Assembly: GCF_008727865.1 (NCBI RefSeq)
Contig: NZ_VTWU01000001.1
Span: forward strand, 744,001-808,000
From: Hymenobacter busanensis
GTDB lineage: Bacteria > Bacteroidota > Bacteroidia > Cytophagales > Hymenobacteraceae
Direction of reading: 5' to 3'
DNA: 64,000 nt
Position 1 is the first letter of the stretch. Every line of letters begins with the position of its first letter. The notes under the pieces are model-generated. The model was not told where the DNA came from. It searched no databases and saw only the letters and a program-made list of their open reading frames with translations. A program made the translations under genes and the position numbers. Shown here piece by piece: positions 1 through 64,000 of the stretch.

Positions 1-1
1 G

Positions 2-1279
2 GCCGGGCTGCTGCGCAACGAAACCCTTTTTCAGCGCTTTCCGCAAGTGGCGCTGCAGTTTGTGCCGCACGATGCGGCCCAGCCCCAGCAAGATGGGCAG
101 TATTACACGCAGCTGGTCCTGCGCCACCCGCCGGTAGGGCCGGCCGTTGCGCGGCCGCAAACCCAAGCCGGGGCCGGCAGCGCCCTGAGTTTTCGGGCCG
201 GCTTGGCGCCCGTGGGCCCGGTACTGGCCGCCCCGGCGGCCAATGGGGCGGCGGGGGTGCTGGTGCAGGACCGCGCCGGGGTGCTCCACTTCGTCACGCC
301 CGACAACACGGTGGCGTGGTCTGATTCGCTGGGGGGCATGCTGCTGGCGCCGCCCATGCCGCTGGTGCGCATTCCGGGCCGGCGACCGGAGCACCTGATG
401 GCTACGGCCCGCCGCGTATTCCTGCTCGATGAGCGGGGCCGCACGGCACCCAATTTTCCCTTCAACCTGCCCGATACGGTGCAGGCCGCACAAATCAGCA
501 GTGCCCCGGCCGCCGATGGCCTGCCGGCGCGGGTGCTGGTGGCCGACCGCTACGCCAACCTCTTCCTTTTCGATGCCAACGGCAACGCCCCGGCCGGCTG
601 GCAGCCCAAACGCCTCGACTTTCCGCTGGCGGCGGCTCCGGTGCTGCTGAGCGTGGGCGGGCGCCAGGTGGTGGTGACGCTGTTGCAAAACGGCTACGTG
701 TACGCCTTCGACGGCTCGGGCACCGCGCTTCCGGGCTTTCCCATCAGTGTGGGCGCCCGCCTGAACAGCCCCGCGTTTGTGGAAAGCGGCCCCACGCTGC
801 GCCGCACCCGGCTGACCGTGGCCAGCCAACACGGTGAGCTGGTGACCTTCACGCTCGATGGCGACATTGTGCAGCGCCGCCGCGTGACCACCTGGAGCCG
901 CACCAGCACCTTCCGCGTGGTGCCTGACCAAGCCGGGCAGCGCTACGTGGTGGTGCGCGACGACGGACAGGGCGTGCTGACGGTGTTTGACCCCAACGGA
1001 CGGACATTGGTCAGCCAGCGGTTTGTCACGTCGGCCGAAAAACCCGTGCAGTTCTTCGACTTTGGAGCCGGGCGGCAAGTACTCGTACTCACCGAAACCG
1101 GCCCCGGCAAAGCCTACCTCTACGACGCCCGCGGCCGCCTGCTCGGCGGCGCTCCGTTCGACAGCCAGGCGCCCACGCTGCAACTGGCCTACGAGGCGGG
1201 CACCAATTCCTACCAACTCTACCGCGTGGTGGGCAACGAGTTGAAGCGGCTGGCCCTCAAGCTGGAGGCCGGGCCGTAA
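2..1279 (+). CDS. C-terminal part of a large beta-propeller-like protein (5' end outside the window)
   Basis: The frame is open from base 2 with no obvious start, so only the last 425 residues are seen. They contain repeated segments of the type VLVADRYANLFLFDANGNA, VVTLLQNGYVYAFDGSG and VVVRDDGQGVLTVFDPNGR, each a beta-strand run followed by an F/Y-D-x-x-G turn, as in PQQ- or WD40-like propeller blades. The N-terminal stretch visible here (LLRNETLFQRFPQVALQFVP) precedes the blades. Large Bacteroidota proteins of similar build are often annotated only as hypothetical; many are envelope proteins, but no signal peptide can be judged here. It converges on corA with a 33-base gap. Role unknown. 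Confidence 0.8.
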   Translation, partial: AGLLRNETLFQRFPQVALQFVPHDAAQPQQDGQYYTQLVLRHPPVGPAVARPQTQAGAGSALSFRAGLAPVGPVLAAPAANGAAGVLVQDRAGVLHFVTPDNTVAWSDSLGGMLLAPPMPLVRIPGRRPEHLMATARRVFLLDERGRTAPNFPFNLPDTVQAAQISSAPAADGLPARVLVADRYANLFLFDANGNAPAGWQPKRLDFPLAAAPVLLSVGGRQVVVTLLQNGYVYAFDGSGTALPGFPISVGARLNSPAFVESGPTLRRTRLTVASQHGELVTFTLDGDIVQRRRVTTWSRTSTFRVVPDQAGQRYVVVRDDGQGVLTVFDPNGRTLVSQRFVTSAEKPVQFFDFGAGRQVLVLTETGPGKAYLYDARGRLLGGAPFDSQAPTLQLAYEAGTNSYQLYRVVGNELKRLALKLEAGP

Positions 1280-1298
1280 GCCCGGCAACGAACGGGCT
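1279..1298. terminator. Weak hairpin between convergent genes
   Basis: AGCCCG pairs with CGGGCT across an 8-base loop directly over the stop codon of the upstream gene. There is no T-run, so it is a poor terminator on its own. Confidence 0.3.
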
Positions 1299-1312
1299 GG
1301 GCAGCGCCTCGA

Positions 1313-2545
1313 TCAGCTGGTAAGCCAGCCTTTGCGGTAGAAGTACACCAGCATGCCAATGGCAATGGCGGCCATGATGAACAGCACAATAGGGTAGCCA
1401 AACGGGTCGTAGAGCTCGGGCATGTTCAGGTGGTTGACGCCGCCGTGCGGGTTTTCGCGCGAGAAGTTCATGCCGTAGACGCCCGCAATGAAGCTCAGCG
1501 GAATGAACACGGCGCTGATCATGGTCAGCACTTTCATTACCTCGTTCATGCGGTTGCTTTGGTCCGACATGTAGAGGTCTACCAGGCTCGATACCGATTC
1601 GCGGTAGCTTTCGGACAGGTCCATGGCCTGGATGGCGTGGTCGTAACAGTCGCGGAAAAAGACCTTCATTTCCTCGGGCACCACTTCGTCATGCAGGCGC
1701 AACAGTTCCAGAATCTTGTCGCGCTCGGGGTACACCAGCCGGCGGAAGCGCACGATGTCTTTCTTGATTTGCAGGATGCGGGCCAGCAGCCGCTTCGTAG
1801 GGCGCCCCCGAATGATGAGCGTTTCCAGTTCCTCGATATAGTCGCCGATGGCGGCCATGGTGGGGTAGTAGTGGTCAAGCACCACGTCGGTGAGGGCGTA
1901 GGCAAGGTAGAGCGGCGGCCGCACCTTAATTTGGCTGAAACCTGAGCGGATGCGCTGGCGCACGGCGTCGAGGCAGTCGTCGTAGTCGTCCTGAAACGAG
2001 AGGACGTAGTTGGGGCCGGTGAAGAGCGAGAGTTGGTCGTCGTCGATTTCGAGGTCGGCCGTAAATTCCGTCATGCGCGACACCAGAAACAGGCGGTTGT
2101 TGCCGAATACCTCGGCTTTGGCCCGTTGGTAGTCGCCCAGTACGTCCTCCATTTGCAGCGGGTGCAGCTCAAAATCCACCATAATGCGCTGCATCAGGGC
2201 CACGTCGTCGTAGCCACGCACGTCAATCCAATGGCGGCGCTCGGGCTGGCTGCGGAAGGTGTGCAGCAGCTCGTCGTAGCTCTGGAACTCGTTCTCGTCG
2301 AAACCATTTTCGTCGTAGCTGAACAGAAACAGGCGCGGCTTGAGGGAGCCTTCGCGCGGCGCGAGGGTGCCGGGCCGGGCGCCCACGCCCTGCATGCGGG
2401 CCTGGCGGGTCGCGTCGCGGTCGGAAACGGCCGAGGGCTCGGGCGGGGTGGCTTCGGGCGTGGGCACCGCGTCGGAAGTAGGCGGTGCAGCCCGCCAAGG
2501 TTCGGAGGTAGCCGGCCCTAGTGCGGTCGGATCGGGGAGGGGCAT
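1313..2545 (-). CDS. corA: CorA-family magnesium/cobalt transporter
   Basis: A 410-residue CorA-type channel that brings Mg2+ (and Co2+/Ni2+) across the inner membrane as a pentamer. The diagnostic YGMN motif lies at residues 357-360, at the end of the first membrane helix (about 340-357); a second helix spans about 383-403, leaving a short basic C-terminus (YRKGWLTS). The large acidic cytoplasmic domain is at about 70-330. The first 65 residues are Pro/Ala/Thr-rich and probably disordered, so translation could also begin at Met51. The gene diverges from the acetyltransferase gene at 2816 across about 270 bases. Confidence 0.95.
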   Translation of the reverse strand: MPLPDPTALGPATSEPWRAAPPTSDAVPTPEATPPEPSAVSDRDATRQARMQGVGARPGTLAPREGSLKPRLFLFSYDENGFDENEFQSYDELLHTFRSQPERRHWIDVRGYDDVALMQRIMVDFELHPLQMEDVLGDYQRAKAEVFGNNRLFLVSRMTEFTADLEIDDDQLSLFTGPNYVLSFQDDYDDCLDAVRQRIRSGFSQIKVRPPLYLAYALTDVVLDHYYPTMAAIGDYIEELETLIIRGRPTKRLLARILQIKKDIVRFRRLVYPERDKILELLRLHDEVVPEEMKVFFRDCYDHAIQAMDLSESYRESVSSLVDLYMSDQSNRMNEVMKVLTMISAVFIPLSFIAGVYGMNFSRENPHGGVNHLNMPELYDPFGYPIVLFIMAAIAIGMLVYFYRKGWLTS

Positions 2546-2773
2546 GAGTTGATGAACGGGAAGGGTAGGACGCCGGCCTAACCCCGGCGCCGTCGTGGCT
2601 GGCCAACGCGCAATGCTACGTACTTCGGCCGCAAAAGGCTAGGGATGTCCCTGCGGGATGCATTTCCACCGCGACCAACTCACGCAAAACCGACCTCGAC
2701 CACGCCCAGTTTGCCGGAGCTGGTGCGGGCACAACCGGCTGCTGCCAGCCGGGCCAGCCGTCCGTTGCCTTGC

Positions 2774-2780
2774 TATTTTG
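2774..2780 (+). promoter_or_regulatory. Promoter -7-like element (TATTTTG)
   Basis: TATTTTG is one base shorter than the TAnnTTTG consensus. It lies 36 bases before the GTG at 2816 and argues against the in-frame ATG at 2645, which is upstream of it. Confidence 0.4.
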
Positions 2781-2815
2781 CCGTACCTTCGCCGGCTCTG
2801 CGCCGTTTGCTTTCC

Positions 2816-3841
2816 GTGCCCGCGTCCTCGTCCTCACCCGTTTTTCGCGAAAACTCCACTGCCGCCCGGCTGCTGCCGGCTGGGCCGGGCCGCTATGCGT
2901 GGGAGGTGCGCGAGGGGTTTGCCGAAGCATCGACCAAGGCCTTGGCGTCGGAGCTGTTCCTGTACCAGCAACCCGCGCAACTGGGCGCCAATCCATCGTC
3001 CGCAACCGAACTGCTGGCTACCCTCACCGACGCTGACTCAGGCCTCATCGTGGGCTGGTGGCCGTTGCGCCTCGCCCCCGATGGCCGGGCCGTCAGCCTC
3101 GACCAAGCACCCTTCGGGGGGCCGGACTTGCTGTCGTCGGCCGTGCCCTTGGCCGTGGTTCGTGCCTGGATTGCCGCTACCGAAGGCGAAATGCGCGCCC
3201 GGGGCGCCCGGCACTGTATGCTGCGGCTGCCCGCGCTGGCCTACGCGCCGCCGGCCATAGCGCGCGTGGCCGAGGCCCTGCGGCTAAGCGGCTACCGCAC
3301 CGTACTGGCCGAGGTCAACAACCATTTGCCATTCGCCGAGGCGTACGAAACGCGGCTGCATCCCTCGGAGCGGCGGCGGCTGCACAAGTGCCAGCGCCAC
3401 GGCATGCGCGTGGAGCAGGAGCCGCGCCTGCTGCTGCCGTTGGCGTACGCGTTTATGCGTCGCTGCCGGGAAGAGAAAGGCCAGGCCTTGTCGCTCAGCG
3501 AAGCCCAGCTGACCGAACTGTTTCAGCGCTTTCCCAACAATTACTTCCTGTTTTCGGTACGCGATGCGGCCGGCGAATGGGCCGCCATGACGGTGGCCGT
3601 GCTGGTCGGCAACGGCGTGCTCTATAATTTTTACCCTGCCAGTCCGCTGCACCTCAACGCTTTTAGCCCGGTGGTGCTGTTGAATGCCGGGCTGCACGCT
3701 TTTGGGCAAGCCAGCGGCCTGCGTCTGCTCGATTTGGGCACCAGCACCCTGCCCACCGGGCTGAACGAGTCGCTGCTGCGCTTCAAGCGCCATTTGGGCG
3801 GCGTGCCCAGCCTGAAACTTACGCTGGAGAAAACGTTGTAG
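2816..3841 (+). CDS. FemAB/GNAT-like acyltransferase
   Basis: The protein has about 341 residues if it starts at the GTG downstream of the promoter-like TATTTTG. The C-terminal half resembles FemAB/GNAT-fold acyltransferases: a basic run (LHPSERRRLHKCQRHGM), then a strand-rich segment with LFSVRDAAGEWAAMTVAVL and NFYPASPLHLNAFSPVVLL, and a last motif LRLLDLGTSTLPTGLNESLL, close to the GTS-x-N-x-x-L-x-x-F-K pattern of FemAB-like proteins in polysaccharide loci. It is followed after 58 bases by a flippase and then a GT2 gene on the same strand, so it probably modifies a surface sugar or lipid carrier. The substrate cannot be read from the sequence. Confidence 0.65.
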   Translation: MPASSSSPVFRENSTAARLLPAGPGRYAWEVREGFAEASTKALASELFLYQQPAQLGANPSSATELLATLTDADSGLIVGWWPLRLAPDGRAVSLDQAPFGGPDLLSSAVPLAVVRAWIAATEGEMRARGARHCMLRLPALAYAPPAIARVAEALRLSGYRTVLAEVNNHLPFAEAYETRLHPSERRRLHKCQRHGMRVEQEPRLLLPLAYAFMRRCREEKGQALSLSEAQLTELFQRFPNNYFLFSVRDAAGEWAAMTVAVLVGNGVLYNFYPASPLHLNAFSPVVLLNAGLHAFGQASGLRLLDLGTSTLPTGLNESLLRFKRHLGGVPSLKLTLEKTL

Positions 3842-3873
3842 GGCCGTGCTGCGCCGCTCATCCGCCAGCTGCC

Positions 3874-3880
3874 TATTTTG
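3874..3880 (+). promoter_or_regulatory. Promoter -7-like element (TATTTTG) before the flippase
   Basis: TATTTTG lies 19 bases before the ATG at 3900 and supports that start over the in-frame codon at 3846. Confidence 0.4.
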
Positions 3881-3899
3881 CGCGCACTTCCCGACTCCC

Positions 3900-5207
3900 A
3901 TGCCGTTGCCTGCCGCCGAAGAAGATGCCCAGACGACCAGTCTGCCGCCCGCGGCCGGGCTGGGGCGCTTCGTGCGCGGCTCGTTGGGCTCCGGGGTATC
4001 GGTGCTGGCGCGGGCCGGGGGCTCGGTGGTGCTCAACAAGCTGGTGGCCGTGTACGGCGGGCCGGGCGGGCTTACCCTGCTGGCGCACTTCCAGAACCTG
4101 ATGGCCTTGCTCACCACGCTGCCCAACGACGGCGTGCACGTGGGCATCGTGAAGTATCTGGCACCGCGGCGGCCCGGCTCGGCGGCGTGGCGGGCGTGGC
4201 TGTGGGCCGGCGCCCTGCTGAATGCGGCCGTGCTGATGCTGGGGTTTGCAACGCTGCTGCTATTTCGGGGCCGGCTGTTGGCCGTTTTTGAGCCTACTCC
4301 GGTTTGGGTAATGGGGCTGATGCTCGGCATAGCGCTGCTCACCGGCCACGCGTATCTGGCCGCAGTGCTGCTGGCCGCGCAACGCCTGCGCGCTTATGTC
4401 GGCCTGACGGTGGCGCTGAGCGTAGCCGGGCCGCTGGCCGTTGCGGCGGCTCTTGCGGCCGGGCAGCCGCTTCCGCGGGTGTTGCTGGCTTATTTGATGG
4501 GGCAAGGGCTGATGCTGGTGCCGACCCTTCTTACTTGCTGGCGGCTGGGGCTGTTGCGCGGGCGCTGGCAGCGGCCCAGCCGCCCGGTGCTGCTGGCGTC
4601 GGGGCGCTTTCTGCTGATGGCGCTGAGCGTACTGCTCTGCAGCAAGGCCGTCGATTTTGCGGTACGCAACCTGCTGATCAGCCGCTACAGCTTGGCCGAA
4701 ACCGGTTTGTGGCAGGCTGCCGCCAAGCTGTCCGACAACTACACGATGGTGTTTTCGGCCGTGATGGGTGCGGTATACTATCCGCGCCTGGCGGCGCTGG
4801 CGCACCAACCCCACGCCCAAAAGGCGTTTGTGCGGAGCGTGTTTGGCCTGCTGGCCGTAGTGCTGGCCGCGGGCCTGGGGCTGCTCTGGCTGCTGCGCGA
4901 CTGGTTGCTGCCTCTGTTGTTCGATGGTCGCTTTGCCGCAGCCCGCACCCTGCTAGGGCCGCAGCTGGCCGGCGACTGGGCCAAACTGCTCAGCTGGACG
5001 CTGCTGTACGGACTGATGGCGCGGGCCCGTGTAGGGCGGTACGTACTGGTGCAAGTAGCGTCGGCGGCAGTGTATGCGGGCTTGTTGGTGGCGTTGCTGC
5101 CCAGCCAGGGGCTGATGGGCGCGCAATTGGCCCATGCCTTCCGCTTTGGATTGTTGCTGCTGGCCTGCTTGTTTTACTTCCGGCCGTTGCGGCGCCCGGT
5201 TTCCTGA
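3900..5207 (+). CDS. O-antigen/polysaccharide flippase (Wzx-like, MOP superfamily)
   Basis: About 435 residues, almost wholly hydrophobic, with about 12 predicted membrane helices. The first half has the LxRxxGSVVLNKLVAVYGGPGGLTLLAHFQN pattern (cut here to its recognisable part: NKLVAVYGGPGGLTLLAHFQ) typical of Bacteroidota O-antigen translocases, in which the first helices are followed by a loop after Gly-Pro-Gly. The mid-region has SLAETGLWQAAAKLSDNY, also typical. It likely moves undecaprenyl-linked oligosaccharide across the inner membrane. The GT2 gene starts 15 bases after its stop, so the two are probably cotranscribed. Confidence 0.85.
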   Translation: MPLPAAEEDAQTTSLPPAAGLGRFVRGSLGSGVSVLARAGGSVVLNKLVAVYGGPGGLTLLAHFQNLMALLTTLPNDGVHVGIVKYLAPRRPGSAAWRAWLWAGALLNAAVLMLGFATLLLFRGRLLAVFEPTPVWVMGLMLGIALLTGHAYLAAVLLAAQRLRAYVGLTVALSVAGPLAVAAALAAGQPLPRVLLAYLMGQGLMLVPTLLTCWRLGLLRGRWQRPSRPVLLASGRFLLMALSVLLCSKAVDFAVRNLLISRYSLAETGLWQAAAKLSDNYTMVFSAVMGAVYYPRLAALAHQPHAQKAFVRSVFGLLAVVLAAGLGLLWLLRDWLLPLLFDGRFAAARTLLGPQLAGDWAKLLSWTLLYGLMARARVGRYVLVQVASAAVYAGLLVALLPSQGLMGAQLAHAFRFGLLLLACLFYFRPLRRPVS

Positions 5208-5222
5208 TATTGCCGCTGCCTC

Positions 5223-6158
5223 ATGCCTGCTGCTTCTAGTTTCCCTGCTCTGCCGCTTGTCACCATTGTGGCCTTGTGCCACAACCATGCGTCGTTTATA
5301 GCCGAGGCCCTCGATTCGGTAGCAGCCCAAACCTACTCTAACCTGGAAGTATGGCTGGTCGACGACGCGAGCACCGACGGCAGCCAAGCCCTGCTCCGGC
5401 AATACGCCGATCAGCACCCCGATTGGCATTTGCTGCTGCTGCCCGAAAATGTGGGCAACTGCCGCGCGTTCAATCAGGCCTTTTTTCAAAGCCGCGGCGC
5501 CTTTGTCATCGATTTCGCCACCGACGATGTGCTGCTGCCCGAGCGTGTGGCCCGGCAAGTGGCCTTCCTGCAGCAGCAGGGCCCGCGCTGCGGCATGGCC
5601 TACCACGACTGTGCCCTCATCGACGCCCAAGGCCGGTACCTTCGCAACTACTACCAGCGCGACGCGGCGGGCCGCATTGTAAAGCCCGTGCCCGCGTCGG
5701 GGGAGGTGTTTGCCGAGGTGCTGCGTCGTTACTTCATTTGCACGCCCTCCATGATGATGCGGCGCGAAACGCTGCTGGAGCTGGGCGGCTACGACGAAAC
5801 GCTGGCTTACGAAGACTTCGATTTCTGGGTGCGCGCCAGCCGCAACTGGGAGTTCCATTTTCAGGACGAACTGCTGACCCGCAGACGGCGGCTGGCGCAG
5901 TCGATGTCGAGCCGTGCATACCGGCCCGGCGACCCGTACGTGGCCTCCACCATCCGCACGTGCCGGCGGGCTTTGGCCCTGTGCCAAACCTCCGACGAAC
6001 GAGCTGCCCTGGCCACCCGCCTGCGCTGGGAGTTGCGGCAGGCTGTGCGTTTTCGGCACCGCGCCGAAGCCTGGCAACTTTACGACTTACTCGCCCAAAC
6101 AGGCAGCGTTACCCTGCAGGATAAGGCGCTGAGTGTACTTAGTAAATTACTGAAGTAG
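5223..6158 (+). CDS. Glycosyltransferase family 2
   Basis: A 311-residue GT-A fold enzyme. The nucleotide-sugar site is shown by VSVx-type strand PLVTIVALCHNHASFI at the N-terminus and VDDASTDGS at 46-54; the metal-binding region is IDFATDDVLLPERV (about 96-109). The acidic EDFDFWVRASRNW segment near residue 200 matches the catalytic-base region of family 2. No membrane helix is visible, so it is cytoplasmic or peripheral. It likely adds one sugar to the lipid-linked glycan exported by the flippase upstream. Donor and acceptor are unknown. Confidence 0.88.
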   Translation: MPAASSFPALPLVTIVALCHNHASFIAEALDSVAAQTYSNLEVWLVDDASTDGSQALLRQYADQHPDWHLLLLPENVGNCRAFNQAFFQSRGAFVIDFATDDVLLPERVARQVAFLQQQGPRCGMAYHDCALIDAQGRYLRNYYQRDAAGRIVKPVPASGEVFAEVLRRYFICTPSMMMRRETLLELGGYDETLAYEDFDFWVRASRNWEFHFQDELLTRRRRLAQSMSSRAYRPGDPYVASTIRTCRRALALCQTSDERAALATRLRWELRQAVRFRHRAEAWQLYDLLAQTGSVTLQDKALSVLSKLLK

Positions 6159-6237
6159 TTGTGAAGATGTTGTTTTATTATACTATGAAATACAGTGTGT
6201 TATTGTTGGTTAGTGCTAATGAGATTGTCTCTTAAAG

Positions 6238-7890
6238 TTATCTGATGCTGCGGGTAACCTCATACAATTCCACCGGCCCATCCCGATCCAGCAGTTGCCG
6301 TTGAGGGTACCAGCTCAGGGCGCTGTCGGCGGAGTAGCGGAGCAGCTTGCGGGTGAGTTCAGGGTTGCTGAGCGTGGCTCGGTTTAGCAGCACATAGGCC
6401 CGTTCGCCCGAGGTCAGCGGCACGGAGTCGCGGGCCCAGAAGCGCCGAAACCGAAGCCCGGCCGGCGGCTGGAAACCGTAGTAGAAATCGACGTTGCCAA
6501 TCAGATAATCGTCGACAAATACCACCCCAGCACGCGGCGCCAGCGGGTGGCGGCGCAGCACCCGGTCCTGCGCAAAGTGCGCCGATACGCTCGGCTTGCT
6601 CATGAAGTACAGGGGGCGAATTGCCAAAACCAAACCGATACCGAGTAGGCCCAGCGCCGCGTAGCGCACGGTGCGTGGCCGCAGCCAACCCCTACGCTCG
6701 ACCAGCGCCAAAGCACCCAACACGGCAGCCCAGCCGAAGTAAAGTACCGCAACGCTACTGCGGTCGAGGCCGGCCAGCAGCAGCAGAGCCGCTGCATAAA
6801 GTACCGTGCGGCGTCCGGTTTGCAGCACGTCGCGCAGGCCAAAGGCGGCAGCCACGCACAGCGGCGGCAGCAACGGGGTGAGCATGCGCGGCTGCAGGGT
6901 TATGGGGTTGTATTGCGCGAGGGAGGTGCTGCCCAGCCAGTAGCCGGCCAGGGTACTCAAGCCCAGCCCCAGCCAAAAGAAACGCTCATCAGCCGGCGTG
7001 CCCGATGAAGGACGCAAGCCCCCCAAAGCCAGCAGCAGCACAAACCCCAGCCCGCTGCCGATGAGAAACAGCAGCGGCTGGTAGCTAATGCGGGCGAGCA
7101 GCGCGGCGCGGTTGCCCAGCAGGTAGTTGCCTTCCTTCAGAAACTCGTTGGTGTGCTCGATGAGGTGAATCCGGTAGAGCGCGTCGTGGGTTTGGTATTG
7201 GTAGAAAAGCAGATAGAAGCCCAGAAGCACCGCGCCGCTGCCCGCTGCCGCCAGCCAGAAACGCTGGTGTTTTCTTTGAACCAAGTCGAACACAAACAGA
7301 CCCAGATAAAAAGGGGCGTAGTACACGATGGTTTCCTTGCACAGCAGGGCCGCCAGGTTCAGGACGGCTAAGCACGCTCCCCACAGCCACGGATGCCGGG
7401 CTTGGCGCCGTGCCGCGTGCAGCGTGCTGGCGGCCGCCAGGCACGCCAGCATGTTGATGTTGTCGGGGTAGAGGTAGTTGCTCAGGTTCAGCACGAAGTA
7501 GTGCAAGCCCAGCAGGAGCACGGCGCCAGCCGCCACCAGCGGTTCGCGGCGTCGGTAGTAAGCCCACAGCAGGGCGCTGCTGCCTAACGTAGCCAACAGC
7601 GGCCACAGGGTTGTGCTGATGATGTTCACCCCAAACACGGCGTAGCACAGCGCTACCGGAGCAAAAATCAGCCACCGCTCGTGCAAAGGGTCGTGCAGCA
7701 GGCCCTTAGGGTCGGGGCCCAGATGGAACGTGCCGTGCAGCAGCTGGTGGGCGTAGCGGGCGTAGTAGTAATCGTCGAGGGCATAAAGGCCTTCGTGGGT
7801 AAACACGAAGTAGGCCAGCGTGAGCAGCACCACGCCGGCAAAGGCAACATCGGCACAGCGGCGGAGCTGGGAAGGAGTAGGCAGATTCAC
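6238..7890 (-). CDS. GT-C-like multi-pass membrane glycosyltransferase
   Basis: About 550 residues with 10-12 membrane helices. I choose the GTG at 7890 (MNLPTPSQLRR) because a longer open frame runs back through the divergent gene and is Gln/Arg-rich shadow sequence. The first periplasmic loop holds YALDDYYYARYAHQLL with an Asp-Asp pair at about 39-40, the acidic site expected in GT-C enzymes of the PMT/ArnT type that use polyprenyl-phosphate sugars. The last 100 residues form a soluble domain. The gene diverges from a second GT-C-like protein at 7969, with 78 bases between them. The acceptor is unknown. Confidence 0.7.
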   Translation of the reverse strand: MNLPTPSQLRRCADVAFAGVVLLTLAYFVFTHEGLYALDDYYYARYAHQLLHGTFHLGPDPKGLLHDPLHERWLIFAPVALCYAVFGVNIISTTLWPLLATLGSSALLWAYYRRREPLVAAGAVLLLGLHYFVLNLSNYLYPDNINMLACLAAASTLHAARRQARHPWLWGACLAVLNLAALLCKETIVYYAPFYLGLFVFDLVQRKHQRFWLAAAGSGAVLLGFYLLFYQYQTHDALYRIHLIEHTNEFLKEGNYLLGNRAALLARISYQPLLFLIGSGLGFVLLLALGGLRPSSGTPADERFFWLGLGLSTLAGYWLGSTSLAQYNPITLQPRMLTPLLPPLCVAAAFGLRDVLQTGRRTVLYAAALLLLAGLDRSSVAVLYFGWAAVLGALALVERRGWLRPRTVRYAALGLLGIGLVLAIRPLYFMSKPSVSAHFAQDRVLRRHPLAPRAGVVFVDDYLIGNVDFYYGFQPPAGLRFRRFWARDSVPLTSGERAYVLLNRATLSNPELTRKLLRYSADSALSWYPQRQLLDRDGPVELYEVTRSIR

Positions 7891-7968
7891 GGCGGCGAAG
7901 TTGAAAAGAAATCGGCCACCGGGCTTCTGGAGCCGGAATGAGGAGCCGATGGCCTTACCTTGTAGGCC

Positions 7969-9567
7969 ATGAAGCACGTCCGTATCGGCTCTTGGTTGCG
8001 CATCGTGGGGTTGCCCGTGTTGCTGGTGCTGCTCGTGGCCTTCGGTCCCGGCTGCTACTACGAAACCAACGACGACGTCGTCATTACGCTGCTGCTGCGG
8101 GGGCGCACGGCCGTGGCCCCGGTCACCAACCTGCACCTCTATTTCCACGGCTGGGCCGCCTTGCTGGCGTGGTTGTATACCCAGTGGCCCGCTGTGCCGT
8201 GGTATGGCCTGCTGCTTTACGCCCTGCTGACGCTGGCCCTGGTGTTGCTGTTTGCTTTCCTCGACCGGCTGCTGTTGCGCGCTGTCCCACAGACTCCTTG
8301 GCGCACGGCGCTGCTGGTGCTGTTTTTCTTCGCCGCATTCCTCGAGCACGTCCTGTGGTTCAACTACCTGCGGGTGCCCGTGCTGCTGGCGGGCAGCGCT
8401 GTGCTGTTTGCGGCGCAGCGGGCCCGAAGCCCGAAGTGGCCGTGGGTAGTGGCCTTTTTGTGTTTGACGGCAGCTTGGGCAATTCGCCCCAGCGGAGCCC
8501 TGCTGGGCGTGGTGGCGGTAGCACCGGCTGCGGGGTGGCTGGTCGGCCGAAGAGGACTAGGTATAGCTGCCGTCGCTTTCGGTTTGTGCGTGTCGGGAGC
8601 CGCTGTCTTGGCCTTCATAAGCACCCCCGACGCCGCCCGCTACCGCCGCCTCGACGTCCTCAAATCCAACTTCAACGACTACCACCTCACGCGCCCGGCT
8701 CCCCGCACCGCGGCCGATAGCCTGGGCGTGAGCATGGTGCAGGAATGGTTATTGGCCGATTCAATCATCGTCAATGAAGCGCTGTTTGCCCGGGCCCTGC
8801 CCGTGGACGCGCCGTATTTTGCCACCCATACTGCGCCCGAGAAGCTGTTGATGGTGGTTACCCAGCTTGCCCGCGACTATTTTCTGGTCTTGCTGCTCAA
8901 CCTCGGGCTCGTTGTCGTTGGGCGACGCCATGCCCAGCCGCCGCCGTACTGGGGGCTACTTCTGACTGGCATACTGGCCTTGTTGCTCGCGCTGGGCATC
9001 GGGCTGAAACTGCCGCCCCGGGTAGCCCTGCCGTTGCTGACGTTATTTACCGTGGCCAACGCCGTGGCCGTTTTTCCCACCCTCAGCCTCGACAACTTCC
9101 GGCGCCAGTTCGGCGCGGCACTGCTGCTGCCGGGCCTGTTGGCGGTAGGCTTATACGCCTACAAAACCGTGCACCGCGTGCAAGTGCTTCAAGCTGAGCA
9201 GCGCAATCGTGCCCAAACGCTGGCCGCCATGCAAGCGCGGCTGCACAGCCGCACGCTGGTAGCCGTGGGGCTTGAAAACGAGTTCAAGTCCCTCTCGCCG
9301 TTCCTCAACTACGACCAGAATGCGGTCGGACATTGGCTGCTGCTCAGCGGCTGGCAGAGCCTGGACCCCTCGCAGGCCCAGCTGCGGTACTACTTAACCG
9401 GCACCCGCGACCAAGCCGAGGCGTTGCGGCGGCTAGCCCGGCAACCGGGTGTTTATTTTTGGCTGCCTCGCACTGGAGAAGCCGCGGCCGTGTGGCAGCA
9501 CTACCTGCGCGCCCAAGGACTTTCGCACGATACCGGCCAGCTCCGTAATTTGTACCTCAACCGGTAG
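7969..9567 (+). CDS. Multi-pass membrane protein, GT-C-like
   Basis: 532 residues; about ten hydrophobic helices between residues 8 and 400, then a soluble domain of about 130 residues. The first loop has GCYYETNDDVVITLLLRG, with acidic residues at 32 and 35-36 just after the first helix, as in GT-C glycosyltransferases, though the rest of the protein is not distinctive. A near-match to the promoter element (TACCTTG) lies about 10 bases before the ATG, so the mRNA leader would be very short. I do not recognise a named family; envelope glycan synthesis is an inference from context. Confidence 0.65.
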   Translation: MKHVRIGSWLRIVGLPVLLVLLVAFGPGCYYETNDDVVITLLLRGRTAVAPVTNLHLYFHGWAALLAWLYTQWPAVPWYGLLLYALLTLALVLLFAFLDRLLLRAVPQTPWRTALLVLFFFAAFLEHVLWFNYLRVPVLLAGSAVLFAAQRARSPKWPWVVAFLCLTAAWAIRPSGALLGVVAVAPAAGWLVGRRGLGIAAVAFGLCVSGAAVLAFISTPDAARYRRLDVLKSNFNDYHLTRPAPRTAADSLGVSMVQEWLLADSIIVNEALFARALPVDAPYFATHTAPEKLLMVVTQLARDYFLVLLLNLGLVVVGRRHAQPPPYWGLLLTGILALLLALGIGLKLPPRVALPLLTLFTVANAVAVFPTLSLDNFRRQFGAALLLPGLLAVGLYAYKTVHRVQVLQAEQRNRAQTLAAMQARLHSRTLVAVGLENEFKSLSPFLNYDQNAVGHWLLLSGWQSLDPSQAQLRYYLTGTRDQAEALRRLARQPGVYFWLPRTGEAAAVWQHYLRAQGLSHDTGQLRNLYLNR

Positions 9568-9639
9568 GCTTTTCTTCGCCGGATTTCGTATGCAGTATGC
9601 AAGTTGGATTTCGGCTGGAATTTCCACCGCTGGAATGCC

Positions 9640-9647
9640 TACTTTTG
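9640..9647 (+). promoter_or_regulatory. Promoter -7 element TACTTTTG (desaturase)
   Basis: Exact TAnnTTTG match 69 bases before the ATG at 9717. The in-frame codon at 9597 lies upstream of it and is therefore not the start. Confidence 0.6.
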
Positions 9648-9716
9648 GCTTTTCCCCGCCTGCAGCACTTCTTCCTTCGTCCACTCCTTTTTCTCCCATT
9701 GCGCATGATTGCCACC

Positions 9717-10682
9717 ATGACTTCCCGCGCGGAAGTACTTCAGCACCTCGAATCCTTTCTCCGAGAGAACATGAGCACGTTCCTCAAGAAAGTCGACGAG
9801 AGCTGGCAACCTTCCGACTTCCTGCCCGATTCGCGGCTGGACACGTTTTTCGACGAGGTAAAATTATTGCGCGAGCGGGCCAAAGAACTCAGCTACGACC
9901 TGTTGGCCGTGCTCGTTGGCGACACCATCACCGAAGAAGCCTTGCCCAACTACGAGGCTTGGTTTCACCAGCTCGATGACCTGAACCGCGACCCCAACAA
10001 CGGCTGGGCCCAGTGGATTCGGGGCTGGACGGCCGAAGAGAACCGCCACGGCGACCTGCTCAACCGCTACCTCTACCTCTCCGGCCGCGTGAACATGCGC
10101 GAGTTTGAGGTGAGCACCCAGTACCTGATTGCCGACGGCTTCGACCTGGGCACCGCCCACGACCCGTACCGCGCGTTCGTGTACACCAGCTACCAGGAAG
10201 CTGCCACCAACCTCTCGCACCGCCGCGTGGGCACCCTGGCCCGCAAAGCCGGCGACGCCTCGCTCTCGAAGCTCTGCGGCATGATTGCCGGCGACGAAGC
10301 CCGCCATGCTCGTGTGTACCAGACGTTTGTGGAGAAAATCTTCGAAGTAGACCCGTCGGAAATGATGCTGGCCTTCGAAGACATGATGCGCAAAAAGATT
10401 GTGATGCCCGCCCACTACATGCGGGAAATGGGCGTCGAAATCGGCAAAACGTTCGGCCACTTCACCGATGCTGCCCAGCGCCTCGGCGTGTATACCAGCC
10501 AGGACTACACCGATATTCTGGAAGGCCTGCTCACTACCTGGAAAATCGACCAGATTACGGGCCTCAACGGCCCCGCCGAAAAAGCCCGCGACTACATCAT
10601 GGCCCTGCCCAACCGCCTGCGCCGTGTAGCCGACCGCATGCCCGTGCCCAAGCTCGAATACAAGTTCAAATGGATTGAGTAA
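9717..10682 (+). CDS. Acyl-ACP desaturase (ferritin-like di-iron enzyme)
   Basis: About 321 residues from MTSRAEVLQHL; an ATG four codons upstream (9705) is also possible. It is a soluble plant-type fatty acyl-ACP desaturase, which puts a cis double bond into an ACP-bound chain using O2 and reduced ferredoxin. The di-iron ligands are visible: the glutamate in ITEEALPNYE (about 71-80), EENRH (107-111), the glutamate in TSYQEAAT (about 161) and DEARH (193-197). It lies alone between a membrane-protein gene and a strong bidirectional terminator. It probably adjusts membrane fluidity. Confidence 0.93.
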   Translation: MTSRAEVLQHLESFLRENMSTFLKKVDESWQPSDFLPDSRLDTFFDEVKLLRERAKELSYDLLAVLVGDTITEEALPNYEAWFHQLDDLNRDPNNGWAQWIRGWTAEENRHGDLLNRYLYLSGRVNMREFEVSTQYLIADGFDLGTAHDPYRAFVYTSYQEAATNLSHRRVGTLARKAGDASLSKLCGMIAGDEARHARVYQTFVEKIFEVDPSEMMLAFEDMMRKKIVMPAHYMREMGVEIGKTFGHFTDAAQRLGVYTSQDYTDILEGLLTTWKIDQITGLNGPAEKARDYIMALPNRLRRVADRMPVPKLEYKFKWIE

Positions 10683-10697
10683 CCGGTCTTGCTCCTA

Positions 10698-10739
10698 ACG
10701 CAAAAGCGCCCTGACTTTGCAGCCAGGGCGCTTTTGCGT
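10698..10739. terminator. Bidirectional terminator
   Basis: A stem of about 17 base pairs (ACGCAAAAGCGCCCTG with its complement) around a short loop, with A-run and T-run flanks, so it can end transcription from both convergent genes. Confidence 0.85.
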
Positions 10740-10789
10740 TTACGCGTAGCGGCGTCGGAAAGTAACAACCCAAGTGCCCGCCCCTGCGG

Positions 10790-11416
10790 CTACGGTGTGT
10801 CTTTATGATTGGCCACCAGCAGGGCCCCTTCTTTCTTGGGCATCACATATTCAATGGTGCGCGTGCCCCCGGATGGCGTGCTGTTGGGGTCGTCGGGCCG
10901 GTAGATGGGGAAGCTGCGGATAATGGTGCGGCCGTCGACGCGGAACGAATCGTGGCCTAGGTAGCCGGCCGCCAACGGGCCGTCCAGTTCGGGCAACGTC
11001 AGGTTGCGGCGGCCACGGCTCAGAAATTCGTAGCCCATAAGTTGGCCGTAGGAGCCGCTGCCGGCGTCGGTTACAAATACCAGCAACTCGGGGTAGTCGT
11101 CGTTGTTGAGGTTGGTTACCACCGCATCCGAAACCGTGCCCTCGATATCGGCGGTGGCAGCGGCCAATTCGCGGCCCAGCCGCTCGGCCCGAAGCGTGAG
11201 CTGGCGCTGACTGCCGGTGCCCAGGGTTTGCACGGCAAAGGAATAGTCGCCTCGGCTAAGCTGTTTCTGGAAGCTGACGGCCCGCGCCGGTACCGCGCTG
11301 GCCGTGGAAATTGGGTCGGCTACTTCGGTGGCGTTCCGCTGCGAGTCGCAGCCCATAGCCAGGATGGTCGTAGCCAATAGCGGGGCGAATCGCCCAAACG
11401 GAGCAAAGAATGACAT
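10790..11416 (-). CDS. Lipoprotein, possibly PliI-like (paralogue 1)
   Basis: About 208 residues starting at MSFFAPFGRF. A signal peptide ends at ILAMGC (Cys23), so it is a lipoprotein. The mature end starts CDSQRNATE, nearly the same as the next gene upstream (CDSARNATE). The core has GTVSDAVVTNLNNDDYPELL and VTDAGSGSYGQLMGYEF: a strand, an Asp/Asn-rich turn and an SGSY loop, a layout I associate with PliI-type periplasmic lysozyme inhibitors, though only loosely. The family call is tentative. It lies downstream of a terminator, so it should have its own promoter. Confidence 0.6.
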   Translation of the reverse strand: MSFFAPFGRFAPLLATTILAMGCDSQRNATEVADPISTASAVPARAVSFQKQLSRGDYSFAVQTLGTGSQRQLTLRAERLGRELAAATADIEGTVSDAVVTNLNNDDYPELLVFVTDAGSGSYGQLMGYEFLSRGRRNLTLPELDGPLAAGYLGHDSFRVDGRTIIRSFPIYRPDDPNSTPSGGTRTIEYVMPKKEGALLVANHKDTP

Positions 11417-11514
11417 ACGCAACGCACGTGTGGTGGAACAAGCCGGCAAGGCCATTGATAAGAACGACCCCAGCCGAATGAGGTTACAACACCTTGCGGG
11501 ACTAACCTGAAGCC

Positions 11515-11553
11515 CAACAAAAAAGCCCGCTGCTGGAGCGGGCTTTTTTGTTG
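11515..11553. terminator. Terminator between the two paralogous lipoprotein genes
   Basis: CAACAAAAAAGCCCGCT pairs with AGCGGGCTTTTTTGTTG around a short loop. On the minus strand it ends the 11573-12238 transcript. Confidence 0.85.
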
Positions 11554-11572
11554 GGGTGAACTGCAGTAAGGA

Positions 11573-12238
11573 TTACTGCTTGGGCGGCGTGGTAGTAGAA
11601 GGCGTGCTGCCCGTAGCGGGCATCGTGCCCGGCATCAGCATGTTGTCGGAGTTGAGCGAGTACTCGATGGTACGCGTTTCGCCGGTGGGCGAGGCAGTGC
11701 CGTTGGCATCGGCGGCGCCAAAGACCGGGAAGGTGCGCACCAGCTTGTTGCCGCGCACTTCGTACTTATCCTGGCCCATGTAGCCAGTGGCCATGTCGCT
11801 GCTCAGGTTTTGGGGGGCTTTCAGCGGAACAAAGCTCTTGTCTTTGAACTCGTAAGCCTCGACACCGCCGTAGGAGCCCGAGCCCGTGCCGCTGGTAAAC
11901 ACGTACAGTTCGGGGTTGCCGTTGCCGTTCAGGTCACCCATCACGGCGTCGGTCACGTTGCCTTTCACGTTCAGGCGCACCGGGTCCGTCACCAACGCGT
12001 CGCCGCGGCGGGTCTTGATGGTGAGCTGCTGACCGTTGTCGGCGGTAGTCGATTGGATTTGGAACCGGTACTCGCCCTGGGTTAGGTCGCGGGTGAAGGC
12101 CACGTCGGCGGGCGGCGCGGTTTCCACGGTGGTCGAAGCCGTGGAGGTATCTTCGGTCGCGTTACGGGCCGAGTCGCAGCTTGCCATCAGAAAAAGGGCG
12201 GCTGCACCGAGCCACCAGGCAGAAGCAGAAGGTTTCAT
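11573..12238 (-). CDS. Lipoprotein, possibly PliI-like (paralogue 2)
   Basis: About 221 residues from MKPSASAWWLG; the lipobox is FLMASC with Cys21. It matches its neighbour at 10790 in order and sequence: CDSxRNATE after the cysteine, a region of about 20 Thr/Ala-rich residues, then (L/T)xxGxYxFxxQ, then GNVTDAVMGDLNGNGNPELY and TSGTGSGSYGGVEAYEF, and finally an ExRTIEY motif. This copy has a Thr/Pro/Gln-rich C-terminal tail that the other lacks. The pair looks like a tandem duplication that has since diverged. It is likely held in the outer or inner membrane facing the periplasm; its function is unknown. Confidence 0.65.
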   Translation of the reverse strand: MKPSASAWWLGAAALFLMASCDSARNATEDTSTASTTVETAPPADVAFTRDLTQGEYRFQIQSTTADNGQQLTIKTRRGDALVTDPVRLNVKGNVTDAVMGDLNGNGNPELYVFTSGTGSGSYGGVEAYEFKDKSFVPLKAPQNLSSDMATGYMGQDKYEVRGNKLVRTFPVFGAADANGTASPTGETRTIEYSLNSDNMLMPGTMPATGSTPSTTTPPKQ

Positions 12239-12339
12239 GGAGGTCAAGGGTATGGTGAGGAAGGAAGTGCGCATATAGACAATTTCCTATGCAAACGCCT
12301 TTTTTCGCCAGAGGTTACACTCCCGCAAATAAGACTTTA

Positions 12340-12621
12340 TCAGGACACCACCTGCACGCCCTTCCAGAAAGCCACCCGCCCGCGAATATTTTCGGCGGCG
12401 GGCTTAGGCTCAGGATAATACCACGCCGCGTCTTTGTTCAGCTCGCCGTTTACCCGCACCGAATAGTAACTGGCGCGGCCTTTCCAGGGGCAGGTGGTGC
12501 CCGCAATGCTGTCTTCGAAGTACTCTCGCTTGACGGAATCGGCCGGGAAGTAATGGTTGTTTTCGACGACGACCGTGTCGTTGCTTTCGGCCAGCACCGT
12601 GTTGTTCCAAATGGCTTTCAT
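12340..12621 (-). CDS. DUF427 family protein
   Basis: 93 residues from MKAIWNNTVLAESNDTVVVE. The DUF427 signature is complete: an ENNHYFP segment, TTCPWKGRASYYSV, and GELNKDAAWYYPEP followed by IRGRVAFWKGV. DUF427 proteins are small beta-rich soluble proteins of unknown biochemistry, found in many bacteria and fungi. It lies between the CDS-type lipoprotein gene and the divergent VWA gene and appears to be a single-gene unit. Confidence 0.88.
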   Translation of the reverse strand: MKAIWNNTVLAESNDTVVVENNHYFPADSVKREYFEDSIAGTTCPWKGRASYYSVRVNGELNKDAAWYYPEPKPAAENIRGRVAFWKGVQVVS

Positions 12622-12757
12622 GTAAGGGGGATTGTGTGAAGAAGGTAGGGTGAAGGATGGAGCAACTGCAGCCAACGCGTGAATAGGAGCGGGCCTGATG
12701 ACCCAAATCAAACTAACCAGCCCCAACGGTTGTTTTCCGATTCAATTCCTCCTGATT

Positions 12758-13861
12758 ATGGCTGTTGGCTTCCGCTTCCGCGACTTCGTGCCCGAAGAGT
12801 CTTCCGAAAAAGGCTTCGACACGCTGTTCAAATTATTCATGCAACTGGTCACCATCACGTCCGGCGACGTGGCCGAGGCCCTGTCGTGGCTTAATGAGCT
12901 CGACAAGCAGTACGGCCTCACCGACGACGAGTACGGCATGGGCGACTTCATCGAAGACCTCAAGAAGAAAGGCTACATCGACGAAAACGAGCAGCAACTC
13001 GGCGAGCTGAAGATTACGGCCAAAACCGAGCGGCAGATTCGGCGCTCCTCGCTGGAGGAAATCTTCGGCAAGCTCAAGCGCGGCACCCAGGGCAACCACC
13101 GCACCCCGCACGCCGGCCAGGGCGACGAGCTGACCACCGACCTGCGCGACTACCAGTTCGGCGACACCATCGAGCAGATCGAAATGACCGAGAGCCTGCG
13201 CAACGCGCAACTCAACCACGGCCTCGAAGGGCAGTACCTGCTCACCGAAGGCGACCTGGAAGTGCGCGACACCGAGCACAAAACTCAGACGAGCACGGTG
13301 CTGATGATTGACATTTCGCACTCGATGATTCTCTACGGCGAGGACCGCATTACCCCCGCCAAAAAGGTGGCCATGGCCCTGGCTGAGCTAGTGAAGCAGA
13401 AGTACCCCAAGGACTTCCTCGACATCATCGTGTTCGGCAACGACGCCTGGCAGATCGAGGTGAAAGACTTGCCCTACTTGCAAGTAGGCCCCTACCACAC
13501 CAACACCGTGGCGGGGTTGGAGCTGGCCATGGACCTGCTGCGCAAGCGCAAAACGGCCAACAAGCAGATTTTCATGATTACCGACGGCAAGCCCACGTGT
13601 TTGAAAGAGCCCAACGGCTACTACAAGAACTCGTTCGGCCTCGACCGCAAAGTGGTGAATAAGACCCTGAACCTGGCCGCTGCCGCCCGCCGGCTCAAGA
13701 TTCCCATCACCACCTTTATGATTGCCTCCGACCCCTATCTGCAGCAGTTCGTGCGCGAGTTCACCGAAATCAACCAGGGCAAAGCCTACTACAGTAGCCT
13801 GAAAGGCTTGGGCAACATGATTTTCGAAGACTACAAGCGCAACCGCCGCAAGACGCTCTAG
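12758..13861 (+). CDS. VWA-domain protein (partner of a MoxR/chelatase-type AAA+ ATPase)
   Basis: 367 residues from ATG 12758. The N-terminal 175 residues are charged and helical. A von Willebrand A domain follows, with the metal-ion site DISHS at 185-189, a threonine in YHTNTVAG and ITDGKPT downstream: all parts of the MIDAS. Proteins like this work with AAA+ ATPases of the MoxR or Mg-chelatase-I type to load metals or remodel targets. Such an ATPase gene is at 16234 on the same strand, but two cytochrome c genes on the other strand lie between them. Strong terminators follow this gene. The target is unknown. Confidence 0.88.
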   Translation: MAVGFRFRDFVPEESSEKGFDTLFKLFMQLVTITSGDVAEALSWLNELDKQYGLTDDEYGMGDFIEDLKKKGYIDENEQQLGELKITAKTERQIRRSSLEEIFGKLKRGTQGNHRTPHAGQGDELTTDLRDYQFGDTIEQIEMTESLRNAQLNHGLEGQYLLTEGDLEVRDTEHKTQTSTVLMIDISHSMILYGEDRITPAKKVAMALAELVKQKYPKDFLDIIVFGNDAWQIEVKDLPYLQVGPYHTNTVAGLELAMDLLRKRKTANKQIFMITDGKPTCLKEPNGYYKNSFGLDRKVVNKTLNLAAAARRLKIPITTFMIASDPYLQQFVREFTEINQGKAYYSSLKGLGNMIFEDYKRNRRKTL

Positions 13862-13886
13862 CCTTGCTTCAGCAACGCCGACACCA

Positions 13887-13913
13887 AGAAAGCCCGCGTT
13901 GCTGCGGGCTTTC
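13887..13913 (+). terminator. Terminator of the VWA gene
   Basis: GAAAGCCCGC pairs with GCGGGCTTTC and runs into TTTTTAT on the plus strand. Confidence 0.85.
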
Positions 13914-13927
13914 TTTTTATATAAAAA

Positions 13928-13955
13928 ACGGCGGACTCAAGGTTGAGTCCGCCGT
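13928..13955 (-). terminator. Terminator of the cytochrome c gene
   Basis: ACGGCGGACTCAA pairs with TTGAGTCCGCCGT; on the minus strand it runs into TTTTTTAT. It sits back to back with the plus-strand terminator just upstream. Confidence 0.85.
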
Positions 13956-13981
13956 CCAATGCAGCGCAATGTGTTGTTCCC

Positions 13982-14962
13982 TTAACGCGTGGCTACTGCA
14001 TTGGCCGCCGAGCCGTCTTCGGGCGTGGCGTTTTTGATGGCGGGTACGGTTTTCAGGTAAGCGTACATGGCCTTGGCTTCGGCGTCGTCCATGATGCTGA
14101 ACTTGGGCATGGGGTTGCGTAGCGGGCCGCTGGGCGACTGGCCAAACTTGACGGCCTGCACGAACTGTTGCTCGGTCCAGTCGCCAATACCGGTTTCTAC
14201 ATCGGGGGTTATGTTGCGTGAGAGGATGGTTTGCCCGTCTTTAGTCACGAAATGGTTGCCGCCGCCCAGAAACCCTCCCGACTTTTCGGGCTCCATGACG
14301 TTGTTGCTCTTAAAGTCCTTTGAATGGCAGTCGTAGCACAGGTAACGGGCCGTGACGAGGTAATGACCTAAAGCCACCTGATCGGTAGCTGCAGGCACCT
14401 TAATGACCTTGCTGGGCAGGGGGGTAGGCTTCATCACCGTGTTGGTGAGGGCCTTGGCCAGGAACGACGGTTCTTGCGGGTGCGAAGCTATGGCTTGGGG
14501 CTGCACCAGTGCGTTATCGGAGCGCAGGAATGCCACAATGCTGTAGATGTCCTCGTCGGCCATGTGCACGAAGGTGGGCATCACCACCCGGTAGCGTCCC
14601 TCACGGCCGATGCCGGTGCGAAACAGGCCGATCAATTCTTCGTCGGTCCACTGGCCAATACCCATTTGGGGATGCTGGGTAATGTTGGCCGAATACAGCT
14701 TGCCGAACTCGGCGGGCAAGTCGTCGATGTGGCGGCCGGTCAGACCCCCGGTCTTCTTGTCGAGGTGGCAGTCGGCGCACATCGACATGGCTATTTTCTC
14801 GCCCTGTACCACGCGCTCGGGCGTGATGGCCACCTTTTGAGCCGGCAGCTTGGGCGGCTCGTAGCTGGGAATGCCGCGCACCTGCACAAACCCAGCGGCA
14901 CACACCACCAAGAAAAGCACAGCGGCCAGCGCAATGCCAATGATTTTGAACGCTTTTTTCAT
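13982..14962 (-). CDS. Membrane-anchored diheme cytochrome c (copy 1)
   Basis: 326 residues from MKKAFKIIGIA. One N-terminal helix (about 5-25) anchors two periplasmic c-type heme domains: CADCH at 62-66 and CYDCH at 209-213, with likely axial methionines in VVMPTF (about 128) and NPMPKF near the end. It should carry electrons in the periplasm; the partner is not clear from the neighbours. Copy 2 follows directly upstream and has the same heme spacing. A TACTTTTG promoter lies 37 bases before the start. The C-terminus ends in NATPEDGSAANAVATR, also found in copy 2. Confidence 0.9.
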   Translation of the reverse strand: MKKAFKIIGIALAAVLFLVVCAAGFVQVRGIPSYEPPKLPAQKVAITPERVVQGEKIAMSMCADCHLDKKTGGLTGRHIDDLPAEFGKLYSANITQHPQMGIGQWTDEELIGLFRTGIGREGRYRVVMPTFVHMADEDIYSIVAFLRSDNALVQPQAIASHPQEPSFLAKALTNTVMKPTPLPSKVIKVPAATDQVALGHYLVTARYLCYDCHSKDFKSNNVMEPEKSGGFLGGGNHFVTKDGQTILSRNITPDVETGIGDWTEQQFVQAVKFGQSPSGPLRNPMPKFSIMDDAEAKAMYAYLKTVPAIKNATPEDGSAANAVATR

Positions 14963-14999
14963 TGCGGGGGAGAACTGATGAGCGAAGTAGTGTCTAGTA

Positions 15000-15007
15000 C
15001 AAAAGTA
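15000..15007 (-). promoter_or_regulatory. Promoter -7 element TACTTTTG (cytochrome copy 1)
   Basis: Exact match on the minus strand, 37 bases before the ATG at 14962, so copy 1 can be expressed apart from copy 2. Confidence 0.6.
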
Positions 15008-15080
15008 TGTTTGCTTTGCACCCTTGTCACTCGCATAATCATGTGAGCCCGCCTTCCCTGCAAATGATTCCCGCCAAGCG

Positions 15081-16055
15081 CTATTTCGCTGCCACGGCCG
15101 CCGAACCGTCTTCGGGCGTGGCGTTTTTGATGACCGGCACCGTGCGCAGGTAGGCAAAAATGGCGCGGGCTTCGTCGTCGGTTACCAGCGAGTATTTGGG
15201 CATGGGGTAGCGCAACACGCCGTTGGGAGACTTGCCGTACTTCATGGCCTGCGTAAACTGCTCCGCGGTCCAGTCACCGGTGCCGGTTTCCGGGTCGGCC
15301 GTGAGGTTGCGGCTGATGATGTCGTGGCCCTCGGCATCCTGCAGCACCGAGCCGCCGCCCATGTAGCCGAAGGACTTCTCGGGGTTCTTGCTATCGGTCT
15401 TGAGAATGTCGCCGGAGTGGCAGTCGTAGCACTTGTAGCGCGACGTGACGAGGTAATTGCCGAAGGCCACCGCATCGGCCGGGTTCGGCTGTAGAATGGG
15501 CTTGGCGGGCAACTCCGCGGGCTGGATGATGGTGTTAGCCAGTACGTTGCCAAAGAAGCTGGGCTCCTGCACGTGCGAGGTTTGCGACGCTGGCTGCACT
15601 TCGGCCTCGCCCGAGCGCAGGAAAGCCACAATGCTCAGCACGTCTTCGTCGGAGAGCCGCTCAAAGCTGGGCATTACCGAGCGGATGCGCCCGTCGGGGC
15701 CGATGCCCGTACGCAACAGCGTAACCACCTGCGCATCGGTCCAGCCGCCGATACCGTGGGCTTTGTCGCTGGTGATGTTGGCCGAGTAGAAGCGGCCAAA
15801 CTGAGCCGGAATATCTTTCAGCTCTTGCCCGCTGAAGCGGCCGGTTTTCTTGTCGAAGTGGCAGGAAGCACAGATGCTCATGGCCAGCCGCCGGCCGTGT
15901 TCGATGCGGGCCGGCGTGTAAGCCACCGGCGCCAGCTTCAGCTTGGGCACATCGTAGCTCGGAATGCCCCGAACCTGCACAAACGTGGCGGCGCAGGCGC
16001 CCAAAAAAACGAGGCCGGCCACGAGCAGGCCAAGGACGCGCAATACTTTTTTCAT
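15081..16055 (-). CDS. Membrane-anchored diheme cytochrome c (copy 2)
   Basis: 324 residues from MKKVLRVLGLL. Heme sites CASCH (62-66) and CYDCH (209-213) are at exactly the same positions as in copy 1, and the two can be aligned without a gap from residue 1 to 213. Shared blocks include FVQVRGIPSY, YSANIT, FRTGIG/LRTGIG, SIVAFLRS, QEPSF and TPEDGSAA. This is a clear tandem duplication. Its own TACTTTTG promoter lies 42 bases upstream. The anchor helix is followed by the Pro-rich neck before the first heme. Electron partners are unknown. Confidence 0.9.
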   Translation of the reverse strand: MKKVLRVLGLLVAGLVFLGACAATFVQVRGIPSYDVPKLKLAPVAYTPARIEHGRRLAMSICASCHFDKKTGRFSGQELKDIPAQFGRFYSANITSDKAHGIGGWTDAQVVTLLRTGIGPDGRIRSVMPSFERLSDEDVLSIVAFLRSGEAEVQPASQTSHVQEPSFFGNVLANTIIQPAELPAKPILQPNPADAVAFGNYLVTSRYKCYDCHSGDILKTDSKNPEKSFGYMGGGSVLQDAEGHDIISRNLTADPETGTGDWTAEQFTQAMKYGKSPNGVLRYPMPKYSLVTDDEARAIFAYLRTVPVIKNATPEDGSAAVAAK

Positions 16056-16097
16056 AGCTCTTGAGAGAGTAAGCGGTAAGTGGAGCGGGAACAGGGG

Positions 16098-16105
16098 CAA
16101 AAGTA
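16098..16105 (-). promoter_or_regulatory. Promoter -7 element TACTTTTG (cytochrome copy 2)
   Basis: Exact match on the minus strand, 42 bases before the ATG at 16055. Confidence 0.6.
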
Positions 16106-16233
16106 CCGGCCTCGGAAATGCGTGTCAGTAGCATAAACATGTGAACTTCAGACCGCCCCGAGCGTACTCGAACCAGCGGCCGGCTTCGGCTGTTAAGCTA
16201 ACCGGGACCATTCCCCTTCGTATCTGCCCCTTG

Positions 16234-17763
16234 ATGAACCACGAATCTATCCGCACCCTCGGCCAACTGAAAGCCGCTGGGTATCAGCCGCGTTCGGTAC
16301 GGCAAGAGCTCCGCGACAACCTAATCGACATCCTGCGCCGCCGCGAAAACGCCTTCCCCGGCATCCACGGCTACGAGGAGACGGTGATACCCGACCTGCA
16401 GCGTGCCATCCTGTCGATGCACCACATCAATTTGCTAGGCCTGCGCGGCCAGGCCAAGACGCGCATTGCCCGCCAGCTGGTGCAATTGCTCGACGAATAC
16501 ATTCCTGTGGTGGAAGGCTCGGAGCTGAACGACGACCCGCTGCAGCCGCTCTCGCGCTATGCGCGCGACATCGTGGCCGAGCGCGGCGACGATACGCCCA
16601 TCGCCTGGCTGCACCGCGACGAGCGGTACACCGAGAAGCTGGCCACGCCCGATGTGTCGGTGGCCGACCTCATCGGCGACGCCGACCCCATTAAAGCTGC
16701 CACGCTCAAGCTGCCGTACTCCGATGAGCGCGTGATTCACTTTGGCCTGATTCCGCGCGCCCACCGCGGCATCTTCGTCATCAACGAACTGCCCGACTTA
16801 CAGGCCCGGATTCAGGTGGCGCTGTTTAACATTTTGCAGGAAGGCGACATCCAGATTCGCGGTTTCAAGGTGCGCCTGCCGCTCGATCTGCAGTTTGTCT
16901 TCACCGCCAACCCCGAAGACTACACCAACCGCGGCTCCATCGTGACGCCGCTCAAGGACCGCATCGACGCGCAAATCATCACGCACTACCCCAAAACCAT
17001 CGACATCGGCAAGCGCATTACCCAGCAGGAAGCGCGCCTGACCGACGCCCAGCGCCAACTGGTGACCGGCAACGAAGTGGTGCACGATTTGGTGGAGCAG
17101 GTGGCCATCGAGGCCCGCGCCTCTGAGTACGTCGACGCCAAGTCGGGCGTGTCGGCGCGCCTGACCATTTCGGCCTACGAGCAGGTTATTGCCGCGGCCG
17201 AGCGCCGGGCCTTGCTGAACGGCGAGACGCAAACCAACGTGCGCATCGGCGACTTTCTGGCTGCCGTGCCCGCCATTACGGGCAAGGTGGAGCTGGTGTA
17301 CGAGGGCGAGCAGGAGGGAGCCGGCATTGTGGCCGAGAAGCTGATGGGCAAGGCCCTGCGCACCCAGTTTCTGCAGTACTTCCCCGACCCCGAGAAAAGC
17401 AAGAAGCAGAAGGACAAGCCCAACCCCTACAAGCCGGTGCAGGACTGGTTTGGCGGCCACACCGTGGATTTGCTCCACGATTCCTCCGACGCCGACTACC
17501 GCGCCCTGCTCGATGTGGTGCCCGGCCTGCGCGACTTGGCCAAAGACAGCGTGCCCGCCGAGCTGTTCAAGGACAACCCGTATTTCTGGATGGAGTTTGC
17601 CCTGCACGGCATGGCCGAGCTGAGCATGATTTCGCGCAACCGCCTCACGGCCGGCGCGCAGTTCAAAGACCTGCTCAGCTCCATGTTCACCATGCCCACC
17701 TTCGGGCAGGACGACGATGACGACGAGGACGAAGACTTCAACCGCAAGCGCCGCCGGCGGTAG
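16234..17763 (+). CDS. AAA+ ATPase, Mg-chelatase-subunit-I / MoxR type
   Basis: 509 residues from MNHESIRTLGQLK. The Walker A loop is GLRGQAKT at 69-76; the Walker B region is GIFVINELPDL, and sensor-type TANPEDYTNRGSIV follows. This is the chelatase-I/MoxR pattern, including the insert before the lid. The last 20 residues are a strongly acidic run ended by basic residues (QDDDDDEDEDFNRKRRRR), a likely docking tail. The partner VWA protein is at 12758; in related genomes such pairs are usually neighbours. The reaction is ATP-driven remodelling of an unknown target. Confidence 0.9.
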   Translation: MNHESIRTLGQLKAAGYQPRSVRQELRDNLIDILRRRENAFPGIHGYEETVIPDLQRAILSMHHINLLGLRGQAKTRIARQLVQLLDEYIPVVEGSELNDDPLQPLSRYARDIVAERGDDTPIAWLHRDERYTEKLATPDVSVADLIGDADPIKAATLKLPYSDERVIHFGLIPRAHRGIFVINELPDLQARIQVALFNILQEGDIQIRGFKVRLPLDLQFVFTANPEDYTNRGSIVTPLKDRIDAQIITHYPKTIDIGKRITQQEARLTDAQRQLVTGNEVVHDLVEQVAIEARASEYVDAKSGVSARLTISAYEQVIAAAERRALLNGETQTNVRIGDFLAAVPAITGKVELVYEGEQEGAGIVAEKLMGKALRTQFLQYFPDPEKSKKQKDKPNPYKPVQDWFGGHTVDLLHDSSDADYRALLDVVPGLRDLAKDSVPAELFKDNPYFWMEFALHGMAELSMISRNRLTAGAQFKDLLSSMFTMPTFGQDDDDDEDEDFNRKRRRR

Positions 17764-17782
17764 GTTGTACTGCATTGCAACG

Positions 17783-17823
17783 CACAGGGCCTCCCGGCGC
17801 AAGCGGGGAGGCCCTGTGTTTTA
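17783..17823 (+). terminator. Terminator of the AAA+ ATPase gene
   Basis: CACAGGGCCTCCCCG-type stem: CACAGGGCCTCCC pairs with GGGAGGCCCTGTG, then TTTTAAG. Confidence 0.85.
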
Positions 17824-17982
17824 AGAAGCTAGGTTCATCGAGGAAAGGCGGTGGTTCGGATAGTGAAGAAGCGGGCCGAGCGAAACCCCAAGCAACGAGG
17901 CCCAGAGCGTGCGTTGCTTTGCAGCAGTTCTGGTCGGGAAAGCCGGCCAAACAAACCCACACCTTCGTTTCTCCCACCTGCC

Positions 17983-18177
17983 ATGACTGCCTCATTTGCC
18001 CGCCGCTTCGCCTGCCTGCTGCTCACCCTCGCGCTTGTTCTGCCCCTAGCTTCGTCGGCGCTGGCAGCCTCGTCGGGCAACGGATTGTTTGGGCGCAGCA
18101 TGGCTAAGGCGGGCCGCCTGCACCGCCCTGTGTACAAGAAATACCAGCCCGGCTGCCGCTGGATTTTTCAAAAATAA
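17983..18177 (+). CDS. Small secreted cationic peptide
   Basis: 64 residues from ATG 17983. The first 28 are a classic signal peptide (MTASFARRFACLLLTLALVL, then ASSALA at the cleavage site). The predicted mature part is about 36 residues: glycine-rich at first, then strongly basic and aromatic (RLHRPVYKKYQPGCRWIFQK), with at least eight positive and no negative residues and one cysteine. It sits between two terminators and so is its own unit. I do not recognise a family. It might be a secreted peptide, a small envelope adaptor or a chance frame; the complete signal peptide with A-x-A site argues for a real gene. Confidence 0.6.
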   Translation: MTASFARRFACLLLTLALVLPLASSALAASSGNGLFGRSMAKAGRLHRPVYKKYQPGCRWIFQK

Positions 18178-18260
18178 ACCCACCCAGGTCGCGCACTTTG
18201 CGGTGCGCAAATTCGGCCGCTACTCCGCCCCGCGGCCGGAGCTGCCTGCGGGCAGCAAGC

Positions 18261-18295
18261 AAAAGCCCCAACACCAAATTGGCGTTGGGGCTTTT
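18261..18295. terminator. Bidirectional terminator
   Basis: AAAAGCCCCAAC pairs with GTTGGGGCTTTT. It serves both the small peptide gene and the convergent cyclophilin gene. Confidence 0.85.
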
Positions 18296-18315
18296 CTATT
18301 GCAGATGAGCGAGGT

Positions 18316-18774
18316 TTATGCCTCGTTCACCACCACTTTGTTGATGGTGTCGTTGGGCTTGATCTGGTCAATCACGTCGAGTCCTTCTACCACTTTGCCG
18401 AACACGGTGTGCACGCGGTCGAGGTGGGCGGTGTTGTCGCGCGAGTGGCAGATGAAGAACTGCGAGCCGCCGGTGTTGCGGCCAGCATGGGCCATGCTCA
18501 GCACGCCGCGGTCGTGGTACTGGTTGCCGCCCGAGGTTTCGCAGTCAATTTTGTAGCCGGGGCCGCCGGTGCCGGGCGTGCCCTTGGCGCCGTCGCGGGT
18601 GTTGGGGCAACCGCCCTGAATCACGAAGTTGGGCAGTACGCGGTGAAATTTCAGGCCGTCGTAGTAGCCTTTCTGGGCCAGGTCGATAAAGTTCTTGACG
18701 GTGTTGGGTGCGTCATGGTCGAAGAACTCGACTTTCATGACGCCTTTGGCGGTGTGAATCTCAGCGGTTTTCAT
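18316..18774 (-). CDS. Peptidyl-prolyl cis-trans isomerase, cyclophilin type
   Basis: 152 residues from MKTAEIHTAKGVMKVEFF, the start downstream of a TACTTTTG promoter. All cyclophilin blocks are present: FHRVLPNFVIQGG, GTGGPGYKIDCE, GVLSMAHAGRNTGGSQFFIC and LDRVHTVFGKVVEGLDV. The arginine and phenylalanine of the first block and the GSQFFI strand form the active site. No signal peptide is visible, so it is a cytoplasmic folding catalyst. It matches the small single-domain PpiB class in length. Confidence 0.94.
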   Translation of the reverse strand: MKTAEIHTAKGVMKVEFFDHDAPNTVKNFIDLAQKGYYDGLKFHRVLPNFVIQGGCPNTRDGAKGTPGTGGPGYKIDCETSGGNQYHDRGVLSMAHAGRNTGGSQFFICHSRDNTAHLDRVHTVFGKVVEGLDVIDQIKPNDTINKVVVNEA

Positions 18775-18832
18775 CGGGAAAAACAGAAAAAGTAGGAGGG
18801 AGCCGCCCACGGCAAATGGGCAGACGGCGGGG

Positions 18833-18840
18833 CAAAAGTA
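18833..18840 (-). promoter_or_regulatory. Promoter -7 element TACTTTTG (cyclophilin)
   Basis: Exact match on the minus strand, 58 bases before the ATG at 18774. Confidence 0.6.
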
Positions 18841-18970
18841 GGTTTTTGTGAACGGGAGCCAATCCGAAGGGTTTCGGCCTTGCGTATAGTCCTGCCGCTA
18901 TGTAAACAATCCCGTCCACTGGGGACTTGTCCGTAGCAACAACCCACACCACATCTTTCCAACCTTTTCC

Positions 18971-19588
18971 ATGAAGAAAGTCTTCACGACTGCCTCGTTG
19001 GCACTGCTGGCCGCCGCAACCCTCGGCCTGAGCAGCTGCGGCGACAACAAAACCACCGAAACCACTTCCACCACCGAAACCAGCACGGCAACCGAGTCGG
19101 CTCCCGTGGCCGATTCGGCTGCGGCCAGCAGCGCCACGGGTGGCGTAATGGTGGGCGGGGCCATGATGACGCCCGACAAGGACATCGTGGCCAACGCCCT
19201 CGGCTCGGCCGACCACACCACGCTGGTAGCCGCCGTGAAGGCCGCTGGCTTGGTGGAAACGCTGCAGGGCAAAGGGCCCTTCACCGTATTTGCCCCCACC
19301 AACGCCGCCTTCAATGCCCTGCCCGCTGGCACTGTCGATGGGCTGCTGAAGCCGGAAAATAAGGCCAAGCTGACCGGTGTGCTTACCTACCACGTAGTGC
19401 CCGGCGCCCTGCGCGCCGCCGACCTAAAAGACGGCCAGGAGCTGACCACCGTGCAAGGCGAAAAGCTGAAAGTGGGCATGGCCGATGGCAAAACGACCAT
19501 TAACGGCGCCACCGTGGAAATTGCCGACGTGATTTCCAGCAACGGCGTGACCCACGTAATCAACCAGGTATTGCTGCCGAAGATGTAA
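18971..19588 (+). CDS. Fasciclin-domain lipoprotein (copy 1)
   Basis: 205 residues. The signal peptide ends in LGLSSC (Cys23), giving a lipoprotein; a Thr/Ser/Ala/Glu-rich linker to about residue 60 leads to one FAS1 domain. The H1 motif is FTVFAPTNAAFNALPAGTV and the H2 region has LTYHVVPGAL and VTHVINQVLLP. The sequence GGVMVGGAMMTPDKDIVANA before the domain is shared in form with copy 2. Such proteins are surface-anchored and likely adhesive. Copy 2 follows after a terminator. Confidence 0.92.
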   Translation: MKKVFTTASLALLAAATLGLSSCGDNKTTETTSTTETSTATESAPVADSAAASSATGGVMVGGAMMTPDKDIVANALGSADHTTLVAAVKAAGLVETLQGKGPFTVFAPTNAAFNALPAGTVDGLLKPENKAKLTGVLTYHVVPGALRAADLKDGQELTTVQGEKLKVGMADGKTTINGATVEIADVISSNGVTHVINQVLLPKM

Positions 19589-19603
19589 TCCGAGCAGCAA
19601 CGA

Positions 19604-19638
19604 CAAAAAAGCCCGGCTCCCAAGGCCGGGCTTTTTTG
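19604..19638 (+). terminator. Terminator of fasciclin copy 1
   Basis: CAAAAAAGCCCGGC pairs with GCCGGGCTTTTTTG around CTCCCAAG-type loop bases. Confidence 0.88.
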
Positions 19639-19679
19639 CTGCCCAAACGGCCAAACCTTCCGCGGCGTTCGTGCGTCCC

Positions 19680-19687
19680 TAGTTTTG
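19680..19687 (+). promoter_or_regulatory. Promoter -7 element TAGTTTTG (fasciclin copy 2)
   Basis: Exact match 22 bases before the ATG at 19710; with the terminator upstream it shows that the two fasciclin genes are separate units. Confidence 0.6.
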
Positions 19688-19709
19688 CCCCACCAACTGC
19701 TACTTCGCC

Positions 19710-20327
19710 ATGCGCTTCCGCTTTGCTTTTTTAGTGGCCCTTGTGCCGCTGCTCGCCGCCTGCAACTCCGAGCCCGCCGAAACCGACCCCACCGCCACCG
19801 AAGGCGCCTCCATTGCCGATTCCTTGGCCTACGACCCCAACGCCAGTACCGACTCGGCGCGGATGGGCAAGGCGGGCGGTGTGGCGGTGGGTGGCGTGGC
19901 CCTCACAGCCGATAAAACCCTGGCCCAGAACGTCGAGGCAACGCCTGCCTTTAGCCGGTTGGCGCAGGCCGCCAAGCAAACCGATTTGGCTGACCGGCTG
20001 GCTGGTGAAGGCCCTTACACCATTTTCGCACCCGACAATGCCGCCTTCAACAAGCTACCGTACGGCGCCATGGCTGGCCTGCTCAAGCCCGAAAGCAAAG
20101 ACAAACTGCAAGGCCTCGTGGGCTACCACATCATTCTGAGCCGCCTGCTGGCCGTAGACCTGCGCGACGGGCAGGAACTGACCACGCTCAACGGCCAGAA
20201 AATCAAGATTGGGGTGAACGGCAGCAAGCTGACCGTGAACGGGGCCAATGTAACCACCCCCGACGTGGTGTCGAGCAACGGCATCATCCACGTCATCGAC
20301 AAAGTGCTGCTGCCCCCGGCCGAATAA
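19710..20327 (+). CDS. Fasciclin-domain lipoprotein (copy 2)
   Basis: 205 residues, the same length as copy 1. The lipobox is PLLAAC (Cys18), then an acidic linker and GGVAVGGVALTADKTLAQNV. The FAS1 domain has YTIFAPDNAAFNKLPYGAM, VGYHIILSRL, LRDGQELTTLNGQKIKIG and IIHVIDKVLLPP. Compared with copy 1 the domain core is conserved and the linker has diverged; copy 1 has HVVPGALRAADL where this one has HIILSRLLAVDL. Surface-anchored adhesion or cell contact is the usual role for the family; nothing here sets the ligand. Confidence 0.92.
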   Translation: MRFRFAFLVALVPLLAACNSEPAETDPTATEGASIADSLAYDPNASTDSARMGKAGGVAVGGVALTADKTLAQNVEATPAFSRLAQAAKQTDLADRLAGEGPYTIFAPDNAAFNKLPYGAMAGLLKPESKDKLQGLVGYHIILSRLLAVDLRDGQELTTLNGQKIKIGVNGSKLTVNGANVTTPDVVSSNGIIHVIDKVLLPPAE

Positions 20328-20345
20328 ATAATAGCTGAAGCTGCA

Positions 20346-20385
20346 AAACGACAGGCCCGGATTGCGCAATCCGGGCCTGTCGTTT
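20346..20385. terminator. Bidirectional terminator
   Basis: AAACGACAGGCCCGGATTG pairs with its exact complement, a 19-pair stem, between convergent genes. Confidence 0.85.
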
Positions 20386-20393
20386 GTATAACC

Positions 20394-21296
20394 TTACCGC
20401 TCGATGCCCGCACCCTCGGACACCCGGCGTGCGAAAGACGTCCAGTCCTCGTCGTGGCGGCGGCGCAGCACGGTGGCGCTCAGGTGGTCGAGGATGATGT
20501 TGGCGAAGGGCATCGGCACTCCGTGGGTGCGGGCCTGGTCGAGCACCAGGTTAAGGTCTTTCTCCAGCAGTTGCGGCCCCGCACCCAGGGGCTTGTAATC
20601 CTCGGTGGCCACCATGCGCCCGTAGCTTTTGTAGATGGGCGTGTCGAACATGGTGCTGGTGAACATTTCGTAGACCTGCTGCCGGTTCAGGCCACTTTTT
20701 TCGGCCAACGTAAAGGCCTCGGCCATGGCTTCGATGGCGGCGCCCAGCATAAAATTGCCGCAGAGCTTCACCACGTTGGCTGCCCCCACGGCCTCGCCAA
20801 AATCGTGAATGCCCTGGCTGTACGTTTCCAGCAACGGCCGCACACGCTGCTTGGCTTCGGCGGGGCCCGACATGCACACCCACAGCTTGCCGGCCGCTGC
20901 GGCGTCGGGCTTGCCAAACACAGGCGCGGCTACCAGTTGCGCTCCGCGTTCGGAGTGGGCGCGGGCCAGGTCTTCGTTGGTGCCGGGCCCCACGGTGCTG
21001 CACGATACGTGCACCGCGTGGGCGGGCAGCGTGCTCAAGATGCCGTCGGGGCCAAAGGTTATTTCTTCCAGGGCCGGTGCGTCGGTAAGCATGGTAAACA
21101 CCACGTGGGCGTCGCGGGCGGCCTCGGCGGGCGAGGAGGCTTCCTCGGCCCCCAGGTGATGCAGGGCTTCGGTTTTGCCGGAGGTGCGGTTGTACACGCA
21201 CATTTGATGCCCCGCATTGAGCAGGTGAGTGGCCATGGCGGCACCCATGTGGCCGGTGCCCACAAAACCGATGCGAAGACGCGGTTGCTGTTCCAT
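20394..21296 (-). CDS. NAD(P)-dependent beta-hydroxyacid dehydrogenase (3-hydroxyisobutyrate dehydrogenase family)
   Basis: 300 residues from MEQQPRLRIGFVGTGHMG. The Rossmann motif GFVGTGHMGAAMA is at 10-22; the substrate signature VSCSTVGPGT and the catalytic lysine in NVVKLCGNFMLGA follow, then an all-helical C-terminal domain. This family oxidises beta-hydroxyacids such as 3-hydroxyisobutyrate, tartronate semialdehyde or 4-hydroxybutyrate, so the exact substrate is open. No pathway partner is adjacent. Longer in-frame readings upstream of 21296 run through a proline/arginine-rich stretch and are not supported. Confidence 0.88.
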   Translation of the reverse strand: MEQQPRLRIGFVGTGHMGAAMATHLLNAGHQMCVYNRTSGKTEALHHLGAEEASSPAEAARDAHVVFTMLTDAPALEEITFGPDGILSTLPAHAVHVSCSTVGPGTNEDLARAHSERGAQLVAAPVFGKPDAAAAGKLWVCMSGPAEAKQRVRPLLETYSQGIHDFGEAVGAANVVKLCGNFMLGAAIEAMAEAFTLAEKSGLNRQQVYEMFTSTMFDTPIYKSYGRMVATEDYKPLGAGPQLLEKDLNLVLDQARTHGVPMPFANIILDHLSATVLRRRHDEDWTSFARRVSEGAGIER

Positions 21297-21376
21297 ATTC
21301 GCCTGAAACGGATTCGGCGGGCGAGCGGTCAACTTGGTTCTAAAACCAAAGGCGCAGGTTGGGGCAGCAGCTTGGT

Positions 21377-22303
21377 TTAGCGGCGGTTGTCTTCGCCGGC
21401 CAGCATGCTCAGGTAGCTTTCGTAGCGGGGCAGGGCAATCTTGCCTTTCTCCACGGCCTCGTGAATGGCGCAGCCGGGCTCCTCCACGTGGCGGCAATTG
21501 TGGTAGCGGCATTGGTTGAGCCGCTCGCGCATTTCGGGGAAGAAGTGCGCCAGCTCCCCGGGCTTGATGTCGACCAGGGCCAGCTCCTTGATGCCGGGTG
21601 TGTCGATGAGGTAGGTGCCGGGGCGCACGTCCAGCATTTCGGCGAAAGTGGTGGTGTGCTTGCCCTTGTCGGAATACTCGCTGATATAGTCCGTGCGCAG
21701 GTCGAGGTCGGGCACCAGCGCGTTGATGAGCGTGCTTTTGCCCACGCCCGAGTGCCCCGAAAGCAGGGTGGTTTTGCCATCGAGCAGCGCGTCGATGGCG
21801 TCGAGGCCGGCGCCGGTTTCGGCCGAGCAGCGCAGCGTGGGGTAGCCGATGCGTTCGTACAGCTTCTGCACCTGCCCGAGGTAATCGAGCAGTTCCTCGT
21901 CGTAGAGGTCGATTTTGTTGAAGACCAGCGTGGCCGGAATGCTGTAGGCCTCGGCCGTCACCAGAAACCGGTCGATGAAGCCAAACGAGGTGGCCGGCGA
22001 GGCCAGCGTCACCACCAGCAGGGCCTGGTCGAGGTTGGCGGCCACAATGTGCGCGTGCTCGGTTTTGTGCACCGAGCGGCGGATGATGTAGTTGCGTCGC
22101 GGCTCAATGTGGTCGATAACACCGGCGCCCTCGGTTTGCTCTTCCACCGAAAACTCCACCACGTCGCCCACGGCCAGCGGGTTGCTCACCTTCAGCCCCT
22201 TGTGCTTGAATTTGCCGCGCAACCGGCAGCGGTGCAGCGCCAGCGTGCCATGCTCACGCACGATATACCACGAGCCCGTGGATTTGACGACGGTTCCGGT
22301 CAT
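21377..22303 (-). CDS. rsgA: Ribosome small-subunit-dependent GTPase A
   Basis: 308 residues from MTGTVVKSTGSWYIVRE. An OB-fold (about 1-70) leads to a circularly permuted GTPase domain: NKID (G4) comes before the P-loop GHSGVGKST (G1), and DTPGIKEL is G3. The C-terminal zinc motif is CRYHNCRHVEEPGCAIHEAV. RsgA checks late 30S maturation. Its ATG overlaps the waaA stop in an ATGA, so the two are translationally coupled and form one operon read leftward. Confidence 0.96.
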   Translation of the reverse strand: MTGTVVKSTGSWYIVREHGTLALHRCRLRGKFKHKGLKVSNPLAVGDVVEFSVEEQTEGAGVIDHIEPRRNYIIRRSVHKTEHAHIVAANLDQALLVVTLASPATSFGFIDRFLVTAEAYSIPATLVFNKIDLYDEELLDYLGQVQKLYERIGYPTLRCSAETGAGLDAIDALLDGKTTLLSGHSGVGKSTLINALVPDLDLRTDYISEYSDKGKHTTTFAEMLDVRPGTYLIDTPGIKELALVDIKPGELAHFFPEMRERLNQCRYHNCRHVEEPGCAIHEAVEKGKIALPRYESYLSMLAGEDNRR

Positions 22304-23598
22304 GAGGGAAAAGGGGTTGCGGATGGGGAGGTAACGCCAGTGGAAGTAGTGCCCGGAAGCCACGCGCGAATAGCGTGCAGGATGCGCTGGGTGGCCCCGG
22401 CCTGCTCGTGTACGTAGGTGCGGGCCCGGGTCCCAAGCTGCTGTCGTCTGGCGGGTTCGGCCAGCCACGTCGCCAGGTGCTGTTCAAGTTCCGTCGGGTC
22501 GTGCACTACCACGGCGCACCCGGAGGCCACCAGGTCGCGGGCCTCGCGGAACTTCTCGTAGCGGGGCCCAAACAGCAGCGGCAGCCCAAAGGCCGCGGCT
22601 TCCAGCGTGTTGTGCAGGCCCTTGCCAAAGGCCCCGCCGATGTAGCCCACGTCGCCCACGCGGTACAGCTCCCGCAGCAAACCAATGTTGTCGATGAGCA
22701 GCACGCGGGCTTGCGCCACCGTGGCGGGCGTGGCCTGCGAATAGCGCACTACCTGGCCTGGCAGCGCCTGCTCTACTTGCTGCAAATGCGGCTCGTTGAT
22801 TTCGTGCGGCGCCACGATAAACCGCGCTTCGGTAGCCCAGCGGCGGAAGGCCGGCGCCAGCACTTCCACATCAGGCGGCCACACGCTGCCGGCCACCAGC
22901 ACGGACGCGTTGTCGGCCACAAAAGCTTCTACCAACGGCAAGTGCTTGGCCGCGGTGGCGGCGGTATCCACCACGGTATCAAAACGGGTGTCGCCCACGG
23001 CCGAGGCGTGGGGAATGCCGGCGGTGCGCAGCAAGGCCACGGACGCTTCGTCTTGGGTAAAGATATGCGCGAACTGACCCAGAATGCGGCGAAAAAAACC
23101 GCCCCAGGGCTTGAAAAAAGCCTGTTGCGGCCGGAAAATAGCCGACACGCAAATGACCGGTACACCCTGGCGCTTGAGTTCGGCGAGGTGATGGTACCAG
23201 AACTCGTACTTCACGAACACGGCCAGCTCGGGCCGCACGGCGGCTACGAAAGCCCGGGCGTTGGCGGCCGTGTCGAGCGGCAGGTAGAACACGTAGTCGG
23301 CGCCCGGCCACTGGCGGCGCACCTCGTAGCCCGAGGGCGAGAAAAACGTGAGGACGATGCGGTGCTGCGGGTATTGCCGCCGGAACGCCTCCATCAGCGG
23401 CCGCCCTTGCTCAAACTCGCCCAACGACGCGCAGTGGAACCACACCCGCGGCGCGACATCGGCAGCCAGCTGCTGGCTGATGTGGGCCAGCAGGTTGCGG
23501 CGGCCGTCGGTCCAGAGCCGGGCTTTGGGCACAAACGGGGCTACCAGCCGCAGCAGCAAGCCGTAGAGGCGCAGGGCAAACGAATACAGAAAAACCAA
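22300..23598 (-). CDS. waaA: 3-deoxy-D-manno-octulosonic acid (Kdo) transferase
   Basis: About 432 residues. I place the start at TTG 23598 (read as MVFLYSFALRLYGL) because a TACCTTTG promoter at 23623-23630 lies downstream of the only upstream ATG. One membrane helix at the N-terminus is followed by two GT-B domains. Family blocks include HCASLGEFEQGRPLMEAFR, FYLPLDT, AGSVWPPDVEVLAPAF, DVGYIGGAFGKGLHNTLE and FGPRYEKFREA. WaaA adds Kdo to lipid A at the inner face of the inner membrane, so the organism makes Kdo-lipid A. Coupled to rsgA by ATGA. Confidence 0.94.
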   Translation of the reverse strand: MVFLYSFALRLYGLLLRLVAPFVPKARLWTDGRRNLLAHISQQLAADVAPRVWFHCASLGEFEQGRPLMEAFRRQYPQHRIVLTFFSPSGYEVRRQWPGADYVFYLPLDTAANARAFVAAVRPELAVFVKYEFWYHHLAELKRQGVPVICVSAIFRPQQAFFKPWGGFFRRILGQFAHIFTQDEASVALLRTAGIPHASAVGDTRFDTVVDTAATAAKHLPLVEAFVADNASVLVAGSVWPPDVEVLAPAFRRWATEARFIVAPHEINEPHLQQVEQALPGQVVRYSQATPATVAQARVLLIDNIGLLRELYRVGDVGYIGGAFGKGLHNTLEAAAFGLPLLFGPRYEKFREARDLVASGCAVVVHDPTELEQHLATWLAEPARRQQLGTRARTYVHEQAGATQRILHAIRAWLPGTTSTGVTSPSATPFPS

Positions 23599-23622
23599 GG
23601 GCGAACAAAGAAAAGCGGGTGG

Positions 23623-23630
23623 CAAAGGTA
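23623..23630 (-). promoter_or_regulatory. Promoter -7 element TACCTTTG (waaA-rsgA)
   Basis: Exact match on the minus strand, 24 bases before the TTG at 23598; it decides the waaA start. Confidence 0.6.
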
Positions 23631-23666
23631 CGCAGGCCAGCACGCTGCCGCATACCCATCAACGAC

Positions 23667-23695
23667 AACGCCCCAGCCGATATGGCTGGGGCGTT
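23667..23695 (-). terminator. Hairpin after the peroxiredoxin gene
   Basis: AACGCCCCAGCC pairs with GGCTGGGGCGTT around a five-base loop, 29 bases past the peroxiredoxin stop. There is no long T-run. Confidence 0.65.
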
Positions 23696-23723
23696 GCGAA
23701 TACAAGCCTAGAAAAGCGAAACG

Positions 23724-24365
23724 CTATTGCAGCGCGCCTTGCTTGCTGAGGTAGTTGGCTACGCCTTCGCGGGTGGCGTGCATAGCCTCTTTGCCTTCTT
23801 CCCAGTTGGCGGGGCATACTTCGCCGTTTTTCTCGAAGTACTGCAGCGCGTCCACCATGCGAATGGCTTCGTCGATGCTGCGGCCCAGCGGCCCGTCGTT
23901 CACCAACTGGTGGCGCACGATGCCGTCTTTGTCGATGAGGAACAAGCCGCGGTACGCCACGGGCGAACCAACGTAGGTCATCTGGCCTTCTTCGTTGTAG
24001 TCGTAGTGGCCGCCCAATACGTCGTAGTTCGAAGCAATGGTTTTGGTGGCGTCGGCTACCAGCGGGTAGGCTACGCCTTCGATGCCGCCCTTGTCGCGCG
24101 GGGTTTGCAGCCAGGCAAAGTGAGAGAAGTGCGTGTCGGTCGAGCAGCCGACCACGGCAACGCCTTTGGCCTCAAACTCGGCCAGACGGTCCTGGAAAGC
24201 AATAATTTCGGTGGGGCAAACGAACGTAAAGTCAGCCGGGTAGAAGTAGAAGATGACGTGCTTCTTGCCCAGGTAGCGGTCAAGCGAAAATTCCTCTTCG
24301 AATTCGCCGTCGATAACGGCGGTAGCTTTGAACGAAGGGGCGCGCTTGCCAACGAGAACTGCCAT
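23724..24365 (-). CDS. 2-Cys peroxiredoxin (AhpC/TSA family)
   Basis: 213 residues. The peroxidatic cysteine is Cys50 in FTFVCPTE and the resolving cysteine is Cys184 in GEVCPANW, so it is a typical 2-Cys enzyme that reduces hydrogen peroxide and organic peroxides. Arg140-type VAYRGLFLID is in place, and the C-terminal YF-motif-like NYLSKQG tail is present. It lies 123 bases downstream of a PerR-like gene on the same strand, with no promoter match in the gap, so the two may share a transcript and the regulator may control its own target. Confidence 0.95.
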   Translation of the reverse strand: MAVLVGKRAPSFKATAVIDGEFEEEFSLDRYLGKKHVIFYFYPADFTFVCPTEIIAFQDRLAEFEAKGVAVVGCSTDTHFSHFAWLQTPRDKGGIEGVAYPLVADATKTIASNYDVLGGHYDYNEEGQMTYVGSPVAYRGLFLIDKDGIVRHQLVNDGPLGRSIDEAIRMVDALQYFEKNGEVCPANWEEGKEAMHATREGVANYLSKQGALQ

Positions 24366-24488
24366 GGTATGTAGGTTGGGGGTGAAAAAAAGAAAGGTGG
24401 AAATGCGGAAGGAGAGGAGAATCGGCCCGAATGGCCATGTGTGGGTGGAGGCGCCGCAGCGTCGGGCAACGTCCCGAAAAAGCAGGGG

Positions 24489-24941
24489 TTACGACTCGGC
24501 CCGCACGCCGGTGATGTGCAGCGAAAAGGAGCGGGGCTGGAAGTTCTCGAAGCCGCGGGCCGCGAAAAATTCCTGCAGCAGCCGGTCGAGCTGCGGGTCG
24601 CAGTAATCGATGATTTCCTGCGTGTCCTGGCACACCAAGTGGTGGTGGTTGCTGCAGTCGGGGTCGTAGCGGCGGCGGGTGCCGTCGGCATCGGCCACGC
24701 GGCGCAGCAAGCCGGCCGCCACAAACGAATCCAAAGCCTTGTACACCGTGCCCAGCGACACCGTGGGGTGGGCCGGTCGCACCTGCCGGAACACCTGCTC
24801 AGCCGTGGGGTGGCCCGGCAGCGTCAGCAGGGCTTCCAGAATGGCCAGGCGCTGCTGGGTGGCGCGCAGGCCAGCAGCGGCCAGCCGCTCGCGTAGCTGC
24901 TCGGGTTCAGGTAAGGACGTGGAAACGGCGGGTAAGCTCAC
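24489..24941 (-). CDS. Fur-family regulator, PerR-like
   Basis: 150 residues from GTG 24941; a long frame running back to 25544 crosses the enoyl-CoA hydratase gene and is an artefact. A winged helix (about 12-85) has RATQQRLAILEAL and TVSLGTVYKALDSF. The sensing site looks PerR-like: His44, Asp93 in RRYDP where Fur proteins usually have Glu, and His99/His101 in NHHHLVC. The structural zinc cysteines are incomplete: a single Cys104 replaces CxxC and the second pair is missing at the C-terminus. With the peroxiredoxin downstream, peroxide sensing is likely. A palindrome at the promoter suggests self-control. Confidence 0.85.
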   Translation of the reverse strand: MSLPAVSTSLPEPEQLRERLAAAGLRATQQRLAILEALLTLPGHPTAEQVFRQVRPAHPTVSLGTVYKALDSFVAAGLLRRVADADGTRRRYDPDCSNHHHLVCQDTQEIIDYCDPQLDRLLQEFFAARGFENFQPRSFSLHITGVRAES

Positions 24942-24946
24942 AGATA

Positions 24947-24957
24947 AGAATGATTCT
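24947..24957. promoter_or_regulatory. AGAATGATTCT palindrome, possible Fur/PerR operator
   Basis: A perfect 5-1-5 inverted repeat between the -7 element and the GTG of the PerR-like gene, at the expected transcription start. The 7-1-7 form of a Fur/PerR box is kept only in its inner part, so this is a candidate operator. Confidence 0.4.
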
Positions 24958-24963
24958 CCGATG

Positions 24964-24971
24964 CAAAGGTA
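24964..24971 (-). promoter_or_regulatory. Promoter -7 element TACCTTTG (PerR-like gene)
   Basis: Exact match on the minus strand, 22 bases before the GTG at 24941; it fixes the start of this gene. Confidence 0.6.
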
Positions 24972-25027
24972 GCTGTTAAAGCTTTTCGCCAGGGAAAAGG
25001 TTTCGTTTCTGCGGGCCGTAGGCGCAC

Positions 25028-25801
25028 CTAGCGGCCTTTGAACTCGGGCTTGCGCTTCTCCACAAAAGCCGCCATGCCTTCCTTCTGGTCTTCGGAGGCG
25101 AAGGTGAGGTAGAAGTTCTTCCGCTCGAAGTGCAGGCCTTCGTCGAGGTGCGTCTCGAAGGCTCGGTTCACCGATTCCTTGGCCAGCCGCGCCGCCACCG
25201 GCGACATTTCGGCAATGCTGGCGGCCAACCGGAACGCTTCTTCCAGGTACTGGCCCACCGGCACCACGCGGTTTACGAGGCCCGCGCGCTCGGCTTCGTG
25301 GGCCGAAATCGGGCGGCCCGTCAGCACCATTTCCATGGCGCGGGCCTTGCCCACGGCGCGCGTCAGGCGCTGCGTGCCGCCGGCGCCGGGCATCACCCCA
25401 ATCTTGATTTCGGGCTGGCCAAACTGCGCCGTTTCCGAGGCCACAATCATGTCGCAGGTCATGCACAGCTCGCAGCCGCCGCCCAGCGCAAAGCCCGATA
25501 CAGCGGCAATCAGCGGCTTTTTGGTCTTGCGAATCTGGTCCCACACCGAAAACTGATCAACTACCAGCATGTCGATGGCCGAGCGGCCGGCCATCTGTTT
25601 GATGTCGGCGCCGGCGGCAAAGGCGCGCTCGTTGCCAGTCAGCACAATCACGCGCACTTGGTCATTGTCATCTAGCTCTTTGAGCGCCGCAGCTACTTCC
25701 TGCATCAGCTGCAGGTTCAGCGCGTTCAGCTCTTTGGGGCGGTTCAGCTCAATGAGGGCGACTTGCGGGCGGGCGTCGGGGGTTACGCGAATGAATTCCA
25801 T
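25028..25801 (-). CDS. Enoyl-CoA hydratase/isomerase family protein
   Basis: 257 residues, crotonase fold. The oxyanion hole is [13 protein letters not shown] (about 58-70) and [14 protein letters not shown]; the two catalytic glutamates are Glu111 (GGGCELC) and Glu131 (FGQPEIKIG), both present, followed by GAGGTQRL. This matches true short-chain enoyl-CoA hydratases, which add water to trans-2-enoyl-CoA in fatty-acid oxidation. It lies 48 bases downstream of the aspartate kinase stop on the same strand, with no metabolic link to it. Confidence 0.93.
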
Positions 25802-25849
25802 GAAGGGGAGGGGAAGAAAAGAAAAGGCAAAACCGGAGCTGTCCGGGCA

Positions 25850-27136
25850 TTAGGCGGCTGGCGCCCGGCTCACAAACTGAAACGTCTGGCGGGTGCGCTG
25901 CTCCAGCAACAGCTCACGGCCGTGTGTCAGCTCGCCGATGGCTTCAGGCGTGTAGTTTTTGATGGTATACAGCTCCAGGCCGGTGTTGTAGTAGATGGTA
26001 AACTGTTCGCGCAATTGCTCCAGCAGCTTGCGCACGCGGTACTCGTGCCAGTCGGTGCACACCGAAAAGCTGATGGCCGAGTTCTGCATCAGGTTGATTT
26101 TGAGCCGTACCTGCGCCAGCGCCCCGAAAATTACCTCCAGGTTTTCCTCCGAAATGAACGTAAGGTCCTTCGACTCGAAGGAAATCAGGCACTGATCGGT
26201 CTTGCGGATGTAGGCCGGCACCAGCGGTGCGTGCTTGCAGTCGTGAATCTTGGTGCCCTCGGCCTCGGGGTCGACAAACGACTTGACAAACAGCGGAATG
26301 CCGCGCACGGCCAGCGGCTTGATGGTTTTCGGGTGAATCACCGAGGCCCCGTAGTACGCCATTTCGATGGTTTCCTGGTAGCTGATTTCGGGGTAGCGCA
26401 CCGTGTTCGGGAAAATCTTGGGGTCGGCATTGAGCAGGCCCGCCACGTCCTTCCAGATCGTCACCGACTCGCCGCCGAGGCAGTAGGCCAGAATGGCGGC
26501 CGTGTAGTCGGAGCCTTCGCGGCCGAGCGTGGTGGTTTGGCCGCTGCTGGTGCCGCCCAAAAAGCCCTGCGTGAGCACCGGGCCGTGCGGCAGCATGGGC
26601 AGCACCTGGTCGCGCAGGTTCCGCTCGGTGGTGGGCCAGTCGACGCGCCCTTCGCGCCAGGTGTGGTCGGTACGAATGAGCGGGCGCACATCGAGCCACT
26701 GCGCGCCGGTGGCCGCGGCCACAATGCAGGTGGCCAGCAGCTCGCCGTAGCTCACAATCTGGTCGTACTGCCGGTCGTAGTCGCCTTTGGTTACGTTGCC
26801 GAGCCGGTCGCCCAGTTCTTGCAGCAGGGTGTAGAGCGCGCCGCATTCGACTTGGCCTGCGGCATTGCGCGGCGCCTCGGGCAGCAGCTCTTCGGCCACG
26901 CCCACGTGAAACTGCCGGAGCGCCTCCAGCGGCTGGGCGTAACATTGGCCCTCGTAGGCGAGCTGAAACAGGTGTTCGAGCGCGTTGGTGGTCTTGCCCA
27001 TGGCCGATACCACCACCAGCAAAGGCTGGTTGGCGGACTGCCGCCGAAGGATACGGTGCAGGTTGCGAATGGCGGCGGCGTCTTTGACGGAGGCACCGCC
27101 GAATTTGTATACGCGAAGCGGAAGCGAAGGCAGCAT
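25850..27136 (-). CDS. lysC: Aspartate kinase
   Basis: 428 residues. The kinase domain has VYKFGGASVKDAAAI at the N-terminus, LGREGSDYTAAILA, and the IWKDVAGLLNADP and GASVIHPKTIKP blocks; two C-terminal ACT domains follow (about 300-420), with SFESKDLTFISEENLEVIF and LMQNSAISFSVC. It phosphorylates aspartate, the first step to lysine, threonine and methionine; the ACT domains bind feedback amino acids. It is monofunctional, not fused to homoserine dehydrogenase. A TACTTTTG element ends only five bases before the ATG, so the mRNA may have almost no leader. Confidence 0.95.
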   Translation of the reverse strand: MLPSLPLRVYKFGGASVKDAAAIRNLHRILRRQSANQPLLVVVSAMGKTTNALEHLFQLAYEGQCYAQPLEALRQFHVGVAEELLPEAPRNAAGQVECGALYTLLQELGDRLGNVTKGDYDRQYDQIVSYGELLATCIVAAATGAQWLDVRPLIRTDHTWREGRVDWPTTERNLRDQVLPMLPHGPVLTQGFLGGTSSGQTTTLGREGSDYTAAILAYCLGGESVTIWKDVAGLLNADPKIFPNTVRYPEISYQETIEMAYYGASVIHPKTIKPLAVRGIPLFVKSFVDPEAEGTKIHDCKHAPLVPAYIRKTDQCLISFESKDLTFISEENLEVIFGALAQVRLKINLMQNSAISFSVCTDWHEYRVRKLLEQLREQFTIYYNTGLELYTIKNYTPEAIGELTHGRELLLEQRTRQTFQFVSRAPAA

Positions 27137-27141
27137 GGGGT

Positions 27142-27149
27142 CAAAAGTA
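27142..27149 (-). promoter_or_regulatory. Promoter -7 element TACTTTTG (aspartate kinase)
   Basis: Exact match on the minus strand with only five bases before the ATG at 27136, which points to a leaderless or near-leaderless mRNA. Confidence 0.55.
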
Positions 27150-27182
27150 GAAAAACGGCCCGCAGATGCGCGCGAAAACCCG

Positions 27183-27190
27183 TAGTTTTG
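27183..27190 (+). promoter_or_regulatory. Promoter -7 element TAGTTTTG (fbp)
   Basis: Exact match 41 bases before the ATG at 27232, 34 bases from the divergent aspartate kinase element. Confidence 0.6.
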
Positions 27191-27231
27191 CCTATCCAGA
27201 CATTGCCTTTTCCCCTTTCCTTACTGCTGAT

Positions 27232-28263
27232 ATGGACAATCACTCCGACCGCCTCGCGCTACCGGTAGGCACTACTCTCGACCGGTTTATCATGCGCAAG
27301 CAGGAAGATTTCCCGTACGCTACCGGCGAACTGTCGCAGCTGCTGCGCGACATTGCCCTGGCAGCTAAAATCGTGAACCGCGAAATCAACCGTTCGGGCC
27401 TCATCGACATCACCGGCGCCTACGGCCAGCAAAATGTGCAGGGCGAAGAACAGCAGAAGCTCGACGTCATTGCCAACATCCGCTTCATCCGCGCCTTGCG
27501 CAACGGCGGCGAAGTCTGCACGGTCATTTCCGAAGAGGAAGAGGACATGATTCAGACCGGCAAAACCCAGGGCAAATACGTGGTGGCCATCGACCCGCTG
27601 GACGGCTCGTCGAACATCGACGTAAACGTATCCATCGGCACCATCTTCTCCATCTACCGCCGCCAGTCGCCCATCGGGCAGGAGGGCACCATGGAGGACT
27701 GCCTGCAGAAAGGCGTGCACCAAGTGGCCGCGGGCTACGTGATTTACGGCTCCAGCACCATGCTCGTGTACACCACGGGCGCAGGCGTCAACGGCTTCAC
27801 CTACGAAGCCTCGCTGGGCGAATTTTTCCTCTCGCACCCCAACATCACCACGCCCAAAACCGGCACCATCTACTCCATCAACGAGGGCAGCGCCAACACC
27901 TTCTCGGAGGGCGTGAAGCAGTACGTGCAACACTGCAAAGACCAGAATTTCTCGGCCCGCTACATCGGTTCGTTGGTGGCCGATTTCCACCGCAACCTCT
28001 TGAAAGGCGGCATTTACATTTACCCCGGCACGGCGAAAAATCCCAACGGCAAGCTGCGCCTGATGTACGAGTGCAACGCCCTCGCCTTTGTGGTAGAGCA
28101 AGCCGGCGGCAAAGCCAGCACGGGCCTCAAGCGCATCATGGAAGTCGAGCCGCATGACATGCACGAGCGGTGCCCGCTGTTCATCGGTTCCACCGAACTG
28201 GTGGAGAAAGTGGAAGACTTCATCCGCAAAACCGAAACCATCGACGCGGCCCAGGAGGCCTAG
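27232..28263 (+). CDS. fbp: Class I fructose-1,6-bisphosphatase
   Basis: 343 residues from [20 protein letters not shown]. Metal and phosphate sites are visible: ISEEEEDMI for the acidic pair and [20 protein letters not shown] for the class I signature; [22 protein letters not shown] is the C-terminal substrate-binding block. It removes the 1-phosphate of fructose-1,6-bisphosphate, the committed step of gluconeogenesis. Translation from the ATG downstream of the TAGTTTTG promoter is preferred to one 66 bases upstream, which precedes that element. Confidence 0.96.
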
Positions 28264-28281
28264 TCTCTTCAGACCTGCATT

Positions 28282-28317
28282 AAAAAAGCCCTGCCGACGT
28301 ATCAGCAGGGCTTTTTT
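28282..28317. terminator. Bidirectional terminator
   Basis: AAAAAAGCCCTGC pairs with GCAGGGCTTTTTT, 18 bases past the fbp stop and before the convergent DUF5606 gene. Confidence 0.9.
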
Positions 28318-28338
28318 GTGCCCGGAAGCGGCTAAAGC

Positions 28339-28911
28339 CTACTCGCTTTTCTTGCGGCTGCGCTTGGGTTTGGTGTCGCCGGCTTCGGGGTTTTCCGAAG
28401 CATTGTCGGCGCCAGCCGTTTGGGCCGGTACGGCACCGGCCGTGCTCAGCGTGTCGGTGGTAGCGTCGGTTTCTTCGGCGTGCGCAGCGGCTTCGTCGCC
28501 AGCAGCAGCTTCGGCCGATTGGTATTCCAGGCGGTTGCTCACGGCTCCGTACCAAGTCACCAGCTTCTTAATGTCCGACATATACACGCGCTGCCGGTCG
28601 TATTCGGGCACTACCTCGCCCATAAACTTGCTCAGCGCCGCGTCGTCCGATTTGCTGGTCACCGGCAATTGCTTGCCGTACTTCTGGTACACGCGGTCAA
28701 ACACCTCCGTCAGCGGTACGGTGTGGTCGGGGTCTTCCGTGTAGATGGAAATTTCGTGCAGCAGCGACACCTTGTTGCGGGCCGAAGCCACCGAGCGGCG
28801 GCTTTGCTCGTCGAGCGTTTCCACCAGCACACCGTTGTGTGCGGGGCGCACCAGGCGGTACAGGCCGCTCATGCCGCTGATGGCGGCAATTTCCCTCAGG
28901 TCGTAGGGCAT
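28339..28911 (-). CDS. DUF5606 family protein
   Basis: 190 residues. The N-terminal 120 residues match the Bacteroidota DUF5606 pattern: LREIAAISGMSGLYRLVRPA, NGVLVETLDEQSRRSVASAR, KVSLLHEISIYT and TVPLTEVFDRVYQKYG. The rest is an acidic Ala/Glu/Thr-rich tail of about 60 residues ended by a basic patch (TKPKRSRKKSE). It is cytoplasmic and of unknown function; the fold resembles small RNA- or DNA-binding domains, but that is inference. Cotranscription with the TonB-like gene 31 bases upstream is likely. Confidence 0.85.
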   Translation of the reverse strand: MPYDLREIAAISGMSGLYRLVRPAHNGVLVETLDEQSRRSVASARNKVSLLHEISIYTEDPDHTVPLTEVFDRVYQKYGKQLPVTSKSDDAALSKFMGEVVPEYDRQRVYMSDIKKLVTWYGAVSNRLEYQSAEAAAGDEAAAHAEETDATTDTLSTAGAVPAQTAGADNASENPEAGDTKPKRSRKKSE

Positions 28912-28942
28912 AGGAGAAAAAAGTTGTGAAAGAAAGGCAGGA

Positions 28943-29449
28943 CTACTGCGCAGTGTTGGCGCCGGCCGCTCCCAGTTTAAAGGAAACGGGCAAGCTGGTC
29001 AGAATGGGGTAATCGGGTTTCTTGAATTGCAGCAGCTTCACCACGCGTAGGGCTTCCTCGCCGCAGCCACCGCCAATGTTCTTCACCAGCTTCACGCCCG
29101 ACATCGTGCCGTCGGGGTTCAGCGTGAAGCTCACGATACAGGTGCCTTGAATGCGGTTGCGGCGGGCCATCAACGGGTACTTCAGCTCTTTTTCGATGAA
29201 GGCGTACATGGCTTCCTGCCCGCCTTCGTAGTACTGCGCTACAGCAATGGTTTTGCCGATAGTGCCCGCACCGGCTTGGCCAGCACCAGTGCCGGCAACT
29301 GGCGTTTGGGCGTCGGCTGGCGTTACGTCGGGCGCTGGGGCACCCGCGGTTTCGGTCTTGGTTTTCACTTTCACTTTCTGCTGCGCCAAGGCCGGCGCGG
29401 CAGCAAAGGCTAGCAGGGCCAGGGCCAGCGTGAAGGTGGTTTTTTTCAT
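28943..29449 (-). CDS. TonB C-terminal-domain periplasmic protein
   Basis: 168 residues. A cleavable signal peptide ends at ALA-QQ (about 22), followed directly by a Lys/Thr repeat (KVKVKTKTE), a Pro/Ala/Gly-rich linker (35-62) and a TonB-like C-terminal domain (about 75-160) with YPLMARRNRIQGTCIVSFTL, NPDGTMSGVKLVKNIGGGC and EALRVVKLLQFKKP. There is no N-terminal anchor helix after cleavage, so unlike energising TonB it would be free in the periplasm. The Lys repeat recurs in the PorE-like protein at 30631. Confidence 0.82.
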   Translation of the reverse strand: MKKTTFTLALALLAFAAAPALAQQKVKVKTKTETAGAPAPDVTPADAQTPVAGTGAGQAGAGTIGKTIAVAQYYEGGQEAMYAFIEKELKYPLMARRNRIQGTCIVSFTLNPDGTMSGVKLVKNIGGGCGEEALRVVKLLQFKKPDYPILTSLPVSFKLGAAGANTAQ

Positions 29450-29523
29450 GGGTGAAAGAGAAAAGAGGGGGGTGGAGAAATCAAGGAATGAGGAAGCCGA
29501 GAGCAGGCAATTACAGGGCCAAT

Positions 29524-30141
29524 CTACGCATTCCCCTCCGCTTCCCGTAGCTGCTGATTCACTTCGTCGATGAAGCCGAGGACTTCCTCGCGCCCATCTC
29601 GGCCCACGGCCGAGGTAACGAAATGCCGCGGCAGCTCGTCCCAGGTTTCTCGCATCTTTTCCAGGAACGTGCGCACGTTCTGGGCCGTGCGTGAGCCCGA
29701 CTGCTTGTCGGCCTTGGTGAAGACCAGTACAAAGGGCACGCTCATTTCGCCGAGCATCGTGATGAACTCAAGGTCAACCGCTTGCGGCGGTAGGCGCGAA
29801 TCGATGAGCACAAAAACGCACGACAAATTGGTGCGTTTTTCCAAATATGCCCGAATCATTTTCGCCCAATTCGCGCGCGATTCTTTGCTCACGCGGGCAT
29901 ACCCATAGCCGGGTAAATCCACCAAATACCATTGCTCATTAATCAGAAAATGATTGATGAGTTGGGTTTTGCCCGGCAAGGAAGAGGTTTTGGCTAAACC
30001 CGACCTACCAGTCAGCATATTTATCAGCGAGGATTTTCCCACGTTGGAACGCCCAATGAAGGCGTATTCCGGCAAAGCAGGCTCGGGGCACAAAGCCACT
30101 TGGGTATTGCTGCAAATAAAACGGGCGTCGCGAATAACCAT
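29524..30141 (-). CDS. engB: Ribosome biogenesis GTPase EngB/YsxC
   Basis: 205 residues from MVIRDARFICSNTQVAL. GTPase motifs in order: GRSNVGKSSLIN (G1), KTSSLPGKTQ (switch I), DLPGYGYA (G3), VFTKADK (G4) and TSAVGRDG (G5). It helps assemble the 50S subunit and is usually essential. The start follows a TACTTTTG element at 30175-30182; an ATG at 30216 lies upstream of it. The reading frame is noticeably richer in A/T near its 5' end than its neighbours. Confidence 0.95.
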   Translation of the reverse strand: MVIRDARFICSNTQVALCPEPALPEYAFIGRSNVGKSSLINMLTGRSGLAKTSSLPGKTQLINHFLINEQWYLVDLPGYGYARVSKESRANWAKMIRAYLEKRTNLSCVFVLIDSRLPPQAVDLEFITMLGEMSVPFVLVFTKADKQSGSRTAQNVRTFLEKMRETWDELPRHFVTSAVGRDGREEVLGFIDEVNQQLREAEGNA

Positions 30142-30174
30142 ATGAAAGGGGCGAAAAAGCGAAATTGCAACCGG

Positions 30175-30182
30175 CAAAAGTA
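30175..30182 (-). promoter_or_regulatory. Promoter -7 element TACTTTTG (engB)
   Basis: Exact match on the minus strand, 33 bases before the ATG at 30141. Confidence 0.6.
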
Positions 30183-30268
30183 GGCACAAGCTCGATGACG
30201 AACGTGCGTAAGCCAAGGGAGTTCGTGTTATTTTTTTGCCGGTTTTCTTGCAGTTATAATACCGCTTC

Positions 30269-30276
30269 TATATTTG
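30269..30276 (+). promoter_or_regulatory. Promoter -7 element TATATTTG (distal)
   Basis: Exact match, with TTCTTG 18 bases upstream as a possible -33 element. Confidence 0.5.
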
Positions 30277-30390
30277 TGCGGCTCAACGTATCCCCATGCA
30301 GGTATTTTGCATCCGGCAATTTCTCTGCTTTTCGCGCCGAAGCACTGTAAAAATAGATTGCACCGGGCGAAGGTCGTATTATAAAATTTC

Positions 30391-30398
30391 TATCTTTG
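30391..30398 (+). promoter_or_regulatory. Promoter -7 element TATCTTTG (proximal)
   Basis: Exact match in an A/T-rich stretch, about 230 bases before the ATG at 30631; the likeliest main promoter of the PorE-like gene. Confidence 0.55.
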
Positions 30399-30505
30399 TC
30401 CGCCGCAATCTTCGTTTTTGGGGGTTTGCGCGCGGTTTTAGCCTGACTGCTGCAGTAGCCGACTGCAGTTCTTTTTGCTGAAATCAAACGCCGACAACTA
30501 ACCTT

Positions 30506-30552
30506 GAGTCGGGTTTTGAGTATATAGGGACGCTTTTGCCTACCCCCGACTC
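30506..30552 (+). promoter_or_regulatory. Leader hairpin (GAGTCGGG / CCCGACTC)
   Basis: An eight-pair stem closes a 31-base loop in the leader, about 80 bases before the ATG. No known riboswitch is recognised; no T-run follows. Confidence 0.3.
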
Positions 30553-30630
30553 TTCTTCCCAAGGAGTCTTCATCAAGCGAAACGCCACCACACTCCTTCT
30601 CGCAACTCCTTATTTCAAACTCCCCTTCAA

Positions 30631-32919
30631 ATGGACAACTTCGTCAGAAGGTTACTACAGGCTTCTTGCGCAATGGCCCTGACCGCTGCCGTGGCTCAGC
30701 CTTCCATGGCGCAGAGCACCCGAAAGCAGCTCAAGACCGCCAACAAATTCTGGGAACAAGAGAACTACCGCGCGGCCATTCCATTCTACGAGCAGGTACT
30801 GGCCAAAGAGCCCAACAACGCCCAGGCGCTGTTTCGGGCAGGTATTTCCTACATGTCGTTTGATAAGGAAAAAGCCAGCGACTACATCTACAAAGCCCAG
30901 AAGCTCAAGCCGAAGGTTTCGAAAGATGTGGAATACTGGCTTGGTCGTGTCGACCACCTGAACTACAACTTCGACGAGGCCATCACGCACTTCCAGGCGT
31001 ACAATGCCACGCTGAAGAAGAAAGACACGCGCCGCGCCGATTTGGCCCAGCTGATTCAGCACGCCAAAAACGCCAAAGTGCAGTTCAACTCGCCCAAGGA
31101 CATCTTCGTGAAGAACCTGGGGCCCACCATCAACTCGGCTTACTCGGAGCACAGCCCCGTTATTTCGTCGGATGACAAGTTGCTGTTGTTTACCTCGCGT
31201 TCGGAGAACGTGACCGGGGCCAACGCCAGCGGCGACGACGCCAAGAAAGGCAAAGGCAACGTGGCTTCGGACGGCGAGTACTACGAAGACATCTTCGAGT
31301 CGAAGCGCATTAGCGAAGACGAATGGGAGAAACCCCGCTCGCTCTCGGGCGCGCTCAACGGCAAAGGCCACGATGCCTCCATTCAGGTGTTCGACAACGA
31401 CACCAAGATGCTGATGTACCGCCAGGACGAAAATGGCGACATCTTCTACTCGGAAAAGAGCGGTGCCGACTGGACCGAGCCCAAGAAGCTGAACGGCAAC
31501 ATCAACTCCAAGCAATTTGAGTCGGACGCCTACATCACGCCCGACGGCCTGACCATTTACTTCTCGACCGGGAAGTACTCGGAGGACGGTCGTCTGGACA
31601 TTTACTACGCGACCCGCCAGCCCGGCGGCGACTGGGGCCCAGCCAAGAGCATCGGCAACGCCATCAACACCAAGTACGACGACGACAGCCCGTACCTGAG
31701 CCGTGATGGTAAGACCCTGTACTTCTCGTCGCGCGGCCACAACACGATGGGCGGCTACGACATTTTCAAGTCGGTGTACGACTCGATTGGCAAGAAGTGG
31801 GGTGCCGTGGAAAACATGGGCTACCCCGTGAACACGCCCGACGACGATACCTACTACCGTCTGTCGCCCGATGGCTCGTACGCTTACCTATCGTCGTACC
31901 GCATTGGTGGCTATGGTGAAAAGGACATCTACACCATCAACTATATCAAGAACGTCACGGTGAAGGGCAAGGTCTTCTCGTCCCGCGACAGCACGACGGT
32001 CATTCCGGGTGTAGAACTGGTGTTCAACGGGCAGACGGCCGACAAAACGGCCATCAGCTTCCGCGACGTAACCAAGCCCGACTCAGGCAACTACGCCGTG
32101 AATGTGTTGTCGGGCCGTACCTACCAGGTGGCCTTGTCGAAAGACGGCAAGAACATCACGACCGAAGAGTTTGCGGTGCCCATCGTGACCGAGGATTCAG
32201 CCACGATTACCAAGAACTTCTACGTGCCGTACGTGGACACCACGAGCATTGCTGGTGCCGGTTTCAAGAAGATTTACTTCGACACCGACAAATACAACCT
32301 GCGTCCCGAGTCGGTACGTGAGTTGAACAACATTGCCAGCCTGCTGAAAGCCAACCCTGGCCTGAACATCTCGATTGAAGGCCACTGTGACTCGCGCAAC
32401 ACCGACGAGTACAATATGGTGCTTGGTCAGAACCGCGCCAACTCGGCTTACAACTACCTGAAGAAAAACGGCATCACCGAAACCCGTATGGTAACGGTAA
32501 GCTATGGCGAGCGTCGCCCGGCTGCCCCGAATGATTCGCCGGAGAACATGCAGCTTAACCGCCGCGTGGAATTCCAGCCGATTCTAAAGGAAGGCCAGAC
32601 CTTGCAGGACGTTATGACGGCTCCCGGCGGCGGTGCTTCTACTACGCCGGCCACCGGCACCGGCACTACGACCGGCGCAACGGGTAGCGGTACCAGCACG
32701 CGCACTGCCGCGCCGCTGGCCCCTGGCAAAACCAAGATCAAAGCCGCTGACGGCACCAAGGTGAAAACCAAGGTGGACGAAGACAGCGACAAAGTGAAGG
32801 TGAAAACCGAAGCTCCGACCGGCGAAAAGAGCAAAACCACCACCAAGAATGGTGAGCTTGACTCAAAAGCCAAAGAAGCTACCGGCGACAAAACCAAGGT
32901 GAAAACCAAAAACGACTAG
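30631..32919 (+). CDS. PorE-like outer-membrane protein (TPR, beta-propeller, CRD, OmpA domain)
   Basis: 762 residues. Domains in order: signal peptide (about 1-28, cleaved at SMA-QS), TPR repeats (about 32-150), a propeller of PD40/WD40-like blades (about 165-438; SDAYITPDGLTIYFSTG, SPYLSRDGKTLYFSSRG), a carboxypeptidase-regulatory-like domain (about 440-520), a peptidoglycan-binding OmpA domain (about 545-652; YFDTDKYNLRPES, IEGHCDSRNTDEYN, NRRVEFQ) and a Lys/Thr-rich tail (653-762). This is the domain order of PorE of the type IX secretion system, which ties it to peptidoglycan. PorE is a lipoprotein; here there is no lipobox cysteine at the cleavage site. The tail repeats KVKTK. Confidence 0.85.
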   Translation: MDNFVRRLLQASCAMALTAAVAQPSMAQSTRKQLKTANKFWEQENYRAAIPFYEQVLAKEPNNAQALFRAGISYMSFDKEKASDYIYKAQKLKPKVSKDVEYWLGRVDHLNYNFDEAITHFQAYNATLKKKDTRRADLAQLIQHAKNAKVQFNSPKDIFVKNLGPTINSAYSEHSPVISSDDKLLLFTSRSENVTGANASGDDAKKGKGNVASDGEYYEDIFESKRISEDEWEKPRSLSGALNGKGHDASIQVFDNDTKMLMYRQDENGDIFYSEKSGADWTEPKKLNGNINSKQFESDAYITPDGLTIYFSTGKYSEDGRLDIYYATRQPGGDWGPAKSIGNAINTKYDDDSPYLSRDGKTLYFSSRGHNTMGGYDIFKSVYDSIGKKWGAVENMGYPVNTPDDDTYYRLSPDGSYAYLSSYRIGGYGEKDIYTINYIKNVTVKGKVFSSRDSTTVIPGVELVFNGQTADKTAISFRDVTKPDSGNYAVNVLSGRTYQVALSKDGKNITTEEFAVPIVTEDSATITKNFYVPYVDTTSIAGAGFKKIYFDTDKYNLRPESVRELNNIASLLKANPGLNISIEGHCDSRNTDEYNMVLGQNRANSAYNYLKKNGITETRMVTVSYGERRPAAPNDSPENMQLNRRVEFQPILKEGQTLQDVMTAPGGGASTTPATGTGTTTGATGSGTSTRTAAPLAPGKTKIKAADGTKVKTKVDEDSDKVKVKTEAPTGEKSKTTTKNGELDSKAKEATGDKTKVKTKND

Positions 32920-32942
32920 CGCCCATCAGCGCCTGGGTTTGC

Positions 32943-32977
32943 AAAACGGGTCGGACAGTGTCCGGCCCGTTTTTTTG
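32943..32977 (+). terminator. Terminator of the PorE-like gene
   Basis: ACGGGTCGGA pairs with TCCGGCCCGT (one G-U) and runs into seven T. Confidence 0.88.
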
Positions 32978-33168
32978 TTTTAAGTAAGCTGTTCTCGTTG
33001 CAGCCTTGTAAACAAGTTCAGCTGCAATTAACCAGCTAGTTAGGGGCGTGTCTGGCCGAGGGCTATGTTGTTCGAGATGCCCGAAACGACGCATTTTCTA
33101 ACAATATGGCGTGCGGCTCGTTCTATTTGGGCAATTTGCGGCTTCTTTCGCCGTTTGCTTGACCACTC

Positions 33169-33894
33169 ATGAGCGTAGTTCCCTACAAAGACGACCCCAC
33201 GGGCAAGAAGTCCCAGGTTGCCCACATGTTCAACAGCATTGCGGGCAAGTACGACTTCCTGAACCACTTCCTGAGCGCGGGAACCGATATTTACTGGCGC
33301 CGCAAGGCCGTGGGTGAACTGCGGCAACTGCGCCCGGCCCGCATTCTGGATATTGCCACCGGCACCGGCGACTTCGCCTTCGAAACCCTGCGTGTGGGGC
33401 CGGAGGTGCAAGTGACCGGCGTGGACATTTCGGAAGGCATGCTGGAAGTGGGGCGGCGCAAGGTGCGCGAGCGGGGCTTGGGCCACCGCATCGAGCTGCA
33501 ACTGGGCGACTCGGAGAACCTGCCGTTTGACGACAATACGTTTGATGCGGTTACGGCCTCGTTTGGGGTACGTAACTTCGAGAACCTGCCACAGGGCTTA
33601 GCCGAAATGCGCCGCGTGCTGCGGCCGGGTGGCAAGCTGGTGATTCTCGAATTTTCGAAGCCGCGCACGTTTCCCTTCAAGCAGGCGTATAACTTTTACT
33701 TCCGGCACATTTTGCCGGTGTTTGGCAAACTGATTTCCAAGGACCAATCGGCCTACACGTACCTGCCCGAATCGGTGCAGGCGTTTCCGGACGGCCCCGC
33801 TTTTCTGGCCGTTCTTCAGCAGGTTGGTTTTACTTCCCCTCAATGGCAACCGCTCACGTTCGGCATCAGCTCCATCTACACCGCCACCAAATAG
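33169..33894 (+). CDS. ubiE: Demethylmenaquinone methyltransferase (UbiE/MenG)
   Basis: 241 residues. S-adenosylmethionine-binding motif I is LDIATGTGDFAFETL; the family signatures YDFLNHFLSAGTDIYWRRKA and VTASFGVRNFENLPQGLAEM, and LRPGGKLVILEFSKP, are complete. It puts the methyl group on demethylmenaquinone, the last step of menaquinone synthesis. Its 3' end overlaps the porT-like gene by 52 bases. The ubiE-porT order is one I associate with many Bacteroidota, so the link is likely old. Confidence 0.96.
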   Translation: MSVVPYKDDPTGKKSQVAHMFNSIAGKYDFLNHFLSAGTDIYWRRKAVGELRQLRPARILDIATGTGDFAFETLRVGPEVQVTGVDISEGMLEVGRRKVRERGLGHRIELQLGDSENLPFDDNTFDAVTASFGVRNFENLPQGLAEMRRVLRPGGKLVILEFSKPRTFPFKQAYNFYFRHILPVFGKLISKDQSAYTYLPESVQAFPDGPAFLAVLQQVGFTSPQWQPLTFGISSIYTATK

Positions 33895-34649
33895 CCCGTG
33901 CCGCAGGCCTGGGGCTGCTGCTGCTCTTTCTGCTGCCTGGCGCGGCCTCGGCCCAAAAAGGCAGCCAAACCAAAGCCAACCGCGGCAAAGGCGGGCGGGT
34001 GAAGTCGGTGACGGTAAACAACCTGCCGGGCTACGACGACCGGTGGTTTCACCCGGGTATCTACATCTCGTTCTACGGGTCGCGCTACCGCCTCGAACAC
34101 TCGCAAACCTACGTGAGCCGGCTCAACAGCGGCGCGCCGATTACGGCCAACGCGGTGGTTTCGCCGGGTTTCGGGGTGGGCTTCATCGGCGACGTGCGGT
34201 TGACGGATTACCTGAACCTGCGCTTCGCGCCGGGCGTGAACCCGCTCTATGAAAACAAGGTAGAGTTTAAAGGAAACAGCACTACTACCGACCCGATTGT
34301 GGATCAGGAAGTGAGTACCACGCAGGTGGTATTTCCGCTGCTGCTCAAGTACAAATCGGAACGGCGGCGCAACACGCGGATGTACATGATTGGGGGTGTA
34401 AAGCCCAGCATCAACATCGGCCAGCGCAAGCGCGACCCGGCCCGCAGCCTGCTGGAATTGGGTAGTTCGGATATGGCCATCGAATATGGGGTGGGGCTGG
34501 ATTTGTTTTATCCGTTCTTCAAGTTCGCGCCCGAGCTGCGGTTTTCGCACGGCCTGACCAACCTCATTCAGCCCGGTACCGACCAATACACGCGCAGTTT
34601 TCAGCGCGTGCGCAGCAACTCGGTTACGCTGTATCTGAACATCGAATAA
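33843..34649 (+). CDS. porT: PorT-like outer-membrane beta-barrel protein (type IX secretion)
   Basis: 268 residues from the ATG at 33843, inside the end of ubiE; no later ATG precedes the signal peptide core (GLGLLLLFLLPGAASA, cut at A37-Q38). The mature protein starts with a basic segment and then amphipathic strands typical of PorT: WFHPGIYISFYGSRYRLEHS, SPGFGVGFIGDVRLTDYLNL, FPLLLKYKSERR, MYMIGGVKPSINIG and FAPELRFSHGLTNL, ending in NSVTLYLNIE. PorT is needed for type IX secretion in Porphyromonas and for gliding in Flavobacterium (SprT). Expression is probably coupled to ubiE. Confidence 0.85.
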   Translation: MATAHVRHQLHLHRHQIARAAGLGLLLLFLLPGAASAQKGSQTKANRGKGGRVKSVTVNNLPGYDDRWFHPGIYISFYGSRYRLEHSQTYVSRLNSGAPITANAVVSPGFGVGFIGDVRLTDYLNLRFAPGVNPLYENKVEFKGNSTTTDPIVDQEVSTTQVVFPLLLKYKSERRRNTRMYMIGGVKPSINIGQRKRDPARSLLELGSSDMAIEYGVGLDLFYPFFKFAPELRFSHGLTNLIQPGTDQYTRSFQRVRSNSVTLYLNIE

Positions 34650-34741
34650 GGAGGCAGTTGGCTGGACAAGTAAATGGCTGCTAGTTTCAACGAAAAAACG
34701 AATGGTCGTTTACCCATCCAGCCATTTTACCATTCATTACC
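34650..34741. repeat. Intergenic inverted-repeat element (GGCTGGA/ATGG type)
   Basis: The whole gap between porT and the SDR gene is an imperfect inverted repeat: TGGCTGGACAAGTAAA (34659-34674) pairs with TTTACCCATCCAGCCA (34709-34724), 13 of 16 bases matching. The right arm goes on as short ATGG/CCAT repeats up to the next ATG. Confidence 0.5.
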
Positions 34742-35497
34742 ATGCGCATTGCATTCATCACCGGCGCTTCGTCGGGTATTGGCCGCGCCACGGCCGTGGC
34801 GCTGGCCCAGGCGGGGTTTAAGCTGGTAATCACCGGGCGCCGGCGCGAACGGCTCGAAGAGTTGGCCCGGCAGTTGGCAGGTACGCCGGCGCACATCCTC
34901 ACCTTCGATGTGCGCGACCGGGCCGCCGTAGATGCCGCAGTAGCCAGCTTGCCCGAGGAATTTCGGGCCGTTAACGTGCTGGTGAACAACGCCGGCAACG
35001 CCCACGGCTTGGCGCCCATTCAGAGCGGCGACCCAGTGGACTGGGATGCCATGCTCGACAGCAACGTGCGCGGGTTACTGAACGTGACCCACGCGGTGCT
35101 GCCCGCCATGCAGGCCAAGCGCAACGGTTTCATCGTCAACATCGGCTCCATTGCCGGACACGAAGCCTACGCCAATGGCAACGTGTACTGCGCCTCTAAA
35201 GCCGCCGTGGCGTCGCTCAGCAAAGGCATGCGGCTGGATTTGATTTCTCTCGGCATTCGGGTGGCGGAGGTGAACCCCGGAGCGGTACAAACCGAGTTTT
35301 CGGAGGTGCGCTTCAAAGGCGACACCGCCCGCGCCGAGAGCGTGTACCAGGGGTTCGAGCCGCTAAAGCCCGAGGATGTGGCCGAGGTCATTCAGTTCAT
35401 CGTGACGCGCCCGCCGCACGTAACCATTTCCGAAGTCACGATTCTGGCCGGGGCACAGGCCGCAGCTACCACCATCATCAAACAGCCCGCTTCGTAA
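34742..35497 (+). CDS. Short-chain dehydrogenase/reductase (YdfG-like)
   Basis: 251 residues. The cofactor motif TGASSGIG is at 7-14, NNAG at about 82-85, and the catalytic set is Ser136, Tyr149 and Lys153 (YCASK). An arginine-rich TGRRRER after the second strand favours NADPH. The order EVNPGAVQTEFSEVRF and the length fit the YdfG group, which acts on 3-hydroxy acids and serine, but SDR substrates cannot be set from sequence. Its last codons and stop lie in the terminator hairpin. Confidence 0.88.
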   Translation: MRIAFITGASSGIGRATAVALAQAGFKLVITGRRRERLEELARQLAGTPAHILTFDVRDRAAVDAAVASLPEEFRAVNVLVNNAGNAHGLAPIQSGDPVDWDAMLDSNVRGLLNVTHAVLPAMQAKRNGFIVNIGSIAGHEAYANGNVYCASKAAVASLSKGMRLDLISLGIRVAEVNPGAVQTEFSEVRFKGDTARAESVYQGFEPLKPEDVAEVIQFIVTRPPHVTISEVTILAGAQAAATTIIKQPAS

Positions 35498-35508
35498 GCG
35501 GGCTGTTT
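35481..35508 (+). terminator. Terminator overlapping the SDR stop codon
   Basis: AACAGCCCGCTT pairs with AAGCGGGCTGTT with TCGTAA-type loop bases; the loop and 3' strand include the stop codon of the SDR gene. Confidence 0.8.
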
Positions 35509-35512
35509 GCCT

Positions 35513-36181
35513 TTACACGGGGGCGTTTTGGGCACTCAACTGGCGAAGCACAGAGGCGTTTAACTCGTGCCCGCCCGCGAAACCAATGACCTGCGGGTGT
35601 GCTCCGTGCTGGCGTAGCAGTTGCACTTGTTCTGCCACGCGCGAAGCCGATACGTACGCGTCGGTGTCGCCGCAGACATAGGTGATTTTGGGCAGGGTTG
35701 TCAGCAAGTTCTGGACGGCGGCTGGGTCGACGTCTTCGGGAAACGAACTGGCCCACAGCACGAGGTGAGCTGGTCGAAATGCGCTTCGTAGCAGCCAACG
35801 GCTGAGGGTGGAAGCGCCCTGCGAGAAGCCCAGCAGGGTGACGGGAACCCCAGGCGGGCAGCAGGCCTGCAGCTGGCCCAGCAGCTGATCAAGGTAGCGG
35901 GCGTAGTCCTCAATTTCCGTGAGGCGGTCTTCGCGGGTCATCCAAGTCGCGCCCACGCGGCCGCTGGTGCCTTGCAGGTAAAACTTGGAGAGGCCCTCAG
36001 GGGCCACCACCACGGTGCCGGGTGCGTGCTCGACTACCGTGCGGAAATGCCGAATGAAATACGCGGCCAGCTGCCCGTAGCCGTGGCACACCACCCACAG
36101 CCGTTGGGCCGTGGCCAGGTCGCCAAGCTGATAATAGCGGGCCGTGCGGGGCACCACCAAGCGGTGTTCGTGCGCGTCCAT
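35513..36181 (-). CDS. Alpha/beta hydrolase (phospholipase/carboxylesterase type)
   Basis: 222 residues. The nucleophile elbow is GFSQG (Ser120), the acid is in YVCGDTDAYV (172-174) and the base is His205 in AGGHELN. HGYGQLAAYF is the oxyanion loop. It is a small soluble esterase of the Ypfh/carboxylesterase class; there is no signal peptide. It follows cdd by 18 bases on the same strand and is probably cotranscribed with it. Substrate unknown. Confidence 0.85.
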   Translation of the reverse strand: MDAHEHRLVVPRTARYYQLGDLATAQRLWVVCHGYGQLAAYFIRHFRTVVEHAPGTVVVAPEGLSKFYLQGTSGRVGATWMTREDRLTEIEDYARYLDQLLGQLQACCPPGVPVTLLGFSQGASTLSRWLLRSAFRPAHLVLWASSFPEDVDPAAVQNLLTTLPKITYVCGDTDAYVSASRVAEQVQLLRQHGAHPQVIGFAGGHELNASVLRQLSAQNAPV

Positions 36182-36199
36182 CGGGCAGCGGCGGCTAAA

Positions 36200-36688
36200 C
36201 TAGCTGCGGGCCGGCAGCACGTCGGCCATGAACTGGAAGGGCAGCAAGTCGGTGAGGCGACGGAAGCGCCAGATAGTACCGTCGGGGCCCGGCAGCAGCA
36301 GCGGAATGGGGTCGGCCTGGCGCTGCTCGAACTCGGCCATTACCTGCCGGCACGCGCCGCACGACGTAACGGCTACAAACTCGCCGCCCTGGGGCCGGGC
36401 GGCCACGGCCATGCACCGGATGGTGCGGCCGGGTTGGCTGGCCATGCCGAAGAGCACGGTGCGCTCGGCGCAAAGGCCCGAGGGGTACGCGGCGTTTTCC
36501 TGGTTGGCGTTGGAGGCGATGCTGTCGTCGTCGAGCAGCAGCGCGGCACCCACCTGAAAGTGGGAGTAGGGCGAGTACGACAGCGCGGTAGCGGCTTGGG
36601 CGGCCTGCCAGCAGCGGGCTTCGGCAGGGGATAGTTCCGCCTCGGTCAGCACGTCGGCAGTGATGGTCAGGTTCAGGGTTTGGGCCAT
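36200..36688 (-). CDS. cdd: Cytidine deaminase
   Basis: 162 residues, homotetrameric class. The zinc site is complete: Cys73 and the proton-shuttle Glu75 in GLCAERTVLF, then Cys110 and Cys113 in TSCGACRQVMAEF; the substrate-binding NQENAAYPSG precedes them. It converts cytidine and deoxycytidine to uridine and deoxyuridine in pyrimidine salvage. The usual Pro before the CGACRQ motif is a Ser here, a small change. A nucleoside phosphorylase acting in the same pathway lies far off at 56696. Confidence 0.95.
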   Translation of the reverse strand: MAQTLNLTITADVLTEAELSPAEARCWQAAQAATALSYSPYSHFQVGAALLLDDDSIASNANQENAAYPSGLCAERTVLFGMASQPGRTIRCMAVAARPQGGEFVAVTSCGACRQVMAEFEQRQADPIPLLLPGPDGTIWRFRRLTDLLPFQFMADVLPARS

Positions 36689-36868
36689 CGAGGGCGCAAA
36701 TTCAGCGGGGAAAGAAGAACATAAGCCGCCGCAAAGGCAGCCCCCGTTGGGCTACGGGGGACGAAAATAGTACATTTCGGGCGCAATTACACTGCCTGCC
36801 CTAGGTTGGTAGCATTGGCCTGACGTTCCAACTTCCAGCCCTGGGCTCTTCGCCCCGACCTTTTCCCC

Positions 36869-38218
36869 ATGACCCGAATTCTGTTGCTCGGTGCCGGCCG
36901 CTCCGCTTCTTCCCTGATTCAGTACCTGCTGGGCTACGCCGCCGCCGAAGACTGGAACCTGACCATTGCCGATGTAAACCCCGCGCCGCTGACGGTGCTG
37001 CTGGCTCCACACGCTGAACGCGCCCAGGCCGTAGCTTTCGAAATCAGCCAACAGGAGCGCCTGAGTGAGCTGGTAGCGGCTCACGACATTGTTATTTCGA
37101 TGCTGCCAGCCCTGTTTCACCCGGTGGTAGCCAAAGCCTGTCTGGCGCATGGCAAGCACTTAGCCACTGCCTCCTATGCCACCGACGAAATCCGCGCCTT
37201 CGACGCCGCGGCCCGCGCCGCCGGCCTCACCATCCTGATGGAATGTGGCCTCGACCCTGGCCTCGACCACATGTCGGCGCTGCCGGTGATTGAAGAAGTC
37301 CGGGCCGCGGGCGGGCAGCTCACGGCGTTCAAATCGTACTGCGGCGGGCTGATGGCGCCCGATTCGGAAGGCGACAACCCGTGGCGGTACAAGTTCACCT
37401 GGAACCCGCGCAACGTGGTGCTGGCGGGACAGGGCACGGCCAAGTACATCGAGCACGGCCACCCGCGCTTTATTCCCTACCAGCACCTGTTTCGCCGCGT
37501 CGACACGCTGACGGTGCCGGGCTACGGCGCGTTTGAAGGCTATGCCAACCGCGACTCGCTGAGCTACCGCCCGCTTTACGGCCTCGAAACCATTCCCACG
37601 ATGCTGCGCGGCACCCTGCGGCGGCCCGGCTACTGCGGCGCCTGGGCCGCACTGGTTGGCCTGGGCCTCACCGACGACAGCTACCACCTCGGCAACGCAG
37701 CCGAGCAGCCCTGGACCGACGTGCTGGAATCGTTCCTGCCGCCCGCCGCGGCCAACCAAAGCATGCCGGAACGCACGGCCGCGCATCTGGGCCTGGCACC
37801 GGACAGCTCCGAAATGCAGCGGCTGGCGTGGCTGGGCTTGTTTGGTCTCGAGCCGGTAGGCCTGCCCGATGCCACGCCGGCGCAACTGCTGGAAAAGCTG
37901 CTGACCACCAAATGGCAGCTGCAACCCCACGACCACGACATGATTGTAATGCAGCATCTGTTCGACTATGAGCTGGCCGGCGTGCGGCACCGGCGCACGT
38001 CGTCGTTGGTCGTCATCGGCGACGATGCGGTGCACACGGCCATGGCCAAAACCGTGGGCCTGCCACTGGGCATGGCCGTGCGGCGATTGGCGCGCGGGCA
38101 GGTGGCGCACCGCGGCGTGGTCATTCCCACGCACGCCGATTTGTACGAGCCCATTCTGGCAGAGCTGGCCGCCGACTACGGCATCAGCTTCGTGGAAAGC
38201 GAGGAAACGCTCGGCTAG
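36869..38218 (+). CDS. Saccharopine dehydrogenase family protein
   Basis: 449 residues. The N-terminal Rossmann fold starts ILLLGAGRSASSLIQYLL; the domain typical of saccharopine dehydrogenase (LYS9-type) follows, with LMECGLDPGLDHMSALPVI, TAFKSYCGGLMAPDSEGDNP and WRYKFTWNPRNVVLAGQG, then the C-terminal helices. In lysine metabolism the enzyme splits or forms saccharopine; the block composition here fits the glutamate-forming branch, but Bacteroidota mostly make lysine by another route, so a lysine-degrading role is likelier. Downstream genes encode an ABC exporter. Confidence 0.85.
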   Translation: MTRILLLGAGRSASSLIQYLLGYAAAEDWNLTIADVNPAPLTVLLAPHAERAQAVAFEISQQERLSELVAAHDIVISMLPALFHPVVAKACLAHGKHLATASYATDEIRAFDAAARAAGLTILMECGLDPGLDHMSALPVIEEVRAAGGQLTAFKSYCGGLMAPDSEGDNPWRYKFTWNPRNVVLAGQGTAKYIEHGHPRFIPYQHLFRRVDTLTVPGYGAFEGYANRDSLSYRPLYGLETIPTMLRGTLRRPGYCGAWAALVGLGLTDDSYHLGNAAEQPWTDVLESFLPPAAANQSMPERTAAHLGLAPDSSEMQRLAWLGLFGLEPVGLPDATPAQLLEKLLTTKWQLQPHDHDMIVMQHLFDYELAGVRHRRTSSLVVIGDDAVHTAMAKTVGLPLGMAVRRLARGQVAHRGVVIPTHADLYEPILAELAADYGISFVESEETLG

Positions 38219-38244
38219 TTTGCCGCCAGCTGCCCCGAGGTCCT

Positions 38245-39189
38245 ATGAAAGCCTACTTGCGAATGCGCGCCACGGTGCTGGGGCGGCAGTTGGCCGAGCT
38301 GGGCTGGCTGCGCCTCGCCTTGCTGGTGCCCATGCTGCTGGCTGCGGTAGGCAATGTGCTGGTGCGGCTAGCAAACCAGCCCGACGCGCATTGGGCCTTG
38401 CCGCTGCTGGTATTCGGCCTGGTATGGTCGGCGCACCGCCGGCGGGCCGACCTGGCTTTTCTGCCGGTGGCCGCGCCGCATTTCCGGCGGTGGCTGATGG
38501 GCGAATACGCGCTGCTGTCTTTGCCGGCAGCCGCGGTGCTACTGGCCTTTGGGCATTGGGACTCAGCAATGCTGGCGGTGGTACTTGCGCCCCTGGCAGC
38601 CTTGGCGAATGCCGCAACCAGCCGCGCCGCGCGGCAGCGAGGGCGCAGCGTGTTCCGAAGCGAGGCATTTGAATGGGTATGCGGCTTTCGGCAGACGGCG
38701 GGCTGGGGCGTGTGGGCAGGGCTGCTGGGCGTTTCGACCTGGCAACACCAGCAGCGCATGGTGCCCGCGCTGGCGGTGCTGGTCTGGACGCTGCTGATGG
38801 GGATGCTCTACGCCACGCCCGAGCCGGCCCACATGCTGTTGCTGGGCGGGCGTAGCGCCGCGCAGGTGTTGCGGCGCCGGCTGCTGCTGGCCCACGGCTA
38901 CTACCTGCTGACGGTAGCGCCGCTGCTGGGGCTGATGGCCGGCGGGCAGGCGGGTTGGGCGGGGGCGCTGCTGTTTCTGGCTTGGGGCCTCGTGGTACTC
39001 ACGATGCTGGTGCTGGCCAAATACGCGTTCTACCCGCAGGCTACGTTCAGCCGCCTTACCCAGGGCGGCGTGGTAGCCTTGGCACTGCTCACCGGTACCC
39101 AATCGGTGTACGGGGCACTGCTGCTGGCTTGCTTCGTCGGCTTGGTCTGGAAAAGCCGGCAGCAGCTTGCCACCTTCCGTTTCGACTAG
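38245..39189 (+). CDS. ABC-type membrane subunit (hypothetical)
   Basis: 314 residues with seven or eight membrane helices and no soluble domain. It starts 26 bases after the upstream stop and ends 4 bases before an ABC ATPase gene, so the two should form one transporter of the ABC-2 type. I recognise no family motif beyond the helix pattern and the short charged loops. It probably exports a lipid or small hydrophobic molecule; the substrate is unknown. Confidence 0.6.
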   Translation: MKAYLRMRATVLGRQLAELGWLRLALLVPMLLAAVGNVLVRLANQPDAHWALPLLVFGLVWSAHRRRADLAFLPVAAPHFRRWLMGEYALLSLPAAAVLLAFGHWDSAMLAVVLAPLAALANAATSRAARQRGRSVFRSEAFEWVCGFRQTAGWGVWAGLLGVSTWQHQQRMVPALAVLVWTLLMGMLYATPEPAHMLLLGGRSAAQVLRRRLLLAHGYYLLTVAPLLGLMAGGQAGWAGALLFLAWGLVVLTMLVLAKYAFYPQATFSRLTQGGVVALALLTGTQSVYGALLLACFVGLVWKSRQQLATFRFD

Positions 39190-39193
39190 CTGC

Positions 39194-39889
39194 ATGATTC
39201 AAATCAACCATTTGCGCAAAGGATTCGGCACCCACGAAGTGCTGCGCGACGTGAGCCTGGTGCTGCGGCCCGGTAGCATCCACGGGCTGGTGGGCGCCAA
39301 CGGCGCCGGCAAAACCACGCTCATCAACTGCCTCTACGGCCTGACCACCGACTACCGCGGCGAGGTACACGAAACCTCGGGCCTGCCCGTGCGTCCCAAT
39401 ACCGGTCTTTTGCCCTACGAGCCGTGGTTTTACCCCAAGCTCACCGGCCGCGAGTACGTGGAGTTCTGCCTGCAGGTCCGCCGCCAGCCACCTGCCAACC
39501 TCGACGCCTGGAACCAGCTGCTGGAACTGCCGCTCGATCAGTATGCCGAGGAGTACTCGGCCGGCATGAAGAAAAAGCTGGCCCTGCTGGCGTTGCTGGT
39601 GCAGAACTTCCGCTACCTCATCCTCGACGAACCGTTCAACGGCCTCGACCTGAGTGCCAATCTGTTGCTCAAGGAAATTCTACTGCGGCTGCGGGTGCAG
39701 GGCACCGGTATTCTGCTCACGTCGCACCTGCTGAGCGCCCTCACCGAAATAGCCGACGAGATAACCGTGCTCAGCGGCGGCACGGTGCAGCGCCATTACC
39801 AAGCCACCGAATTCGGCTCCCTCGCCGACGATTTGCTCGATACCCTGCACCAGCAAAAACTGATGCAACTGCGGGCGTTGCTGCCCTAG
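39194..39889 (+). CDS. ABC transporter ATP-binding protein
   Basis: 231 residues from MIQINHLRKGFG. Walker A is GANGAGKTT (34-42), the signature is degenerate (YSAGMKKKLALLALL, with YSAGM in place of LSGGQ), Walker B is YLILDEPFNGLD and the switch histidine is in LLTSHLLSAL. It lacks a C-terminal domain, and energises the membrane protein encoded just upstream. The degenerate signature is common in ABC-2 exporters. Confidence 0.93.
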   Translation: MIQINHLRKGFGTHEVLRDVSLVLRPGSIHGLVGANGAGKTTLINCLYGLTTDYRGEVHETSGLPVRPNTGLLPYEPWFYPKLTGREYVEFCLQVRRQPPANLDAWNQLLELPLDQYAEEYSAGMKKKLALLALLVQNFRYLILDEPFNGLDLSANLLLKEILLRLRVQGTGILLTSHLLSALTEIADEITVLSGGTVQRHYQATEFGSLADDLLDTLHQQKLMQLRALLP

Positions 39890-39910
39890 CGGCACCACCA
39901 ACGGCATTTG

Positions 39911-40666
39911 CTACAGGGCCAGGTAAAATGCGCTCATCAGCTGCTGGAAATCAGCCGAATAGGCATCGGAAGCGGCTGCGTGCAATGCCAGCTCCGTTTC
40001 GAGAACCGGCTGTGGCTGCCGGCTAAAAGTGGTGATGTGGCGCAACGCCTTGCTACCGGGCCGGTGGCGCACCACGCGCCGAACGGTAGGGTAGAGGCCG
40101 GCCCGACTGGCGTCGCGTTCGAAATGCTGCATTTCGGGCGGAGGCAGCAGCACGGTTAACTGGCCGTTGGCATCCAGAAAGTCGGCGGCGAAACGAGCCA
40201 GTTCTGCAAACGTCAGCGTGTCGGTGGCGGTGTGGCGGGCGGTGGTGCGCTGGGCGTCGGGAGAGCGGAGCGACTGGCGGAAAAAGGGCGGGTTGCAGAG
40301 GATGTGGTCGAAGGGTGCGGGCTGGGTGGCCGCAAAGCCGGCTAGGCTTTGGGCGTGCACATGCACCCGCGCGGCCCAGGGGCTGGCCGCGGCGTTGCGG
40401 GCGGCCTGCGCGGCGGCGGCCGGGGCTAGCTCCACGGCGTCGATGCGGGCCGTGGTATTGCGCTGAGCGGCCATGAGGGCCAGCAAGCCGGTGCCGGTGC
40501 CCACGTCGAGGATGCGTGTGGCACGGCCTACCTCGGCCACGGCGCCCAGCACGCAGGCGTCGGTGCACACCTTCATGGCGCACTGGTCCTGCTCGATGCG
40601 GAAGTGCTTGAACTGGAAGTAGGAGTTGGCCACGGCGTAAGGGCGCGTTGCACGCGCCCGGTACAT
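39911..40666 (-). CDS. trmN6: tRNA1(Val) (adenine(37)-N6)-methyltransferase
   Basis: 251 residues. It has the N-terminal FQFKHFRIEQDQCAMKVCTD typical of TrmN6/YfiC, motif I ILDVGTGTGLLALM and the catalytic NPPF in HILCNPPFFRQS. It methylates N6 of A37 in tRNA1(Val). A GTG at 40633 (VANSYFQF) is a possible later start and matches homologues better. It lies 33 bases downstream of rnhA. Confidence 0.9.
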   Translation of the reverse strand: MYRARATRPYAVANSYFQFKHFRIEQDQCAMKVCTDACVLGAVAEVGRATRILDVGTGTGLLALMAAQRNTTARIDAVELAPAAAAQAARNAAASPWAARVHVHAQSLAGFAATQPAPFDHILCNPPFFRQSLRSPDAQRTTARHTATDTLTFAELARFAADFLDANGQLTVLLPPPEMQHFERDASRAGLYPTVRRVVRHRPGSKALRHITTFSRQPQPVLETELALHAAASDAYSADFQQLMSAFYLAL

Positions 40667-40699
40667 TGAACGAGGTTGTATGAGGTGCTGAATTCGGCG

Positions 40700-41173
40700 C
40701 TACAGTAACGCCCGCTGCGCCTCAATCCGCTCGTACCCTTCGTCGATGAGCAAGGGGCCGCGCAGGGCGCTGCGCACGGCCAGCTGGTCGCACCGCTCGT
40801 TTTCGGCGTGGCCCGCGTGGCCTTTGATCCACTTAAACTGCACAATGCGCTGCCGGTACACTTTCAGGAAGCGGCGCCACAAATCTTCGTTGGCTTTCTT
40901 GCCGAAGTCGGCCTTTTTTTCCCAGCCAAACACCCACTTTTTGTCCACCGATTCCACTACGTACTTCGAGTCGGAGACGACCGTGATGGGAATATCGGGC
41001 CGTGTGACGGCCTCCAGGCCCACGATGACGGCCAGCAGCTCCATGCGGTTGTTGGTGGTCAGCCGGAAGCCCTGGGTGAGTTCTTTCTCGTGGGGGCCGT
41101 AGCGCAAAATGGTGCCGTAGCCGCCCGGCCCGGGGTTGCCGCGCGAAGAGCCGTCGGTGAAGAGGTAAATCAA
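40700..41173 (-). CDS. rnhA: Ribonuclease HI
   Basis: About 157 residues. The acidic active site is visible: Asp in YLFTDGSSRGNPGPGG, Glu in NNRMELLAVI, Asp in VVSDSKYVVE and the late Asp in ENERCDQLA; WIKGHAGHAENERCD holds the loop histidines. It cuts RNA in RNA-DNA hybrids. There is no ATG near the domain; TTG at 41173 (leading to LIYLFTDGSS) is the likely start. Upstream frames cross the inverted-repeat element. Confidence 0.9.
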   Translation of the reverse strand: MIYLFTDGSSRGNPGPGGYGTILRYGPHEKELTQGFRLTTNNRMELLAVIVGLEAVTRPDIPITVVSDSKYVVESVDKKWVFGWEKKADFGKKANEDLWRRFLKVYRQRIVQFKWIKGHAGHAENERCDQLAVRSALRGPLLIDEGYERIEAQRALL

Positions 41174-41176
41174 AAT

Positions 41177-41272
41177 GAATGTGACGAATGTGAAAATGTG
41201 CGTGAAGTGAAAATACACGGATGGAGAAAGGCATTTCTCACACCCAGCCACATTTTCACATTCCGCACATTC
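41177..41272. repeat. Intergenic inverted-repeat element with GAATGTG repeats
   Basis: Left arm 41177-41200 and right arm 41249-41272 are 24-base inverted repeats with 22 matches; each holds two or three copies of GAATGTG. The 48-base middle has an inner hairpin (GAGAAAGGCATTTCTC). It ends two bases from the marC stop and four bases from the rnhA start. Confidence 0.75.
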
Positions 41273-41274
41273 AA

Positions 41275-41856
41275 TTAAAAGTTCTGCTTGAAGAGCTTGA
41301 TGGCAATGGCGAGCAGAATCACGCCGAACACACGGCGCAGGATGTCTTCGCCGGCTTTGCCGAGTTTGCGCTCAATCCAGGCGCTGCTTTTCAGCACCAG
41401 GTACACGAACACGAGGTTGACCACGATGCCCACCAGCACGTTGGGTAGCGAAAACACCGCCCTGAGCGAAATCAGCGTCGTCATGGTGCCCGCGCCGACG
41501 ATGAGCGGAAAAGCCAGCGGCACGACGGCGCCGGAGCCCGAAGCCAGCGGGTTGTGGCGGAAAATCTCCACGCCCAGCACCATTTCCAGCGCAATGAAGA
41601 AAATGATGAGCGAGCCGGCCAGGGCAAACGAGGCTAGGTCGACTCCAAACAAGGCCAGAATGCTCTGCCCCAGAAACAGGAAGGCCACCATCAGCACGCC
41701 CGCTACCACCGTGGCCACTTCGGCGTTGATGGTACCCTCGCGCTGCCGAATCTGAATGATGATGGGGATGGACCCCAGGATGTCGATGATGGCAAACAGC
41801 GTGAGCGTCACCGACGAAATTTGCTTCAGCGAAAACGTGGCTGCGAGGTCGGGCAT
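41275..41856 (-). CDS. MarC-family membrane protein
   Basis: 193 residues from MPDLAATFSLKQISS with six helices. The MarC signature is visible in ALFGVDLASFALAGSLIIFF and LASGSGAVVPLAFPLIVGAG, ending VFGVILLAIAIKLF. MarC proteins (YhgN/MarC) were once linked to multiple antibiotic resistance but their transport role is unsettled. It starts 24 bases from the stop of an aminotransferase gene, so they are probably cotranscribed. A longer open frame running upstream crosses that gene and is not real. Confidence 0.9.
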   Translation of the reverse strand: MPDLAATFSLKQISSVTLTLFAIIDILGSIPIIIQIRQREGTINAEVATVVAGVLMVAFLFLGQSILALFGVDLASFALAGSLIIFFIALEMVLGVEIFRHNPLASGSGAVVPLAFPLIVGAGTMTTLISLRAVFSLPNVLVGIVVNLVFVYLVLKSSAWIERKLGKAGEDILRRVFGVILLAIAIKLFKQNF

Positions 41857-41879
41857 AGGGCAGAGGCGGGGACGGGGCG

Positions 41880-42935
41880 CTATTCGGCCGTGAAAAACTG
41901 CATCAGCTGGTCGTAGGCTACGTCGGGCAGGGCGGGGAAGTTGGCAATGCGGATGGTGGTTTTGGCCCAGGGGCCGTAGCCGCCGCCCAGCGTGAGGCCC
42001 ACGGCCGCCGCGCGCCGTTTCACCTCCTCGATGCGGGCGGGCTGGCCCTGCAAACCGATAACGGTAGTGGAACGGGTTTCGGGGTTTTGCACCAAGGGCG
42101 TGAACGGGCTGTGTTCCTCGAAAAACTGGTACAGCTTGGCGGCCCGCTCGCGCAGGTGCTGGTCGATGGCCTTGATGGGGGCGCGGTCGAGCAGCACGCG
42201 GCAGAGCAGGTAAATGGCCAGCACGTTGGGTGTGTGCGTGGTTTGGTGGTTGAGCATCTTCTCGTGCATGGCCAGCAGCGAGTTGTAGTGCGCCCGGTCG
42301 TTGATTTCCTTGGCCCGCGCAATGGCCCGCGGCGAGCAGATGAGCAGCCCCAGCCCGGCCGGCATGCCAAAGCACTTTTGCACCGAGGCAAACCACACAT
42401 CGGCCTTGATGTGCTTGAGTTGAATGCCACCGAGCGACGAGGTGACGTCGACGGCCAGCAGGGCACCGGTTTGCTGGCAGCGGTTGTAGATGTTGAGCAC
42501 GGCTCCGTCGCGCAGCTGGGTGGCGGTGCTGGTTTCGTTCTGGGTGATGCATACCACGTCGGCGTCGTCGGGAATCAGCGCGGGGTCGGGCACCTCGTCG
42601 AGGCCGAACTGGTGGCCGGTGCTGGCGGGGTGCACGGCCTGGGCATAGTCGAGCCACTTTTCGCCGAACGAGCCGTTGTGCAGGTGGAAGCTGCGCTGCT
42701 TGGTCAGGCTCTGCGCCAGCACTTCCCAGCACTCGGTGGCCGAAGAGGTAAAGAAGATGAAGTAGTCCTGCGGAATGTTGAGGCGGGCTTTCAGCTCGCC
42801 CACGGTCTGGCGCACCAAGGCCGTAAACCGGTCGCCGCGGTGCGGGGCCGAGAGCCAGCCTTCGTCGTAGGCAGCGGCCAAGTACTGGCGAACGGAGGGA
42901 TAAACCTGTGAAGGACCGGGAATGAAGGTATACAT
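41880..42935 (-). CDS. Class V aminotransferase, phosphoserine-aminotransferase-like
   Basis: 351 residues from MYTFIPGPSQVYPSVRQYL. PLP lysine is Lys187 in FASVQKCFGMPAGLG, with Asp163 in AVDVTSSLGG and the TQNETSTATQ loop that holds the cofactor phosphate. The N-terminal FIPGPSQVYP and HRGDRF match the SerC-like group. It may be a second phosphoserine aminotransferase or a related enzyme; no serA is next to it. A TACCTTTG promoter lies 43 bases upstream. Confidence 0.85.
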   Translation of the reverse strand: MYTFIPGPSQVYPSVRQYLAAAYDEGWLSAPHRGDRFTALVRQTVGELKARLNIPQDYFIFFTSSATECWEVLAQSLTKQRSFHLHNGSFGEKWLDYAQAVHPASTGHQFGLDEVPDPALIPDDADVVCITQNETSTATQLRDGAVLNIYNRCQQTGALLAVDVTSSLGGIQLKHIKADVWFASVQKCFGMPAGLGLLICSPRAIARAKEINDRAHYNSLLAMHEKMLNHQTTHTPNVLAIYLLCRVLLDRAPIKAIDQHLRERAAKLYQFFEEHSPFTPLVQNPETRSTTVIGLQGQPARIEEVKRRAAAVGLTLGGGYGPWAKTTIRIANFPALPDVAYDQLMQFFTAE

Positions 42936-42978
42936 GGGCAGAAAAGTCTGGAGGAAGGGCCGGCCGGGCCAGCCGCGG

Positions 42979-42986
42979 CAAAGGTA
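42979..42986 (-). promoter_or_regulatory. Promoter -7 element TACCTTTG (aminotransferase-marC)
   Basis: Exact match on the minus strand, 43 bases before the ATG at 42935; it rules out longer starts up to 43070. Confidence 0.6.
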
Positions 42987-43040
42987 GACGGCAGATGGGC
43001 TACGATGCTTGCCGATGTGCCGGAAACCAAACGACCAACT

Positions 43041-43080
43041 GCGCCTGTCATTGCGGGCAACGCGCAGCAACGACAGGCGC
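43041..43080. repeat. Palindrome of the TCATTGCGNGCAACGC type
   Basis: GCGCCTGTCATTGC pairs with GCAACGACAGGCGC, 13 of 14 bases matching, around 12 bases. It lies in the gap after aroQ and before the aminotransferase. The sequence resembles short intergenic palindromes with TCATTGCGAG that I have seen in unrelated bacteria. Confidence 0.5.
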
Positions 43081-43103
43081 AGACGACTTGCCAGCAGCTA
43101 ACC

Positions 43104-43550
43104 TCAAACCTTGAACCCCACGCGCTTCGGTTTCAGCGACTGGAAATACTGCAGAGCCAGCCGGTAGCTTTCGAGCTTGAAGCCGGCAATGGAACCCACG
43201 CAGGCGCGGCCGATGAGGCTGACTTTGCGAAAGTCTTCGCGGGCGGCAATGTTGGAGAGGTGCACTTCCACCACCGGCGCGGCAATGGCGGCCACGGCAT
43301 CGGCCAGGGCCACGCTGGTGTGGGTGTAGCCGCCCGCATTCAGCACCACACCGGCGTAGGTGTAGCCCACCTCGTGCAGTTTGTCGATCAGCTCGCCCTC
43401 GTGGTTGCTTTGGAAATATTCCAGCGTGAGGTCGGGGAAGGTTTCGCGCAGCTCGGGCAGAAACTCTTCGAAGGAGCGGGTGCCGTAGAGGGCGGGTTCG
43501 CGGCGGCCGAGCAGGTTCAGGTTCGGACCGTTGAGAATCAGGATTTGCAT
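43104..43550 (-). CDS. aroQ: 3-dehydroquinate dehydratase, type II
   Basis: 148 residues. The active site is complete: Tyr22 in ALYGTRSF, the lid arginine 16-17 in LLGRRE, NAGGYTHTS at 71-79 and His97 in VEVHLSN. It makes 3-dehydroshikimate in the shikimate pathway and forms a dodecamer. It is divergent from the lipoprotein gene at 43622 and is followed by xerD 34 bases further on, an arrangement I associate with Bacteroidota. Confidence 0.96.
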   Translation of the reverse strand: MQILILNGPNLNLLGRREPALYGTRSFEEFLPELRETFPDLTLEYFQSNHEGELIDKLHEVGYTYAGVVLNAGGYTHTSVALADAVAAIAAPVVEVHLSNIAAREDFRKVSLIGRACVGSIAGFKLESYRLALQYFQSLKPKRVGFKV

Positions 43551-43621
43551 GGGGCGAAGATGCGCGGTATCACCTAAAGATGTGACGCGCCGTGGCCAAA
43601 GTGTGGCTAACTTGCACCTTC

Positions 43622-44218
43622 ATGAACCTCCCCTCTGCCCACCCGCTGCGCCGCGCCGCCGCGCTGTCTTTGCTGCTGACGCTGGCTGTGGCCGGTAGCG
43701 GCTGCAAGAAAGTAATCGACGAAATCAAGCCCAAGCTGCCCGAGGCTACCCAGGACGGCAAGCAAACCTACGGCTGTATGCTCGATGGCAAGCTGTGGCT
43801 CCCCGCTTCCGACCACACGCTCCTGCCGCCCCTGGATGCCGACCTGACTTCCGGTGGTTTCACCCTGACTGCCTCCGATGACCACAACGACGCGCCGGGT
43901 TGGGAAGAATTTACGCTGACGTTGAACACGACCACGTTTGCGCCCGGCACCTACACGCTCAACAACGGCTTTGCGGCTAGCTACTGGTCGCGCGGCAACG
44001 ACCTGAGCAACATGGAAAGCTTCATGGCCGGCTCGGGCAACCAAGGCACGCTCACCATCACCAAAGTAGAGCCGCGCACCACCACAACCACCGTGCTGGG
44101 CAACACCGTCACGTCGCGGTTCACAGTGGTGTCGGGCACGTTTGAGTTTACGGCCACCGGCACCGGCGGCAAAACCATCACGGTGAAAGACGGCCGCTTC
44201 GACGTGAAGGCCTATTAG
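43622..44218 (+). CDS. Lipoprotein of unknown function (DUF6252-like)
   Basis: 198 residues from MNLPSAHPLRRAAALSL. The lipobox is VAGSGC (Cys26), so it is membrane-anchored. A beta-rich body starts YGCMLDGKLWLPASD and ends GGKTITVKDGRFDVKAY. The G-x-L-W-x-P opening and the GRFDV close match Bacteroidota DUF6252-type lipoproteins, whose role is unknown. It lies between aroQ and xerD, 36 bases before xerD, and may be cotranscribed with it. Confidence 0.7.
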   Translation: MNLPSAHPLRRAAALSLLLTLAVAGSGCKKVIDEIKPKLPEATQDGKQTYGCMLDGKLWLPASDHTLLPPLDADLTSGGFTLTASDDHNDAPGWEEFTLTLNTTTFAPGTYTLNNGFAASYWSRGNDLSNMESFMAGSGNQGTLTITKVEPRTTTTTVLGNTVTSRFTVVSGTFEFTATGTGGKTITVKDGRFDVKAY

Positions 44219-44254
44219 GGGCGCTGGCCCGCCGCTGCGTAGCTTTGCGGGCGT

Positions 44255-45160
44255 ATGGCGTTGCACTGGCATGTGGTTCTGAAACAGTTTGAAGGCTACC
44301 TGCGGCTCGAAAAGTCGCTGTCGGGGCATTCTATTGAGGCCTACGTGCGCGACGTGGACAAGCTGCGCCAGTTTCTGGAAATCAACAAGCTGCCTGCCGG
44401 GCCGGAAAAAGTCACCACGCGCCTGATTCGCGACTTTCTGGCCTGGCTGGGCGAGTTGGGTTTGTCGGCTGTGTCGCAGGCGCGCACGTTGTCGGGGCTG
44501 CGTGCTTTCTACAAGTTTCTGCTCATCGAAGACCTGGCCGTGCAGGACCCCACCGACACGGTGGAGTCGCCGAAGTTGGGGCGCAAACTGCCCGACACGC
44601 TCAGCTACGAAGAAGTGGAGTCGTTGCTGAGTGCCATCGACATGAGCACGCCCGAAGGCACCCGCAACCGCGCCATGCTGGAGGTGCTGTATTCCTCGGG
44701 CCTGCGCGTGTCGGAACTCATTGGGCTGCGCCTCTCCAACCTCTACCCCGACGAAGGCTTCGTGCGGGTGCTGGGCAAGGGCTCGAAGGAGCGCCTCGTG
44801 CCCATCGGCCGCGACGCGCTCAAGCACGTGGCCATATACCTGAGCGCCATTCGTTGCCACCTCGACGTGCAGAAAGGCTCCGAGGACATTGTGTTTCTGA
44901 ACCGCCGCGGCGGCGCTTTGTCGCGCGTGATGGTGTTCAACATCATCAAGGACACCGCTGCCAAAGCCGGAGTGCGCAAAACCATCAGCCCGCACACGTT
45001 CCGCCATTCCTTCGCCACGCACCTCATCGAAGGCGGCGCCGACCTGCGCGCCGTGCAGGAAATGCTGGGCCACGAAAGCATCACGACCACCGAAATCTAC
45101 ACCCACCTCGACCGCGACTACCTGCGGCAGGTCATTACGGCGTTTCACCCGCGCAGCTAA
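44255..45160 (+). CDS. xerD: Site-specific tyrosine recombinase XerD
   Basis: 301 residues. The core-binding domain (1-95) is followed by the catalytic domain with every active residue: Arg151 (SSGLRVSEL), Lys175 (GKGSKERLVP), His247-Arg250 (HTFRHSF), His273 (LGHESI) and Tyr282 (TEIYTH). With XerC-like partners it resolves chromosome dimers at dif. The FtsK translocase that activates it is 3.2 kb downstream. Nothing suggests an integron or phage integrase. Confidence 0.95.
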   Translation: MALHWHVVLKQFEGYLRLEKSLSGHSIEAYVRDVDKLRQFLEINKLPAGPEKVTTRLIRDFLAWLGELGLSAVSQARTLSGLRAFYKFLLIEDLAVQDPTDTVESPKLGRKLPDTLSYEEVESLLSAIDMSTPEGTRNRAMLEVLYSSGLRVSELIGLRLSNLYPDEGFVRVLGKGSKERLVPIGRDALKHVAIYLSAIRCHLDVQKGSEDIVFLNRRGGALSRVMVFNIIKDTAAKAGVRKTISPHTFRHSFATHLIEGGADLRAVQEMLGHESITTTEIYTHLDRDYLRQVITAFHPRS

Positions 45161-45199
45161 GCGGATTTCCACGCCGGGCTATCAACTTATTGGCGTCGG

Positions 45200-45214
45200 T
45201 ACTATATTTTAGTA
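45200..45214 (+). promoter_or_regulatory. TACTATATTTTAGTA palindrome, possible promoter
   Basis: An A/T-rich 15-base palindrome in the 186-base gap before the secreted protein at 45347. It is close to a TAnnTTTG element, but the final G is missing. Confidence 0.25.
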
Positions 45215-45346
45215 GAGCTATGCTGCGCCGTCCGCAGCTGGCGCCAGGGTAGGTGAGGCAACGCCCGCGCCGCCTGTTTGGTCACGAGGTCGACTCGGGG
45301 AGCGGCTTCGGGGCATGCGCTTCGGTTCCACTTTTTCCTTTCCGCT

Positions 45347-45862
45347 ATGCGTACCGTTCGACTGCTGCTTGTTTTTGTGCTGACCGTGCTCTTGCTGCCC
45401 GCCAGCTACGCCCAGAAATCCAAGGCCAAACCCAAGACCACCACCCTGAAAGCCGGCACGCTGGTGGTGCTCGAAACCGCCAACCCCTTGTCGTCGAAAG
45501 ATGCGCAGGTGGGCCAGAGCGTGTCGTTGCGCGTGAAGTACGACGTGGTGATTGGCGGGCGCACCGTGGTAAAAGCCGGCTCGGCGGGCAGTGCGCAGGT
45601 GGTGAGTGCCGAGCAGCGCAAGGGCATGGGCAAAGAGGGCAGCCTCTCCATTCGGCCCACCGTGGTGCAGGCCGTCGACGGGCAGATGATTCCGCTGACT
45701 GGCACCGGTGTGGGGCAAAGCGGCGACGACGCCAAGGGCGGCGCCATTGCGCTGGCCGTGGTGGTCAGCCCGCTGTTTCTGCTCAAGAAAGGCAAAGACG
45801 CGGTCATTCCGGCCGGCTACGAAATGCAGGCAACCGTGGCCTCGGAAACCATTATCGAATAG
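45347..45862 (+). CDS. Secreted protein of unknown function
   Basis: 171 residues from MRTVRLLLVFVLTVLLL; a signal peptide is cleaved at SYA-QK. The mature protein opens with a basic run (KSKAKPKTTT), then KAGTLVVLETANPLSSKDAQ, VGQSVSLRVKYDVVIGGRTV and KAGSAGSAQVV, a set of strands like the pilotin/FlgA-like domain of surface proteins. A hydrophobic patch (GAIALAVVVSPLFLL) sits near the C-terminus. No partner is visible. Function unknown. Confidence 0.65.
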   Translation: MRTVRLLLVFVLTVLLLPASYAQKSKAKPKTTTLKAGTLVVLETANPLSSKDAQVGQSVSLRVKYDVVIGGRTVVKAGSAGSAQVVSAEQRKGMGKEGSLSIRPTVVQAVDGQMIPLTGTGVGQSGDDAKGGAIALAVVVSPLFLLKKGKDAVIPAGYEMQATVASETIIE

Positions 45863-45896
45863 GCGGCTGCGTTTACCTGCATTCATCAGAAAGTCA

Positions 45897-45927
45897 AAAG
45901 CCCGGTCCTGCAGGCCGGGCTTTTTTA
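45897..45927 (+). terminator. Terminator after the secreted protein
   Basis: AAAAGCCCGG pairs with CCGGGCTTTT around a 9-base loop, then T-run. Confidence 0.85.
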
Positions 45928-45955
45928 TGCGTATCCGAATGCGTTTTAGACTCAA

Positions 45956-46396
45956 TTAAGCCAGTCGGTGCGGGGTTTTTTCGGCCGCGTAGCAGCGGAG
46001 CAGCCAGTCCTGCGCTGCGGTCAGGTCGTCGAAAATCTGCAGCTCGAACTGCGTGCCGAAGGGGCGGCGCGCGGCTACGTCGAGGGAGGCGGCAAAGCCA
46101 TCGGGTGGGGTGACGTGGGCCACGTAGCGCAAGCCCAGCTCCGCGGCTTGCGGCGCCCAAATCTGCTCCAGCCAGGCTGTCGAGTCGAACCAGGGCCCGG
46201 CAATACGGCTGTTGTCGTTGAGCAGGCCGGGGCAGTGGCGTTGGCGCAGCTCCGTGAGGTAGGCCTCGGCGCCCCGCTCGGCGTCGGGCGTGGGCACGTA
46301 GCCCTGCCACGTGGCATAGAGCCACTGGTTGGCCGCATCAAACTGAATGGAGCAGTACAGGTGCTCGTCGTCGTTGTACAGATCGTGCAGGCGCAT
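45956..46396 (-). CDS. Small soluble protein, STAS/SpoIIAA-like
   Basis: 146 residues from MRLHDLYNDDEHLYCSIQFD. Alternating strands and helices (LYATWQGYVPTPDAERGA, GLLNDNSRIAGPW, ELGLRYVAHVTPPDG, FELQIFDDLTAAQDWLLRCY) resemble SpoIIAA/STAS-like proteins common in Hymenobacter and relatives. There is no signal peptide or membrane helix. Function unknown; possible control of a partner protein. Readings that start upstream of 46396 are Gln-rich shadow sequence. Confidence 0.65.
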   Translation of the reverse strand: MRLHDLYNDDEHLYCSIQFDAANQWLYATWQGYVPTPDAERGAEAYLTELRQRHCPGLLNDNSRIAGPWFDSTAWLEQIWAPQAAELGLRYVAHVTPPDGFAASLDVAARRPFGTQFELQIFDDLTAAQDWLLRCYAAEKTPHRLA

Positions 46397-46489
46397 GGCG
46401 GGCAGGCAAGAAGCTAAGGGAAACCAGCGGCATTGTTTATTCGCGGCGGGTGGCAAAAAGGTTGGCGGCGGCCCCGACCTTTGCGGCGC

Positions 46490-48217
46490 ATGTCCGTTTT
46501 CATTTCCATTCTGCGCCGCCCGTGGCTGCTGGCGGGGCTGGCGTTGCTGCTGCTGTGGCTGCCCTGCGTGCTGCGCGGGCCCGACAGCTACGTGCTCATC
46601 GACGATAACCTCGACGCCGAACTGCACGTGCCCTATTTGCTGCACCGCTTCGGGGTGGTATTCGACTACCGCCCCGAAACCGTGGTGCCCGCCATCATGA
46701 ACGGGCTGCCGCGCGTGGCCCTGCGCCCCGGCCTCAACCTGACTGTGGCCCTGTTTGGCCTGCTCGACCCGCTGCCCGCGTACTGGACCAATCAGCTGCT
46801 GGTGCGGCTGGCGGCATTGGCAGGCATGTACTTATTGCTGCGCCGCTACGCTTGGCCCGAACCCGCCAACCGCGGGCTGGCGGCGGCTACCGCGCTGGCC
46901 TGGGCCGCCTTGCCAAACTATACCATCTACGGCGTTTCGGCCTTGGGCACACCCTGGCCGCTGTGGGCCGTGCTGAACCTGCGCGCCGGCCGGGCCCGGT
47001 GGAGCAGCTGGCTGGTGCTGGTGTTGTTTCCACTGTGGTCAAATATGGTGCTGGCCGGGGCATTCATCGGGGCCGGCCTGGGGGTGGGGCTGCTCGTTGA
47101 TGCTTTTCGGTTTCGGCAATTCCGCTGGGAAGCGTGGCTGGGCCTGGCGTTGCTTGTTCTGAGCTATGCGGTGGTGGAGTGGCCCTTGCTGCACTCGGTC
47201 CTGGTGCAGCCCGCATTTGTGCCTCACCGCGTTGCGTTTCGACCAGCCGATTTGTCGCCAGCGGGCTTCGTGGCAGGACTGCGCAGCACGGTGCAGTTTT
47301 TCGCGTTCGGCCAATACCACGCCAGCCGGTTTTTTCGCGGCGTCATTCTGCTGACGGTGGCGCTGGCAACGGCGGAACAGTGGCGGCAAGGCGGGCTGAA
47401 GCGGGCAGGAAAGCAGCTGCGGCCGGTGCTGTGGCTGCTGCTGGGGTTGCTGCTGCTGGCCAGCTTCTGCGGTTTCTATCCGCAACTGCTGGCGCCGGTG
47501 CAGCGCGTCGCGCCGGGCGCTGGGGCATTCAACCTCACGCGGTTTCACTTTCTCTCGCCCATGCTCTGGTTTGCGGTGCTGGTGCTGGCGTTGCAGCAAC
47601 TGTCGTCGGCTAAGATGCGGCTGGGCCTGGTGGGTTTGCAGCTGGTGGTGGGCCTCGTCAGCAACCCCGAGTGGGTCAACAACGCGCGCCTCTGGCTGGG
47701 CCGCCCAGCGGCGCACGAGCCCACCTGGCGGCAGTACGTGGCGCCCGCGTTGTTCCACCGCATCCGGCTGGATCTGGAGCAGCGCACCGGGCAGCCGGCG
47801 GCCGCGTGGCGCGTGGCTTGCTTAGGCTTCGCGCCGGCCGTGGCCCAGCTCAACGACTTCTACACCCTCGATAGCTACCAGAACAACTACCCGCTGCCCT
47901 ACAAGCGCTGGTTTCGGCCGCTGATAGCCGGTGAGCTGGCCAAGAGCCCCGAACTGCGCCGCTACTTCGACAGCTGGGGCAACCGCTGCTACCTGTTCTC
48001 GGCCGAGCTGGGCCGCAACTTCCGCGTGGGCCGCGCGCAGCAGGCCGTGGTGCAGGAGTACCGGTTCGATGCGGCCGCGTTCCGGCAGCTGGGCGGGCGG
48101 TTTGTGTTGTCGGCGGCGCGGCTGGCGCGGCCCGAGCATGCCGGCTTGCACCTGCTGCGGCAGTACGACGATGCATCGGCCTACTGGCGGGTGTATCTTT
48201 ATGAAGCGAAGCCGTAA
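46490..48217 (+). CDS. Multi-pass membrane protein, DUF6044-like (GT-C-like)
   Basis: About 575 residues from MSVFISILRRPWLLAGLA, with 10 or more membrane helices. The first loop has DSYVLIDDNLDAELHVPYLL, with an Asp-Asp pair at 38-39 near the end of the first helix; this is the DUF6044/GT-C type. The C-terminal 150 residues are soluble, with QNNYPLPYKRWFRPLIAGEL. It likely moves a sugar from a lipid donor; the acceptor is not known. It is divergent from the small STAS-like gene. Confidence 0.65.
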   Translation: MSVFISILRRPWLLAGLALLLLWLPCVLRGPDSYVLIDDNLDAELHVPYLLHRFGVVFDYRPETVVPAIMNGLPRVALRPGLNLTVALFGLLDPLPAYWTNQLLVRLAALAGMYLLLRRYAWPEPANRGLAAATALAWAALPNYTIYGVSALGTPWPLWAVLNLRAGRARWSSWLVLVLFPLWSNMVLAGAFIGAGLGVGLLVDAFRFRQFRWEAWLGLALLVLSYAVVEWPLLHSVLVQPAFVPHRVAFRPADLSPAGFVAGLRSTVQFFAFGQYHASRFFRGVILLTVALATAEQWRQGGLKRAGKQLRPVLWLLLGLLLLASFCGFYPQLLAPVQRVAPGAGAFNLTRFHFLSPMLWFAVLVLALQQLSSAKMRLGLVGLQLVVGLVSNPEWVNNARLWLGRPAAHEPTWRQYVAPALFHRIRLDLEQRTGQPAAAWRVACLGFAPAVAQLNDFYTLDSYQNNYPLPYKRWFRPLIAGELAKSPELRRYFDSWGNRCYLFSAELGRNFRVGRAQQAVVQEYRFDAAAFRQLGGRFVLSAARLARPEHAGLHLLRQYDDASAYWRVYLYEAKP

Positions 48218-48307
48218 CGGCGCGGCTGGGGCAGGAGCGAGAATGCGTGAATAAACTTTCCGCGCTGCCTCTGGTCCCGTAGCGCCTGTTCACTCGCCCG
48301 AAACCCC

Positions 48308-48315
48308 TAATTTTG
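48308..48315 (+). promoter_or_regulatory. Promoter -7 element TAATTTTG (ftsK)
   Basis: Exact match 17 bases before the ATG at 48333; it also excludes the upstream TTG at 48321 as the likely start. Confidence 0.6.
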
Positions 48316-48332
48316 GCTCTTTGGCGCGTCAA

Positions 48333-51275
48333 ATGGCAAAAAATACATTCAAACCGGCGAATGGCTCCGTCTCCCGAGCCACCAACGAAGCCCGCCCCGT
48401 GCGCAACCAGCCCAAGGCCGAGGTTGCTCCCGAGCCCGTGCGGGAGAGTCGCCGCAATGCGCCGCCGGCTCCCAAAGCCCCCAAACCGCCGCGGCAGCCG
48501 CTCAAGCTGCCCAATTTCGGCGGCATGTTCAGCTTTCTGCACGACCGGCGGTTTCAGCTGTTCGCAGGCTTCTTCTTCCTACTGACTTCCCTGTTTCTCA
48601 CCATTGCCTTCTTCTCGTTCCTGTTCACCGGCCACGCCGACCAAAGCGTCGTCGAAGGCCTGGGCAACACGCCGGTGAAGGAAGCCGGGCAGGAATCGGG
48701 CAACTGGCTGGGCCTCACCGGCGCCTGGATGGCGCAGCTGCTCATCTACGAAGGCTTCGGCTTGGGCGCGTTTGCGCTGATTCCGGTGGCGTTTGCCCTC
48801 GGCTACAAAATCGTGTTCCGCCGCCTCGACCTCTCTCTGAGCTACGTGCTGGCCTTGTGCCTGTTTGCCATGCTCTGGGTGAGCTTGCTGCTGGGCTACT
48901 TGGTGCTGAGCGTGCAAACGCCCACCGACGACCCGCGCACGGCCCACAGCCTAGACTTTCTGAGCGGGCAGGTGGGCTACGAAGCCGCCTTATGGCTCGA
49001 CAGCCTGCTGGGCTGGGGCACGGTGCTGCTGCTGGCGTTCCTGCTGATTTCCTTCGTGGTGGCCTTTTTCAACGTTACCACCATCAACCTGCCGCGCCGC
49101 ACCAGCCTGGCCGGGTTGGGAGAAGACGACGAGCCGATTCGCCAACCCGATACGTACGACCGCACCGGCCTCGGGGGCGTGAATCACGGCGCCAACCCCA
49201 CGGCCTCGCTCGATGGGGACGCAGAGGAGGACGAGCCGATGGGCATGCAGCTGCGCTACACCGGTCCGGTGGCCGAAGTGGCCCCGCCAGCCCCGGTGAA
49301 ACCCACCGCAACCGAACCCGCTAAACCGCGCCCCAGCGTACCGTTTACGCTCGACGACGACAGCACCGAAACTGACCTCGACCTGCGCCCTGCAGCTTCC
49401 GCGGTATCGGCCGCAGGAGCTGCTTCGCTGGCGTTGGGCGGTGCGTCGGGAGCGGCTACCACGGCTGCCAGCACAGCCCTTACGGGGGCGGTGGCTGCCG
49501 CAGCGGCCGGTCCCAGTTTCTCTATTGAAGCGCCGGTTGCCGAAGCGCCGGCGGCGCGCGTGCCCACGCCGCTGTCGATGGCCGATTTGGCCGATGACGA
49601 CGCGCCGCTGCCCAAGCCGGTAGCCAAAGGCCCGGCCTTCGAAGTCGAAATGCCGGAGCCCGAGCTGGAAATCGAAACCGACACGGACGAGCTGGACCCC
49701 AACGCCGGCGCCGACGTGGCCGCGGTGGTGGAAGAAGACGAGGACGCTATGCCCAGTGTCAACTACGACCCCACGCTGGATTTGCCGCGCTACCAATACC
49801 CCACGCTGGAGCTACTCAACGACTACGGCCAGGCCAAGGCGCAGGTGAGCAAGGAAGAGCTGGAAGCCAACAAAGACCGCATTGTGGAGACGCTGGGCCA
49901 CTACGGCATCAACATCGCCTCCATCAAAGCCACCATCGGACCCACCGTCACGCTCTACGAAATCGTGCCCGACGCCGGGGTGCGCATCTCCAAGATTAAG
50001 AGCCTCGAAGACGACATTGCCCTGAGCCTCGCGGCCCTCGGCATTCGCATCATCGCGCCCATTCCGGGCAAGGGAACCATCGGTATTGAGGTGCCGAACA
50101 CCAAGAAGGAAATGGTGAGCATCCGCTCGGTTTTCGCCACCGAGAAGTTCGCCAAAACCGAAATGAGCTTGCCGATTGCCTTCGGCCGCACCATCACCAA
50201 CGAAGTGTTTGTGGCCGACCTGGCCAAGATGCCGCACTTGCTGATGGCCGGTGCCACCGGTCAAGGTAAGTCAGTGGGCCTGAACGTGATTCTGGCCTCG
50301 CTGCTCTACAAGCGCCATCCGTCGCAGCTCAAGTTTGTGCTCGTCGACCCCAAAAAGGTGGAACTGAGCATCTTCAACAAGATTGAACGGCACTTCCTGG
50401 CCAAGCTGCCCGATACCGAGGAAGCCATCATCACCGACACCAAGAAGGTGGTGAACACGCTCAACTCGCTGTGCATGGAAATGGACCGCCGCTACGACCT
50501 GCTGAAGGACGCCGGCTGCCGCAACCTGAGCGAGTACAACCGCAAGTTCACCGAGCGCCGCCTCAACCCCAAGAAGGGCCACCGCTACATGCCCTTCATT
50601 GTGCTGGTGATTGACGAGCTGGCCGACCTGATGATGACCGCCGGTAAGGAGGTGGAAACGCCCATTGCCCGCCTCGCGCAGCTGGCCCGGGCCATTGGCA
50701 TTCACCTGATTGTGGCCACCCAGCGCCCGTCGGTAAACGTAATTACCGGTATCATCAAGGCCAACTTCCCTTGCCGCATCAGCTTCAAGGTGACGAGCAA
50801 AATCGACTCGCGCACCATCCTCGATACCGGTGGCGCCGACCAGCTCGTCGGACAAGGTGACATGCTGTTCTCGGCGGGTTCCGACCTGATTCGCGTGCAG
50901 TGCGCCTTCATCGACACGCCCGAAGTAGACCGCCTCTGCGACTTTGTGGGCGAGCAGCAAGGCTACTCCGATGCCTACATGCTGCCGGAAGTGGTGGGCG
51001 AAAGCGGCAGCGGCAACGGTGGCGGCGACGATTTCGACCCCACCGACCGCGACTCCATGTTTGAGGAAGCCGCCCGCGTGATTGTGTTGCACCAGCAGGG
51101 CAGCACCTCGCTTATTCAGCGCAAACTCAAGCTCGGCTACAACCGCGCCGGACGATTAATCGACCAATTGGAACACGCAGGCATCGTTGGACCGTTTGAA
51201 GGCAGCAAGGCGCGCGAAGTTTTAATTCCGGACGAATACGCTTTGGAACAGTTGTTGAATAACCTGCCGAAGTAG
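48333..51275 (+). CDS. ftsK: DNA translocase FtsK/SpoIIIE
   Basis: 980 residues. Four membrane helices (about 65-240) anchor it at the septum; a long acidic Ala/Pro/Glu linker (about 270-470) leads to the alpha-beta motor, with Walker A GATGQGKSVGLN at 640-651 and VIDELADLMM as Walker B, then RLAQLARAIGIHLIVATQRP. The C-terminal winged helix (gamma) has LGYNRAGRLIDQLEHAGIVG. It pumps the terminus DNA at division and turns on XerCD. lolA follows, as it does in Escherichia coli. Confidence 0.97.
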   Translation: MAKNTFKPANGSVSRATNEARPVRNQPKAEVAPEPVRESRRNAPPAPKAPKPPRQPLKLPNFGGMFSFLHDRRFQLFAGFFFLLTSLFLTIAFFSFLFTGHADQSVVEGLGNTPVKEAGQESGNWLGLTGAWMAQLLIYEGFGLGAFALIPVAFALGYKIVFRRLDLSLSYVLALCLFAMLWVSLLLGYLVLSVQTPTDDPRTAHSLDFLSGQVGYEAALWLDSLLGWGTVLLLAFLLISFVVAFFNVTTINLPRRTSLAGLGEDDEPIRQPDTYDRTGLGGVNHGANPTASLDGDAEEDEPMGMQLRYTGPVAEVAPPAPVKPTATEPAKPRPSVPFTLDDDSTETDLDLRPAASAVSAAGAASLALGGASGAATTAASTALTGAVAAAAAGPSFSIEAPVAEAPAARVPTPLSMADLADDDAPLPKPVAKGPAFEVEMPEPELEIETDTDELDPNAGADVAAVVEEDEDAMPSVNYDPTLDLPRYQYPTLELLNDYGQAKAQVSKEELEANKDRIVETLGHYGINIASIKATIGPTVTLYEIVPDAGVRISKIKSLEDDIALSLAALGIRIIAPIPGKGTIGIEVPNTKKEMVSIRSVFATEKFAKTEMSLPIAFGRTITNEVFVADLAKMPHLLMAGATGQGKSVGLNVILASLLYKRHPSQLKFVLVDPKKVELSIFNKIERHFLAKLPDTEEAIITDTKKVVNTLNSLCMEMDRRYDLLKDAGCRNLSEYNRKFTERRLNPKKGHRYMPFIVLVIDELADLMMTAGKEVETPIARLAQLARAIGIHLIVATQRPSVNVITGIIKANFPCRISFKVTSKIDSRTILDTGGADQLVGQGDMLFSAGSDLIRVQCAFIDTPEVDRLCDFVGEQQGYSDAYMLPEVVGESGSGNGGGDDFDPTDRDSMFEEAARVIVLHQQGSTSLIQRKLKLGYNRAGRLIDQLEHAGIVGPFEGSKAREVLIPDEYALEQLLNNLPK

Positions 51276-51379
51276 TTCTCAGTATGGGATACTGCCAGCA
51301 GGTGCAACGGCTGCTTTAAACCACTTCCGGCTTCTGCCGTCCATTCCGCGCTCTGGCCCCCGTCCACTCTTTTCTCTCC

Positions 51380-52024
51380 ATGAAAAAATTATTCGCCCTG
51401 CTTGCCCTGAGTGCCACCCTCGCGCACGCCGCCCCCGCGCAGCAGGACCCCAAAGCCGCCAAAATTCTTGACCAGATGAGTGCGAAGTACCAGGCCATGA
51501 AGGCCTTTAAGGCTTCGTTTACCCAGACGCTGGAAAACCAGACGGCCAAGGTGAAGGAAAACATCAGCGGCGACATCATCGTGAGCGGGCCCAAGTTTCG
51601 CCTGAAGCTCAACGGCCAGGAAGTCATCAACAACGGCCAGACGATGTGGACCTACATGAAGTCGGAAAACGAGGTCAATATCTCGGATTACGACCCCGAT
51701 GACCAGGAAATTTCGCCTTCGCAGATCTATACGCTCTACAAGAAGGGCTACAAATATGCCTACGCCGGCGAATCGAAGGAAGGTGGCGTAGCCTGCGACG
51801 TGATTGAGTTGTCGCCGGAAGACCATAACAACCAGGTGTACAAAGTGCGGCTGAACGTGAGCAAGGCCGATAAGTCGGTGAAAAGCTGGAAGATGTTCAA
51901 GAAGAACGGCAACCGCTACACCTTCGCTATCAAGAAATTCGAGCCCAACGTGCCCGTCGATGCCAACACGTTCAACTTCGACAAAGCGAAGTACAAAGGC
52001 GTGAAGGTGATTGACCTGCGCTAG
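51380..52024 (+). CDS. lolA: Outer-membrane lipoprotein carrier protein LolA
   Basis: 214 residues. The signal peptide is cut at AHA-AP or APA-QQ; the mature protein is a half-barrel of repeated strands with KASFTQTLENQTAKVKENIS, GDIIVSGPKFRLKLNGQEVI and MWTYMKSENEVNISDYDP, typical of Bacteroidota LolA. It carries lipoproteins from the LolCDE transporter through the periplasm. It lies 104 bases after ftsK and may be cotranscribed. Confidence 0.9.
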   Translation: MKKLFALLALSATLAHAAPAQQDPKAAKILDQMSAKYQAMKAFKASFTQTLENQTAKVKENISGDIIVSGPKFRLKLNGQEVINNGQTMWTYMKSENEVNISDYDPDDQEISPSQIYTLYKKGYKYAYAGESKEGGVACDVIELSPEDHNNQVYKVRLNVSKADKSVKSWKMFKKNGNRYTFAIKKFEPNVPVDANTFNFDKAKYKGVKVIDLR

Positions 52025-52044
52025 GTTTCAATTACAGTTATCGT

Positions 52045-52087
52045 CGGCCCGCTTCTGCGCTTAGCAGGGGCGGGCCGGCTTGTTTTA
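52045..52087 (+). terminator. Terminator after lolA
   Basis: CGGCCCGC pairs with GCGGGCCG around an 17-base loop; CTTGTTTT follows. Confidence 0.7.
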
Positions 52088-52142
52088 AAGCTGGAACGTG
52101 GTGGATTGCCGCAGTTTCGCAGCAAATACTGCCGCGAAACCC

Positions 52143-52149
52143 TATTTTG
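52143..52149 (+). promoter_or_regulatory. Promoter -7-like element (TATTTTG) before DUF2851
   Basis: One base shorter than the consensus; it lies upstream of both candidate ATGs (52168 and 52183) and overlaps the TTG at 52147, which is therefore not a start. Confidence 0.4.
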
Positions 52150-52182
52150 CTGCACGTATGGCGTTCGATGCCTCGTGGATTT

Positions 52183-53490
52183 ATGCAGGAAGATTTTCTC
52201 CATTACGTCTGGCAGCATCAGTATTTCGATAAAACGCAGTTGCGCACCGAGCAGGGCGACGACGTGGTGGTGCTGCGTCCCGGATTTCGCAACGCCGATG
52301 CCGGCCCCGATTTCCTGAACGCCCGCCTCGTGCTGGGCGACGTGGAATGGAACGGCGCGGTAGAAATTCACTTGTTCGCTTCCGACTGGCACCGCCACCA
52401 GCACCAAACCGATAAGAAATACGACCAGGTGGTACTGCACGTGGTGCTGACGGCCGACCAGCCCGTGCACCGCACCGACGGTACCGAAGTGCCCGTGCTG
52501 GCCTTGGCGCCGCGCCTGGCGCCTACTTTGCTGGCGGCCTACGAAGCCCTGCTGACTGCGCCGGCGCCTGATTTGCTGCCCTGTGCCGCTGCCTTGCCCA
52601 CCGTGCCCGAACTGACGCGCCTGATGATGGTGGAGCGGGTGCTGCTGGAGCGCGTGGCCGACAAAGCCGAGCAAGTACAGGACCTGCATGCCCAGACCGG
52701 CCACGATTGGGAAATGACGGCTTGGTTGGTGCTGGCTGCGGGCTTTGGCTTCAAGAAAAACACCGAAGCCCTGACGCAGCTGGCGCAGGCCCTGCCGCTG
52801 CCCGTGCTGCGCCGCCACCGCCACGGCCTGCGCCAAACCGAGGCACTGCTGTTCGGGCAAGCCGGCCTGCTGCCGCCCGCCGCCGAAGCCCCCGATGCCT
52901 ACTGTGCCGAGCTGCGGCGAGAGTACGATTTTCTGGCCCATAAATACCAGCTGATGGATTCGGCCCTGCCGGCACATACGTGGAATTTTCTGCGCCTGCG
53001 GCCGGCTAATTTTCCCACGGTGCGGCTGGCGCAGCTGGCGGCCGTGCTGCACGCGCAGTCCCGCCTGTTTCAGCCCTTGCTGGATGCGCCCACGGTTGCC
53101 ACGCTGGAAAAGCTGCTGTTAGTGCCCGTGAGTGAGTATTGGCGCCGCCACTACCGGCCCGGTGTGCCGGCGGCCGGCGCGGTGCCCGCGCTGGGCCGCA
53201 GCAGTGCCCACCTGCTCATCAGCAACGTGGTGGTGCCGCTGCGGGTAGCCCACGCCCGCTCGCTCGACAATCAAGCCGCCGTGGAAGCTGCCGTGGACTT
53301 GCTGGCGCAACTGCCGCGCGAGCAAAACAGCGTGCTGGCGCCCTACGAGGCCCTGCAGTTTCGCCACCGCACCGCCGCCGACTCGCAAGGGCTGCTGGCC
53401 CTGCACCGGGGCTATTGCCAGCCACGCCGCTGCCTGCACTGCGCCATCGGTAGCCGTATTCTGCAACGTAATGTGCCCACTGCCCGGTGA
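52183..53490 (+). CDS. DUF2851 family protein
   Basis: 435 residues from MQEDFLHYVWQHQYFDKTQL, the N-terminus typical of the family; an ATG five codons upstream (52168) is possible. The conserved PGFRNADAGPDFLNARLVLG, WNGAVEIHLFASDWHRHQHQ and YDQVVLHVVL make a beta-rich N-terminal domain; C-terminal helices end with CxxC-type Cys residues (YCQPRRCLHCAIG). DUF2851 is a Bacteroidota/Chlorobi family of unknown function. The next gene overlaps its stop by 4 bases (GTGA), so they are coupled. Confidence 0.9.
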   Translation: MQEDFLHYVWQHQYFDKTQLRTEQGDDVVVLRPGFRNADAGPDFLNARLVLGDVEWNGAVEIHLFASDWHRHQHQTDKKYDQVVLHVVLTADQPVHRTDGTEVPVLALAPRLAPTLLAAYEALLTAPAPDLLPCAAALPTVPELTRLMMVERVLLERVADKAEQVQDLHAQTGHDWEMTAWLVLAAGFGFKKNTEALTQLAQALPLPVLRRHRHGLRQTEALLFGQAGLLPPAAEAPDAYCAELRREYDFLAHKYQLMDSALPAHTWNFLRLRPANFPTVRLAQLAAVLHAQSRLFQPLLDAPTVATLEKLLLVPVSEYWRRHYRPGVPAAGAVPALGRSSAHLLISNVVVPLRVAHARSLDNQAAVEAAVDLLAQLPREQNSVLAPYEALQFRHRTAADSQGLLALHRGYCQPRRCLHCAIGSRILQRNVPTAR

Positions 53491-54764
53491 AACTGCTGCT
53501 GATTTTTGCGGGCAACGGCTTGGTGCTGCTGGGGCTGTGGCGTTGGCTCCGGGCCCAGCGGCAATTACCCAGTCTGGGGCATTTTGTGGTGCCCGCGTTG
53601 GGGCTGCGGCTCTTGTCAGGTAGTATCTCGGCGGCCGTGCCCAGCGCCGATGCGGTTTTTTTTCAGCTTTGGGCCCGCCGGTTTACGCAGCAGCTTTGGG
53701 CCGAGCCGAGGGCATGGCTGCGCATGCTCACGCAGGATGAATTTCATTATGCGGGGCAGAGCCTGGTTTACCACGGCCACTCCAATACCCTGTTTCTCAT
53801 CAAGCTGCTCTCGGCTCTAAACGTGGTAACGGGCGGCTCGCTCTGGCTGAATGCGCTTTACTTTTCTGTAGCCAGTTTTATCGGCTGCTGGTATTTGGTG
53901 CGGGTACTAAGCCGGTTGTTTCCGGGCACCCGCGGCGCGGCCATAGTGGGCTTGCTGCTGTGGCCGTCGGCGCTGTACTGGACCACGGGCATCACCAAGG
54001 AAAGCCTGCTGCTGGCCAGTGGCGCGGGGTTGCTGGCGGTGGCGCTACGGTTGCTGTACGGGGGGGCGTCGCGCCGAGCGGGGCTGCTGGTAATGGGGGG
54101 CTTGCTACTGGCAGTCCTGCAGTTTAAGATGCGCTTCTTCTTCGGCGGTGTGCTGTTGGCGGGTTTGGCCGGGCTGGTAGCGGTGCGCGTGCTCGAATTG
54201 CTGGGACTCATGCGCCGCCGCTGGCAACAGACCCTTGTGTTTGCCGCGGTTATCGGGAGCGGGTTGTGGCTGGCCAGTGAAGTCAGTCCCGTTTTCCGGT
54301 TCAATAAGTTTGCCAGCCAACTCACCCGCACCTACGCTGGCCTGCGCGAGAAGTCGTACGGCCGTCCATACATCGACCTACCCCACCTGGCACCCACGGC
54401 CGAGAGCATGGCCGGCTACGTGCCCAAGGCCGTAGCCAGTGCCTTGTTCCGCCCGTTCATCTGGGAAGGCGACTCACTGTTCTACGGCATATCGGCATTC
54501 GAAAACCTGCTGCTCCTGATCATCATGGGCGTGGCGTTGCTCGATGTGATGCGCCGCCGCCAGGGCCCGTTGCCGTTTGCGCTGCTGCTGATGCTCCTGA
54601 CGTATTGCCTGGCGCTGGCGGCCTTGCTGGGGCTGAGTACGCCCAACCTGGGCACGCTGAGCCGCTACCGCGCCTCGTGGCTCCCGCTGCTGGTGTATGT
54701 GCTGCTAAGTCAGCCCACGGTTTCTGACTGGCTGCGGCGCCTGCGGCTCTTCGGCATCCGCTGA
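53487..54764 (+). CDS. Multi-pass membrane protein of unknown function
   Basis: 425 residues from GTG 53487 with about ten membrane helices. A periplasmic loop near residues 85-100 has DEFHYAGQSLVYHGHSNTLF. There is no family motif I recognise; the layout suits an O-antigen polymerase- or GT-C-like envelope protein. It is translationally coupled to the DUF2851 gene by the GTGA overlap and ends 83 bases before a sugar acetyltransferase gene with its own promoter. Confidence 0.6.
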   Translation: MKLLLIFAGNGLVLLGLWRWLRAQRQLPSLGHFVVPALGLRLLSGSISAAVPSADAVFFQLWARRFTQQLWAEPRAWLRMLTQDEFHYAGQSLVYHGHSNTLFLIKLLSALNVVTGGSLWLNALYFSVASFIGCWYLVRVLSRLFPGTRGAAIVGLLLWPSALYWTTGITKESLLLASGAGLLAVALRLLYGGASRRAGLLVMGGLLLAVLQFKMRFFFGGVLLAGLAGLVAVRVLELLGLMRRRWQQTLVFAAVIGSGLWLASEVSPVFRFNKFASQLTRTYAGLREKSYGRPYIDLPHLAPTAESMAGYVPKAVASALFRPFIWEGDSLFYGISAFENLLLLIIMGVALLDVMRRRQGPLPFALLLMLLTYCLALAALLGLSTPNLGTLSRYRASWLPLLVYVLLSQPTVSDWLRRLRLFGIR

Positions 54765-54797
54765 AGGGCTGCGGTTGGCTTGGGGCGTGGCGCGGCG

Positions 54798-54805
54798 TAT
54801 CTTTG
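54798..54805 (+). promoter_or_regulatory. Promoter -7 element TATCTTTG (NeuD-like gene)
   Basis: Exact match 42 bases before the ATG at 54848. Confidence 0.6.
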
Positions 54806-54847
54806 CGGCTTGCTACGGGCGGTTTGGCCCGGGCTTTTGCTATCTGC

Positions 54848-55480
54848 ATGGAAAATCCGGTCATCATTCTGGGCGCCAAGGCGCTCGGTTCCGCCGCCCT
54901 CGACGCTTTCACCAGCAACGACGTGGTGGTCTACTGCCTGCTCGACGACGACGCCAAACTCAAAGACACCGAACTCTACGACGTGCCCATCATGGGCGCT
55001 ACCGACGACGAGCAGTACCTGAACCTGCTGGGCAAGAAGTGCGAGGTGTTTGTGGCCGCCGACGACACCGCCAGCCGCCGCTCGCTCACCAACATGCTGC
55101 GCGAGCAGTACGAGCAAGTGCCCGTCAACGCCATCCACCGCGCCGCCAGCGTGTCGGAGCACGCGTGGCTGGGGCACGGCAACCTGGTGTCGGCGGGGGC
55201 CGTGGTAGCGGCCGGGGCCAAGCTGGCCAACGGCTGCATCCTGGGTGCCCGGGCCGTGGTCGACAGCAAAGCCGAGCTGGCCGATTTCGTGAACGTGGGT
55301 GCCGGGGCCGTCGTCAACAGCGACGTGACGGTGGGCGAGCAGGCTTTCATCGGTTCGGGCGCTGTGCTAGTGGCCGGCGTGAAAATCGGCGCCAAAGCCC
55401 GCATCGGCGCTGGTTCTGTAGTCGTGGCCGATGTGCCGGCCGGCCAAACCGTGTTCGGCAACCCCGCCACCAAAGTCTAG
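54848..55480 (+). CDS. NeuD/PglB-like sugar O/N-acetyltransferase
   Basis: 210 residues from MENPVIILGAKALGSAALDA. A Rossmann-like N-terminal domain (1-85; VIILGAKALG, YCLLDDDAKL) is followed by a left-handed beta-helix of hexapeptide repeats (about 95-200; LGHGNLVSAGAVVAAGAKLA, ADFVNVGAGAVVNSDVTVGE, IGAKARIGAGSVV). This is the PglD/NeuD plan, which acetylates amino-sugars or sialic acids. The catalytic His-x-x is probably in the coil SEHAWLGHG. Its substrate is likely a nucleotide sugar for a surface glycan. Confidence 0.85.
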   Translation: MENPVIILGAKALGSAALDAFTSNDVVVYCLLDDDAKLKDTELYDVPIMGATDDEQYLNLLGKKCEVFVAADDTASRRSLTNMLREQYEQVPVNAIHRAASVSEHAWLGHGNLVSAGAVVAAGAKLANGCILGARAVVDSKAELADFVNVGAGAVVNSDVTVGEQAFIGSGAVLVAGVKIGAKARIGAGSVVVADVPAGQTVFGNPATKV

Positions 55481-55572
55481 AGCTTAGATGGTAGAGTTCA
55501 GAACGAAGAAGGCGACTCCGACCTTTCATTGGCGCAGCTAAGTTCTACGTTCTCAAATCTCATTTCTCTACA
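55481..55572. repeat. Intergenic inverted-repeat element (GTTCT type)
   Basis: AGAACGAAGAA (55500-55510) pairs with TTCTACGTTCT (55543-55553), 10 of 11 bases; the flanks hold further degenerate TTCT/AGAA repeats. The element fills the gap between the acetyltransferase stop and the trhO start. Weaker than the elements at 41177, 57569 and 60053. Confidence 0.4.
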
Positions 55573-56526
55573 ATGGATTACCGCGTTTTACTTTACTATT
55601 GCTACACGCCCATCGAGGACGTCGACGCGTTTCGCGACGAGCACCACCGCCTGTGCCTGCGCCTCGATTTGCGCGGCCGCATCATCGTGGCCGGCGAGGG
55701 GCTGAACGGCACCGTGTCGGGCACCGTGGCCAACTGCGAAGCGTACATGCAGGCGGTGAAGGCCGACCCGCGCTTTGCGGCGCTGGAGTTTAAGGTAGAT
55801 GAGGCGCCGGCCCACACGTTTCAGAAGCTGCACGTGCGCGTGAAGCCCGAAATCGTGCACGCCGATTTGCCCCACATCAAGCCCTACGAGCGCACCGGCA
55901 CGCACCTCTCGCCAGAGGAGTTCCGCGCCCTGAAAGACCGCGACGACGTGGTGGTGGTGGACGTGCGCTCCGACTACGAGTACAACCTCGGCCGCTTCAA
56001 AAACGCAGTGACGCTCGACATTGAGAATTTCCGCGAGTTTCCCGACCGCGTGGAGCGCCTGCGCGAGTTTCAGGACAAGAAAATCCTGACGTACTGCACC
56101 GGCGGCATCAAGTGCGAAAAGGCCTCGGCGTTTCTGCTGGAGCAGGGCTTCGAAAACGTGTACCAGCTGCACGGCGGCATCATCAAGTACGGTCTGGAAG
56201 CCGGCGGCGAGGATTTTGAGGGCAAATGCTACGTGTTCGACGGCCGCGTGGCCGTGGACGTCAACACCGTAAACCCCTCGGTCATTGCCACCTGCACCGG
56301 CTGCGGCCGCCCCGACGAGCGGATGGTGAACTGCGCCAACCCGCACTGCAACGCCCACGTGGTGATGTGCGAAACCTGCGCCGAAGCGCGGCAGGGCGCC
56401 TGCTCCGACGCCTGCCAGCAGCACCCCGACAAACGCCCCTACGACGGCACTGGCACCTACCCCAAGCAGAGCAACCACTACAACCCCGAGCAGGGCCTGT
56501 ACTCGTACCGGGCTCCGGGCAAGTAG
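55573..56526 (+). CDS. trhO: tRNA uridine(34) hydroxylase TrhO (rhodanese fold)
   Basis: 317 residues. The N-terminal acylphosphatase-like domain (GRIIVAGEGLNGTVSGTV) precedes the rhodanese domain with the active cysteine Cys175 in LTYCTGGIKCEKAS (Cys181 nearby), and the C-terminal cysteine-rich region (CTGCGRPDERMVNCANPHCN, CETCAEARQGAC). TrhO makes 5-hydroxyuridine at position 34 using O2. It is well conserved in the family and in length. Confidence 0.95.
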   Translation: MDYRVLLYYCYTPIEDVDAFRDEHHRLCLRLDLRGRIIVAGEGLNGTVSGTVANCEAYMQAVKADPRFAALEFKVDEAPAHTFQKLHVRVKPEIVHADLPHIKPYERTGTHLSPEEFRALKDRDDVVVVDVRSDYEYNLGRFKNAVTLDIENFREFPDRVERLREFQDKKILTYCTGGIKCEKASAFLLEQGFENVYQLHGGIIKYGLEAGGEDFEGKCYVFDGRVAVDVNTVNPSVIATCTGCGRPDERMVNCANPHCNAHVVMCETCAEARQGACSDACQQHPDKRPYDGTGTYPKQSNHYNPEQGLYSYRAPGK

Positions 56527-56549
56527 CCTATCGGCATAATTTCCCTTGG

Positions 56550-56578
56550 AACGCCGGCCGGAAAACCAGGCCGGCGTT
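56550..56578 (+). terminator. Terminator of trhO
   Basis: AACGCCGGCC pairs with GGCCGGCGTT and runs into TCTTTTC. Confidence 0.85.
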
Positions 56579-56695
56579 TCTTTTCAATGGCTTACGGGGC
56601 TGCGCTTTCCTGGGGTAGGGCCAGCCGTAGCACATTTGTGCGGCATAACGCGTAATTCGTAACGCAATACCTCGTCACTCCAAACACCTTTCCCC

Positions 56696-57568
56696 ATGGC
56701 CATTGCCAACTCCGAGCTGATTCTGAACGCCGATGGTAGCATTTACCACCTGAACCTGCTGCCCGACCACATTTCCGATACCATCATCACCGTCGGCGAC
56801 CCCGACCGCGTGGCGCAGGTGAGCCGGCATTTCGATTCCATCGAAACCGAAATCAGCAAGCGCGAATTTGTGACGCACGTGGGCTACTACCGCGGCAAAC
56901 GCCTGACGGTCGTTTCTACCGGCATCGGTACCGATAACCTCGACATCGTGCTCAACGAGCTGGACGCACTGGTAAACATCGACTTCGTCACGCGCCAGCC
57001 GCTACCCATCGAAGAGCACATCAAGCTGCGCATCATTCGCATCGGCACCAGCGGCACCATGCAGCCCGATATTCCGGTCGGCTCGCACCTGGTGTCGGAG
57101 CACGCCATTGGGCTGGAGTCGCTGATGCAGTTTTACCCGCTGGTGGAAACCGGGGCCGAAGTGGAGTTTGCCACCGCCGTGCAGCAAGCCGTGGGCCTCG
57201 ACTACCGCCCGTACTGCGTGCTCGGCTCCGATTTGCTGCGCGAGCAGCTGGGCGTGGGCATGATTTCGGGCAACACCGTGACGTGCCCCGGCTTCTACGG
57301 TCCGCAGGGCCGCTCCCTGCGCCTCGCGCTGCGCTACCCCGACTTGCTGGAGCGCCTGCGCAGCGTGCAGTACTCGAATGCCGAAGGCACGTTCCGCCTC
57401 ACCAACTTCGAGATGGAAACGGCCGGCTACTACGCCCTGGGCCGCATGTTGGGCCACGAAGTGGTGTCGCTGAACGCCATAGTGGCCAACCGTGCTACCG
57501 GCGAGTTTGCCGAGCGCCCCGACCAAGTGGTAAACGATTTGATTGCCAAAACCCTAGAACGCCTGTAG
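56696..57568 (+). CDS. Nucleoside phosphorylase (uridine/purine type)
   Basis: 290 residues. The phosphate-binding GDPDRVAQVSRHF (about 34-46) and the sugar/phosphate loop with IIRIGTSGTMQPDIPVGS, then NFEMETAGYYALG at the purine/uridine site, match the PNP/UDP superfamily I. It cleaves nucleosides to base and ribose-1-phosphate; uridine is likely given the general class, but purine cannot be excluded. Its stop codon directly abuts the inverted-repeat element at 57569. Confidence 0.9.
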   Translation: MAIANSELILNADGSIYHLNLLPDHISDTIITVGDPDRVAQVSRHFDSIETEISKREFVTHVGYYRGKRLTVVSTGIGTDNLDIVLNELDALVNIDFVTRQPLPIEEHIKLRIIRIGTSGTMQPDIPVGSHLVSEHAIGLESLMQFYPLVETGAEVEFATAVQQAVGLDYRPYCVLGSDLLREQLGVGMISGNTVTCPGFYGPQGRSLRLALRYPDLLERLRSVQYSNAEGTFRLTNFEMETAGYYALGRMLGHEVVSLNAIVANRATGEFAERPDQVVNDLIAKTLERL

Positions 57569-57751
57569 CCACGGATTCGGGCGGATTACGGATGGATGTC
57601 ACGGATTTTGTGGAAGGCACATCGGAAGTTTCTATCCAAAGCAAGAGCCACCCGTTTGGGGTGGCTCTTGCTTTTAATGCCTATTGGAAAAGCAGAGTTG
57701 AATCGTCCCCTAGATCTGTGACATCCGTCCGTAATTCGTCCGAATCCGTGG
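57569..57751. repeat. Inverted-repeat element A with central terminator
   Basis: 37-base arms at 57569-57605 and 57715-57751 pair in 33 of 37 positions; all four mismatches are transitions that leave G-U pairs in plus-strand RNA. Arms are built of CGGATT repeats. The terminator at 57638-57674 lies at the centre. The element fills exactly the space between the TAG of the phosphorylase and the TGA of the convergent small membrane protein. Confidence 0.85.
57638..57674. terminator. Terminator inside element A
   Basis: AAAGCAAGAGCCACCC pairs with GGGTGGCTCTTGCTTT around GTTTG-type loop bases. It resembles the terminator in element B. Confidence 0.88.
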
Positions 57752-57970
57752 TCAGATGATGCCGCCGCCAATGAACAACCGCAAGCAGGCAATGAGAATA
57801 GCCACGCCATTGAGAATCAGGCCGGTTCTGCGTTTGCCAAACGCCCCGATGATTAGCCCAATGACAGCCAGAATCAGGATAAACCAATTGGCCCAGCCCA
57901 GCAGCGGAAACAAAGCTAGCACGGCCAGCAGGAGCACCACAATGCCCCAAAGCGTGGAAATGATGTTCAT
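57752..57970 (-). CDS. Small membrane protein
   Basis: 72 residues, nearly all hydrophobic, with two or three helices (IISTLWGIVVLLLAVLALFP, WANWFILILAVIGLIIGAFG, TGLILNGVAILIACLRLF) and a short basic loop (GKRRTG). No motif is known. The frame is closed by a TGA next to element A. The hydrophobic helix pattern and clean flanks support a real gene; it may be a small membrane-inserting or regulatory peptide. Confidence 0.7.
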   Translation of the reverse strand: MNIISTLWGIVVLLLAVLALFPLLGWANWFILILAVIGLIIGAFGKRRTGLILNGVAILIACLRLFIGGGII

Positions 57971-58041
57971 GAGGAAAGTGTCAAACGACTAGACAAAGCA
58001 GAAAATTTTCGCCAAAAAAGTAGCGAAAACACGCTAACCCA

Positions 58042-58076
58042 GGCCGCAAGGCAGCGGCCCCCACGCCGGATGAGAC
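58042..58076 (-). terminator. Possible terminator hairpin
   Basis: CGGCCCCC pairs with GGGGGCCG just past the hypothetical gene at 58093. No close T-run, so weak. Confidence 0.4.
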
Positions 58077-58092
58077 GCGGGGGCCGAACAGC

Positions 58093-58392
58093 TTAGTAGA
58101 AGTCGAAGCCGAGTACGGCCCGCAGCGGAATGCTGACGCCGGCCTTGAGCGTGAGGTACTCTTCGTGCACGGCCCACACGGTGGTCTGCACCCGCTTGGC
58201 GGTGCCGTCGGCGGTGCGGAAATAGATGTCGAGCTTTCCGTGGTAGTTGTTGCCCAGGGCACACGCCCGCTCCGCGTCGTGGCGCCGGGCAATGCGCTCG
58301 GCCGGGGTGGGCAGCACGTCTTCGGAAGAGAAACGCAGCGTCGGAATGGATTCTTTCTCGACGGTTTCGGCAGGTTCGGTGGCGACTTGCAT
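58093..58392 (-). CDS. Small soluble protein of unknown function
   Basis: 99 residues from MQVATEPAETVEKESIPTLR. Acidic N-terminus, then YHGKLDIYFRTADGTAKRVQ and TVWAVHEEYLTLKAGVSIPL with RAVLGFDFY at the end, a strand-rich core. I recall similar short proteins in Hymenobacter genomes, without assigned function. A longer frame up to 58470 is unlikely. Confidence 0.7.
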   Translation of the reverse strand: MQVATEPAETVEKESIPTLRFSSEDVLPTPAERIARRHDAERACALGNNYHGKLDIYFRTADGTAKRVQTTVWAVHEEYLTLKAGVSIPLRAVLGFDFY

Positions 58393-58507
58393 AAGGCTTG
58401 AAAAGTCGGTGAGTTCAGGAGGTAGAACAAACAACCGTGCCAAAAAGTATGCCCCTGGGTGAAGCCCCAATGAAGGTTTTACCCCGGAAAAGCGCGGCCT
58501 GATTAAG

Positions 58508-59524
58508 TTACGCTAAAGCCGTCAAAAAGGCCATCGTATCCACACCGTCAGCGTAGTCGCCCACGCTGGGCTGTTGGGCCTTGCCGGCCGGCACGCTGCC
58601 CGCCAGCCAGCCATTTACCGACACCACGCACTGGGTTTGCGGGGCCACTTCGGCCAGCTGCTGCTCCAGGTCGGCCGCGTCGGCGTATTCGCTGTAGTGC
58701 AGCACCGAAATAGGGGAGACGAGCTGCATGCTTTCGGTCAGCAGCAGAAAACCCGAATCAAAGTGCGGAACGCGGTTGACCAGCAGCAGGCTTTTCTGGT
58801 AGTCGTAGTTGTTGTTGTAGCGGTGGTGGTCGAGCACGTGCGCCCAGGGCTGCAGCGAATCGAGCAGCGGCGTGAAATCGTAGCCGGCCGGCACCAGCAG
58901 CTTCGACACGTTGCGGCAGCCTAAACCGTAGTATTGGAAGATATCGGCCCCGAACGCCGCCAGGTCTTCGCGCGGCTCCAGGCCGGCCAGCACGCCCAGG
59001 CTGGAGCGGTTGCGCCGAATCAGGTGGGGCTTTTTGCTGAAGTAGTATTCGAAGTAGCGGGCGGTATTGTCGGAGCCGGTGGCAATGAAGGCGTCGGCCT
59101 CGCGCAACAGCTCCACAAACTGCAGCCGATTGGCAAAGCGCGGCTCGATGCGCAACAGCTCATCGGCCACCCAGCGCAGCAGAATGTTGTCGTCGGCCGA
59201 GAGCTTGGCCAGCAGCGTGTGGCCGCTCAGCAGCACGCACAGCAGGTCGTGAAAGCCCACCATGGGAATATTGCCGGCCATGACGACGCCCACGCGGCGC
59301 GGCGCCGCGGCGGGCTCGGCAGGGTAGTGGGCGGCCCAGCGGGTGAGCGTGTCTTCTTCGAGCAGATGCGCTACGCCGGCCACAGCGCTACGCACGTTGG
59401 GCAGGTCGAACCAGGCGTTGTGGTTGCGGGCGCGGGCCGCCAGAGCGTGCAGTTCGTCGTCGGAAAGGGTGCGCAGGCGCTGGCCCAGGCGCACAAAGGC
59501 GGCGAGGCGTTCGGGATGGGTCAT
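58508..59524 (-). CDS. LuxC-like acyl-CoA reductase
   Basis: 338 residues. The aldehyde-dehydrogenase-like fold is shown by VGVVMAGNIPMVGFHDLLCV and KPHLIRRNRSSLGVLAGLEP; the nucleophile Cys203 lies in FQYYGLGCRNVSKLLVP. The family reduces acyl-CoA or acyl groups to fatty aldehydes; in Bacteroidota it pairs with a ferredoxin gene, as here (59700, divergent). Aldehyde-derived lipid synthesis is likely. No bioluminescence genes are around. Confidence 0.88.
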   Translation of the reverse strand: MTHPERLAAFVRLGQRLRTLSDDELHALAARARNHNAWFDLPNVRSAVAGVAHLLEEDTLTRWAAHYPAEPAAAPRRVGVVMAGNIPMVGFHDLLCVLLSGHTLLAKLSADDNILLRWVADELLRIEPRFANRLQFVELLREADAFIATGSDNTARYFEYYFSKKPHLIRRNRSSLGVLAGLEPREDLAAFGADIFQYYGLGCRNVSKLLVPAGYDFTPLLDSLQPWAHVLDHHRYNNNYDYQKSLLLVNRVPHFDSGFLLLTESMQLVSPISVLHYSEYADAADLEQQLAEVAPQTQCVVSVNGWLAGSVPAGKAQQPSVGDYADGVDTMAFLTALA

Positions 59525-59579
59525 GGGGAAAATAAGCCGTAAGCGGGGCCGAAAGTTCGTAAGAAACCGGCGGCGGTGC

Positions 59580-59587
59580 TACTTTTG
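59580..59587 (+). promoter_or_regulatory. Promoter -7 element TACTTTTG (ferredoxin)
   Basis: Exact match, 112 bases before the ATG at 59700. Confidence 0.6.
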
Positions 59588-59699
59588 CCCGATTGCGCGC
59601 CAACTTGCCGGGCGCTAGCGCTGTTGATGGTACAAATCCTGCGCCCGCCCGGCTGCGTATCAGCAGCATCTCCCTCCACTTACCAACGACCCCACGGCT

Positions 59700-60050
59700 A
59701 TGGCCATCATGATAACCGACGAGTGCATCAACTGCGGTGCCTGCGAACCGGAATGCCCCAACAACGCCATTTACGAAGGCGGCGCCAACTGGCGCTGGGC
59801 CGACGGCACGACGCTCAAAGGCACGATTGAGGTCGATGGCGGCAAGCAGGTGGACGCTACCAGCCCACAAGTGCCGGTGTCGGACGAGTATTACTACATC
59901 GTGTCGGACAAGTGCACCGAGTGCGTGGGTTTCCACGAAGAGCCCCAGTGCGCCGCCGTGTGCCCCGTCGACTGCTGCGTAGACGACCCCGACTACCGCG
60001 AAACCCAGGAGCGCCTGCTCCAGAAGAAAGACTGGCTGCACATCGCCTAG
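59700..60050 (+). CDS. 2x[4Fe-4S] ferredoxin
   Basis: 116 residues. The first cluster set is [12 protein letters not shown] (Cys9, 12, 15, 19) and the second has [18 protein letters not shown] (Cys72, 75, 84, 88), with a spare Cys92-93. The 50-residue insert between them has strands and is typical of the Bacteroidota form. It carries low-potential electrons, here likely for the divergent acyl-CoA reductase (start sites 175 bases apart). Its stop is 2 bases before element B. Confidence 0.95.
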
Positions 60051-60052
60051 GA

Positions 60053-60195
60053 CCACGGATTCTTGCGGATTCCGCGGACGATGATTCAAGCAAAAAGCCA
60101 CTCCGCAGGGAGTGGCTTTTTGCTTTCGGGAAAGAAGACTTCCTGAGCTGCGGATCGGACACTGAACCGTCCACAAAATCCGCGAGAATCCGTGG
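60053..60195. repeat. Inverted-repeat element B with central terminator
   Basis: 27-base arms (60053-60079 and 60169-60195) pair in 23 of 27 positions, with CCACGGATTCT as the outer end. All four differences are transitions. The terminator at 60088-60125 lies inside. It is related to element A in its arms and in the terminator stem. It fills the gap between the ferredoxin TAG (2 bases) and the TGA of the sugar amidotransferase (1 base). Confidence 0.85.
60088..60125. terminator. Terminator inside element B
   Basis: AAGCAAAAAGCCACTCC pairs with GGAGTGGCTTTTTGCTT around GCAG, a 17-pair stem. Confidence 0.9.
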
Positions 60196-60196
60196 T

Positions 60197-61435
60197 TCAG
60201 GTGCCGCAGTTGAAGTATTTGTCGTAGGCCGATTCGGGCAGCAGGCGCATTTTGCTGGCAATTTTGATGGGCCAGCGCAGCAGCCGAATCAGCGTGTAGT
60301 TATTGGGGTAGTCGCGGAAGGTTTTCACCGGCGCAGCCACAATCTGCTCGAACTCCTCGCGCGTGAGGCCCAGGCGCTTGATGCACAGGTTGATGACTTT
60401 CTCGTCTTCGATGGCGTTAACGTGGCGGCACTTTTCCAGCGCTTCGTCGCGCGTCATCTGGCCCGAGCGCACCAAGGCCGAGTAGTTGAACAGGCGCCGG
60501 TCGATGTTGAACTTGGTGCGGTTCAGGTAGTAGATAACGCTCTGGTAGAGGTCGTCGAAGTAGTGCGCGCCGGGGTTCACCCAATCCAGCTCGCGCTCCA
60601 GCAACTCGTCCACCGTCACGCGCACGTAGGGCAGGTGGTAGAGCAGCGTAACGGTGCGAATGCCGCGCACGATGGTGTAGTAGAACATTTCCTTCAGGTC
60701 GAGGTGGAAGCCCGGGTCGGTGGGGCTCCACCGGCGCAGCGGCACTGTGCCAAACTGCCGGTGCACGGCCTTCAGGTACTTGCCGTCGAGGAAATTCCAG
60801 GAAAGCGGCGCAATGCCCTCGGTGCGGAACGACTGCCCGATAACGATGCGCTGCACGCCTTCCTTGGCCGCCACCCCGTACAGGGCCGTGGCAATGCCCA
60901 CGTCCGTGCCTTCTTCGATGTCGGGCGTCGACGCTTTCAGGAAGGCAATCTTGAGGTCTTTCGATTCGCGCCAGTCGGAAGTGATGGTGCGCAGCTCCAC
61001 GCCCAGCTTGCGGCAGGTTTTCACCATGTTTTCGCCGGCCACAGGGTTGCCGAAACCGTCGTTGAAATGCACGGCCAGGGGGCGCAAACCCAGCTTCACC
61101 ACGCAGTACCAGAGCGTGTAGCTGCTGTCGCGGCCGCCGCTCACGCCCAGCACGCAGTCGTATTTTTTGCCGCGGCCGAGGCGTTTCATGTCGGCCACGG
61201 CGCTCTGCACGTATTTCTCACCGGCTTCGCCCAGCGGGTTGTCGCGGTCGAGCTTGTCGTGCAGGGCGCAGAAGTTGCATTCGCCCCGCGCATCGAAGTG
61301 GATGCCCGGCACGGTGGTATCCATGATGCAGCGCGTGCACTGTTGTCCAGCAGGCTGCTGGGGAGCAACCAAAACGGTCGGCGTAGGAGTGGGCGCGGTC
61401 AAGGAGGTAGGTGTTTGAACTAAAGTTTGGGGCAT
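60197..61435 (-). CDS. N-acetyl sugar amidotransferase (PP-loop ATPase, WbpG/PseA-like)
   Basis: 412 residues from MPQTLVQTPTSLTAPTPTPT; an in-frame TTG upstream (61459) is weaker. A disordered Thr/Pro/Gln-rich N-terminus leads to a zinc set CTRCIMDT (Cys33, 36) and CNFCALHD (Cys53, 56), then the PP-loop SGGRDSS at 99-105. Family members use ATP to turn a sugar carboxyl or acetamido group into an amide or acetamidino group in surface glycans. The ammonia source is usually a partner amidase; a nitrilase-like gene lies directly upstream. Confidence 0.9.
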   Translation of the reverse strand: MPQTLVQTPTSLTAPTPTPTVLVAPQQPAGQQCTRCIMDTTVPGIHFDARGECNFCALHDKLDRDNPLGEAGEKYVQSAVADMKRLGRGKKYDCVLGVSGGRDSSYTLWYCVVKLGLRPLAVHFNDGFGNPVAGENMVKTCRKLGVELRTITSDWRESKDLKIAFLKASTPDIEEGTDVGIATALYGVAAKEGVQRIVIGQSFRTEGIAPLSWNFLDGKYLKAVHRQFGTVPLRRWSPTDPGFHLDLKEMFYYTIVRGIRTVTLLYHLPYVRVTVDELLERELDWVNPGAHYFDDLYQSVIYYLNRTKFNIDRRLFNYSALVRSGQMTRDEALEKCRHVNAIEDEKVINLCIKRLGLTREEFEQIVAAPVKTFRDYPNNYTLIRLLRWPIKIASKMRLLPESAYDKYFNCGT

Positions 61436-61474
61436 AGGCGGCTGCGCGGAACTGGGCAAGCGGGGCGGATAAGG

Positions 61475-62419
61475 TTAAGCGGGCAGGTGGTCGAACTGGT
61501 AGCCCTTGCGCACGAGCATTTCCCCGATTTGGGTGCCTTGCTCGGGGCGGCGCGGGCGGGGCAAATCGGCCACAATCAATTCGCCGGCAAATTCATTGAA
61601 GGTGCCCTGGGCTTTGATGCCGTCGGCGGCCACGGCCAGGGAGCAGCCCACGCTTTTTTTGCCCTCGTAGGGCCCGCCCACAATGTAGCCGACGGAAGTG
61701 GTGCTGACGACGACGACGTTGTAGAGCTTGGCCAGAATGCTGAACGGCTTCACCCACTTTTCGCGGTAGGGGTCGTCTTCTTCGGTGAGCGAGTAATCAA
61801 CCGTCCACGAGGCCGGCGCCAGAATAAACTCGGCGCCCATGCGGGCCAGCGTATGGCCAATGCTCAGGCCGTCGATGTAGTTGTCGGCGCACACGTTCAC
61901 GCCGATTTTGCCAAGCGGGGTGTCTACCACGTTCAGCGTCTGGCCCACGCTGTAGAACGGCTGCTCCACGGTGAGCAGGTTGATCTTGTGGTATTTGACC
62001 AGAATTTCGCCCTGCGGGTTGATGAGCAGCGCGGCGTTGTAGATGCGGCCGTCGGCGGCTTTTTCGGTGAGGCCGGCGCATACGTAGATGTTGTTGCGGC
62101 GGGCTTCCTGGCAGAGGCGGTCGGAGTAAAGGCCGGGAATGGGCTGGGCTTCGGTGAGGGCGCTGGGGTGCGTCCAGGCAAAGTCGAGGGTTTCGGGCAG
62201 CAACACCAGGTCGCACTGCTGCTCGGCGGCTTCGGCAATCATGCGGGCCGCGCGGTCGAGGTTGCGCGCCGGCTCGCCACCTTCCACCAGCAGCTGGCCC
62301 ATGCCCACCCGCAGCGTGCCGTGGGTGAGCGGGGCGGGCGAATCGGACTGGGGAGAGGCAGACGGGTGCGGTGGCGCAACCGCGGCATCGGTCTTTTTCC
62401 GACGGGTAAACAGATTCAT
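61475..62419 (-). CDS. Nitrilase-family amidohydrolase
   Basis: 314 residues. Catalytic triad: Glu76 (VLLPETLDF), Lys145 (VKYHKINLL) and Cys177 (GVNVCADNY), with a Thr-rich GTFNEFAGELIVAD late block. An N-terminal extension of about 34 residues is Pro/Ser/Ala-rich. It hydrolyses C-N bonds to release ammonia; the substrate is not set. It ends 39 bases before the sugar amidotransferase gene and is probably cotranscribed with it, a link that suggests a glutaminase role. Confidence 0.9.
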   Translation of the reverse strand: MNLFTRRKKTDAAVAPPHPSASPQSDSPAPLTHGTLRVGMGQLLVEGGEPARNLDRAARMIAEAAEQQCDLVLLPETLDFAWTHPSALTEAQPIPGLYSDRLCQEARRNNIYVCAGLTEKAADGRIYNAALLINPQGEILVKYHKINLLTVEQPFYSVGQTLNVVDTPLGKIGVNVCADNYIDGLSIGHTLARMGAEFILAPASWTVDYSLTEEDDPYREKWVKPFSILAKLYNVVVVSTTSVGYIVGGPYEGKKSVGCSLAVAADGIKAQGTFNEFAGELIVADLPRPRRPEQGTQIGEMLVRKGYQFDHLPA

Positions 62420-62476
62420 GGGGAAACTACGGCGTCTGCAGACGGAAGCGGAAAAGGGGCAACGCGAATTTTAAAA

Positions 62477-62496
62477 TTAATCAGGAACCTGATTAA
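62477..62496. promoter_or_regulatory. 20-base palindrome TTAATCAGGAACCTGATTAA
   Basis: Nine-base arms around AA, about 25-45 bases past the likely start of the nitrilase transcript and 58 bases before its ATG. Its form suits a dimeric repressor site or a leader hairpin. Confidence 0.4.
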
Positions 62497-62524
62497 ACCC
62501 TTGCGCCTTGCCTTTGTCGGGTCT

Positions 62525-62532
62525 CAAAATTA
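62525..62532 (-). promoter_or_regulatory. Promoter -7 element TAATTTTG (nitrilase-amidotransferase)
   Basis: Exact match on the minus strand, 105 bases before the ATG at 62419. Confidence 0.55.
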
Positions 62533-62624
62533 ACGGTATTCTACGCCAAAAGCGGAATTTTCTATTCCAACAACGCCTCATCCGATGGGAATGAGCGAAA
62601 CTTCCGCTGCCGCCCCGAAATGCC

Positions 62625-62632
62625 TACTTTTG
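62625..62632 (+). promoter_or_regulatory. Promoter -7 element TACTTTTG (valS)
   Basis: Exact match 30 bases before the ATG at 62663. Confidence 0.6.
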
Positions 62633-62662
62633 CGGCTTCCCAATCAGAATTAGCGCCGCCCT

Positions 62663-64000
62663 ATGGAGCCTATTGCCAAAACCTACCAGCCCGCCGAGGT
62701 CGAAGAAAAGTGGTACCAACGCTGGCAGGAGCAAGGCTTTTTTCAGTCGAAGCCCAACCCGCGCAAGCCCGCCTACTCGGTGGTGATTCCGCCGCCCAAC
62801 GTGACGGGCGTGCTGCACATGGGCCACATGCTCAACAACACCATTCAGGACGTGCTGGTGCGCCGGGCCCGTATGCTGGGCAAGGAAGCCTGCTGGGTGC
62901 CCGGCACCGACCACGCTTCCATTGCCACCGAGGCCAAGGTGGTGCAGATGCTCAAGGAGCGCGGCATTGCCAAAACCGACCTCACCCGCGAGGAATTCCT
63001 GAAGTACGCCTGGGAGTGGAAGGAGAAGTACGGCGGCATCATCCTGGAGCAGCTCAAGAAGCTTGGCGCCTCGTGTGACTGGTCGCGCACGCGCTTCACC
63101 ATGGAGCCCGACCTGACCGAAGCCGTGCTGCGCGTGTTCGTCGACCTCTACCAGAAGGGGCTGATTTACCGCGGCGTGCGCATGGTCAACTGGGACCCGC
63201 AGGGCCTCACCGCCATCAGCGACGAGGAAGTGGTGTCGAAGGAAAGCCAGCTGAAGATGTTCTACCTGCGCTACCCCGTGGTGGGTGCGGAGGGCGAATT
63301 CCTGACCGTGGCTACCTCCCGCCCCGAAACCATCATGGCCGACGTGGCCGTGTGCGTGAACCCCCACGACGAGCGGTACCAGCACCTGATCGGCCAGCAA
63401 GTGCAGATTCCGCTGCTCGGCCGCGCCATCCCGGTTATTGCCGACGAATACGTGACCATGGACTTCGGCACCGGCGCTCTGAAGGTGACGCCCGCGCACG
63501 ATTTGAACGACTACGAGCTGGGCCAGAAGCACAACCTGCCCGTCATCGATATTCTGAACGACAACGGCACGCTCAACGAAAAAGCGGTGCTCTACGTGGG
63601 GCAGGACCGCTTTGCCGTGCGCAAGCAGATTGCCAAGGACCTCGACGCCGCCGGCCTGCTGGTGAAAGTCGACGAGTACCAGAGCATCCTGCAGACCTCC
63701 GAGCGCACCGGCGCCGTGATTGAGCCGCGCCTGAGCATGCAGTGGTTTCTGAAGATGGCCGAAATGGCCGGCCCCGCCCTGCAAGTGGTGGAGGACGACC
63801 GCGTGAAGCTCTACCCCGCCAAGTTCAAGAACACCTACCGCGTGTGGATGGAAAACATCCGCGACTGGTGCATCTCGCGCCAGCTCTGGTGGGGCCAGCG
63901 CATACCCGCGTTCTACCTGCCCGACGGCTCCTTCGTGGTGGCCCTCACGGCCGAAGAGGCGCTTGAACAAGCACGTGAGCAGAGCGGCAACAGTGCGCTG
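62663..64000 (+). CDS. valS: Valyl-tRNA synthetase, N-terminal part (3' end outside the window)
   Basis: The first 446 residues, starting [20 protein letters not shown]. The class I HIGH motif is HMGHM in [49 protein letters not shown] (editing domain) and [15 protein letters not shown] follow. The KMSKS motif is beyond the window edge. It charges tRNA-Val and clears threonyl-tRNA by editing. The promoter TACTTTTG is 30 bases upstream. Confidence 0.95.

Follow-up and report, generated by a model that had tools for sequence, protein, structure and literature searches.

The spacer between a phosphorylase gene and a convergent small gene of Hymenobacter busanensis is occupied by a palindromic element, element A, which is probably an orphan, gene-less and non-autonomous relic of a family of palindromic elements linked to GxxExxY genes and presumably mobilised by the GxxExxY nuclease. 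Arms related to those of element A lie at the borders of unrelated genes, enclose a GxxExxY gene in a congener, and are built from a short word that follows the GxxExxY protein tree. In the following, the window is the whole stretch of 64,000 nucleotides that was analysed, with positions counted from its first letter.

Element A and related arms at gene borders

Element A (57569–57751), delimited by open reading frames, repeat search and shuffles, is a gene-less word-repeat inverted repeat that runs from stop codon to stop codon. According to the ORF coordinates, its 183 nt exactly fill the spacer between a gene of the phosphorylase superfamily (PNP_UDP_1 by Pfam; 56696–57568, plus strand, ending in TAG) and a convergent gene of 72 amino acids (57752–57970, minus strand, ending in TGA), called a small membrane protein in the earlier note, whose product had no Pfam match at E 0.001. 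The exact fit between TAG and TGA described in that note is borne out by these coordinates. An inverted-repeat search delimited a left arm (57569–57614, plus strand) with four CGGAT words, the CCACGG end of which abuts the phosphorylase TAG, and a right arm (57706–57751, minus strand), the CCACGG end of which abuts the TGA of the small membrane protein gene. The arms are 46 nt long and 85% complementary. They surround a central stem (57638–57674) in which 57638–57653 pairs with 57659–57674 over 16 bp at 100% complementarity, closed by a loop of 5 nt. From this stem and its CTTTT end, a function as terminator, probably in both directions, is plausible; the stem is absent from the list of a consensus terminator scan, which asks for at least five T in eight bases.

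The earlier note had counted 33 pairs over arms of 37 bases, with all four mismatches being transitions that give G-U pairs in the plus-strand RNA, and this count is correct. Over the 46-nt pairing there are seven mismatches, namely five transitions giving plus-strand G-U pairs and two others. The G-U pattern is a property of copy A and not of the element family: as a family trait it was rejected, with mixed plus and minus counts (from 4/1 to 0/3) among the seven other elements that could be aligned without large shifts. In the left arm, CGGAT words start at positions 4, 14, 21 and 34; in the right arm, when variants are counted, they start at 4, 14, 25 and 34. The repeated words reported before are thus present, at a spacing of 7–13 bases instead of 9–10. 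The plus-strand RNA of element A folds at −113.8 kcal/mol (z −14.6), a value that none of 200 shuffles equalled, and the minus-strand fold has a z of −12.0 against shuffles. The long-loop inverted-repeat score is 28.5, versus 11.5 for the best of 1000 dinucleotide shuffles. An Rfam covariance-model search of element A returned only RNAI, an identity that was dropped because its 23.7 bits lie far under the gathering threshold of 47.

A second, more degenerate copy, element B (60053–60195; 60052–60080 and 60168–60196 in the repeat search), has the same layout. It lies between the stop codon of a ferredoxin gene (TAG, 60048–60050) and that of a convergent gene (TCA from 60197), and its central stem (60088–60125, from sequence analysis) has 17 bp and a 4-nt loop. 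We read the translation of the convergent gene as ATP-pyrophosphatase-like; it had no Pfam match at E 0.001. Further copies were found in the genome by a search of the kind proposed in the earlier note (some 15–23 related arms). A DNA search with element A gave seven matches, at A itself and at four other places, and CCACGGATTNNNNCGGATT matched the 4.89 Mb genome 15 times with at most one mismatch (reversed control, 0) and 23 times with at most two (reversed control, 3). The arm consensus is approximately CCACGGATT, followed by one to three more CGGATT words and then TTGTGGACG, and arms occur singly or as inverted pairs. In five genomes, an inverted partner within 700 nt was detected for 32 of 70 arms; the count of 38 arms without a detected partner within this distance includes the effect of a search pattern that misses degenerate arms. 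Arm likeness was 0.861 within one element and 0.82 between elements of one genome, and a strong model in which arms are copied from each other was dropped on this basis. Near-perfect arm pairs were found at the phosphorylase locus of some relatives (100% in L087, 98% in L159).

Three further sites are recorded here as side observations. At 41173–41276 the window holds a third inverted repeat made of words, here AATGTG (28 nt, 89%). It fills the spacer that begins at the stop codon of a gene read as MarC-like and ends at the likely start of one read as RNase H-like, both names being taken from the translations. Elsewhere in the genome, two divergent −7 boxes at a distance of about 25 nt have a one-word arm between them (L041; G000:C9:16007-16025), and the likely GTG start of a trpA-like gene falls inside a CGGATT arm end (L002/L019; G000:C3:440251-440300).

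The position of arms relative to gene signals was surveyed in five genomes read in part, comprising the window's own, three congeners and one relative of another genus in the family. The 40 stretches of the four relatives were chosen for holding arms and cover a part of the arms of those genomes; the survey counts one word per arm and misses arms outside the search pattern. Of the 71 arms detected in the stretches read, 60 have their outer end no more than 4 nt away from a stop codon, a −7 box (consensus TAnnTTTG) or a start codon. The outer end lies at most 4 nt from a stop codon in 48 arms (39 of these at 0 or 1 nt), adjoins a −7 box in 10 and a start codon in 2, and meets none of these in 11. 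The stop-codon class accepts any open frame of at least 60 codons and includes one arm (L175) that reads more like a −7 box arm. As background, a stop codon of this class was found within 3 nt of 68 of the 3895 positions taken 15–200 nt further in. The suggestion in the earlier note of a dedicated module with copies between stop codons thus holds for the arms at stops, element B included, and is too narrow for those at −7 boxes and start codons.

At the phosphorylase locus of 80 Hymenobacteraceae genomes, script and reading together identified a CGGATT-type repeat in 13 spacers. Eleven of the 13 reach into or past the stop codon, and the other two start 8 nt (L163) and 12 nt (L108) after it; degenerate or cut-off arms that the script left unpaired were present in four more loci (L094, L102, L135 and L153). 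Other repeat families at this locus mostly start 2–43 nt after the stop codon, with L139 and L156 as exceptions, and several orthologous spacers hold a bare hairpin. At the ferredoxin locus, the script found a repeat in seven of eight genomes of the genus and none in the eighth (L169). The two CGGATT repeats start at −1 and +1 relative to the end of the stop codon, and the five of other families at +17 to +58. Convergent spacers therefore look like hot spots for several repeat families, of which only the CGGATT repeats are tight on the stop codon.

GxxExxY genes between word-repeat arms

In one congener (L204, 1989–2618), two CGGATT arms enclose a GxxExxY gene from stop codon to stop codon. 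Its product matched TIGR04256 (E 3.5e-41) and PF13366 (E 1.4e-39). In 23 relatives the invariant residues include the G, E and Y of the name motif, followed by D, E-x-K and Q...Y, a pattern which we take to be the core of a RecB-like nuclease, the activity being putative and read from sequence only. The GxxExxY proteins belong to the PD-(D/E)XK nuclease superfamily and are weakly Cas4-like. They share the invariant D and E-x-K with Cas4 and RecB-like nucleases, and Cas4b was their best, weak PADLOC match (E 7.9e-5); unlike those nucleases, they have no solved relative by sequence profile (0 matches to solved structures at E ≤ 1). A comparison with PHROGs gave weak matches only (best E 0.0065), and AlphaFold models of two sequences had a mean pLDDT of 34.5 and were left out of the analysis. 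The GxxExxY family is found in several phyla, and to our knowledge no role is known for it. Among 148 genomes sampled from the window's phylum it was matched in 74, with up to 12 matches in one genome. The window's genome gave no match in a PF13366 search, and elements A and B are without a GxxExxY gene, so that element A can be at most a non-autonomous member of the family.

The association of GxxExxY genes with inverted repeats was assessed by a flank test, in which the 400 nt to either side of the gene are searched for an inverted repeat around it, with two equal-sized flank windows per locus as controls; a score of at least 17 defines a strong repeat. Arms were allowed to overlap the gene by 40 nt in the GxxExxY and ParE tests and by 60 nt in the word-class and tree analysis and the S23 test. 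In the phylum sample, 29 of 56 loci had a strong repeat and 38 of 56 had any repeat, versus 0 and 1 of 112 control windows; these loci are the best matches of the sample, not a random draw, and 4 of 60 were skipped as too short. Further loci of the genomes searched with PF13366 gave similar values (strong, 24/36; any, 28/36; controls, 0/72 and 3/72). This set omits one fragment (L310), one locus at the same place as another (L311, as L237), a few more fragments and one gene at a contig end, and some of its 36 loci are themselves fragments or broken genes. Pooled, a strong flanking repeat was present at 53 of 92 GxxExxY loci and in 0 of 184 control windows (Fisher P 5e-32). The 39 loci without a strong repeat in this test, 26 of which had none at all, count against the reading that we favour. 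ParE toxin genes of the same genomes, which form another family of small accessory genes and were taken as the best 30 of a longer match list with one short locus skipped, had a strong repeat in 0 of 29 cases and any repeat in 2 of 29. The repeats flanking GxxExxY genes are mostly periodic short words, namely CGGATT, AGGATT, CACAGAG, CGCAGAGG, CGCTGAGG, CGCAAAG and others. Separately, in one congener (L174, 1972–2589) CGGATT arms enclose a different small gene, at what is apparently, judged by the flanks, the site of a 228-nt element without that gene in the window's genome (L005).

The arm word of element A, CGGATT, is also that of three GxxExxY-bearing elements in related genomes (L217, L227 and L228). 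A tree was made of the 47 proteins, from 89 read, whose loci had a repeat score of at least 17; 26 fell into a GGATT-like and 21 into an AGAG-like word class. On this tree the word class requires two changes, compared with a mean of 15.8 after shuffling and none of 500 shuffles as low, with labels that were chosen after the arms had been seen and by a rule that was revised once before the tree (earlier, L234 was in the other class and L276 in none). Judged from these sequences, arm word and GxxExxY protein evolve together. The arms of L204 are closer to other arms of their own genome (identity 0.897) than to those of four other genomes (0.72–0.82).

Gene-less arms tend to occur together with gene-bearing elements. 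At least five CGGATT arms were found in 9 of 58 genomes, and 4 of the 5 genomes that by reading hold a CGGATT-armed GxxExxY gene are among these nine (P 0.0014); a locus with one CGGATT word in its arms (L300) was left out of this gene count. The AGGATT family had matches in 16 of 58 genomes, with at least nine in eight genomes and up to 74. GxxExxY matches were present in seven of these eight AGGATT-rich genomes, one of which (G034) holds only pieces of a broken gene, versus 33 of 58 overall. One congener (G003) has 25 CGGATT arms and no GxxExxY match, like the window's genome. Arm-bearing genomes of this kind, without GxxExxY, would seem to retain relics; at the same time they speak against the arms depending strictly on the gene.

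In all eight genomes of the genus, among them that of the window, the same two convergent genes flank the site at which L204 has its gene-bearing element, and the spacer between them measures 97–631 nt. The site holds the gene-bearing element in one genome, gene-less CGGATT arms around a CATTGCGAG-type repeat in one, a single CGGATT arm beside such a repeat in one, that or a related repeat alone in four, and in the window's genome only a hairpin. Since the contents vary and the neighbours stay, occupancy is patchy. As a side observation, convergent spacers are often occupied by a second repeat family (GTCATTGCGAGCGAAGC...GCTTCGCTCGCAATGAC) that surrounds a stem like AACAGCACCGCCCGAAAC (L167, L332, L333, L335 and others); this family can be nested inside CGGATT arms (L189 and L334).

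Both GxxExxY genes found on viral contigs are flanked by word repeats. In L317 these are CACGGAT words (18 nt, 83%), the score of 10.5 lying below the strict cut; in L318 a 48-nt repeat of CACAAAG/CACGAAG words scores 23, and a gene-less CACAAAG-word element (3658–3763) with arms similar to those of the GxxExxY gene lies 1.3 kb from it. Further viral scans returned the same two loci and three short partial matches only, and a search of phage records returned none. On plasmids, five of eight matches were used (from Bacteroidota, Spirochaetota, Fusobacteriota, Gemmatimonadota and Pseudomonadota). None of the five passes the flank test at an overlap of 40 nt, one (L316) passes once 60 nt is allowed, and word-like repeats near some others were noted by eye. 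On the basis of these few loci, GxxExxY word-repeat elements are likely to be general across phyla.

S23 genes (23S_rRNA_IVP, PF05635), which encode four-helix-bundle proteins, gave a comparable result. Among 30 loci of relatives (L344–L373), which are the best 30 of a longer match list, one was skipped as short; 15 of the remaining 29 had a strong repeat and 22 had any, versus 0 and 1 of 58 control windows. Their arm words, such as AAGACACAAGAC, TTAGTTG and TTCGTTG, differ from those of GxxExxY genes. Word repeats thus surround S23 genes too, which are unrelated to GxxExxY, and the arms may be part of a more general system. This result works both ways, in that it favours a broader class of palindromic elements with small genes and weakens GxxExxY as the sole account of the architecture.

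Alternative explanations and known systems

The arms could be the ends of a miniature element that is moved by a conventional transposase, with GxxExxY as a frequent passenger. We consider this unlikely. The terminal inverted repeats are MITE-like, as are the large number of gene-less copies and the patchy occupancy, and the S23 genes found within word-repeat arms (15/29) suggest that a small gene could be cargo. A passenger, however, need not track the arms, and the word class does track the GxxExxY tree (2 versus ~16 changes). ParE genes, moreover, are without strong repeats (0/29; weak ones, 2/29), and no direct target repeat is visible next to either end of A or B as read from the sequence, the empty sites being too diverged to settle target duplication. 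The element A family resembles MITEs in that gene-less copies share terminal inverted repeats with fewer gene-bearing copies. It differs in that its ends adjoin gene signals, that its arms are word arrays and that no target duplication was seen. Nor was a conventional transposase seen at the loci that were read, GxxExxY being the only gene identified between such arms.

A second alternative, which we rate as improbable, is an element acting on RNA level like the rRNA intervening sequences, in which the duplex is cut by RNase III so that convergent 3' ends are removed or uncoupled, and which spreads passively. According to the accessible part of PMC4990558, rRNA intervening sequences have complementary borders, are substrates of RNase III and in some cases contain an S23 ORF. 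As described there, they resemble the element A family in being short, patchy elements with complementary borders, an optional small ORF and a very stable stem. The very stable plus-strand fold of A and the presence of S23 genes between word arms in our genomes would fit this explanation. Unlike element A, the intervening sequences lie in rRNA; A lies between protein genes, its linked gene is GxxExxY and its arms are periodic words, and the word arms of S23 genes in these genomes are of a different kind from those of GxxExxY. Arms at promoters (10/71) and arms without a detected partner (38/70) would form no duplex, the G-U pattern is specific to A among the elements compared, and both the spread of copies and the nuclease linkage would be unaccounted for.

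It is very improbable that a host DNA-binding protein marks gene borders by binding to the arms, which would have spread by gene conversion, the association with GxxExxY being secondary. The period of the words is near the helical repeat and 60 of 71 arms lie at gene signals, as would be expected for such sites; the word variants nevertheless differ between genomes, the words track the GxxExxY tree, and several related genomes had no match to the CGGATT or AGGATT pattern. A strong bidirectional terminator that evolved locally, with the long arms as an extended stem, accords with the central stems of A and B and with the bare hairpin in several orthologous spacers, and was rejected as scarcely credible, being contradicted by related arms at unrelated genes, here and in other genomes, at promoters and around a gene of a nuclease family.

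Other intergenic repeats provide partial parallels. REP/BIME sequences are likewise intergenic, palindromic and present in several copies; REPs measure 20–40 bp in the accessible part of PMC3733652, in contrast to the 183 nt, 46-nt arms and long loop of A. The TAACTGA direct repeats of Beggiatoaceae, also reported for five Bacteroidetes in the accessible part of PMC4679880, similarly form short-word arrays in spacers, within several nucleotides of gene signals and patchy across phyla. They differ in being almost all direct and near start codons, and that part of PMC4679880 names no gene family as their mover. In the accessible parts of the open-access literature retrieved with the GxxExxY name and accession, flanking repeats are not mentioned, and exact repeat words returned nothing from open-access literature. 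On the basis of this literature, the element family is apparently undescribed so far.

Proposed mechanism and implications

We return to a GxxExxY-mobilised family as the probable origin of element A. The family, its architecture, the link to the gene, the joint evolution of protein and arm word and the patchy filling of orthologous sites follow from the data; mobility by GxxExxY, the route of insertion, termination and RNase III cutting are inferred. Full members consist of two inverted arms, with a short word every ~7–13 bases, around a GxxExxY gene. The GxxExxY nuclease would recognise the word arms, either as words in duplex DNA or in the form of a hairpin, extruded or single-stranded. Its action would allow the arms to be copied into further spacers together with the DNA that they enclose. 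Copies without the gene, A among them, would be taken along for as long as the genome has a nuclease of the matching word class; once the nuclease is lost, as in the window's genome, these copies would stay as relics. Insertions would survive where the arm end meets a stop codon, −7 box or start codon and leaves it unbroken, and we propose that the element fills its spacer exactly because only such insertions survive. The central stem of A would probably end transcription from both flanking genes, and read-through RNA could fold into a long duplex that RNase III might cut, by analogy with rRNA intervening sequences.

Two further points weigh on this explanation. The data analysed show neither a transposition event nor a target duplication or excision product, which counts against it. 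Insertion of a unit at one point should leave the old spacer outside the arms, and almost none remains, so that the insertion route is unexplained. As a wider proposal, which we advance tentatively and with less than even confidence, GxxExxY proteins could be the mobilising enzymes of palindromic elements across phyla (GGATT-like and AGAG-like), each clade reading its own word. Many short-word repeats at gene ends, A included, would then be non-autonomous copies, a hairpin or junction route would swap the whole spacer and spare stop codons and −7 boxes, and the S23 genes would form a parallel second lineage.

GxxExxY proteins, which form a large family of orphan nucleases, are given a testable role by this work, and a likely origin is proposed for a class of inverted repeats of short words that occupy gene borders. 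If confirmed, the proposal would define a small class of mobile elements without a recognised transposase, and it may explain the bidirectional hairpin modules that sit exactly between convergent genes.
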